From contig SABV01000012.1 of assembly GCA_009928855.1 (NCBI GenBank), forward strand, positions 1 through 32,572: a DNA stretch of 32,572 bases, given 5' to 3'. How positions within the stretch are numbered: position 1 is the first letter of the stretch; every line of letters starts with the position of its first letter. The notes beneath the pieces are model-generated. The model saw only the letters and a program-made list of their open reading frames with translations. It did not search any database and had not been told where the DNA came from. Shown in pieces: positions 1-32,572 of this stretch. The stretch is from Erysipelotrichia bacterium. Lineage in GTDB: Bacteria; Muiribacteriota; Ozemobacteria; Ozemobacterales; Ozemobacteraceae. A program made the position numbers and the translations under genes.

Positions 1-1
1 C

Positions 2-295
2 GAAATTTACCGCACCCTACGCTCCGGTGGACGTTTTTTCTCTTCGGGTCTCTTTTCACGTTCAACTACAGGCTATAAAACAGGCGAAAAAGTAGACCGC
101 AACAGCTTCAGAAACATCGAAACCGGGCCTGTCTCAGGCATTGGCACAGTCCACTTCTTTACTCCTGCAGAAATAACCTCTTTATGGGCAAAGCACGGTT
201 TTGAGAACCTTTGCATCGACAAACTCGAGCGTACTGACCACAATGGGGCCTTTCGAGTAAGCTATTACATTGTTTCTGCCATTCGCAAAAATTGA
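2..295 (+). CDS. C-terminal fragment of a SAM-dependent methyltransferase (truncated by window edge)
   Basis: Only the last 97 residues are present; the reading frame is open to the window edge and stops at the TGA at 293-295. It begins EIYRTLRSGGRFFSSGLF, which matches the stretch after strand beta-4 of class I (Rossmann-fold) SAM methyltransferases, where an RVLKPGG-type motif is followed by a small or hydrophobic strand. A later VHFFTPAEITSLWAKHGF segment fits the usual helix and strand near the end of the fold. The SAM-binding GxGxG motif would lie outside the window, so the substrate cannot be named. The stop is 9 bases before the trmL start, so the two are probably cotranscribed. The methyltransferase fold is a family-based inference from a fragment. 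Confidence 0.7.
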   Translation, partial: EIYRTLRSGGRFFSSGLFSRSTTGYKTGEKVDRNSFRNIETGPVSGIGTVHFFTPAEITSLWAKHGFENLCIDKLERTDHNGAFRVSYYIVSAIRKN

Positions 296-304
296 GGTAA
301 CCCA

Positions 305-847
305 ATGTCTGATCAGAAATTTAAAATACCAGCTACTGACAAACCGCTTCTCAGCGTTGTCCTGCTCCAGCCGGATATACCACAAAACACCGGAAATATT
401 GCCAGACTATGTCGAGCAACCGGCGCCGAACTGGTTCTGGTAAGACCTCTCGGTTTCAGGCTTACCGATGCGGCATTGCAAAGAGCCGGCATGGACTACT
501 GGAAAGCACTTGAACCAACTATTCTGAATGATATCGACGAATTTTTTGCATGGGCGGCAGAAAAACAGGTTTTTTATCTTTCCGCTCATGGCAACCATAA
601 CTACGCCGCGCTTCAATATAAACCCGGCAGTGTGCTGGTGTTCGGGTCTGAATCATCGGGGCTGCCGACAGAAGTATTAGAAACAGCTTATGAGCAGAAC
701 CAGGTTGTCACTCTTCCGATGATCGAAAAAGCTCGCTGTATCAACGTATCTTCTGCAGCATCAGCAGTGGTTTACGAAGCTCTGCGCCAGATCTATGGCT
801 GGTCTTCTGCAGGCGGTAACACTGGCGAATCACCCGCCGAATCTTGA
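305..847 (+). CDS. trmL: tRNA (cytidine/uridine-34-2'-O)-methyltransferase, SPOUT family
   Basis: Protein of 180 residues. TrmL methylates the 2'-OH of the wobble nucleotide of certain tRNA-Leu species using SAM, acting in the cytoplasm as a dimer. Visible hallmarks are PQNTGNIARLC (residues 26-36), LVRPLGF followed by RAGMDYW (45-66), LVFGSESSGLP (111-121) and LPM..ARCINVSSAAS (137-153), the last two forming the SPOUT trefoil-knot SAM site. Length is close to the usual 155-160 residues, with about 15 extra residues at each end. The start ATG at 305 follows a GAGGTAA ribosome site. Its last 55 bases overlap the convergent zinc-ribbon gene, and the C-terminal tail (SSAGGNTGESPAES) has no counterpart in the family core, suggesting that the tail arose by read-on into the opposing gene. 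Confidence 0.93.
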   Translation: MSDQKFKIPATDKPLLSVVLLQPDIPQNTGNIARLCRATGAELVLVRPLGFRLTDAALQRAGMDYWKALEPTILNDIDEFFAWAAEKQVFYLSAHGNHNYAALQYKPGSVLVFGSESSGLPTEVLETAYEQNQVVTLPMIEKARCINVSSAASAVVYEALRQIYGWSSAGGNTGESPAES

Positions 848-1164
848 GAACCGCCTTCGAATTCTTCCTGGGCCATCGCTTCAATTTCGTCGTCCATATT
901 TTCGCCCATTTCTCTGGCCATTTTTTTTGCCCATGATGCAAATGTGCGAGGATCATTTTCGTCGAGGCCAGAAAGCTTTGCCGGATCAGCAAGACTTTCC
1001 ATCAGCTGATCTTCAGTTCTGACTGTTTTAACTCTCGAAACGAGACGACGCGTCTGATGTGAATTACAATACTGGCAATCATGCTGCTCGTCACGTTTAT
1101 CGATATGGCAAAGTATGCTGAACTTCTTTTTACATGAGCCGCACAAAAATTCATAAACAGGCAT
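793..1164 (-). CDS. FmdB-family zinc-ribbon protein
   Basis: Protein of 123 residues. The N-terminus MPVYEFLCGSCKKKF carries the FmdB-type putative regulatory zinc ribbon, with zinc ligands C8 and C11 and a second pair C30 and C33 (CQYC). The region after about residue 45 is acidic and of low complexity (ENMDDEIEAMAQEEFEGG), without a recognisable domain. The ribbon was first named in a methylotrophic formamidase operon, but most members are of unknown function, so no substrate can be assigned. The start is supported by an AGGGAG site at 1172-1177 (read on the minus strand), 7 bases away, and by a good promoter just upstream. It converges with trmL and overlaps its 3' end by 55 bases. Confidence 0.82.
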   Translation of the reverse strand: MPVYEFLCGSCKKKFSILCHIDKRDEQHDCQYCNSHQTRRLVSRVKTVRTEDQLMESLADPAKLSGLDENDPRTFASWAKKMAREMGENMDDEIEAMAQEEFEGGSQDSAGDSPVLPPAEDQP

Positions 1165-1198
1165 ATTCTGACTCCCTAAAATTATTCCATTACTGGCG

Positions 1199-1228
1199 AT
1201 TATATGGTAGCCTAGGGTGAATAATCAA
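1199..1228 (-). promoter_or_regulatory. Sigma70-type promoter of the FmdB-like gene
   Basis: On the minus strand a TTGATT -35 box (1223-1228) is separated by 18 bases from a perfect TATAAT -10 box (1199-1204), 35 bases upstream of the FmdB-like ATG. It lies in the 96-base divergent gap shared with the HEAT-cyclase gene, for which I see no equally clear promoter. Confidence 0.65.
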
Positions 1229-1260
1229 GATCCATGACCCTGCTTCTGTGAGGAAACGGA

Positions 1261-4200
1261 ATGGGCCGGTCGCCCTATCAACTGATAAAAACTACAGATG
1301 AAGCCCTATGGCGAGAAGGACTGGGCGCCCTGTTGATTGATCACAGCCAACAGGCTGCTTCTGCCATTATCTCGGTACTTGATGACAAAGCCTGGAACAA
1401 ACGCGAAGCTGCCGCTAAAACCCTTCTGGAATGGGGATCAGAGATCACAGATCTTATCCAGACTCATCTAAACGACAATAACCTCGACCAGTTCTACTGG
1501 CTGCTGTATGTATTAGGCAAAATTGGCGATGAAAAATCACTCGGCATAGTTCGCCATGCTTTGCGCCACAAAGATTCCGAAATTCGCAGTTATGCGATAA
1601 GGGCGCTTGGGTTTCACAAGCAAATCGAAAATGCCCGCACTCTTTATTCAATGCTGAACGACCCCAACTGGGCCGTAAGAAAACTTGTATTTGAAGAACT
1701 CTTCAACTTTGGCAAAGACATTCTTGACGACCTGCGAAAAATTATCGCCACTCCCTCCAAAACGCCAAACCATAGCATAGTCGCCCTTTTTGTTAAACTG
1801 GGGCAAGACAATATCATCAACGAACTGCAAATTTTTTACCAGAATGGTGAGTTTGCCCTGCGTTATTCGATAGTCTCCTCTCTTGGCGAACTGGGAACCC
1901 CGGCCGCGATAGATTTTTTGATTCACGCACTCTCAGACACATCGTGGGCAATAAGAAAAGCGGCAGCAGAGCAGCTCTTGCGCCTTGGCTCTGCAGCTTT
2001 TGACCGCCTTACGAACGCATTTGGTCGAAGTGACTCACTGGTAAGGCACGAAATAGTCAAACTTCTCTCCAATTTGCTGGGCGAAAAATCGATGCCGCTC
2101 ATACTTCGCCTTTTATCATCACCTGATCAAGAATACCGCCTGATGGCCATCGAAAGTCTTGGCCGACTGAAAAGCGACGAAGCTACGCAGACCCTGCTAA
2201 AATGTCTTGCAGACAGTGACCGAATTGTAGCCGACTATGCCTCGAACTGCCTTGCACAAAAAAACAATCTGAACATGGAACTGCTCTTCAGCAGGCTGAA
2301 AACAGACGATGAAAACCTGCGATTTCAGATTATCAAAATAGTTGGTTCTATTGGCGGTTTAGCGTTAAATCCGATATTAAAGATTCTCCAGGAAGGCAGC
2401 AAGCAAGAGAGACTTTTTTTGCTCGGGGTTCTGCAAAAAATCTCGCCCGACCAGAAGCTGATCGACATTCTCGTAAAACTGCTCGGAGACCCCAACTGGC
2501 CCCTGAGAAACGCAGCAGCCAACTGCCTGGTAAGTTACGGCGAAGATGCGGTCGCAGCCGTTGTAAAAGCTCTCAACGACCCCTCGGACGACATTCGCTT
2601 CTGGTCACGCAAAGCTCTGCTGAAAATTGGCCCGAAAGCAGTTGCGATACTCACCAGAATTCTTGACGAAGCTACAGAGCCATCGCTGATGCCGGATATC
2701 GTTTCTGCGCTGCTGTCGATGAACCATCCAGATGCTGTTCCGGCGGTAATAAAATTTCTCGAAAATAACGACGAGCTGAAAATTCAGTCAGTGTTTTCTT
2801 CTATCCCGAGCATAAGTTCAAAAGATGTGGTTAGCACTATACTGAATCTTCTTACCCACCCAGAAGAAAAAGTGGGCCGATGGCTCTCGCAATTATTAAA
2901 AAAAGCTGACGCAGAATCTTTAAGACGCACAGTTTTTCTTGGTTTCAGCCATTCGAACGATCTGGTGCGCTATTATGTATCAGAAGCCGTCACCAGCTGG
3001 GAATTCCTTTCTGAGGCGGATATAAAGGTGATTGCGCGTCAACTTCAAATAGAGAAAACTCCCAAAAATCTGCGGTCTATTTCTACAATTTTGGCACGCC
3101 ATCCTTATCCATCGTCAATAAAAGCCTTAGAAGAATTTCTTGAGACCTGTCCGCCTGCGCAAATGCTTGATCTAATGCTGCTTATCTCGGCCGAGGGAAA
3201 AGCAGATTTTTTAGTTATGCTCGACGCTCTTCTCAACAGGCGTTCAGAAGTTATTACAATCGCTGACGTAGATAAAGTGGGGCATATTCTCGGGCATATA
3301 TACCATAACAATCCTGAAGGTCTGGTTCAAGGCCTTACTTCGCCAAGCAAAGCATATCGCTTCTGCTGCATTATTGCCCTTGAATCAATCAATGACCGCA
3401 GAATCGCTTTCTCAATAATGGAAACCCTTCTGCCGGATGAAGACATCGACATACTTAAACGTGCCGTTAAAACGCTGGCCAGATATTTCTTTCATGATGA
3501 TTTCAGACTCAAGGGAGCAATTACCGACTTCTTTTTAAATCTCGGCAAACTCATTACCGAACCTCTTTCTGAATATATACAAACTCTTGAAAACGAGATT
3601 GATCGCAAAGCTCTGGTCGACATGGTCGAAAGCGTTGGTGGCACGATTGATCCGGCCTGCATGCACATCAAAGGTGAAGCAAAGGTAGTGCTTTCTGACA
3701 ACCATCTAGACGAAGTGCTCGAAAAAAGACGGCAGGCTCTCGAAGAGCTTGAAAAATACGACCAGCTCATCAAAGTCACTCATACTCTCGATCTTTCGAT
3801 AATGTTTACGGATGTTAAAGGTTATACCGCCTTCAGCTCAAAGGCCTCGCTTTCTGAGGTCATGTCGATGCTCAAGCAGCACGACGAAATACTCAAACCG
3901 GTATTCGAAAAACATGAAGGCGAAATACTCAAAAAGATCGGCGATGCCTTTCTTGTGGTATTCGAGAACCACAACAACTCTATTCTGGCCGCCATCGAGA
4001 TTCAGCGCAAACTGAGTGAGTTCAATCAAAACGTATCAGAAGAAAGAAAACTGGCTATAAGAATCGCCATCAACAGCGGTTCGGTCATAAGAACCGAAAA
4101 TGACGTGCTTGGCGATGCTGTAAATGTGGCTTCGCGTCTGGAAGGCGTTGCCGATGCCTTTGAGATAATAATTTCTGAGCACACCATGCAACGAATCAAC

Positions 4201-4287
4201 CGTCAGATCTTCGATATTGAATCTTATGGTGCACACCAGCTCAAGGGCATCGACAGGCCGGTTAAATCATTCAAGGTCAAATGGTAA
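1261..4287 (+). CDS. HEAT-repeat protein with C-terminal class III nucleotide cyclase domain
   Basis: Protein of 1008 residues with no signal peptide or membrane segment. Residues about 15-790 are a continuous alpha-solenoid of some 20 HEAT/PBS-lyase-type repeats, recognisable from recurring patterns such as DPNWAVRKLVFEELFNFG and DTSWAIRKAAAEQLLRLG. A charged helix at about 813-842 (DEVLEKRRQALEELEKYDQL) resembles the signalling helix that precedes cyclase domains. The cyclase domain (about 845-1008) has the first metal Asp in FTDVKGYT (D851), a Lys before IGDAF (K892, second metal D895), and GDAVNVASRLE with D952, N955 and R959. The Lys/Asp pair is the adenine-selecting combination, so adenylate cyclase activity is the best guess. 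The start ATG has a GAGGAA site 7 bases upstream. The gene converges on the HEAT-PilT gene with a 19-base gap. The solenoid probably binds a partner that controls the cyclase; this is inferred. Confidence 0.88.
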   Translation: MGRSPYQLIKTTDEALWREGLGALLIDHSQQAASAIISVLDDKAWNKREAAAKTLLEWGSEITDLIQTHLNDNNLDQFYWLLYVLGKIGDEKSLGIVRHALRHKDSEIRSYAIRALGFHKQIENARTLYSMLNDPNWAVRKLVFEELFNFGKDILDDLRKIIATPSKTPNHSIVALFVKLGQDNIINELQIFYQNGEFALRYSIVSSLGELGTPAAIDFLIHALSDTSWAIRKAAAEQLLRLGSAAFDRLTNAFGRSDSLVRHEIVKLLSNLLGEKSMPLILRLLSSPDQEYRLMAIESLGRLKSDEATQTLLKCLADSDRIVADYASNCLAQKNNLNMELLFSRLKTDDENLRFQIIKIVGSIGGLALNPILKILQEGSKQERLFLLGVLQKISPDQKLIDILVKLLGDPNWPLRNAAANCLVSYGEDAVAAVVKALNDPSDDIRFWSRKALLKIGPKAVAILTRILDEATEPSLMPDIVSALLSMNHPDAVPAVIKFLENNDELKIQSVFSSIPSISSKDVVSTILNLLTHPEEKVGRWLSQLLKKADAESLRRTVFLGFSHSNDLVRYYVSEAVTSWEFLSEADIKVIARQLQIEKTPKNLRSISTILARHPYPSSIKALEEFLETCPPAQMLDLMLLISAEGKADFLVMLDALLNRRSEVITIADVDKVGHILGHIYHNNPEGLVQGLTSPSKAYRFCCIIALESINDRRIAFSIMETLLPDEDIDILKRAVKTLARYFFHDDFRLKGAITDFFLNLGKLITEPLSEYIQTLENEIDRKALVDMVESVGGTIDPACMHIKGEAKVVLSDNHLDEVLEKRRQALEELEKYDQLIKVTHTLDLSIMFTDVKGYTAFSSKASLSEVMSMLKQHDEILKPVFEKHEGEILKKIGDAFLVVFENHNNSILAAIEIQRKLSEFNQNVSEERKLAIRIAINSGSVIRTENDVLGDAVNVASRLEGVADAFEIIISEHTMQRINRQIFDIESYGAHQLKGIDRPVKSFKVKW

Positions 4288-4306
4288 GCTGACAGACGAT
4301 GGGCAA

Positions 4307-7114
4307 TCAGTGCCCCTTAATCTGAGGCTTGTCGCTTATTACCGGTTTGGCAAGGCCTGGTGGAGTAGTTTGTTTTTCGCTTTTTGCTGGCTCAGAGGTA
4401 GCCGTGCCATAGCTTTTGGCAGTACCCTTACCAACGCGTTCTTCAAGGCGTTTCTGAAAATCTTTTTTGTCTTCGGCGTGTTTAAAGCCATCTTCGTAAG
4501 TAATTTTTTTAGAAACAACCAGATCTTCGAGACATTGATCCATGGTAAGCATGCCATCCTGCCTGCTTGTCTGCATGATAGAGAGAATCTGGTCGGTCTT
4601 ATCTTCTTTGATACAGCGTCGAACAGGAGTTGTGCCAACCAGAACTTCGTAAGCAAGAACGCGACCTGCCGACAAATATGCAGGAACAAGGCGTTGAGAA
4701 ATAATGCCCCTGAGCGTACCAGCGAGCTGCATTCGTATGGTCTGCTGGACATCGCCGGGGAAACTACCCACAATACGATGAATAGATTCGTAAGCATTGA
4801 TTGTATGCAAAGTCGAAAAGACCAGATGCCCTGTTTCTGAGGCTGCAATCGCCAGGCTCATAGTTTCAAGGTCGCGCATTTCACCGACGAGAATAACATC
4901 AGGATCTTCGCGAAGAGCACTTCTTAAGGCATTCGAGAAAGACAGCGTATTAGTGCCCAGCTCGCGCTGACTGACTACGCTGCGCTTGTGAGGATGCACG
5001 AATTCAATCGGATCTTCGATCGTTATTATATGATCGTACCGCAGACGATTAACATGATCAATCATTGCGGCAAGAGTGGTTGACTTACCAGAACCGGTTG
5101 CGCCCGTAACCAGAATCAAACCGGCTTTATGGTGGCATATCTTTTCTACGATCTGCTTGTCGATAGAAAGCTCGTCAAAAGAGGGAACGGTGTTCGGAAT
5201 AATCCTGAACACACCCGCCATACCGTTTTTCTGCATAAATACGTTGACGCGAAAACGGGCGCAATCAGAAATTTCATACGAAAAATCCAGTTCCATGCGC
5301 TCGTTGAACTCGCGCTTCTGGGCATCATTCATGATAGAGAAAAGCAAAAAGCGACTTTTTTCTGGGGTAATGGTCTCAAAAGTAGTTCTGATCAGCTCGC
5401 CATGAATTCTTATGCTGGGAGGCAGGCCGATAGAAATATGCAAATCTGACCCATGCTCTTCGTGCAGGTAATAGAGGAGCTCTTTTAGATCAGTAATGTT
5501 TTCCTTGGCAAATTTTCGCCGCAACACCCTTGTTTCAACGTTTTCAGGGCGTAATGAATCGAGAGTTATTTTTTCGTTTCTAAGCACAGAATCAAGCTGA
5601 TCTTCTGACAGCTTTGAAACAAGCGAAATCATACGATCTTTTTCGACATCGGTCGAACCGTCATAGAGGTTCAGAAAAGAAGAAATACCAAAATAGTCGC
5701 GGCGCTTAAGTATTTCGCGAGACCACCATGAAACATCAGCACTTTTGTCAAAAGAAGCCGCTACAAGATCTTTTAAGAAGGCTTTTCGCGGCTGGCGCGC
5801 CAGGTTTTCAACAATTGTATGCCTGATAGAAAGATCTTTATCATCAAGTTTTAAAAGAAGAAGCCCGGCAATAAGCTCAAACTTTTGCAGTTTTGAAATA
5901 GCTTCGATAGCGCAGGTACGCACCAGCATGTTTTTTGAGTTGTCTATAAGAAAAAGCAACGGCCGCAAAGCTTCTTTAGAGCCAATTACACCGAGCACTT
6001 TGAGCACCTGAATAATCAGGTCTTCGTCTTCGGTATCAAGACATGCCAACAAAGCGTCGACGGCATGAACACCGAGCTGAACAAGAATCTGGTGGGTATA
6101 ATCCTGAATAAAAATCGAATCGTCCTTAAGATATGGCAATAATTCAGGTATTACTAAGGGGTCACGGACCTCACCAAGAGCAGTGAGCAAAAAATATTTG
6201 GTTTCCTGACCGGGATCTCCAAATTTTTCTTTGAATAACTTTACGACTTCGACACCAAGAACACGCCCCAGCAAAATCATCATGCTAAGCTTCATGTTCT
6301 GGCTGGCTGAGGGAAAAATCGCAAGAACATGCGGCACTACTTCACGACCCCAGTTGACGAGAGATTTTATCGCTTCCTGGCGAACAACCATTGTACCATC
6401 GTCGAGAAGCCCCATCAGTGTTTTCATGGAGCTTTCGGTTTTGATTTCTCCGAGGCCGGCGCAGATATACGGTTTATAGGTATCGTTACGGTCTGCTTCA
6501 AGCATGCGCTGAAAAAGCGTAAAAGCCTTCTCTCGTAATATCAACGGTATGATTTTAATGCATTCGTATTTTTGTTGGCTTGAACAGCTCTGAAAATACT
6601 CCTGAATGACCTGGTATATAGAGTCGCCCTGCTCTATCAGGGCTCTTTTTGCCTGTTTTCTTACTATCCAGCTTGGGTCTGAAATTTTATCGAGAAAGGC
6701 CAGAATAACTGTTTTATCAGGATTTTTGGCAAGCGATTCAAGTGCTATTTTGCGTATTTCGTCGTTCTCGCGACTGCTTAAAATAGCAAGTAATTCATCT
6801 TGTCGCACAAAGCCAAGCTCGATAAGAATAAAAAATGCCCAGAACCTGACGGTCATATCAGAAGAAAGTCTGAGAGCCGGGAGCACATCTTTGAGAATGG
6901 TAGGATAATTTATAACAATCTGAACAGCTTTTTTCTGGATACTCTCAAATTTGCTGGCCAGGGCTATTGGCAGAGTAATTGAAATAACTTTTTTCTGTTT
7001 TTCGGAATTCTGCGACTGAAGTAGCGAAGCAAGCTTATCGAGAGCCTGCTCATTATCGAGAAAATCGTGACTTCTAAGCTTATCCTGTAGACTTAAGAGG
7101 ATTTCCTCTATCAT
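4307..7114 (-). CDS. HEAT-repeat protein fused to a PilT-type retraction ATPase
   Basis: Protein of 935 residues. Residues about 1-535 are HEAT repeats (for example DDGTMVVRQEAIKSLVNWG and DPSWIVRKQAKRALIEQG). From about residue 540 there is a full PilT-like ATPase: N-terminal PAS-like domain (GSDLHISIGLPPSIRIHGEL), Walker A GATGSGKST (671-679), Asp box ITIEDPIEF, Walker B VILVGEMRD (740-748) and His box HLVFSTLHT (763-771). A motif related to AIRNLIRE of PilT appears as TPVRRCIKE. Canonical PilT is about 345 residues, so the solenoid is an added N-terminal module. The last 60 residues are a polar Lys/Pro-rich tail. PilT hexamers power type IV pilus retraction at the inner-membrane base; no other pilus gene is in the window. 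An extended -10 promoter lies just upstream. I would not use the name pilT without knowing whether a normal copy exists elsewhere. Confidence 0.9.
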   Translation of the reverse strand: MIEEILLSLQDKLRSHDFLDNEQALDKLASLLQSQNSEKQKKVISITLPIALASKFESIQKKAVQIVINYPTILKDVLPALRLSSDMTVRFWAFFILIELGFVRQDELLAILSSRENDEIRKIALESLAKNPDKTVILAFLDKISDPSWIVRKQAKRALIEQGDSIYQVIQEYFQSCSSQQKYECIKIIPLILREKAFTLFQRMLEADRNDTYKPYICAGLGEIKTESSMKTLMGLLDDGTMVVRQEAIKSLVNWGREVVPHVLAIFPSASQNMKLSMMILLGRVLGVEVVKLFKEKFGDPGQETKYFLLTALGEVRDPLVIPELLPYLKDDSIFIQDYTHQILVQLGVHAVDALLACLDTEDEDLIIQVLKVLGVIGSKEALRPLLFLIDNSKNMLVRTCAIEAISKLQKFELIAGLLLLKLDDKDLSIRHTIVENLARQPRKAFLKDLVAASFDKSADVSWWSREILKRRDYFGISSFLNLYDGSTDVEKDRMISLVSKLSEDQLDSVLRNEKITLDSLRPENVETRVLRRKFAKENITDLKELLYYLHEEHGSDLHISIGLPPSIRIHGELIRTTFETITPEKSRFLLFSIMNDAQKREFNERMELDFSYEISDCARFRVNVFMQKNGMAGVFRIIPNTVPSFDELSIDKQIVEKICHHKAGLILVTGATGSGKSTTLAAMIDHVNRLRYDHIITIEDPIEFVHPHKRSVVSQRELGTNTLSFSNALRSALREDPDVILVGEMRDLETMSLAIAASETGHLVFSTLHTINAYESIHRIVGSFPGDVQQTIRMQLAGTLRGIISQRLVPAYLSAGRVLAYEVLVGTTPVRRCIKEDKTDQILSIMQTSRQDGMLTMDQCLEDLVVSKKITYEDGFKHAEDKKDFQKRLEERVGKGTAKSYGTATSEPAKSEKQTTPPGLAKPVISDKPQIKGH

Positions 7115-7150
7115 TGTGATTTCCGTCCCTTGCCCGTGTTATGTCTAGAG

Positions 7151-7159
7151 ATTATACCA
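7151..7159 (-). promoter_or_regulatory. Extended -10 promoter of the HEAT-PilT gene
   Basis: The minus strand reads TGGTATAAT, a perfect -10 hexamer with the TGn extension, 36 bases upstream of the HEAT-PilT ATG. No good -35 box is present at the normal spacing, which fits an extended -10 promoter. It separates this gene from the HTH-PIN gene upstream, giving it its own transcript. Confidence 0.55.
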
Positions 7160-7208
7160 GAGTTTTTATAAAATCCACTAATTTTAACAGCCCAAATAGG
7201 GTAAAAAA

Positions 7209-7913
7209 TCAGAAACTGCTCACCGACAAGCCCGGTAGCTTCAGCAAAGTTTTATTTCCGGTCATAAAGACGGAAGCGCCAGCCACAAGACAGCAGCAAT
7301 AAGACTGCAGCGATAGTTCGCCTGCGGTTTGAGGCAACTCCAATGCGCGCCGAAGAACTTCTTCATTCATAGGTGCCAGCTCAAATATATTCTGCCCCAG
7401 CAAGAAATCGTTAACCGCCTGGTATCTTGAAGGCGTGCGCATGGCGCGCCGCAACAACCAGAACGCCAGAGGAACAGCCAGAACCAGCCCCTCGGCCCGA
7501 CCGGCCATCGCGAGAATCTCTGGAGCGACTGCCCCATCAGACAACCAGCTCAAAATCGGTTCAGCATCAAAAGCAAGTAAACCACCCGAAAAGCCGGCTG
7601 CTTTTTCGGCCCGGTCTATCTCTGGTGCTTTAACATAGCCTTTTAACAGACCTCGCCCGGCAATAAATTTTTCACGCCAGTATGCTGAACGTTCAGAAAA
7701 ACTGTCTGAGTACACCGCTCCACGGCGCTGATTAAGCCACGCTTCAATATCTGTTTCAAGAAATACAGTCTTGCGACCTGCGTGGCGAGCAAGAATTGCG
7801 AATTCCGGGCGATGATTCGGGGAACTCGGAGAAATCCAGGCCTGTACCGTATGCTTTGAAACCCTCAATTTTTCAGCGACTTCCTGCAAAGTAAATAATT
7901 TTTCTCTGGGCAT
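7209..7913 (-). CDS. Excisionase-type helix-turn-helix protein with C-terminal PIN-like domain
   Basis: Protein of 234 residues. Residues about 5-62 (FTLQEVAEKLRVSKHTVQAW ... VFLETDIEAWL) are a MerR/excisionase-type winged HTH for DNA binding. Residues about 110-228 resemble a PIN nuclease fold: a first strand ending in an Asp (LLAFDAEPI, D116), a helical middle, and a final strand VFMTGNKTL matching the family's VTRDKxF. The acidic site is incomplete: N220 stands where the last Asp is expected, and I cannot find the middle acidic residues, so nuclease activity is doubtful. Three consecutive cysteines (C206-C208) are odd. The start has an AGGAG ribosome site 6 to 7 bases upstream and sits directly behind an array of 10-bp repeats, suggesting autoregulation. 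Toxin-antitoxin systems normally put these two domains on separate proteins; no partner gene is adjacent. The HTH is secure, the PIN reading is weaker. Confidence 0.7.
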   Translation of the reverse strand: MPREKLFTLQEVAEKLRVSKHTVQAWISPSSPNHRPEFAILARHAGRKTVFLETDIEAWLNQRRGAVYSDSFSERSAYWREKFIAGRGLLKGYVKAPEIDRAEKAAGFSGGLLAFDAEPILSWLSDGAVAPEILAMAGRAEGLVLAVPLAFWLLRRAMRTPSRYQAVNDFLLGQNIFELAPMNEEVLRRALELPQTAGELSLQSYCCCLVAGASVFMTGNKTLLKLPGLSVSSF

Positions 7914-7930
7914 TTTTTCTCCTGTGTATT

Positions 7931-7966
7931 CAATATGTTACAATATTTAACAATATATTACAACAC
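7931..7966. promoter_or_regulatory. Tandem 10-bp AT-rich repeats, likely operator of the HTH-PIN gene
   Basis: Four units start at 7931, 7941, 7951 and 7961: CAATATGTTA, CAATATTTAA, CAATATATTA and a partial CAACAC. The exact 10-base period places the same bases on one helix face. They sit 18 bases upstream of the HTH-PIN ATG, where the promoter of that gene should be, and stand out from the GC-richer DNA on either side. An operator for the HTH protein is inferred from position and form. Confidence 0.55.
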
Positions 7967-8139
7967 AAAGCGAGAACTGCGCCAGATGCCAGTTTCGCCA
8001 GCAGAAAAAATTCAGCAGTAACGAGCAGTGATTTGCCTCGCAGCCAGGCTGCCCGACCAAAAACCGCAACCACACGGCGTCTACAGATATTCAAGCAATA
8101 TCGCGCAGTTCAGCAATGAGTTGCCTGACGGCAAAAAAC
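7967..8139. other. Intergenic DNA between the HTH-PIN operator and the rpsB promoter
   Basis: About 170 bases with no ORF, RNA gene or clear hairpin that I can support. Base composition is ordinary for the window. It separates two divergent transcription units. Confidence 0.5.
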
Positions 8140-8168
8140 TTGACCCAACAGCCCATTTAAGCTAATAT
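8140..8168 (+). promoter_or_regulatory. Near-consensus sigma70 promoter driving rpsB
   Basis: TTGACC (8140-8145) and TAATAT (8163-8168) are separated by exactly 17 bases, the best promoter in the window. It drives the translation and envelope cluster beginning with rpsB. Its -10 box ends one base before the GTG at 8169 that a longest-ORF caller would choose, which shows that this GTG is not the true start. Confidence 0.8.
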
Positions 8169-8216
8169 GTGCGAATCAACTTAACTTTTACGGAAAATTT
8201 CGGAGGTACAGTTTCA

Positions 8217-9032
8217 ATGTCTATGGTTTCAATGAAAAGCTTGCTCGAAGCCGGCGTACATTTCGGGCACCAGACCAGAAGATGGAATCCCAAAATGGCA
8301 AAATACATCTTCACCGCCCGCAACGGCATTTACATTATCGACCTGCAGAAAACAACCAAGCTGCTTGATGAAGCTTGTGATTTCATCAAAAGCGTAGTGC
8401 GCGAAGGCAAACCTATTCTTTTCGTAAGCACCAAGCGCCAGGCCCAGGAAATCATCAAACAGGAAGCCGAACGCTGCGGTATGTTTTTTATCAACTATCG
8501 CTGGCTCGGCGGCATGCTGACCAACCATGTCACCATCGAAAAACGAATCAATCGCTTAAAAGAGCTGAATGATCTTATCGACAGCGGCAAAATTGAATCT
8601 TATCCCAAAAAAGAAGCCTCTAAAATGCGCAAAGAACGCGAAAAACTTGATCGCGCTCTCGGCGGCATCAAAGATATGAAGGGCATGCCCGGTGCGATCT
8701 TTGTTATTGACCCACACAAAGAAGCTATCGCTGTGGCAGAAGCCAAGAAAATCGGTATTCCCATAGTTTCTGTCGTAGACACCAACTGTGACCCCGACAA
8801 CATCGATTTCGTAATCCCAGGCAACGATGATGCTATAAGAGCAGTCAAGCTGGTTACCAGCCTCATTTCTGACTCTGCTCTCGAAGCTCTCGAAGGCAAA
8901 TCCTTCGGTGAAGCCAGCGAATCAGCAGAAGTAGAAGCTGCTATGGGCGCTGACGAAGTTGATATGGCCGCAGCTATTGGCAAGTTTGCGATAAATTCAG
9001 AAGACGCAGATGAAAAACTTGTAATCGACTAA
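8217..9032 (+). CDS. rpsB: 30S ribosomal protein S2
   Basis: Protein of 271 residues when started at the ATG at 8217. S2 binds the head-body junction of the 30S subunit and is needed for S1 binding. The N-terminal [22 protein letters not shown] is the family signature, followed by [17 protein letters not shown] and the conserved [11 protein letters not shown] and [12 protein letters not shown] segments. The start was chosen because GGAGGT (8202-8207) lies 9 bases upstream and because an earlier in-frame GTG at 8169 lies at or before the predicted transcript start. The C-terminal 40 residues are acidic and Ala-rich, slightly longer than in E. coli (241 residues). It heads the cluster and is followed 31 bases later by tsf, the usual bacterial pairing. 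Confidence 0.97.
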
Positions 9033-9063
9033 TTTTTTACAGCAGAATTGAAAGGTGGAAACT

Positions 9064-10161
9064 ATGCAGATTACCGCTCAAATGGTTAAAGATCTTCGTG
9101 AAAAAACCGGCGCTGGCATGATGAAATGCAAAGAAGCGCTTGCAGAATGCAATGGCAACCTGGAAGAAGCAATCGATTTTCTTCGCAAAAAAGGTCTTGC
9201 ATCAGCCGACAAACGCTCTGGCCGCGCAACCTCACAGGGTCTGGTCATTCCTTTGACCACAGCTGACAGACGCACTTCTGCAATCGTTGAAGTCAACTGC
9301 GAAACCGATTTCGTAGCCAGAAACGATGATTTCGGAACTTTTGCCAACAAAATTGCCGAGCTGGTGCTCAATAATCCATCAGTAAAAACTGTTGAAGACC
9401 TTAACAAACTCAGCATCGAAGGCCAGTCTGTTGAAGAATTCGTAAAAACGATGATCGCCAAAACAGGCGAAAATATCTCCATCAGCCGCGCTGAACATCT
9501 CTCTTTTGCCGCCGGCCAGAACGGTATCTTCGATACCTACATCCACGGTGAAGGAACCATCGGTGTTCTCATTCAGACTAAAACAGAAACTGAAGCTGCT
9601 AGCAAAAATTCCGAACTGAGCAATTATGTGCACGAAGTAGCTCTTCAAGTTGCTGCCATGAATCCAATGGCTTTGTCTTCCGATTACATCACCCAGGAAG
9701 ACAAAACCAGAGAACTCAATATTGCCATCGACAAAACAAAAGCCGAACTGATTGCAAAATCCGTTAACAAAGCTCTTGAAAAAGAAAAAATCAATCCTGC
9801 TCATGTTGACAGCGAAGACCACATGAAATCTAACATGGAAAAAGGCTGGATTACTCAAGAAGCGGTAGACAAAGCGCGCGAAATCATTAAAACGGTTTCT
9901 GCTTCAGCCGCCGCTAGTCTAGACGATAAAATGATTCACTCAATTGCAGAAGGCAGATTGAAAAAATATTTCAAAGAAAACTGTCTCCTTGAACAGGCCT
10001 ATGTTAAAGATGACAAAAAATCAATCGCTGACCTCACCACTGAAGTGTCCAAAGCAATCGGTGCCAAGGTTGAGCTGGTTACCTTCCGAAGATGGGCTCG
10101 CGGCGAAGCCGCTGCCGCTGAAGCTTCACAACAGGAAAACTCTGCTGAAGCAGCCGGATAA
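9064..10161 (+). CDS. tsf: Elongation factor Ts
   Basis: Protein of 365 residues. EF-Ts is the guanine-nucleotide exchange factor for EF-Tu. The N-terminal UBA-like domain (MVKDLREKTGAGMMKCKEAL, then EEAIDFLRKKG) and the EF-Tu contact motif VNCETDFVARND are intact, as is the core HEVALQVAAMNP. The C-terminal coiled-coil and tail (LEQAYVKDDKKSIADL, FRRWARGE) are present. It is longer than E. coli EF-Ts (283 residues), consistent with the long form that carries two core subdomains plus extra helices around residues 215-300. The ATG at 9064 is preferred over a GTG at 9055 because that GTG is part of the AAAGGTGG ribosome site. Cotranscribed with rpsB. Confidence 0.96.
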   Translation: MQITAQMVKDLREKTGAGMMKCKEALAECNGNLEEAIDFLRKKGLASADKRSGRATSQGLVIPLTTADRRTSAIVEVNCETDFVARNDDFGTFANKIAELVLNNPSVKTVEDLNKLSIEGQSVEEFVKTMIAKTGENISISRAEHLSFAAGQNGIFDTYIHGEGTIGVLIQTKTETEAASKNSELSNYVHEVALQVAAMNPMALSSDYITQEDKTRELNIAIDKTKAELIAKSVNKALEKEKINPAHVDSEDHMKSNMEKGWITQEAVDKAREIIKTVSASAAASLDDKMIHSIAEGRLKKYFKENCLLEQAYVKDDKKSIADLTTEVSKAIGAKVELVTFRRWARGEAAAAEASQQENSAEAAG

Positions 10162-10202
10162 GGTTAAGTGAAACTGTCTCCGAAAAACTTGAAACACTGA
10201 AA

Positions 10203-10233
10203 TTAGAGACGCCTGTTTTACAGGCGTCTCTAA
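10203..10233 (+). terminator. Perfect 14-bp hairpin between tsf and pyrH
   Basis: The arms TTAGAGACGCCTGT (10203-10216) and ACAGGCGTCTCTAA (10220-10233) are exactly complementary around a 3-base loop. No U-tract follows on either strand, so this is not a textbook intrinsic terminator. It could be an RNase or processing barrier, a partial terminator or an mRNA-stabilising element that sets pyrH apart from the ribosomal genes. Confidence 0.6.
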
Positions 10234-10263
10234 CCCTGTAAACCGGTTTAATCAGGATATAGC

Positions 10264-11001
10264 ATGCCAGAAAATTTTTGTGATCGCAAGCCCTTGTTTA
10301 CAAGACCTCTGCTCAAACTCAGTGGCGAAATGTTTGGTGGAAAAGATGGCTATGGCTTTGACCGTGCAACACTCGAAAACTTTGCCGGCGAAATAAAAAC
10401 ACTGGTCGACCATGGCATTACACCAGGCATTGTAATCGGTGGCGGCAATTTCTTTCGTGGCGCCAAATCCTCTCTGCCGGCTGTCAAAAGACACAGAGGT
10501 GATGCCATAGGCATGCTGGCAACCGTAATGAACGCTATCTGTTTTGCCGAGCATCTCGAAGCTGCGGGCGTCAAAACGGCCGTTTTTTCGGCAATGCCTG
10601 TCGGTACAATGACCCGCTTTTACGATATCGACGAAGCCTGCAAATTTCTCGATCAGGGCGTTGTCTGCCTTTATTCCGGCGGAACAGGCAACCCCTATTT
10701 CAGCACCGATTCTGGTTCTGCCCTCAGGGCAATCGAAACAAGCTGTGACGTTCTGATAAAAGGCACCAAGGTTGACGGAGTCTACGATTCTGACCCCGCC
10801 AAAAATCCTGCAGCCAGAAGATTCTCAAAAATCACCTACCGGGAAGTCCTTGAAAGAGGCCTTGGAGTCATGGACCTGGTAGCAATCACACTCTGTCGCG
10901 ACAACAAAATGCCGCTGAAGGTTCTCTCGTTAAACGAACCTGGCATTCTTCTGCAAGCCTGCATGGGAGAAACCGCCGGAACAGATGTCGTCGAAAGTTA
11001 A
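10264..11001 (+). CDS. pyrH: UMP kinase
   Basis: Protein of 245 residues. PyrH phosphorylates UMP to UDP with ATP in pyrimidine nucleotide synthesis and belongs to the amino-acid kinase fold, unlike eukaryotic UMP kinases. Diagnostic segments are LLKLSGEMFGG (phosphate loop), VIGGGNFFRG, GDAIGMLATVMNAI, SGGTGNPYFSTDSGSALRAIE and KVDGVYDSDPAKNP, all collinear with the family. The usual TTD is STD here. There is an extra N-terminal stretch of about 15 residues before the first strand. The ATG at 10264 has AGGA 9 to 10 bases upstream. Position between tsf and frr is the standard order in many bacteria. Confidence 0.95.
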   Translation: MPENFCDRKPLFTRPLLKLSGEMFGGKDGYGFDRATLENFAGEIKTLVDHGITPGIVIGGGNFFRGAKSSLPAVKRHRGDAIGMLATVMNAICFAEHLEAAGVKTAVFSAMPVGTMTRFYDIDEACKFLDQGVVCLYSGGTGNPYFSTDSGSALRAIETSCDVLIKGTKVDGVYDSDPAKNPAARRFSKITYREVLERGLGVMDLVAITLCRDNKMPLKVLSLNEPGILLQACMGETAGTDVVES

Positions 11002-11025
11002 TATCTACAGGAGGAATTCTTGCAA

Positions 11026-11586
11026 ATGTCTCTCGAATCAGTAGTAAATGATGCAAAAAACAAAATGCTTCAGTCTATAGAAGTGTTAAAAAAAGAATAT
11101 TCAACAATGAGAACTTCAAGAGCAACCCCTTCGTTGCTCAGCAGAATCATGGTATTGCAATATGGCCAGGAAGTGCCGCTTCAGCATGTGGCATCGGTAT
11201 CAGCCCCCGACCCAAAATCTCTGGTCATACAACCATGGGATAAATCGGTTCTGAGCGAGATCGAAAAGGCCATACAGAAATCAGATCTCGGCCTGAATCC
11301 GCAGAATGATGGCAATCTGATTCGCCTGCCGATTCCTCCGCTCACCGAAGAAAGACGCAACGATCTTGTAAAAAATGCCAAGAAAAAAGCTGAAGAATAC
11401 AAGGTTGCCCTGCGCAACGTAAGAAGAGATGCCAATGATGTTCTCAAGGCTCTTGAAAAGAAAAGCGAAATTACTCAGGATGAATGCAAAAAAACCCTTG
11501 ATCGCATCCAGAAGCTGACTGATGAGTATGTAGATACCATTCAAAAAGTATTTACAGCCAAAGAAAACGAAATCCTCGGGAAATAA
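11026..11586 (+). CDS. frr: Ribosome recycling factor
   Basis: Protein of 186 residues. RRF, with EF-G, splits post-termination ribosomes. The sequence follows the family throughout: KKEYSTMRTSRATPSLL near the start, VPLQHVASVSAPDPKSLVIQPWDKSVL, NPQNDGNLIRLPIPPLTEERR in the hinge, and a C-terminal helix with VRRDANDVLKALEKKSEITQDE. Length is the usual 185. An AGGAGG site (11009-11014) precedes two possible starts: ATG at 11026 (11 bases away) and an in-frame TTG at 11020 (5 bases away, adding two residues). I chose the ATG. Stop at 11586 is 4 bases before the ferredoxin start. Confidence 0.96.
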   Translation: MSLESVVNDAKNKMLQSIEVLKKEYSTMRTSRATPSLLSRIMVLQYGQEVPLQHVASVSAPDPKSLVIQPWDKSVLSEIEKAIQKSDLGLNPQNDGNLIRLPIPPLTEERRNDLVKNAKKKAEEYKVALRNVRRDANDVLKALEKKSEITQDECKKTLDRIQKLTDEYVDTIQKVFTAKENEILGK

Positions 11587-11590
11587 CCAG

Positions 11591-11761
11591 ATGTATAGAA
11601 TAACAGAAGAGTGTGTATCATGCGGAACATGCCACTCAATCTGCCCGGTTAAAGCCATAAAAATAGGTTTTCCATACGTCATTACCAGCAAATGCACCAG
11701 TTGCGGAAAATGCGCTGAAATTTGCCCGGTTGACGCAATCGTAGCTGACGACGACCAGTAA
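11591..11761 (+). CDS. Small 2[4Fe-4S] ferredoxin
   Basis: Protein of 56 residues. Two classical cluster motifs are present: C8-x2-C11-x2-C14-x3-C18-P (CVSCGTCHSICP) and C35-x2-C38-x2-C41-x3-C45-P (CTSCGKCAEICP), as in clostridial-type bacterial ferredoxins. This gives a low-potential cytoplasmic electron carrier with two cubane clusters. The ATG at 11591 is 4 bases after the frr stop, without a strong ribosome site of its own, so translation is probably coupled. The stop TAA is at 11759-11761, 11 bases before uppS. A ferredoxin at this place suggests supply of electrons to a neighbouring or unlinked iron-sulfur enzyme, such as those of the MEP isoprenoid pathway that feeds UppS; that link is a guess. 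Confidence 0.9.
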   Translation: MYRITEECVSCGTCHSICPVKAIKIGFPYVITSKCTSCGKCAEICPVDAIVADDDQ

Positions 11762-11772
11762 AAGCCAACCGG

Positions 11773-12531
11773 ATGATCGATACCAGAGAAGCTTTAAAAA
11801 CCGAATTTCTAAACCAGATTGACAGAGACAATATTCCCGCCCATATTGGCATCATCATGGACGGAAATGGTCGCTGGGCTAAAGGCCGGGGCAAAACCAG
11901 AATACATGGACACCAGGAAGGCGCAAGGCGCGTTAAAACTATAGTCAGATTTGCCAACGACCTGGGCGTAAAACATGTGAGCCTTTACGCCTTTTCGGTC
12001 GAGAACTGGGCCAGACCAAGCTTTGAAGTTTCGGCTCTGATGCGCCTCATCAAAGCTTACATAGTCAGAGAGCGAAACGATCTGCATGCCGAAGGTGTAA
12101 AATTCAGATTGCTCGGCAGACTCGAAGAACTCGCCCCCGAAATTATAAAAGAGGCAGAAGTTTCGACAAACCTGATGAAAAATAACCCCGGACTGTCGCT
12201 GAATCTCTGCATCAACTACGGCGGCCGGGCCGAAATAGTCGATGCAGTAAAAAAAATCATCAAAGCCGGCTACCAGGCTGATCAGATAACAGAAGACCTG
12301 ATAAGTCGCCATCTCTACTGCCCGGATCTTCCAGACGTCGATCTGATGGTCAGAACCAGCGGCGAAATGAGAACCAGCAACTTTCACCTCTGGCGCGGAG
12401 CTTATTCAGAACTTTACTTCACTCCTGTATTGTGGCCCGATTTTGACGATGTCGAACTGTTGAGAGCTATAGCAGCCTACCAGGGCCGAGAGCGGCGATT
12501 CGGCAAAATCAGCGAACAACTGGGAGAATAA
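11773..12531 (+). CDS. uppS: Isoprenyl transferase (undecaprenyl diphosphate synthase)
   Basis: Protein of 252 residues. UppS adds cis-isoprene units to farnesyl diphosphate to make the C55 lipid carrier used for peptidoglycan and O-antigen. Conserved regions are HIGIIMDGNGRWAKGRG (catalytic D30), HQEGARRVK, LYAFSVENWARP, LNLCINYGGRAEI, DLMVRTSGEMRTSNFHLW and YSELYFTPVLWPDF, covering all five family regions. Length is typical. LWRGAYSE has Arg where Gln is most common, a minor change. It is separated from cdsA by 6 bases, and the uppS-cdsA order is widely conserved. Confidence 0.96.
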   Translation: MIDTREALKTEFLNQIDRDNIPAHIGIIMDGNGRWAKGRGKTRIHGHQEGARRVKTIVRFANDLGVKHVSLYAFSVENWARPSFEVSALMRLIKAYIVRERNDLHAEGVKFRLLGRLEELAPEIIKEAEVSTNLMKNNPGLSLNLCINYGGRAEIVDAVKKIIKAGYQADQITEDLISRHLYCPDLPDVDLMVRTSGEMRTSNFHLWRGAYSELYFTPVLWPDFDDVELLRAIAAYQGRERRFGKISEQLGE

Positions 12532-12537
12532 TACAAA

Positions 12538-13317
12538 ATGCTAGCAAGAATTCCGGTAATCCTGGTTGGTATTCCGGCCGCCTACGGTCTTCTGGTGGCT
12601 GCAGGCGACCTTGTAAGAATGCTTGTGCTTACCGTCATCTGCATCTTTGGGCAGTTTGAACTTAATAAAATACTAAACCGCGAACAACCGCAAAAACCTT
12701 TAATAGAATGGTTATGCGCGATCTGCATGCTTGCCGGCGCACACTTTTATGGCGAACGCGGCCTTATTTATACCTTTGCCGCCTCCGTAACTGCACTCAT
12801 GACCGCTACTGTGCTGCGTGGTCTTCGCGGAAATGGCAGTCAGAGATTCTCTAACTCCATATTCAGTCTCATATACCTGCCTTTCTGTCTGGGCTTTTTT
12901 CTAATGCTGGCAAAAAACTATGGCGGACAAACCCTGTTTGTAATTATTGCCGCAGTATGGGCCCTTGACATAGGCGCTTACGCATTCGGCATGAGCCTGC
13001 GTGGACCGCGACTGTCACCGCAGATCAGCCCGAACAAAACGATTTCAGGTGCTGCCGGTGGAGCATTCAGCTGTATAACATTTGTAATGCTCGCAGGGCA
13101 CTACCAGTTTCTTGCCGTTTCCCAGAACAGACTCTGGGTAATGGCTCTGTCTGTCGCAATTATAGGGCAGATTTCAGATCTGTTCGAATCAATTCTCAAA
13201 CGCGAATCAGAGATAAAAGACTCTGGCGCACTTCTCGGGGCGCACGGCGGAGTTCTCGACCGAATAGACAGTATTCTATTTCTCGGGCCGTTGTGTTATG
13301 CTCTCTACGCTTTATAA
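12538..13317 (+). CDS. cdsA: Phosphatidate cytidylyltransferase (CDP-diglyceride synthase)
   Basis: Protein of 259 residues, an integral membrane protein with about seven or eight hydrophobic segments. CdsA joins CTP and phosphatidic acid to CDP-diacylglycerol, the precursor of membrane phospholipids. The family signature is visible as SPNKTISGAAGGAF and, in the C-terminal part, GQISDLFESILKRESEIKDSGALLGAHGGVLDRIDS, which contains the metal-binding acidic residues and the KD-S-G pattern. The normal LLPGHGG reads LLGAHGG. The segment VWALDIGAYAFG has the conserved membrane Asp. In many genomes dxr follows cdsA; here rseP follows directly after 21 bases. Confidence 0.93.
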   Translation: MLARIPVILVGIPAAYGLLVAAGDLVRMLVLTVICIFGQFELNKILNREQPQKPLIEWLCAICMLAGAHFYGERGLIYTFAASVTALMTATVLRGLRGNGSQRFSNSIFSLIYLPFCLGFFLMLAKNYGGQTLFVIIAAVWALDIGAYAFGMSLRGPRLSPQISPNKTISGAAGGAFSCITFVMLAGHYQFLAVSQNRLWVMALSVAIIGQISDLFESILKRESEIKDSGALLGAHGGVLDRIDSILFLGPLCYALYAL

Positions 13318-13338
13318 TTTGTCTGGAAAGGTCTTCGG

Positions 13339-14550
13339 ATGTCAGCATTGCTTTACGTCATTATAAAAACCATTCTTTCGATCTGTTTTGTTCTGGTAAG
13401 TATCGCACTTGTTCATGAACTGGGGCACTATGTAACCGCCAAACTCTCTGGGGTATGGGTGCTCGAATTTGCGATCGGCTTCGGTAACCGCCTCATTAAA
13501 AAGCAATGGGGTGAAACACTCTATTCTCTGCGTCCTTTTCCGCTCGGTGGTTTCGTAAGACTTGCCGGAATGGATAACGTGGAAGAAGAAACCCCTGAAG
13601 GCGAAAAACCAGAAGTAGACGAAGATCTGCCACTTGTGCCGCCTGACCACCCCAAAAGCTACCTTAGCAGACCGGCATGGGCAAAAATCATAGTATTGTC
13701 AGCCGGTTCAATAATGAATCTGGTCTGGGCGATAGTCCTTTTTATCACTATTTATGCCATTTCTGGCGGCCCACTCACCAACATTGCCGTCATGGACGCA
13801 TCTCCGGAAAAACCGGCCTATGTTGCAGGCATCCGCTCAGGCGACATTATCACAGCAATCGACGGCCACAAGCTTTCTGACTGGAGTGATGGCATCACCA
13901 TCATCAACAACTCCGCCAACAAACAAATCGTTTTGAGCGTGGCCAGGAATCACCCGATCCACAAATCTGCCGCCGGCGGCGGAATAATGCAGGAAGACAT
14001 CGCAGTAAACAATGGTTCATACGCAGTTCACGACCAGGAGATCCTTGAAGTAAAGGTAACTCCTGAAGGCACAATGGGATCAGCTAAAATTGGCATAAGC
14101 CTGGCGCCCAATAATTTCGACTTTCAGACGCTTCCATTCGGCAAAGCCGTAGAAAAAGGCATAAGAGACGGACTAAACGTAATTGCCCAGACGGTGACCG
14201 GTCTTTTCAAGATGTTTACCCGTGAAACCCAGGCCGATGTAGCCGGACCGGTTAAAATCATGAAAATGATCAAAGATCAGTCGTCAAAGGGAATTTTTGA
14301 TCTGCTTTATCTGACCGCGATTCTCTCAGTCAATATCGGGCTCATCAATCTTCTACCACTTCCGGTTCTCGACGGTGGTCGAGTTGTATTTGTGCTTCTT
14401 GAAGTCATTTTTTCGTTTATCAACCGCCTTTCGGGTTTAAAACTGGCCATTACCCCCAAAGTAGAAGAAACAATACATTTCGCCGGTATGATTTTTCTGC
14501 TCTGTCTTCTCGTTTTTGTTACCTACAAAGATGTCATGAGCTTCTTCTGA
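13339..14550 (+). CDS. rseP: RIP metalloprotease RseP (site-2 protease)
   Basis: Protein of 403 residues. RseP is an intramembrane zinc protease that cuts membrane-anchored anti-sigma factors and remnant signal peptides. The active site HELGH is at residues 26-30 within the first membrane helix (SIALVHELGHYVTAK), and the third zinc ligand is in LLPLPVLDGGRVVF (338-351, D345). A PDZ domain lies between (SPEKPAYVAGIRSGDIITAIDG). The segment IGFGNRLIKKQWGETLYSLRPFPLGGFVRLAG is characteristic of the family. Three or four membrane helices are visible. Residues about 75-105 form an acidic insert (EEETPEGEKPEVDED) that is longer than in common homologues. Last gene of the cluster. Confidence 0.95.
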   Translation: MSALLYVIIKTILSICFVLVSIALVHELGHYVTAKLSGVWVLEFAIGFGNRLIKKQWGETLYSLRPFPLGGFVRLAGMDNVEEETPEGEKPEVDEDLPLVPPDHPKSYLSRPAWAKIIVLSAGSIMNLVWAIVLFITIYAISGGPLTNIAVMDASPEKPAYVAGIRSGDIITAIDGHKLSDWSDGITIINNSANKQIVLSVARNHPIHKSAAGGGIMQEDIAVNNGSYAVHDQEILEVKVTPEGTMGSAKIGISLAPNNFDFQTLPFGKAVEKGIRDGLNVIAQTVTGLFKMFTRETQADVAGPVKIMKMIKDQSSKGIFDLLYLTAILSVNIGLINLLPLPVLDGGRVVFVLLEVIFSFINRLSGLKLAITPKVEETIHFAGMIFLLCLLVFVTYKDVMSFF

Positions 14551-14570
14551 TATCGCGAACATTGCGCAAA

Positions 14571-14611
14571 CAAAGAGCGGGGTTGTCTCACGTAGACAAT
14601 CCCGCTCTTTG
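14571..14611. terminator. Strong 18-bp hairpin between convergent rseP and the LEA-like gene
   Basis: Arms CAAAGAGCGGGGTTGTCT (14571-14588) and AGACAATCCCGCTCTTTG (14594-14611) pair with a single G:U and a 5-base loop. It starts 20 bases after the rseP stop and ends 12 bases from the stop of the opposing gene. On the minus strand TTTGCG follows; on the plus strand no U-run. A bidirectional terminator is the likely role. Confidence 0.7.
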
Positions 14612-14623
14612 CATAGAAAAAAC

Positions 14624-15343
14624 TTAAAAATTGAGCCGCCGGGTAAATGGTATTTCAACCCCCCCGAGCTTTAAGCGAAACTCGGCGGTGCCACTGATTT
14701 TAACCATGCTTTTGATATCTTCAGAAACCTTACCGTTTTTTTGCCCGAGCAGCCCCTTTAAAAGCATCCTGGGATTGCTTTCTAAAGCTTTCTGCAGACC
14801 ACGCCTGGTCATAATCGAGTCAACGCTGCAGGAAACAGGCACAATGGTGTTGCTGCTGGCAGCAAGTAGAACTTTTGGCGATGCCTGCATGCCTTTGGCA
14901 ACGGTGTAACCGGCGAGATTCACGTTAAAATTCAAATTCTGAAAAACCATCGAAAGAGGCAGAGTGTTTTTGACCATAAAATTGAAACGGGCACGCGTTA
15001 TTCGGTCTGTAAGACTTTCGGGGTCAAGAACAGCACGGTCGAGACTGATAAAAATCTTTTGCGAAATTTTGCCCACATAATGATCCATATTGATAAAGAA
15101 ATAAATCATCAGCAGTGTGGCGATAACAACAGTCGCCATAAAAGCTATTGCTATGCGCTTTACCAATAGCGAAAAAGACAATTTCTTTTTTTCTTTGCCG
15201 CCAGAAGAGCTTTTTCTGGAAACAGATTTTTTTTCGGGCTCACGCCGCCCAGACTCGGTGCGACGATCCTGTTTTTTTCGCCTGTCATTTGCATTGCTCT
15301 CAGAGTCACGCCTGCTGTTTGATTGTCTTCTATCTACTGCCAT
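14624..15343 (-). CDS. Membrane-anchored protein with LEA-2/WHy-like domain
   Basis: Protein of 239 residues. The first 58 residues are highly charged and Arg/Lys-rich (DRRQSNSRRDSESNANDRRKKQDRR), followed by one membrane helix (about 62-84, IAIAFMATVVIATLLMIYFF). The rest would be periplasmic. Residues about 115-239 resemble the LEA type 2 fold: an FNVNLAGYTVAKGMQ strand, alternating hydrophobic strands and a conserved-looking hydrophobic core, ending SGTAEFRLKLGGVEIPFTRRLNF. That match is from sequence pattern only. Function unknown; LEA-2 domains in bacteria are linked to envelope or desiccation proteins. A TATAAT sequence overlaps the start ATG, and no good ribosome site is seen, yet no other Met occurs before residue 70, so the start is uncertain. 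Confidence 0.6.
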   Translation of the reverse strand: MAVDRRQSNSRRDSESNANDRRKKQDRRTESGRREPEKKSVSRKSSSGGKEKKKLSFSLLVKRIAIAFMATVVIATLLMIYFFINMDHYVGKISQKIFISLDRAVLDPESLTDRITRARFNFMVKNTLPLSMVFQNLNFNVNLAGYTVAKGMQASPKVLLAASSNTIVPVSCSVDSIMTRRGLQKALESNPRMLLKGLLGQKNGKVSEDIKSMVKISGTAEFRLKLGGVEIPFTRRLNF

Positions 15344-15366
15344 TATACCAACCCAAAAAAAGAATT

Positions 15367-15395
15367 TTGCACAACCGTCAAACTGACGCTATTCT
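15367..15395 (+). promoter_or_regulatory. Sigma70-type promoter of the thiN operon
   Basis: TTGCAC (15367-15372) and TATTCT (15390-15395) are 17 bases apart. The region lies in the divergent gap between the LEA-like gene and thiN, 65 bases before the thiN start, and is followed by AT-rich DNA. Confidence 0.5.
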
Positions 15396-15459
15396 ATTAC
15401 TTAAAGAAAAAAAATTCCAATTAAATTAAACAGCCAGGTGTTTTCAGGAGCAATGTAAT

Positions 15460-16197
15460 TTGAACACAGAATCAGACTGCACATCGACGCCGCGAACCTG
15501 CCCCTGCAATGAAAAAGCTGCAGTATTTCTGAATGGCGAATGCGACTTGCCGCCTGATTTTTTCAGAAAAACAACTTTCTATAACGATTTCGATTTTTTC
15601 TGTGCCGATGGCGGTGCCAACATTGCTATCAAATTTGGCATAATACCGACCGCCGTTATCGGCGACATGGATTCGATCACCCATTCCAATCGACGCAAAC
15701 TCGAAAAACTGAGCAAGTTTGTCGTTTACCCGGCAGACAAAGAACAAAGCGATGGCGAGCTTCTTTTAGATTTTCTTGAGAAGCAGGGCTATGCCATGAT
15801 ACATATTTTTGCCGCAACCGGTGGCCGGCTGGACCAAACTCTTTTCAATATTCAACTGCTGCAAAAACACGAACAATGCCGCATTATCACCAAAAACGAA
15901 GAGATATTTTTCATCAGGTCAGGCAGCGTCATCACACATAAAATTGATTGCCTGGCATCGCTGATTCCAACAACGCCAAAGGTCTGTGGCGTCAGTCTTG
16001 AAGGTTTCAAATTCAACCTGAAGTCAGCTGATTTGAATTATGCCTCTACACTTACACTAAGCAATATGATAATATCTGATCAGGCATACGTTTATTATCG
16101 AGAGGGCGGATTGCTGCTTGTGCTGGCAAAACAACCAGAAAAAGGCAACACCAGCATTCCGGGCAAATTACAGCTAATTAAAGGAAAAAGGGCTTAA
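15460..16197 (+). CDS. thiN: Thiamine diphosphokinase
   Basis: Protein of 245 residues that starts with TTG. ThiN transfers pyrophosphate from ATP to thiamine to give thiamine diphosphate. Family motifs are CADGGANIAIKFG, VIGDMDSI, PADKEQSDGELLLDFL (catalytic DKxxSD region) and GGRLDQTLFNIQLL. The C-terminal domain (about 150-230) is a beta-sandwich that binds thiamine; YASTLTLSNMI is its usual end. The CAGGAG site at 15445-15450 is 9 bases from the TTG, and no in-frame ATG exists until the GDMDSI motif, so TTG is the best start. An out-of-frame ATG-TAA at 15453-15458 lies between the site and the TTG. The gap to the next gene is only 4 bases. Confidence 0.9.
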   Translation: MNTESDCTSTPRTCPCNEKAAVFLNGECDLPPDFFRKTTFYNDFDFFCADGGANIAIKFGIIPTAVIGDMDSITHSNRRKLEKLSKFVVYPADKEQSDGELLLDFLEKQGYAMIHIFAATGGRLDQTLFNIQLLQKHEQCRIITKNEEIFFIRSGSVITHKIDCLASLIPTTPKVCGVSLEGFKFNLKSADLNYASTLTLSNMIISDQAYVYYREGGLLLVLAKQPEKGNTSIPGKLQLIKGKRA

Positions 16198-16201
16198 CGG
16201 T

Positions 16202-18202
16202 ATGACAGAAAACAATATAGAACAAATGGACGGGGAGAATACCTTTTCTTATAGTTTTGCAAGAACCAGCTTTGAAGAGAGAATAGCTTCCTGGGTGGTA
16301 ATTTTTACTTACGCTTTTATGGCCATAACCCTTTTTAGCATAGTTCTTGAGAAGCTTTATCCTTTCTCGGTCACTCCGCCTGATTTTTTCATGCAATTTC
16401 TGTTTCTGCTGCTCATGACCGGTATTCTTGAAGTAATCAGCATTCAATTTGGCAATGTCAAAGACACATGCATTATCGACTATGCCAAAGGTCTTATCAC
16501 ACTTATAGAACAACGCTTTATGTTTCACAAGATCAGCGTAATTTCATCGTTTGAGCAGATAAAAAGCATAGGCGTCAGTGCCAGAGCCACAAGTCTACAC
16601 CAGGTTTTCTTTTCACAGCACCCCGACAGATTTGCTATTGTTGCCGTAAATTTTCGCAATCAGTTTCTTCACATAACCGATTACAACATGAATCTGGAAG
16701 AAGCCAACACTTTCTGCCAGCAACTGTGTAACCGCCACATGCCGCACGCGCAATTCATTGCAGGAGAAGCTGACACACAACTCATCCTGGATATCCTGAC
16801 TGATGAAATGGTTCCGGCTCCGTGCAGACGATCATGGTCATCACTGGTAGACGCGGCAACCATGCCCGTATTTCAAACCTTCTCTGCACTGCTGATCACT
16901 CTCATCATAATAACAGCCACAATGACGCTGCTCGCCCAGGGCTCCAGACTCGTGTTTAACACCGACCTTCTGCTCTCATATCAGCCTGTTTTGCAGATAT
17001 TTTCAACTCCAGAGCCACGCAAAATAGAAAATAAAGATATTCTTACCCCCCCAGAGGGCCCGCCACCACAAGAACTTCCTCTCGCAACCGTTTCACAGGT
17101 AGATATAATTGTTGACGAATCAGAGTCTCTCGCGCAAACCTCAACCGCAACACTGATAGTTGCCAGCGAAAGCATACAAACGCAAAGTTCTGAAACTGCA
17201 GACCTGAGTTCTTCAACAACAATGCTGGCAGTGCAGACGACAGCAGCAATAATCGCCTCCGAAAGCGCGGCCCAACCTGAAAGTCACGCAACCGAAAGCG
17301 CCGACACCGCAAAAATGGTTGCGATAGCTACCCCAACCGCCCCCGCAACTTCTGCATCTGCATCACTTACCCCAGAAGAAGAATTCAAAAAGATTTTTGA
17401 CAATGCTGAAGTTTTACCCAAAAAAGCTGCAGATATAAAACCAATCACCACAAAATCACCCGAAAACAACAATCCAAAATCACCGCAGATTCATCAGCCT
17501 GTATTTATGCCGTTAACGGCCAAGGTTCCTACGGTCAGCATAGATACAATCTTTTTGCGCAAAAAAAGCAGCAAACCCACAAAAAATATTACTGCAAAGA
17601 TAAGCCCCAAAGCCCCTGACGCCACCCCACTCAGGGCTGTCACTGCAAAAAACACAGCTACAGGCACACCCGCAATATCAGCAAAAACCGTTATACTACC
17701 TAAATCGACTGCATCATTGAAACCAATGCCAACTCCTGTCAAAAAACCAATCGTGCCGGCCAAACCCCAAAAGCAGGTTCCTGTTTGCGACATTTTGCCA
17801 GGTTACGGCATAAATCCCCTCGCATCTCTGGGTGACAGCATGCAAAAAACTATAGACAAACTTGGGCAACCCGTAGCGACTTTTAAAAATGCCGCAGGTC
17901 GACAGGTTGTCTACAGCGGGTTTGCCCTGACCAGCTCTAATAACGATAGCGATAAAATTACAGAAATCATCGTTACCAAGTCTGTTTCGTCAGCTGGCGC
18001 TCTTAAAACGCCTCAAAATCTTATGATTGGCAGTTCGATAGACGAAATAAGAAAACGACTCGGCCCCCCGGTAACGATTGTCGGCTCACCCGGTCTGCAT
18101 TTTCCGACTCTCGGCGTCACCTTTGTGCCATCACCTGCTAAACCAGAAATCATCGGAGCAATAAAACTCTATAAAGCAACCGAAAAGCTGACAACGCAAT
18201 GA
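16202..18202 (+). CDS. Membrane protein with bacterial PH-like domain, long disordered linker and SmpA-like repeats
   Basis: Protein of 666 residues, not matched to a named family. Two hydrophobic helices (about 29-50 and 60-80) are followed by a PH-like segment (about 85-180, IIDYAKGLITLIEQRF ... FAIVAVNFRNQFLHITDY), which resembles bPH domains of YcxB type. A third helix lies at about 223-245. Residues about 265-530 are Ala/Ser/Thr-rich then Lys/Pro-rich and probably unstructured, long enough to cross the periplasm. The C-terminus (about 535-660) contains two related units, LGDSMQKTIDKLGQPVATF and IGSSIDEIRKRLGPPVTIV, each followed by beta strands, like SmpA/OmlA (BamE) repeats. The topology suggests an inner-membrane protein reaching toward the envelope. 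It starts 4 bases after thiN, so it is cotranscribed and probably translationally coupled. Confidence 0.65.
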   Translation: MTENNIEQMDGENTFSYSFARTSFEERIASWVVIFTYAFMAITLFSIVLEKLYPFSVTPPDFFMQFLFLLLMTGILEVISIQFGNVKDTCIIDYAKGLITLIEQRFMFHKISVISSFEQIKSIGVSARATSLHQVFFSQHPDRFAIVAVNFRNQFLHITDYNMNLEEANTFCQQLCNRHMPHAQFIAGEADTQLILDILTDEMVPAPCRRSWSSLVDAATMPVFQTFSALLITLIIITATMTLLAQGSRLVFNTDLLLSYQPVLQIFSTPEPRKIENKDILTPPEGPPPQELPLATVSQVDIIVDESESLAQTSTATLIVASESIQTQSSETADLSSSTTMLAVQTTAAIIASESAAQPESHATESADTAKMVAIATPTAPATSASASLTPEEEFKKIFDNAEVLPKKAADIKPITTKSPENNNPKSPQIHQPVFMPLTAKVPTVSIDTIFLRKKSSKPTKNITAKISPKAPDATPLRAVTAKNTATGTPAISAKTVILPKSTASLKPMPTPVKKPIVPAKPQKQVPVCDILPGYGINPLASLGDSMQKTIDKLGQPVATFKNAAGRQVVYSGFALTSSNNDSDKITEIIVTKSVSSAGALKTPQNLMIGSSIDEIRKRLGPPVTIVGSPGLHFPTLGVTFVPSPAKPEIIGAIKLYKATEKLTTQ

Positions 18203-18228
18203 CCCTTTATTAAGCTGTATGCTATAAT
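18199..18228 (+). promoter_or_regulatory. Promoter of the ankyrin gene
   Basis: An extended -10 TGCTATAAT lies at 18220-18228 and an ATGACC that may serve as -35 at 18199-18204, spacing 18. It begins inside the end of the preceding gene, 26 bases before the ankyrin ATG. A separate transcript for the ankyrin and pyrophosphohydrolase genes is likely. Confidence 0.5.
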
Positions 18229-18253
18229 CAGACTACGGGAGAAATAAACAGTA

Positions 18254-19123
18254 ATGCCCCATAACAGCAACTTTTCAGTAGTCTGCTTCACCGCAAAATC
18301 AGTTTTTGTGGTCTGTTGGATTGCGATTTTTCTATACCCCGCCTTCTGGCATGCTTCATCGCCCGACAGCCTTTTTAGACGCTACCGGTTATGGGAAAAA
18401 CTCTCTAAATCAGTTAACGACAAAGTCTGCCCATTTGTCGACCTTTGGCACATGTTTGCATACCCTGTGCACAATGCCGCCCTCAAGGGAAAAACAGACA
18501 GAATCGCCAGACTCAAACCCGATGCCGCAGCAATAAACCGGGTCGACTCTTTTTCAATGACTCCTCTGGCCTATACCGCCTATACCAACGACATAGACAC
18601 CATGAATTTGTGCCTTCAAAACGGTGCAGATCTGAACATCGGCAACGCAGGCTCGCAAACAGCTCTTTTGATTGCCATTGATCACAAAAACGAAAAAGCG
18701 GCGATGAACCTCATCATAAATGGCGCCAAAAGCGATATTCCAGACAGCGCAGGTATTACGCCACTGCATTTGTGTATTAAAAAAAATATGAATGCAATAT
18801 TCAATCAAGCCATGCAAACAAACCCTCTGCTAGACCTGAAAGACGCAAAGGGCCTTACCCCGCTGGATTACGCCATAAAAAGGAACTCTCTGAATACAGT
18901 CATTGCGCTTGCAATTGCCGGTGCCAGCCCAGAATTTTCACTCCGCACCCAGAATATCCAGATCGGCATTTTTCTGGCGCTCTGGCAAAACACCAAAAAC
19001 CCCCATGTAGCGGCAGCCAATCTCGCAGAAGAATGCGCCAGGCATATTTCAAACAACCCCCTGCCTGCCGAATTTCCGATCGAACCAAAAATCTTAAAAT
19101 TACAGAACGATAGAGGCCAATAA
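18254..19123 (+). CDS. Exported or membrane-anchored ankyrin-repeat protein
   Basis: Protein of 289 residues. A hydrophobic N-terminal segment (about 15-35, VFVVCWIAIFLYPAFWHA) looks like a signal anchor. Residues about 70-235 form four or five ankyrin repeats, with typical units such as TPLAYTAYTNDIDTMNLCLQNGAD, TALLIAIDHKNEKAAMNLIINGA and TPLDYAIKRNSLNTVIALAIAGA. Ankyrin repeats bind protein partners; none is identified. A GGGAG ribosome site lies 12 bases upstream of the ATG. The stop codon overlaps the next start (TAATG at 19121-19125), so the downstream gene is translationally coupled. No enzymatic domain is visible. Confidence 0.8.
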   Translation: MPHNSNFSVVCFTAKSVFVVCWIAIFLYPAFWHASSPDSLFRRYRLWEKLSKSVNDKVCPFVDLWHMFAYPVHNAALKGKTDRIARLKPDAAAINRVDSFSMTPLAYTAYTNDIDTMNLCLQNGADLNIGNAGSQTALLIAIDHKNEKAAMNLIINGAKSDIPDSAGITPLHLCIKKNMNAIFNQAMQTNPLLDLKDAKGLTPLDYAIKRNSLNTVIALAIAGASPEFSLRTQNIQIGIFLALWQNTKNPHVAAANLAEECARHISNNPLPAEFPIEPKILKLQNDRGQ

Positions 19124-19470
19124 TGAAAACATACAACGAGCTGTTAAAGAAACTTAGAATTTTCCGCCAGGAACGCAACTGGGAAAAATTTCATAAACCC
19201 AAAGACCTGGCAATGGCTGCGGCCATCGAAGCGGCAGAACTCATGGAAGAATTTCTATGGAAAAACGAAGAAGAAGTTATTGCCAAAGTAAAGCATGACA
19301 AAGAAAAAGTAGCTGACGAGATAGCAGATACGGTAGTTTACCTGATGCTGCTGGCTGACGACCTTGAAATTGACATGTATGACGCCATCGAGAGAAAAAT
19401 GCAGAAAAATGCCGCGAAATACCCGGTAGAGAAATGCCGCGGCAAAGCCACTAAATACACTGAACTTTAA
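19123..19470 (+). CDS. MazG-like nucleotide pyrophosphohydrolase (dCTPase/RS21-C6 type)
   Basis: Protein of 115 residues, the single-domain length of the all-alpha NTP pyrophosphatase family. The metal-binding motif is clear: E36-A-A-E39 with E42 and E43 (AAIEAAELMEEFLW) in the first helix, and DEIADTVVYLMLLADDL (D65, E66, D69) in the second. FRQERNWEKFHKPKDLAMA is typical of the RS21-C6 (DCTPP1) branch, which hydrolyses dCTP and modified dNTPs to monophosphates for nucleotide-pool cleaning. Its start overlaps the ankyrin stop. Substrate preference cannot be read from the sequence. Confidence 0.85.
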   Translation: MKTYNELLKKLRIFRQERNWEKFHKPKDLAMAAAIEAAELMEEFLWKNEEEVIAKVKHDKEKVADEIADTVVYLMLLADDLEIDMYDAIERKMQKNAAKYPVEKCRGKATKYTEL

Positions 19471-19526
19471 AATTATTGCTTTACTGTTTTACTATTTCAG
19501 CTTAGCATTCTGTCTTTGCAATAATT
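19471..19526. repeat. Inverted repeat in the leader of the FecCD permease gene
   Basis: AATTATTGC (19471-19479) and GCAATAATT (19518-19526) are exact inverted copies separated by 38 AT-rich bases, just upstream of the transporter ATG at 19548. It may be a regulator site or an mRNA stem. I see no cobalamin riboswitch or Fur-box consensus. Confidence 0.35.
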
Positions 19527-19547
19527 AAATTCCGGTATATAACATCT

Positions 19548-20561
19548 ATGCAAAGAAACAGATTTCTACTGACAGTAGGCGCTCTGACAGTGCTTTTGCT
19601 GTTTTCAGCCTGTGTGTCGCTTCATATTGGCAGCATTTCGATACCATTTGCCGCAACTCTCTCTGGCTTTAACGCCGAAAGCTGCGATATGCCACAGCAA
19701 CAGATGGAAACCTTCAAAACCGTCATCACGCAAATCCGTTTGCCAAGAATTCTGACATCTATTCTGTGCGGCGCTGCACTTGCGGTATCAGGGGCTGCTT
19801 ACCAGAGCATGTTTATGAACCCGCTGGTTTCGCCCGGCCTGCTTGGAGTACTTGCCGGAGCTGCTTTTGGTGCATCTCTGGGTCTGTTGATAGGAAAAAG
19901 CTTTCTGGCTGCTCAGCTGGGAGCATTTGTCTGCGGCATCGCATCGGTTTTGTGCGCTATTTTTCTGGCGCGGTTTTTTCCTGGCAATCGTCTGATAATG
20001 CTCATTATGGGTGGAATCATCAGTTCGTCCCTTTTCACCTCGCTTCTATCGGTTGTCAAATTTATAGCAGACACCCGCGACGAACTGCCGGCAATCGTGT
20101 ACTGGCTCATGGGAGGTTTCTCTGCAATTTCGGCTGATGCCGCGTTCTGGGGGTTGCCATTACTGTTTGTCGGCATTTTGCTGATTATTGCCATGTCAGG
20201 CTATCTTAATGTTCTCAGCATGGGCGATGAAGAAGCAACCGCACTGGGCATAAGGGTCTCGCTTGTAAGAACCATATTGATAGTCATCACAACCCTGATA
20301 TGCTCGATTACCGTAGCTCTCGGTGGCATGATCGGCTGGGTCGGCCTGATGATACCGCATATCGCACGCATGTTCACGGGGCCGGATAATCGCCAGCTTA
20401 TTCCGGTGGCGACATTGATCGGCGCAATCTATCTGCTTATGGTCGATAACGTCTGCCGTGCAGCTTTTCCCGGCGAAATCCCGATAGGTATTATGACCTC
20501 TCTGATGGGCGTGCCATTTTTCATTTTTGTTTTGAGCCGCTCTGAAAGAAGGTGGAATTGA
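19548..20561 (+). CDS. FecCD-family ABC transporter permease (iron-siderophore, haem or cobalamin type)
   Basis: Protein of 337 residues with about nine or ten membrane helices, the normal size for BtuC/FecCD subunits. Recognisable segments include LPRILTSILCGAALAVSGAAYQSMF and NPLVSPGLLGVLAGAAFGA near the N-terminus, the coupling-helix region ATALGIRVSLVR, and GWVGLMIPHIARMFTGPDNRQLIP toward the end. The family forms homodimers in the inner membrane that import iron-siderophore, haem or vitamin B12 complexes handed over by a periplasmic binding protein. The residues do not tell which. The stop overlaps the ATPase start as TGATG. No substrate-binding protein is encoded in the flanking genes. 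Confidence 0.93.
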   Translation: MQRNRFLLTVGALTVLLLFSACVSLHIGSISIPFAATLSGFNAESCDMPQQQMETFKTVITQIRLPRILTSILCGAALAVSGAAYQSMFMNPLVSPGLLGVLAGAAFGASLGLLIGKSFLAAQLGAFVCGIASVLCAIFLARFFPGNRLIMLIMGGIISSSLFTSLLSVVKFIADTRDELPAIVYWLMGGFSAISADAAFWGLPLLFVGILLIIAMSGYLNVLSMGDEEATALGIRVSLVRTILIVITTLICSITVALGGMIGWVGLMIPHIARMFTGPDNRQLIPVATLIGAIYLLMVDNVCRAAFPGEIPIGIMTSLMGVPFFIFVLSRSERRWN

Positions 20562-21346
20562 TGCTTCCGCTCGAAGTAGAAAACCTGAACTTCGCTTACG
20601 AAACCAGAAATATACTCGAAAATATTTCGTTCACTATTCAGCCCGGCACCGTTACCTCGATACTCGGCCCCAACGGTAGCGGCAAAACAACATTACTCAA
20701 ACTTCTGCTGGGGCTTCATAAACCGGCAAATGGCACAATAAAAATTTTTGGAAATAATCTCAATGAAATCACCCTTGTGGAACGTGCCAGAAAAATGGCT
20801 TATGTTCCGCAACGGCACAACGCTATCTTCTCTTACAAAGTCCGCGATGTAGTGGCTATGGGTCGCCTGCCATATTCCGGCATATTCTGCCATCTCAACG
20901 ATGCAGATTTTGAACATGCGCAGCTCTGCATGAACAAGCTTGGCATAGAACATCTTGCCGAGCGCCCTTACACAGAAATAAGCGGCGGAGAACAACAACT
21001 TGCCCTGATAGCACGCGCTCTGACCCAGGAAGCCAAAATATTAGTCTTAGACGAACCGGTCGCCGGTCTTGATTACGGCAATCAGTTGCTGTTGCTCAAA
21101 CAGCTGCGCAATCTCGCAAGAAGCGGCATAACCTGTATAAAAACGACTCATTACCCAGAACACGCCCTCTGGACTTCTGACCGGGCCATTTTTTTAAAAG
21201 CAGGCAAAATTATCGCTGCCGGCCGATCTGAAGAAATTATCAATCCCGAAATGCTGAAAATTCTCTACAATGCAGACATAATGGTTATAGAAACAAACAC
21301 AGGTGCGCATAAGATACGCACCTGTGTTCCTGAGTTCGACAGTTAA
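20561..21346 (+). CDS. ABC transporter ATP-binding protein (FepC/BtuD type)
   Basis: Protein of 261 residues. Walker A is GPNGSGKT (36-43), Q-loop VPQ (82-84), signature ISGGEQQ (140-146), Walker B ILVLDEP (160-166) and the switch His in THYPEH (H198). The D-loop AGLD follows. Length and motif spacing fit the FepC/FhuC/BtuD ATPases that work with FecCD permeases, and the gene overlaps the permease by one base. The ATG at 20561 is preferred over a GTG at 20552 that lies within the AAGGTGG ribosome site. The last codons contain a 12-bp hairpin that probably ends transcription from the opposing gene. Confidence 0.93.
   Translation: MLPLEVENLNFAYETRNILENISFTIQPGTVTSILGPNGSGKTTLLKLLLGLHKPANGTIKIFGNNLNEITLVERARKMAYVPQRHNAIFSYKVRDVVAMGRLPYSGIFCHLNDADFEHAQLCMNKLGIEHLAERPYTEISGGEQQLALIARALTQEAKILVLDEPVAGLDYGNQLLLLKQLRNLARSGITCIKTTHYPEHALWTSDRAIFLKAGKIIAAGRSEEIINPEMLKILYNADIMVIETNTGAHKIRTCVPEFDS
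21296..21328 (-). terminator. Terminator-like hairpin inside the 3' end of the ATPase gene
   Basis: Arms AACACAGGTGCG (21296-21307) and CGCACCTGTGTT (21317-21328) pair perfectly with a 9-base loop. Read on the minus strand it lies 27 bases past the EndoU-like gene stop and is followed by GTTTGTTTC, a U-rich tract. It therefore fits a terminator for the minus-strand gene, located within the coding part of the convergent gene. Confidence 0.55.
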
Positions 21347-21354
21347 AATTTATA

Positions 21355-22395
21355 TCAGCGTTTGTAAGAAACTGCGTCTTCTCCGATATCGCCTTTATTA
21401 GTCATCGGGTAAAGAGATCTGATGTTACCGTTCATGGTATACAGCTGCCAGTTGAATTCTTCGCCGTTGATGTTGGCTCTGAAAGTAAGAGCGCCTGGCA
21501 CACTGCCATAGCTGCGTGCGGTTTCGATGGCAATATGACCAAGAGCAAGCAGTGACTGCACAGAATTGCAATTGGCAAAGCCACCTTTGGGCTTATTGGC
21601 AGACTTCATCGGGCCATCGCCATCGGGGTCCCAGGAGAAGCTGCCAGTGTAGATTCTCGGATTACCGATGCCAGCAACAGCAGTTTTGACCTGAGCGCAA
21701 CCATTGCGTTCATCGTCATAAAATTTGTACCACCAGTGGTAACCGCTGACTTTGCTGCCATCAACTTCGCCGGCAACAACATGCTCGAAACCACGACCAG
21801 AACCGAACCAGTTCTTTTTAAGATCTTCGATACTAGTATCAGTAGATTTAAGGGCATGAAGAATAACCGGATCATTTTTTATAGAATCAAGAAAAGCATC
21901 TATATCATTGCTGAGAGCAGAAGCATCATTGGTGCCATTTTTAGGATTGAATTTTTCGCAAAGTTTTATGGTTTCTGTATAACTGTGCGGAATGCTGCCG
22001 TCATAATCATTAAAAAGCATACCACGGCGATAATTTTCGCTTTTGGTAACCTTGAGGGCATCACGATCAAGTTTTACGATCGAATTTGCCACTTCGGCAA
22101 TTTTTTGCCTGATTTCGCTGACATTTCGACTTGAACCATAAGCGGAATAATATATCTGACTGCCGTTATTAGCGATAGCCTCTGCCCGCGAAACAGCACC
22201 TTTAAAATCTTCGTCTGATTCGATAAGACCGGCAGCTATGCTGTTTTCAAGGGTCCGGCGCAACTCGAGGTCTTGAATGGCACCAAGCTGGTCATGAAAA
22301 TAACTGACACGCTCAGAACTGGCCATCAGACCGGGTGAAAAAAGAGGGGTTAAAAAACCGGATACAAGAAAAACAAATGGAATTAGTCTACGCAT
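21355..22395 (-). CDS. Exported EndoU-like (XendoU-fold) endoribonuclease
   Basis: Protein of 346 residues with an N-terminal signal peptide (residues 1-25, IPFVFLVSGFLTPLFSPGLM). The C-terminal half matches EndoU/XendoU: FEHVVAGE (204-210, with E204, H205, E210), KVSGYHWWYKFY (H220 as second catalytic His), GSFSWDPDGDGPMKSANKPKGGF (K268 or K270 as the candidate catalytic Lys) and a closing NWQLYTMNGNIRSLYPM that fits the family's last strands. EndoU enzymes cut RNA after uridines, often with Mn2+, leaving 2',3'-cyclic phosphate ends. The N-terminal region (26-190) is helical and unassigned. In bacteria EndoU domains usually sit at the end of large toxin proteins; this is a stand-alone exported enzyme without an obvious immunity gene. 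Start: AGGGAGCAG lies 4 to 12 bases upstream. Catalytic assignment is by pattern. Confidence 0.75.
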   Translation of the reverse strand: MRRLIPFVFLVSGFLTPLFSPGLMASSERVSYFHDQLGAIQDLELRRTLENSIAAGLIESDEDFKGAVSRAEAIANNGSQIYYSAYGSSRNVSEIRQKIAEVANSIVKLDRDALKVTKSENYRRGMLFNDYDGSIPHSYTETIKLCEKFNPKNGTNDASALSNDIDAFLDSIKNDPVILHALKSTDTSIEDLKKNWFGSGRGFEHVVAGEVDGSKVSGYHWWYKFYDDERNGCAQVKTAVAGIGNPRIYTGSFSWDPDGDGPMKSANKPKGGFANCNSVQSLLALGHIAIETARSYGSVPGALTFRANINGEEFNWQLYTMNGNIRSLYPMTNKGDIGEDAVSYKR

Positions 22396-22674
22396 TTCTG
22401 CTCCCTTACTCGATACTTTTATACTTAATGAGCTACGAACCGTTACAACAAAACACTTGCTACTAAAATCTTAAAGACACTTATACATACTTAATCAATA
22501 CTTACTTTAAACAGTATAACGTTTTAAAACAATCAAAGCAAGACCCAAAAAAAAATTTATCATTATTGTTTCAATTGCTTGCTGTCAAAAGGTTGCAGCT
22601 GCCATCGCGAAATAATACTCCACACAAAACCGGTACATCAGTCTTGCAGGTTTTTCGCGATGACAGCACAAAAA
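22396..22674. other. AT-rich intergenic region with repeated ATACTTAAT boxes and a long inverted repeat
   Basis: This 279-base gap holds the leader of the EndoU-like gene and the end of the sulfur operon. ATACTTAAT occurs at 22421-22429 and 22487-22495, with variants at 22413-22421 (ATACTTTTA) and 22498-22506 (ATACTTACT), all upstream of the EndoU-like start. An inverted repeat (22598-22612 with 22653-22667, 14 of 15 paired, 40-base loop) lies just past the stop of the transporter-rhodanese gene. No ORF with a ribosome site is seen. On the minus strand a nine-base T-run lies near 22547-22555, without a hairpin directly before it. Confidence 0.45.
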
Positions 22675-23844
22675 CTATTGCGAAGCACCACTGACCGGCT
22701 CTGCTGCGCCAACTGCCATCCCTGAACCCAAAAACATGGCACGCCAGGCACTGATTTCAAGCTTTTGCTTATCGTCAAGAGTTTCTGATCTCAAAGAAGC
22801 TGGCTGCAGTACTCTGACAAAAAATCCCTGCAGACCATCTGCAAGCACACACACGTTCTTGTATCCGGCAGCAAGAAGAACTACCCATGCCTGCGCAGGA
22901 TGAACAACCCCGTTAGAATACAGAACAATGCGGTCAAAGTTGCGATATCTTTCAAGGGCGGTTGGCAGAGAAGACATTGACAAGTGCACCGCTCCCGGAA
23001 TGTGCCATTCATCGTATTCTTCTCTGGTTCTTATGTCTACAAGCGCAATACTTTTCTGTCTTTCGATGATTTCCCGGGCAAGGGTCTCGGGATCAATATG
23101 ATCTGTTCCTGCTTCAACTTTATGCAGAATATCAGCATGTAAGTTTCTGTCAAAGAGTTTTGCTTTAAAGCCATTCTGACTGATCAAAAGGACTCCGCAG
23201 GCTCCAATAAGAATCGCCACCGAAAAGATCCACAAGCCCGAACTTTTGGCAGCTACCATGGCATAATTAAATTTCTCTTCTATCAGCTCAGAAAACCAGA
23301 AAGCTACCACACCAACAACGGTAACAATAAGGGCGCACTGCGCAAAACCAGTATTGAACCACTCATACACAAAGTTGACCGAAGAATCACCCATTGAGTA
23401 CAACGGCTCAAAATAAACAAAAGCCTCGTTAAATATATAGCTTCCGGCCAGGGCTCCGACTAAAAATACGAGGGCGTCTATTTTGCCGCTGACCATACCC
23501 ACTGCGGCAGTTCCGGGGCACCAACCGGCTATCACGAAGCCCATTCCAAAAATTAAGCCGCCTGCCAACTGTGCACCCAAAATCGTCTCTGGCACATAAA
23601 CAGACTCTGGTCGCAGAATGCCCAGGCCATACATGAAACCGATCCCAAGCATGGCCGTAATAACCGCGCTGAACATAACTTTAAGAACAGACATGTCCCT
23701 GAAATAAAAAATACCGGCAAGACGCCGGGAACTGCCGAAACCAGCCTGCTCAAGGCACCATCCAAACGCAATACCGATTATGAAAGCACTGAGAAAAGCG
23801 GCAGAAGTCGTAAGGGCATCACTGCCATAAAATGTTTCAATCAT
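22675..23844 (-). CDS. YeeE/YedE transporter C-terminal half fused to a Cys-less rhodanese domain
   Basis: Protein of 389 residues from the ATG at 23844. The membrane part (1-225) carries family motifs FGWCLEQAGFG (C30) and GLIFGMGFVIAGWCPGT (C109), the second half of the YeeE/YedE (DUF395, PmpB) sulfur-compound transporter. Residues about 252-345 are a rhodanese domain (LVDIRTREEYDEWHIPGAVH ... GYKNVCVLADGLQGF), but the catalytic Cys is replaced by Ser310 (VLYSNGVVHPAQAW). It probably binds or docks rather than transfers sulfur, or needs no turnover. GGAGG at 23851-23855 is 6 bases upstream of this ATG; the longer ORF to 23898 would overlap its neighbour by 62 bases. The actual overlap is 8 bases (ATGATTGA). 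Cotranscribed with the two genes before it. Confidence 0.8.
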   Translation of the reverse strand: MIETFYGSDALTTSAAFLSAFIIGIAFGWCLEQAGFGSSRRLAGIFYFRDMSVLKVMFSAVITAMLGIGFMYGLGILRPESVYVPETILGAQLAGGLIFGMGFVIAGWCPGTAAVGMVSGKIDALVFLVGALAGSYIFNEAFVYFEPLYSMGDSSVNFVYEWFNTGFAQCALIVTVVGVVAFWFSELIEEKFNYAMVAAKSSGLWIFSVAILIGACGVLLISQNGFKAKLFDRNLHADILHKVEAGTDHIDPETLAREIIERQKSIALVDIRTREEYDEWHIPGAVHLSMSSLPTALERYRNFDRIVLYSNGVVHPAQAWVVLLAAGYKNVCVLADGLQGFFVRVLQPASLRSETLDDKQKLEISAWRAMFLGSGMAVGAAEPVSGASQ

Positions 23845-24352
23845 GCCATTGCCTCCTGAAAAAATAGGCCATGAGATACCCACCAACAAAAGTGGCAATC
23901 ATAAAAACAATGCCGCCGGTAGAAAGAAGAGCAGTGCCCGTAAGTGCCTGCCCTGATGTACAGCCCCGGGCAAGACGCGTGGCAAAACCGGCGAGAACAC
24001 CCCCGAACAGCGCAAGAATCAGTCTTTTGCCGCCCGAAAAAGAGTTTCCTCGTTCGACCTGCACGACAACACGACTGTTAGCGACAGCCGAAATAAATCC
24101 ACCCAGAATCACTCCACCAAACATAAAAACCAGGTAGTAATTCAAAGGCTTCTCACCCCACGCCCCAAAATATTGAGACGACATGATGTGTTCAGGATTA
24201 ATGCACATACCGCACCATGCGGCCATTCTTGCAACCGCATTTGAAGCACCAAGACCGGTACCAAGAACAACAAAAGAGCTTAAAAGAGTAAGCCCCAGTA
24301 AAAAACCGGCAAGATAAGGATTCAGATATGGTCTCATTTCACCGTTTTGCAT
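23837..24352 (-). CDS. YeeE/YedE transporter N-terminal half (PmpA-like)
   Basis: Protein of 171 residues with four or five membrane helices. GGVLAGFATRLARGCTSGQALTG is the signature of the first half of YeeE/YedE transporters, with the conserved Cys in RGCTSG. Single-chain members such as TsuA take up thiosulfate through conserved cysteines; split members (PmpAB) occur near persulfide enzymes and are thought to move sulfane-sulfur compounds. Here the two halves are separate genes that overlap by 8 bases and would assemble as a heteromer. The start overlaps the stop of the CstB-like gene (TGATG at 24350-24354). A second possible ATG is 15 bases downstream. Confidence 0.82.
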   Translation of the reverse strand: MQNGEMRPYLNPYLAGFLLGLTLLSSFVVLGTGLGASNAVARMAAWCGMCINPEHIMSSQYFGAWGEKPLNYYLVFMFGGVILGGFISAVANSRVVVQVERGNSFSGGKRLILALFGGVLAGFATRLARGCTSGQALTGTALLSTGGIVFMIATFVGGYLMAYFFRRQWHD

Positions 24353-26358
24353 CAGCAGCCAGCCCCCTTCTTTACAGGTTTTGCCGGCATAACCGGCTGA
24401 TTCAGCTGTTTAACCGGAGAGTTGAGAGGCTGCACCGATGGAGCGAGAATTCTGTCTCTCACCGGCCCCATCTCGGTTTCGCGCCAGTAGGATTCGATAC
24501 CGCCGAGCAGAGCCTTAATCGGACGCTCCGTCTTGCGCGAAAGTATTCCGGCAACCATCATGGCAAGCGTTCCATCACGGTCTACGATTATCAAGGGAAC
24601 ATCTCCGGCCAGCCATTTATGACTTTCCAGCAACTCAGCCAGATCGACGGCCTTAGCACCGGTCGGGTTATAGTCTTGAACCTGCCCGGCAGGCCTGATA
24701 TCTAGAATTTCGAAAGTGTCAGGCAAATCCTTAATCATCTGCTGTAACTGCTTGGCAGATATGCGCTCAGGCAGGCCAAGATGCCGATAGGAGGGCGCTG
24801 CCGCAACAGCTGTAGTTTTTGCATCTTCATTGATCCGGACAACAGGCAGACCGGCTGTAATCCATGCATCAGCACCGCCGCTCATACTGGACACCTTTTT
24901 AAAGCCTGCACGTTCGAGCAGACCAATCGCCAGACTCGATCGAAAAGCTGAATTACAAACAGCAACAACTTCTTCATTAAGATTCAGCAGCATACCTGCC
25001 TGTTTTTCAATAACATCGAGCGGAATATTGATGACTTCACCGATTTTCATGCCCAGCCATTCGTTGCGACGGCGCACATCAACAATAATCGGCGCATTGC
25101 CATGCTGCATGCGGGTATGTAAGTCAGTTGGCGAAATCAGAATCGAACTTTTGATTTCACCACCGGCAGCTACATATTCATCAAATACCAGATAGTCGGC
25201 ATTGTACCCTACTCTTTTAAGGCGACTGGCCGCTATCTCTATTTCTGACATGCTTCCGACAATTATCAGATGGCTGCCAAAAGGCACAATGGTTCCCGTC
25301 CAGCTTTCGAATCTGCCATTCAACCCAATATTAACAGAGGCCGGAATATGTTTTTCGGCATAGACCACGGCATCACGAACATCGATTATATAAGTATCAC
25401 CATTATCAGTGACAGGCGGTAGTGCTGTGATTTTTCTGCCCGTCAAATTCGACCAGTCAACCTTCTCAGGACCAACTCTGTTGATTCGGGCATTTTCTTT
25501 AAAATATGCTGGAGCCGGCTCAAGATCAGTTAAAATTTTGCTGATAAAAGCACTTTTATTGTTTACATATTTGAGGTAATAATTTGTTTTCTTTTCCTGG
25601 GCAATTGTAGACGAAGGTTCGTCTCTCAGGTTCGCTCCACAAAGAGATCCGGCACCATGCGCAGGAAGAACGACGACATTGCCGGCAAGTTTGGCAAGTT
25701 TGTTATTCCAGGTATCGAACATCATCGATGCAAGCAGGGCTGGTGGCAAGACCCCGCCCATCAGATCCGGGCGTCCAAGACTGCCAACAAAAAGAGTATC
25801 ACCCGAAAATAGAAACTCCTGTTTTTCAGGTTTTGACAAAGGGCCGACAACACCACAAAGACTGTCGGGTGTATGTCCTGGAGTCTCAATGATCTGCAAA
25901 AAAGCTTTGCCAACCGTGATCATGTCGTTCTCACCCAGCTCCATGTGCGCATATTCTGAGTCGCTTTTATGACTTACATAAACAGGCTTGCCGGTTGCGT
26001 GCGCCATTTCAGTGTGTCCGGCAATAAAATCAGCGTGTGAATGCGTCAAAAAAGTGCCTACCCACTCCAGTTTTTCGCCGGAGGCATAATTGATGTATGC
26101 GTCGATATCACGCCCCGGGTCTACAGCCAGAACTTTGCCATCGCTGATCATAAGATACGAATAATGCGAAAGAACGCCAAGTTTGAATTGCACTATTTTT
26201 ACGTCTGTACCCTCATAGACAGACTGAATCTGATATTTTGCCGCTTCATCACCATGTGAGGCAGATTCAGAATCAACGATAGAAGCACCCATAAGGGTAA
26301 CGCACAAAACGGTAACAAAAAAAGCAAGAAACACCGGCCGCCAAATCCTGTTAGACAT
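24352..26358 (-). CDS. Exported CstB-like persulfide dioxygenase with three rhodanese domains
   Basis: Protein of 668 residues. A signal peptide or anchor (residues 1-25, RPVFLAFFVTVLCVTLMGAS) precedes a metallo-beta-lactamase domain (about 45-280) of the ETHE1/CstB type: THSHADFIAGH (H106, H108, D110), TPGHT (H162), FSGDTLFVGSLGRPDL (D187) and LPAHGAGSLCG. H106, H162 and D187 match the mononuclear-iron ligands. Three rhodanese-like domains follow: about 318-395 (no Cys, VGSMSE), 408-508 (active Cys C468 in CNSAFRSS) and 532-626 (no Cys, VDRDGT). CstB normally has two rhodanese domains and is cytoplasmic; here a third is added and the enzyme is probably periplasmic. It oxidises low-molecular-weight persulfides, yielding thiosulfate or sulfite. 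GGGAGGCG just upstream fixes the start at 26358 rather than 26385. First gene of a tightly overlapping operon with the transporter halves. Confidence 0.87.
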   Translation of the reverse strand: MSNRIWRPVFLAFFVTVLCVTLMGASIVDSESASHGDEAAKYQIQSVYEGTDVKIVQFKLGVLSHYSYLMISDGKVLAVDPGRDIDAYINYASGEKLEWVGTFLTHSHADFIAGHTEMAHATGKPVYVSHKSDSEYAHMELGENDMITVGKAFLQIIETPGHTPDSLCGVVGPLSKPEKQEFLFSGDTLFVGSLGRPDLMGGVLPPALLASMMFDTWNNKLAKLAGNVVVLPAHGAGSLCGANLRDEPSSTIAQEKKTNYYLKYVNNKSAFISKILTDLEPAPAYFKENARINRVGPEKVDWSNLTGRKITALPPVTDNGDTYIIDVRDAVVYAEKHIPASVNIGLNGRFESWTGTIVPFGSHLIIVGSMSEIEIAASRLKRVGYNADYLVFDEYVAAGGEIKSSILISPTDLHTRMQHGNAPIIVDVRRRNEWLGMKIGEVINIPLDVIEKQAGMLLNLNEEVVAVCNSAFRSSLAIGLLERAGFKKVSSMSGGADAWITAGLPVVRINEDAKTTAVAAAPSYRHLGLPERISAKQLQQMIKDLPDTFEILDIRPAGQVQDYNPTGAKAVDLAELLESHKWLAGDVPLIIVDRDGTLAMMVAGILSRKTERPIKALLGGIESYWRETEMGPVRDRILAPSVQPLNSPVKQLNQPVMPAKPVKKGAGC

Positions 26359-26409
26359 TTCGCCTCCCAAAACTTTCGAATGCAAATAATTTTATAATCT
26401 TCAGAAACT

Positions 26410-26439
26410 ATATTACATAAAAAAGAATCGAGAAGGCAA
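26410..26439 (-). promoter_or_regulatory. Candidate promoter of the sulfur operon
   Basis: On the minus strand TTGCCT (26434-26439) and TAATAT (26410-26415) are 18 bases apart, about 52 bases before the CstB-like ATG. The -35 is only a moderate match. No CstR-type repressor gene is adjacent, so I cannot name an operator. Confidence 0.4.
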
Positions 26440-26506
26440 TGGGTGATTATTCTTCGGTACACAGCCATTCAATGACAGTTTAGTTATCACACATGCAGCC
26501 ACATGC

Positions 26507-26541
26507 AAAAAAAAAGACCCCGGAAATTTTCCGGGGTCTTT
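26507..26541 (-). terminator. Intrinsic terminator of the LysM/beta-barrel gene
   Basis: On the minus strand the hairpin AAAGACCCCGGAAA / TTTTCCGGGGTCTTT is followed by nine T residues, a textbook Rho-independent terminator, located 24 bases after the gene stop. Confidence 0.92.
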
Positions 26542-26564
26542 CTGGTTTTATACCTTGTTAAATC

Positions 26565-28532
26565 TTAGTCCCATCGGTGGTTGAGACCAAATATCACACC
26601 GTAGTCGTGTGAATAACCCCAATCCTGCTGCACCGAAATTGGGAAACCAATGCTTCCCTGCCATGAGTCATTGAAGAGCATAAAGCCAAGAACCAGGTCA
26701 ACGTTAGTGCCTTCAGGTCCATTGTCCATTTCGTATGAGGCGCTGTTAAGTTCGCCAACGATTGCAAAGTTGCGATTAACACGATAATCACTGCCGGCCC
26801 TGAGAATAAACTTGCTGAGGCCGTCTTCTGCATCGTTTGCCAGAGCAAGATTGAGATGACTGTTCCATTTTTCGCTCATTTTGCCGGTATATGCGCCGCC
26901 GAGTTCTACCCATGCGCCACGGGTAGATTCAGCCGGCCCGACGCGAACACCGGTTGTGCTTTTTCCGGTCATTGCAGCCAAAGGCTGATGGTAATTACCG
27001 CCTGAGAATTTACCTTCGGCATGCAGAGTTACAGCATGCTCACCTTCGAGGTTTTTCCAGACCTGGTAACCAAGCTTCACAGACGGATCATGCAAACCCG
27101 AAAGGCTTACGCTGTCGTTTCCGCCTGAGCGCTTAACTTCCCATGTCTGAAAAGGCACGGTAACCCCGGCGAACATTTTTTTGCCGGCATAGTTCAGGTG
27201 CAGCGGCAACATTGTTTCGCTGCCTTCGATAATGCTCTTCTCACCATTCAGATACTGATATTTCTCGTATTTCATATGGAGCCCGAAGTTCCAGGTTGAA
27301 ATATATGGTAGAAGCGCTGATTCTACATTAAACAAGCCATGATAACCATTCTGCGTGGTAAAATACGGCGTAAAATCTGTGGGTTTGAGCTGATCAGGAA
27401 TTCTGTATCTTTCTTCACGATACAGGTCTCTGGTGCTCACGGCGATCGGATCGCCCATAACCGGCGGCGGCACCGGCGCGCCATACGGTGAGGCCGGCGC
27501 TTCAAACGCCCCCGGCATACCAACTGGGGGTGGCGGAGGAGTCATGCCGGCACTGCTGTAAACAGGCGGAGCAGCTGGCGGAGCATAAGAGTCTGCCTGG
27601 GGCTGACCAGGGGTATATGCAGGATACGCTGACGCCGGGGGAGCGATCAGAGGCGGCGGATCAAAAGATGGCGCACTGACCGCAGGCGGAGTCAGACTAA
27701 TCTGGTCATTGTAAGCAGAATTGCCGGCAGAAGCGGCCTGCCATGGCTGTGAAGAAACCGGCCTTGCAGTCGCGTATGGTTCTGCCATTTCAGATGCAAC
27801 GCCGGGCACAACAATAGTTTCACCGACGTTCAAACGATTCGGATTGATTTTTGGATTCGCTCTGGCAATTTCACGCCATTTTTGCGAAGACCCGAGCAGG
27901 CGCTTGGCAATCTTTCCAAGCGTATCGTTACGCTGAACCGTATAAGTGCCCCCGGTTTGTCCATAATAACTTGCATCAGCCTCAGCAGCATCAGCAGAGA
28001 CAGATGGGTCGGCAGTTTCTTCGATTTCGTTCGGAGCCACTTCATATTCAAAGTTACTGGGCACAGCTGCTCTGGCTACAGCTTTATTCGCAGGCGCAGC
28101 AGAATTACCGGCAACCGTGACAAGTTTCTGGCCAACAACGATTCTGTTTCCATTATCGATATTGTTGAGAACCATAAGTTCCTGCCAGCGATTGGGATCA
28201 CCATATACTTTCATGGCAATATTAGGAAGAGTGTCGCCGGCCTGAACAACATAATGAGTCTGAGAGACTGCGACAGTTCCGGCGCTTCTGGAGGTATTGG
28301 CAGGAGGTTCAACCGGAGGTCGATAGCTTGCCTGACCCAAAGGAGACGCCGAAACTCTTGGCGGCGCCGACATCAACTGTTGCTGGGCAGTCTGCCCCGC
28401 CGGGCCAACTTCTTCCCATTCGCCTTGAGCCGATTGAGCCTTTGTCATTGCAGGTGTGGCAAAAATAAGCCCCATCGAAATGATGGCTGCAAGCACAGGA
28501 TCTTTGGCCCGGAATGTATTAAACCTTACCAT
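26565..28532 (-). CDS. Outer-membrane beta-barrel protein with two LysM domains
   Basis: Protein of 655 residues. A signal peptide (1-32, ending MTKAQS) is followed by two LysM domains, about 92-141 (HYVVQAGDTLPNIAMKVYG) and 196-244 (TYTVQRNDTLGKIAKRLLG), which bind peptidoglycan. Residues about 250-380 are a Pro/Ala-rich linker (many PPP and APP runs). The last 270 residues alternate hydrophobic and polar residues with frequent Tyr, Trp and Gly, as in a transmembrane beta-barrel, with strands such as AWVELGGAYTG and VIFGLNHRW, ending near the C-terminus in an aromatic residue. The layout suggests an outer-membrane pore or tether anchored to the cell wall. GGAGGT lies 7 to 12 bases upstream of the ATG. 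The HDAC-like gene ends 33 bases before it, so the two may be cotranscribed. Confidence 0.8.
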   Translation of the reverse strand: MVRFNTFRAKDPVLAAIISMGLIFATPAMTKAQSAQGEWEEVGPAGQTAQQQLMSAPPRVSASPLGQASYRPPVEPPANTSRSAGTVAVSQTHYVVQAGDTLPNIAMKVYGDPNRWQELMVLNNIDNGNRIVVGQKLVTVAGNSAAPANKAVARAAVPSNFEYEVAPNEIEETADPSVSADAAEADASYYGQTGGTYTVQRNDTLGKIAKRLLGSSQKWREIARANPKINPNRLNVGETIVVPGVASEMAEPYATARPVSSQPWQAASAGNSAYNDQISLTPPAVSAPSFDPPPLIAPPASAYPAYTPGQPQADSYAPPAAPPVYSSAGMTPPPPPVGMPGAFEAPASPYGAPVPPPVMGDPIAVSTRDLYREERYRIPDQLKPTDFTPYFTTQNGYHGLFNVESALLPYISTWNFGLHMKYEKYQYLNGEKSIIEGSETMLPLHLNYAGKKMFAGVTVPFQTWEVKRSGGNDSVSLSGLHDPSVKLGYQVWKNLEGEHAVTLHAEGKFSGGNYHQPLAAMTGKSTTGVRVGPAESTRGAWVELGGAYTGKMSEKWNSHLNLALANDAEDGLSKFILRAGSDYRVNRNFAIVGELNSASYEMDNGPEGTNVDLVLGFMLFNDSWQGSIGFPISVQQDWGYSHDYGVIFGLNHRWD

Positions 28533-28565
28533 CTCTGACCTCCAGGTCTATCCGTATAGGATGAA

Positions 28566-29591
28566 TCATAGTTTCCAGAATTTTTTAAACTGCGCCTTAA
28601 GCAATTTCGCATAACCGTACCAGTCTGCATAAGAAATCAGTTCGTCTTTGTTAACCTTATCGACAGTCGAACTTAAATTATTGAGCAATAAACTTATATG
28701 CTGTGAAGTAGCCCTTGCCATGAGAGATCCGGGCGTTCCACCTTCGAGCACCGACACTATTCGACCGCCGCAAATCTTTTCAGCCAGCTCTTTTAACATC
28801 CCACAGGTTGTCAGCAGACCGCTCTCGGTGAGCCGCATATGCGATGCCGGATCGTCATTAAGAGCATTGGTGCCAAACCCGACAATTATAAACTCCGGCA
28901 TGAACTGCCAGAGAATAGTGTCAACCAATTCCTTGATGCAAACCCTGTATTCACGGTCGCCATAACCTGAAACGAAGGGGATATTAAGGTTATAACCCAA
29001 CGCACCCTTCTGCCCAAGCTCTTCGTAGTGCCCAGTGCCTGTTACGCCCGGGTATTCATGCATGGAAATTGTCATCACGTCTTTGCGGGCATAAAAAATT
29101 TCCTGGGTGCCACTGCCATGTTCTGCGTCAATGTCGACAACGGCCACGCGCTTCATGCCGTATTTTTTGGTGAGATAATGAGCTCCTGCAGCTACGGGGT
29201 TTACCAGACTACCAAAACCAGAACTCGCAATACCGGCATGATGCCCTGGCATGGCAGTCAGGCAAAAAGCAGTTGATGCTTCGCCGGCCATGATCTTATC
29301 GACAGCATCAAGTACACCGCCCGCACCAAATCGCGCGATCTCGAACGATTCCTTGATCAGGGGCGTATGCTCGTCAAGCTGCTCAGCCCCGCTATAACTT
29401 CTTTTATGCAGATCATTAAGAAACTCAGGGTCGTGAATATCGCGAAGACGTTTCATGGGGGCGATGTCGGCTTCGCGCGCCGCACCTTCCCACAGCCCGT
29501 CCTGCTGCAGTCGCTCTATGATCGACGTCAAACGTCCTCCCTCCTGTTTTTCAGTGAGGGAGTCATGCTCCAGGAGTTTTGCGTTATACAT
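28566..29591 (-). CDS. Histone-deacetylase-fold protein with altered zinc site
   Basis: Protein of 341 residues from the ATG at 29591. It follows the arginase/HDAC fold (acetoin-utilisation and acetylpolyamine amidohydrolase family): MPGHHAGIASSGFG (catalytic H117, H118), RVAVVDIDAEHGSGTQEIFY, SMHEYPGVTGTGHYEELG, NLNIPFVSGYGDREY and VGFGTNALNDDP. Active deacetylases have zinc ligands Asp, His, Asp in DxDxHH and GxD; here they are D155, E157 (His replaced) and N242 (Asp replaced). The usual catalytic Tyr in EGGY is Thr (EGGTPGSL, T286). It may use another metal, have another substrate, or be inactive. The start is set by AGGGGG (29599-29604), 7 bases upstream; an upstream ATG at 29621 has no ribosome site. 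Position next to an outer-membrane protein gives no functional clue. Confidence 0.85.
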   Translation of the reverse strand: MYNAKLLEHDSLTEKQEGGRLTSIIERLQQDGLWEGAAREADIAPMKRLRDIHDPEFLNDLHKRSYSGAEQLDEHTPLIKESFEIARFGAGGVLDAVDKIMAGEASTAFCLTAMPGHHAGIASSGFGSLVNPVAAGAHYLTKKYGMKRVAVVDIDAEHGSGTQEIFYARKDVMTISMHEYPGVTGTGHYEELGQKGALGYNLNIPFVSGYGDREYRVCIKELVDTILWQFMPEFIIVGFGTNALNDDPASHMRLTESGLLTTCGMLKELAEKICGGRIVSVLEGGTPGSLMARATSQHISLLLNNLSSTVDKVNKDELISYADWYGYAKLLKAQFKKFWKL

Positions 29592-29625
29592 GATAACGCC
29601 CCCTGCTGATGTTTCTACCATATTT

Positions 29626-29778
29626 TTAGACAGAAAACGCCGTAATCATCAGGTCTTTTTCGAACGGGCACGCGTCAACCTGCTCCACATCGATAAGCAC
29701 CCGGGCGGCTTTTTCCTCTTTCCTTGAATCAAGGCCTTTATTATTCCAACGCACAAAGGAATTCCGGCAAGGTTTCAT
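29626..29778 (-). CDS. Possible 50-residue protein of unknown function
   Basis: The ATG at 29778 follows AAGGAGGG at 11 bases, and the reading frame ends 35 bases before the HDAC-like start, so it could be the first gene of that operon. The sequence is MKPCRNSFVRWNNKGLD followed by a charged stretch and EQVDACPFEKDLMITAF. I do not recognise it; there is no membrane segment, and the two cysteines are far apart. Its main support is the ribosome site and the position. Confidence 0.4.
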   Translation of the reverse strand: MKPCRNSFVRWNNKGLDSRKEEKAARVLIDVEQVDACPFEKDLMITAFSV

Positions 29779-29940
29779 ACTCGATACGCCCTCCTTGTTT
29801 TCATTCTTACCAATGAATATCGACAAGGACGGCAAAATCATCCAGCATGAGAAATGTGAAGGTTTAAAATACTCGCAGAAGGCTGATCAGCCGTTCATAC
29901 AGGGTTCGTCTGTTTTGAAGTTGATTTTACCAGAAAAAAA

Positions 29941-30888
29941 TCAGCGAGCTGCATCGGCAGCAGATATTGAAACCCGGTATAACTCGTATGCCTGACGATA
30001 GGCATGCAAACTGGCCTTTTTATCGGCATCGCTCGCATCTGGCGAAGTAATCATATCAGTGTAATCTCTATATGCTTTTTCATAGGCAGATCTGGCATCT
30101 GATGCATTGGAAACCGACAAAAGCAGCGGTGTTGCAGAAGCAACAAGATCTTCTGACTTATGAGAAAGCGGATCTTCTATTTTTACCAGTGTTACTTCAG
30201 GCTGTTCTTCAACCTCCTGGTCGTCGCTGGTGGCATAAGCCTCATAGCCCTTTTTCAGCACTTTGCGCCCGATCCAGCGGCCAATACCGCCACCAATTGC
30301 TTTTCCAAGCTTACTACCAAGATAAGCCACTGACATAGTACCGATAATTGGCAGTGCAATCGGCCCGCAACCGGCCAGCAAGGCAATGCCGGCCGCGGCA
30401 CCCAGACTACCGCCAACCAGATCGCCAATAACGGCGCCAATCGATTCTGCGGTCAAAGAAGCTTTATTTACAGTTTTAACCGCATCTACAACCGCAGACA
30501 AATCAACTTTCCGCCCATGATTCAGCTTCCATTGCGCAAGCAGCTCACCAACCGCTTTGGCAAATGTTTTGGTAACAATATCGCCTATCCTGAAACCAAT
30601 CATGGCGCCCATTCCCGCTGCGACTGGGCCACCTACTGCAGCGCCAAGAACATACCCGGCAGCGGCACCAATCGCCCCACCGGCTTTTCCGGCCACAAAA
30701 CCGGCCACTTTGCCGGCAGCCTTGGTTATCCACCACTCGCGCTGCTGCAATTCATCTGCTTTTTTTTGGGTTTTAAGCTTAAGTTTATCAAACAGCGAAA
30801 GCTCTGCCGCATCGACAAAAGGTGCGAACAGCAGGCACAACACCAGCAGCAGGCTTATATTAAACGCCCGTCTTTGCGCAAATTGCAT
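29941..30888 (-). CDS. Secreted or outer-membrane glycine-zipper protein
   Basis: Protein of 315 residues. The signal peptide (about 1-27, ISLLLVLCLLFAPFVDA) is followed by two glycine-zipper regions with GxxxG spacing: GKVAGFVAGKAGGAIGAAAGYVLGAAVGG and the segment IGDLVGGSLGAAAGIALLAGCG through LGSKLGKAIGGGIGRWIG. Such segments pack as membrane hairpins or form oligomeric pores. The C-terminus (about 230-315) is polar and helical (SAYEKAYRDYTDMITSPD). The longer frame to 31005 is not used: a sigma70 promoter lies at 30926-30954 and GGAG is 7 to 10 bases before the ATG at 30888. Function is not known; it may form an envelope pore or be a secreted structural protein. Seven T bases directly follow the stop on the minus strand. 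Confidence 0.75.
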   Translation of the reverse strand: MQFAQRRAFNISLLLVLCLLFAPFVDAAELSLFDKLKLKTQKKADELQQREWWITKAAGKVAGFVAGKAGGAIGAAAGYVLGAAVGGPVAAGMGAMIGFRIGDIVTKTFAKAVGELLAQWKLNHGRKVDLSAVVDAVKTVNKASLTAESIGAVIGDLVGGSLGAAAGIALLAGCGPIALPIIGTMSVAYLGSKLGKAIGGGIGRWIGRKVLKKGYEAYATSDDQEVEEQPEVTLVKIEDPLSHKSEDLVASATPLLLSVSNASDARSAYEKAYRDYTDMITSPDASDADKKASLHAYRQAYELYRVSISAADAAR

Positions 30889-30925
30889 ACAAAACTCCAG
30901 CTTAAAAGCATAGACTATATTTTGA

Positions 30926-30954
30926 ATTATAAGAAAAATCCCCCTGCTCCGCAA
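30926..30954 (-). promoter_or_regulatory. Sigma70-type promoter of the glycine-zipper gene
   Basis: On the minus strand TTGCGG (30949-30954) and a perfect TATAAT (30926-30931) are 17 bases apart, 38 bases upstream of the ATG at 30888. It rules out the longer in-frame start at 31005. Confidence 0.7.
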
Positions 30955-31212
30955 TGCAGCTTCAACAAAAAAGACGGCAAAGTTAATTGCAAGGTCACAA
31001 ATCATTCACAACACCATTGCTAGAGTTCTACAGTGTAAAAGTTTTAATGCTGAAAATAAACGCGAAATACGATAAGAGTTACTCAGCGCTAACTGTGAAG
31101 GGTTACAGCAAACCGTGAGAAAAAAAATGGTAAAGATGAAAGCGCACAATAAAGACATGAAAAACAGTGAAATGTTTTTATTCTATGCGAAGATCTAAAT
31201 GAGGTTCTGCAT
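30955..31212. other. Intergenic region without a recognised gene
   Basis: About 260 AT-rich bases between the promoter of the glycine-zipper gene and the terminator of the adhesin gene. A 23-codon plus-strand frame near 31126 has no ribosome site. I see no tRNA-like or riboswitch-like structure. Confidence 0.5.
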
Positions 31213-31243
31213 AAAAAAAGCTGCCCGGGGAAGCCCGGGCAGC
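31213..31243 (-). terminator. Intrinsic terminator of the adhesin gene
   Basis: On the minus strand GCTGCCCGGG and CCCGGGCAGC form a 10-bp GC-rich stem with a 4-base loop, directly followed by seven T residues. It lies 23 bases after the stop of the adhesin gene. Confidence 0.93.
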
Positions 31244-31266
31244 CAGTATGCGGTAAAAATGCGTGA

Positions 31267-32572
31267 TTATTTAAGAGTCGGGTATGCTCCGTCCTGAATA
31301 TTCCAGATATCTGGGTCCCAGGCTGAGAAAGTCGCCGCAGTCTTCATTTCTTCGGTTGTTTTGCCTGTTCCGCCAACGGATGCAGCTGCTCCCGAAACCG
31401 TTGTATCCCAGAAAGAATTCGTGATTGTGCTAGATTCCGCGCTGAATCCGCTGCCTTTATCGCTGATAACGGTAATTGAATAACAATTGGTCACTGCTCC
31501 GCGTTGGTAGCCTGCAAAGCCACCGACCGCATTGCCAGTGCTGTTCACTGTTCCGGCAGAGTAACTGTTGCTGATCGAGCCTGTATTTTGGCCGACCATT
31601 CCGCCACCGGACCAGCCGTCATCAACAGTTACAGTGCAGTTTGCGCTGCATCTTTCAACAGCTCCATGTATTGTTTCGCTGGCGTAAATTTTGCCTACGA
31701 GCCCTCCACTAGCGAAATCTCCCTTAACACTACCACTTACGGAACAATTTTGAATCAGGCCATAATTTAGACCGGTTATGCCGCCAACTTCCCTTTTTCC
31801 TTCGATGTTAACATCAGTTAATTTCACATTTTTGACGGTTGCGTTTTCCGAGACTGTATAGAAAAGACCAACATACACTTGAGTAGGATCGTTCATGTAG
31901 AGATTGGAGATAGTTTTGTTGTTGCCATCATAAACACCCCTGACTCCGCCGCTCCTATAAGATGACCAGCCCTTTTCCGGGCTGTACCAATCATTATTGG
32001 AAACATCGGATAAGGTGGCATGATTGAGATCGATGTCTGCGACCTGAATGTAGTGTTTGTCATAGTATGATGTAGTACCGGCCATATAAAGCTCGTAAGG
32101 TGTTTTTACATGATAGGGACTCGCCTCTGTTCCGTAACCCTCTTCAAAAGGTGAGTATATGGCATAAACTGTCACATTATTGTTAATAACGCTATCAGCG
32201 GTAATCACCGTTCCAGTGCCCGAAGAATTAGTATTCCAGCTTCTGAAATACCTTCTGTTTTTACTCGGCGGCGTCGGCAGAGCGCCGAGTGCTTCTCCCT
32301 GATTAACCTGCTTTGAAGCTGGATTTGCCTGGGTGTCACCGCCATTGTTATTAAATGAAACGGTATAATAGACAATCCATTTTGCGTAGAGAGCGACGTT
32401 TGCGGTAGAGCCCTGGGCAACCTGTGTTACTGCAGTGCCGGTCAGATCTGCGTTATTGAACCACCCGCCAAAGGTGTAACCAGCTCTTGTCGGGTTCTGC
32501 AGATTTATAGTCGCAGTTTCGATTGTGAAGTTCGCCGGGTTTGCTTCGTTGTTGGTGCCATTGTTGAGGTTG
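31267..32572 (-). CDS. 3' part of a surface adhesin with InlB-B and GLUG repeats (truncated by window edge)
   Basis: The frame is open to the window edge, giving at least 434 residues. At the N-terminal side are Listeria-Bacteroides (InlB-B) beta-grasp repeats: one ending RAGYTFGGWFNNADLTGTAV and NVALYAKW, the next starting YTVSFNNNGGDTQ and ending NNNVTVYAIYSPF. Downstream are about five GLUG-type units (VGLFYTVSENATVKNVKLTD, VGGITGLNYGLIQNCSVSG, GGLVGKI, GGMVGQNTGSISNSYSAG, VGGFAGYQRGAVTNCYSI), which form a right-handed beta-helix. The C-terminus (SFWDTTVSGAA ... WDPDIWNIQDGAYPTLK) is the usual GLUG end. Such proteins are large secreted or surface-bound adhesins. No sorting signal is seen at the C-terminus. 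A GTG at 32208 is not the start, because the homologous sequence continues upstream without a stop. Confidence 0.88.
   Translation of the reverse strand, partial: NLNNGTNNEANPANFTIETATINLQNPTRAGYTFGGWFNNADLTGTAVTQVAQGSTANVALYAKWIVYYTVSFNNNGGDTQANPASKQVNQGEALGALPTPPSKNRRYFRSWNTNSSGTGTVITADSVINNNVTVYAIYSPFEEGYGTEASPYHVKTPYELYMAGTTSYYDKHYIQVADIDLNHATLSDVSNNDWYSPEKGWSSYRSGGVRGVYDGNNKTISNLYMNDPTQVYVGLFYTVSENATVKNVKLTDVNIEGKREVGGITGLNYGLIQNCSVSGSVKGDFASGGLVGKIYASETIHGAVERCSANCTVTVDDGWSGGGMVGQNTGSISNSYSAGTVNSTGNAVGGFAGYQRGAVTNCYSITVISDKGSGFSAESSTITNSFWDTTVSGAAASVGGTGKTTEEMKTAATFSAWDPDIWNIQDGAYPTLK

Follow-up and report, generated by a model that had tools for sequence, protein, structure and literature searches.

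The 32,572-nt window, that is, the whole stretch of DNA analysed here (contig C753 of a 4.47-Mb genome bin, genome label G000), encodes a PilT-family motor fused to a long HEAT solenoid and, next to it, a class III cyclase with a HEAT solenoid of its own. On balance, we regard the HEAT-PilT as a pilus retraction-type ATPase carrying a docking-arm solenoid, the HEAT-cyclase as a separate protein, and their adjacency as inherited. The association between HEAT solenoids and PilT is the best-supported functional association here, and the cyclase is not involved in it. The host belongs to the Ozemobacteraceae, denoted family f1 throughout, in the uncultured phylum Candidatus Riflebacteria. According to the ORF list, both genes are intact and convergent, and no terminator-like site was found when the gap between their stop codons was examined. 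The original prediction of a convergent HEAT-cyclase/HEAT-PilT pair was confirmed by ORFs, Pfam, TIGR01420 and AlphaFold2, as follows.

1261..4287, + strand: HEAT-cyclase, 1008 aa (ORF; Pfam HEAT_2 and Guanylate_cyc; 22-member ortholog alignment)
1261..3645, + strand: cyclase HEAT solenoid, aa 1-795, about 24 repeats (Pfam; AlphaFold2 helices)
3697..3777, + strand: 27-residue helix, aa 813-839, between solenoid and cyclase domain (AlphaFold2; invariant residues)
3787..4284, + strand: class III cyclase homology domain, aa 843-1008, with complete active site (Pfam, alignment, Foldseek)
4288..4306: intergenic gap of 19 nt between the convergent stops (ORF coordinates)
4307..7114, - strand: HEAT-PilT, 935 aa (ORF, Pfam, TIGR01420, ortholog alignment)
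5570..7114, - strand: PilT HEAT solenoid, aa 1-515, about 15 repeats (AlphaFold2 helices, family identity)
5489..5569, - strand: linker, aa 516-542, of low pLDDT yet conserved (AlphaFold2, family identity)
4445..5488, - strand: complete PilT/PilU-family retraction ATPase, aa 543-890 (TIGR01420, PDB matches, motifs)
4310..4444, - strand: variable C-terminal tail, aa 891-935, of low pLDDT (family identity, AlphaFold2)
7209..7913, - strand: HTH_17 protein, encoded upstream of HEAT-PilT in the same direction (Pfam, synteny)

HEAT-PilT matched HEAT_2 (1e-29) and T2SSE (2e-47, aa 606-818) in Pfam, and the NCBIfam model TIGR01420 (pilT_fam) aligned to aa 543-885 over profile positions 2-343 of 343, scoring 462 bits against a cut-off of 319. 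AlphaFold2 modelled the solenoid as continuously all-helical from aa 2 to 511 with pLDDT of about 90, and the motor as a separate domain. An extension of 540 residues had been described as non-standard for PilT; this held, the HEAT repeats and the linker together filling aa 1-542 and the solved PilT chains having no such arm. Within the family, the arm is 65-87% identical (50% in G014) and the linker 67-100% (G014 again excepted), and identity of the C-terminal tail is 27-56%. The Walker A (TGATGSGKST), Asp box (IITIEDPIEF), Walker B (EDPDVILVGEMRD) and His box (TGHLVFSTLHT) motifs are all canonical. The position of the retraction motif AIRNLIRE reads PVRRCIKE, which is a partial conservation and not an identity. 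The best PDB matches were the PilTs 3jvu, 2ewv and 6ojx, and the fold search returned crystal and cryo-EM structures of PilT.

As for the surroundings, the cyclase side of the pair is occupied by a zinc-ribbon protein and a SpoU-type methyltransferase, and the PilT side by the HTH_17 protein followed by rpsB-tsf-pyrH-frr-uppS-cdsA-rseP (Pfam). No pilus genes were found among the window neighbours on either flank; elsewhere the genome holds seven PilM_2 matches, together with PilB-PilT pairs on contigs C255 and C680. Such a position, outside a pilus operon and among housekeeping neighbours, is what might be expected if HEAT-PilT were a repurposed PilT-family ATPase serving, for example, secretion, DNA uptake or regulation instead of pilus retraction. 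The genome also encodes roughly eight further PilT-family motors, two of which neighbour PilB-type genes, and this would be compatible with such a role. Nevertheless, we consider this unlikely: TIGR01420 is matched over its full length, the best structural matches are pilus retraction PilTs, and all ATPase motifs are retained. Moreover, genes for retraction ATPases often lie apart from the rest of the pilus genes, which takes weight from the argument of position.

Several other features of the window were recorded. The HTH_17 protein has a C-terminal domain of about 170 aa without family assignment, and its gene lies between HEAT-PilT and rpsB in part of f1 and was not detected in the remaining genera. 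A homolog of XendoU-type endoribonucleases is encoded at 21355-22395 (- strand), and in genus g11 a 45% relative is located directly upstream of HEAT-cyclase. Two window ORFs gave no Pfam match (16202-18202, + strand, 666 aa; 29941-31005, - strand, 354 aa).

HEAT-cyclase matched HEAT_2 (3e-66) and Guanylate_cyc (1e-23, aa 843-998) in Pfam, with 84.4 bits to PF00211 and thus above the cut-off of 21.9. Using the ortholog alignment, AlphaFold2 modelled its solenoid as continuously all-helical from aa 5 to 791 (pLDDT mostly 75-90) and the catalytic domain as separate from it. The pTM values were 0.49 for HEAT-PilT and 0.45 for HEAT-cyclase, and the placement of arm against effector is not fixed by either model. 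The catalytic domain aligned with the solved cyclases 3mr7 and Ma1120, and Foldseek gave a TM score of 0.90 to the adenylyl cyclase Ma1120 (4wp8). Residues D851, D895, K892, D948, N955 and R959 are invariant in 22/22 orthologs; these are the two metal-binding Asp, the Lys/Asp adenine pair (K892/D948) and the Asn/Arg transition-state pair. The protein is predicted to be an active cyclase, and of adenylate type as far as specificity can be judged from the K892/D948 pair only. The helix region also contains a series of residues invariant in the 22 orthologs (S812, D813, L816, D817, V819, L820, R823, A826, Y833, I837, H841 and T842), and the helix at aa 813-839 is a probable signalling or dimer helix. 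When six other cyclase ORFs of the phylum were examined, which is not a full census, none had the same order of arm and C-terminal cyclase; one of them has an N-terminal cyclase and a weak signal for HEAT.

The two arms were then compared by profile. With the cyclase arm as profile, the partner PilT scored 108 bits, versus 270, 217 and 197 bits for three other stand-alone HEAT proteins of the genome; the HEAT-PilT of family f7 scored 191 bits. With the PilT-arm profile, two of those stand-alone proteins gave 170 and 137 bits and the cyclase 137 bits. Because the partner arm is outranked by other HEAT proteins, there is no sign of a recent common origin, and this ranking ruled out a specific duplication of the arm between the two genes. 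Although hhalign paired both arms as HEAT at 99%, we would expect likewise of any two HEAT arrays. Both arms are HEAT solenoids, as first described, but a specific kinship between them was not supported. Among the HEAT proteins of the genome, a 1032-aa solenoid protein (L094:2613-5711, contig C656) has a C-terminus resembling, by eye, a CheR-type methyltransferase.

To follow the pair across the phylum, 40 genomes were sampled, 24 in family f1 and 16 outside it. HEAT-cyclase is present in 23/24 of the f1 genomes and in 0/16 of the others, and HEAT-PilT orthologs occur in 22/24; G010 has a paralog only, and G037 (69% complete) has neither ortholog. Since both proteins have conserved orthologs throughout the family, with identities mostly of 50-88%, the pair is neither a product of chance nor a misassembly. 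After leaving out G004 and G037, where the junction is not judgeable, the two genes were neighbours in 14 of 22 f1 genomes and apart in 8 (G008, G010, G011, G013, G014, G015, G017 and G020). The flanking junctions, read by hand like that of the pair from the synteny table and contig ends, were better kept: cyclase with zinc-ribbon/SpoU in 18/21 and PilT with HTH_17/rpsB in 16/18, so that of the three junctions the cyclase-PilT one is kept least often. In genomes with a split pair, the two genes usually stay beside their respective housekeeping neighbours. Linked genomes are found in each of the two main groups of the cyclase tree, which makes linkage the probable ancestral condition of the family, followed by several losses.

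Two genomic arrangements deserve separate description. An inversion of just the PilT gene in genus g11 has given a tandem same-strand pair with gaps of about 50 nt. In G010, which yielded no HEAT-PilT ortholog, HEAT-cyclase has a HEAT-PilT paralog of 38% identity at a distance of about 2.4 kb (L103:1318-9700), which would be odd under purely chance linkage. Meanwhile, class III cyclases are numerous in these bacteria, with 27 matches in the window's own genome and up to 67 in f1 relatives; the smallest f1 set has 8 matches (G014), HEAT-cyclase among them. Two cyclases of the own genome lie within 5 kb of a T2SSE-family gene, compared with about 1.4 expected by our own estimate (27 cyclases, about 21 T2SSE-family places).

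These data bear on the idea of a single unit in which the solenoids of HEAT-cyclase and HEAT-PilT share a partner and retraction is controlled by local cAMP. The frequent linkage in both major clades, the near-universal presence of both genes in f1, the g11 tandem and the G010 paralog are in its favour, as are the cyclic-nucleotide-binding PilTs of the same genomes (see below), which make control of pili by cAMP plausible. However, the arms lack specific kinship, the pair junction is less conserved than both flanks, convergent genes can have no common transcript, families f5, f7 and f8 have HEAT-PilT without this cyclase, and the number of own-genome cyclases close to a T2SSE-family gene is near expectation. 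We thus hold a single unit to be quite unlikely, although a direct cyclase-PilT complex is possible. None of the three circumstances that would speak most strongly against the original prediction was found (the genes are often linked, both arms are HEAT, and pilus genes are present in the genome); linkage beyond local synteny and a dedicated signalling and retraction unit were not supported. Linkage as proof of joint function was rejected by comparison with the flanking junctions, and the adjacency looks like inherited synteny, which gives no evidence of a complex and adds little.

An N-terminal cNMP_binding domain, accompanied by MshEN, is found in two more PilT paralogs:

L085:1527-3335, - strand: cNMP-PilT of the first type, phosphate cassette intact
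L086:1852-3687, + strand: cNMP-PilT of the second type, phosphate cassette degenerate

The GE...R[ST]A phosphate cassette of the first type is kept in 11 f1 genomes, and the cassette arginine is lost in the second type, seen in G000. The own genome has 12 cNMP_binding matches in all. If cAMP controls pili here, these proteins would, judging from their sequences, be the direct candidates and better ones than the cyclase-PilT adjacency. With such fusions, whether cyclic nucleotides control retraction directly becomes a question that purified protein can answer.

Four families of the phylum (f1, f5, f7 and f8) have full-length HEAT-PilTs, which are about 810-1170 aa long. In the motor tree, their motors fall in at least two separate places; a single clade of HEAT motors was rejected (AU p = 2e-5, or p = 0.003 with long branches removed), while groups I and II may be one (AU p = 0.51). 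At least three changes of the HEAT label, either gains or losses, are forced on the starred branches of that tree. This polyphyly may reflect repeated gain or, alternatively, repeated loss. Besides these fusions, G000 contains two operons with the order PilT, PilT', HEAT/TPR, in which the last junction overlaps by 4 nt:

L087:5062-9338 (contig C338): PilT-PilT'-HEAT/TPR operon 1
L088:10826-15311 (contig C571): PilT-PilT'-HEAT/TPR operon 2

Both operons are conserved in f1. PilT' is followed by HEAT/TPR on the same strand in 16/16 determinable genomes for the first operon and 17/17 for the second (33/33 in total). This order suggests co-expression of PilT' and HEAT/TPR, not binding. PilT' of both operons has a weakened Walker A (TGPANSGKTH and AGPACSGKTM). 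The HEAT/TPR proteins reach only about 43 bits to the fused arm, without specific similarity, so a common function would be one by analogy only. Taken together, fusions and operons show PilT accompanied by a solenoid, whether in cis or in trans.

In a wider reading, the pilus motors of Riflebacteria would each have a separate task, set by a module at the N-terminus or in a partner protein (HEAT arm, HEAT/TPR subunit or cyclic-nucleotide-binding domain), with HEAT-PilT and HEAT-cyclase on one platform where cAMP, made beside cAMP-gated PilTs, picks the motor that retracts; we give it little credence. It is highly unlikely that the arm is inert or of low specificity and owes its spread to recombination between the many HEAT genes of the phylum, because, for all the abundance of HEAT proteins in the genome and the polyphyly of the HEAT motors, the arm is well conserved over most of the family, the linker is nearly as conserved as the motor, and HEAT recurs with PilT both in cis and in trans.

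The docking-arm reading of HEAT-PilT can be put as follows. PilT hexamers act at the pilus base, and the motor of HEAT-PilT would form the usual hexamer. With its six solenoids on conserved linkers, the hexamer may then attach to a partner, either at the base of the pilus or at some polar or cytoskeletal site; such attachment could select which pilus machine the motor joins, or gate the motor. HEAT-PilT would be one of several solenoid-equipped PilTs of Riflebacteria, fused in some and served by HEAT/TPR in trans in two operons. HEAT-cyclase would act separately as an adenylate cyclase of the cytosol; its solenoid would sense a partner protein and relay the binding via the invariant helix (aa 813-839) to the catalytic dimer. 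We infer both the docking and the sensing role from the anatomy of the proteins. There is, to our knowledge, no settled account of how PilT is recruited to the pilus base or gated there; a phylum that repeatedly places a docking solenoid on or beside PilT provides defined handles for finding the docking partner.

Outside the phylum, tblastn of a plasmid collection returned no place covering 80% of either protein, and a pattern scan of genome contigs, which finds close relatives only, returned only loci matching f1 bins. In the open-access literature searched, neither HEAT-PilT nor a cyclase with a HEAT arm was described for this phylum, and no paper dealt with the PilT-PilT'-HEAT/TPR operons or the recurrence of HEAT arms. 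PilT and class III cyclases are known; with respect to that literature, the arms, their repeated occurrence in the phylum and the operons appear to be new.

Compared with known systems, both arms resemble AlphaRep and bacterial HEAT and PBS-lyase repeats in repeat sequence and fold, a generic similarity only. HEAT-cyclase has the catalytic fold and catalytic residues of class III nucleotidyl cyclases (Ma1120 4wp8, CyaB 3r5g, 3mr7), but it bears a HEAT regulatory arm of about 800 residues, which the matched solved chains (171-394 residues) lack. In concept HEAT-PilT resembles MshE/PilB-type pilus ATPases, in which a regulatory domain (MshEN) precedes the motor. MshEN binds c-di-GMP; Pfam found this domain in other ATPases of the genome and not in HEAT-PilT, which instead has a solenoid of the protein-binding type. 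Solved PilT/PilU proteins (TIGR01420; 3jvu, 2ewv, 6ojx, 9n32) have the complete motor and its motifs in common with HEAT-PilT, the fold search giving about 40-45% identity over the motor. Whereas their matched chains of 261-402 residues carry no arm, HEAT-PilT adds a 515-residue HEAT solenoid and a conserved linker.
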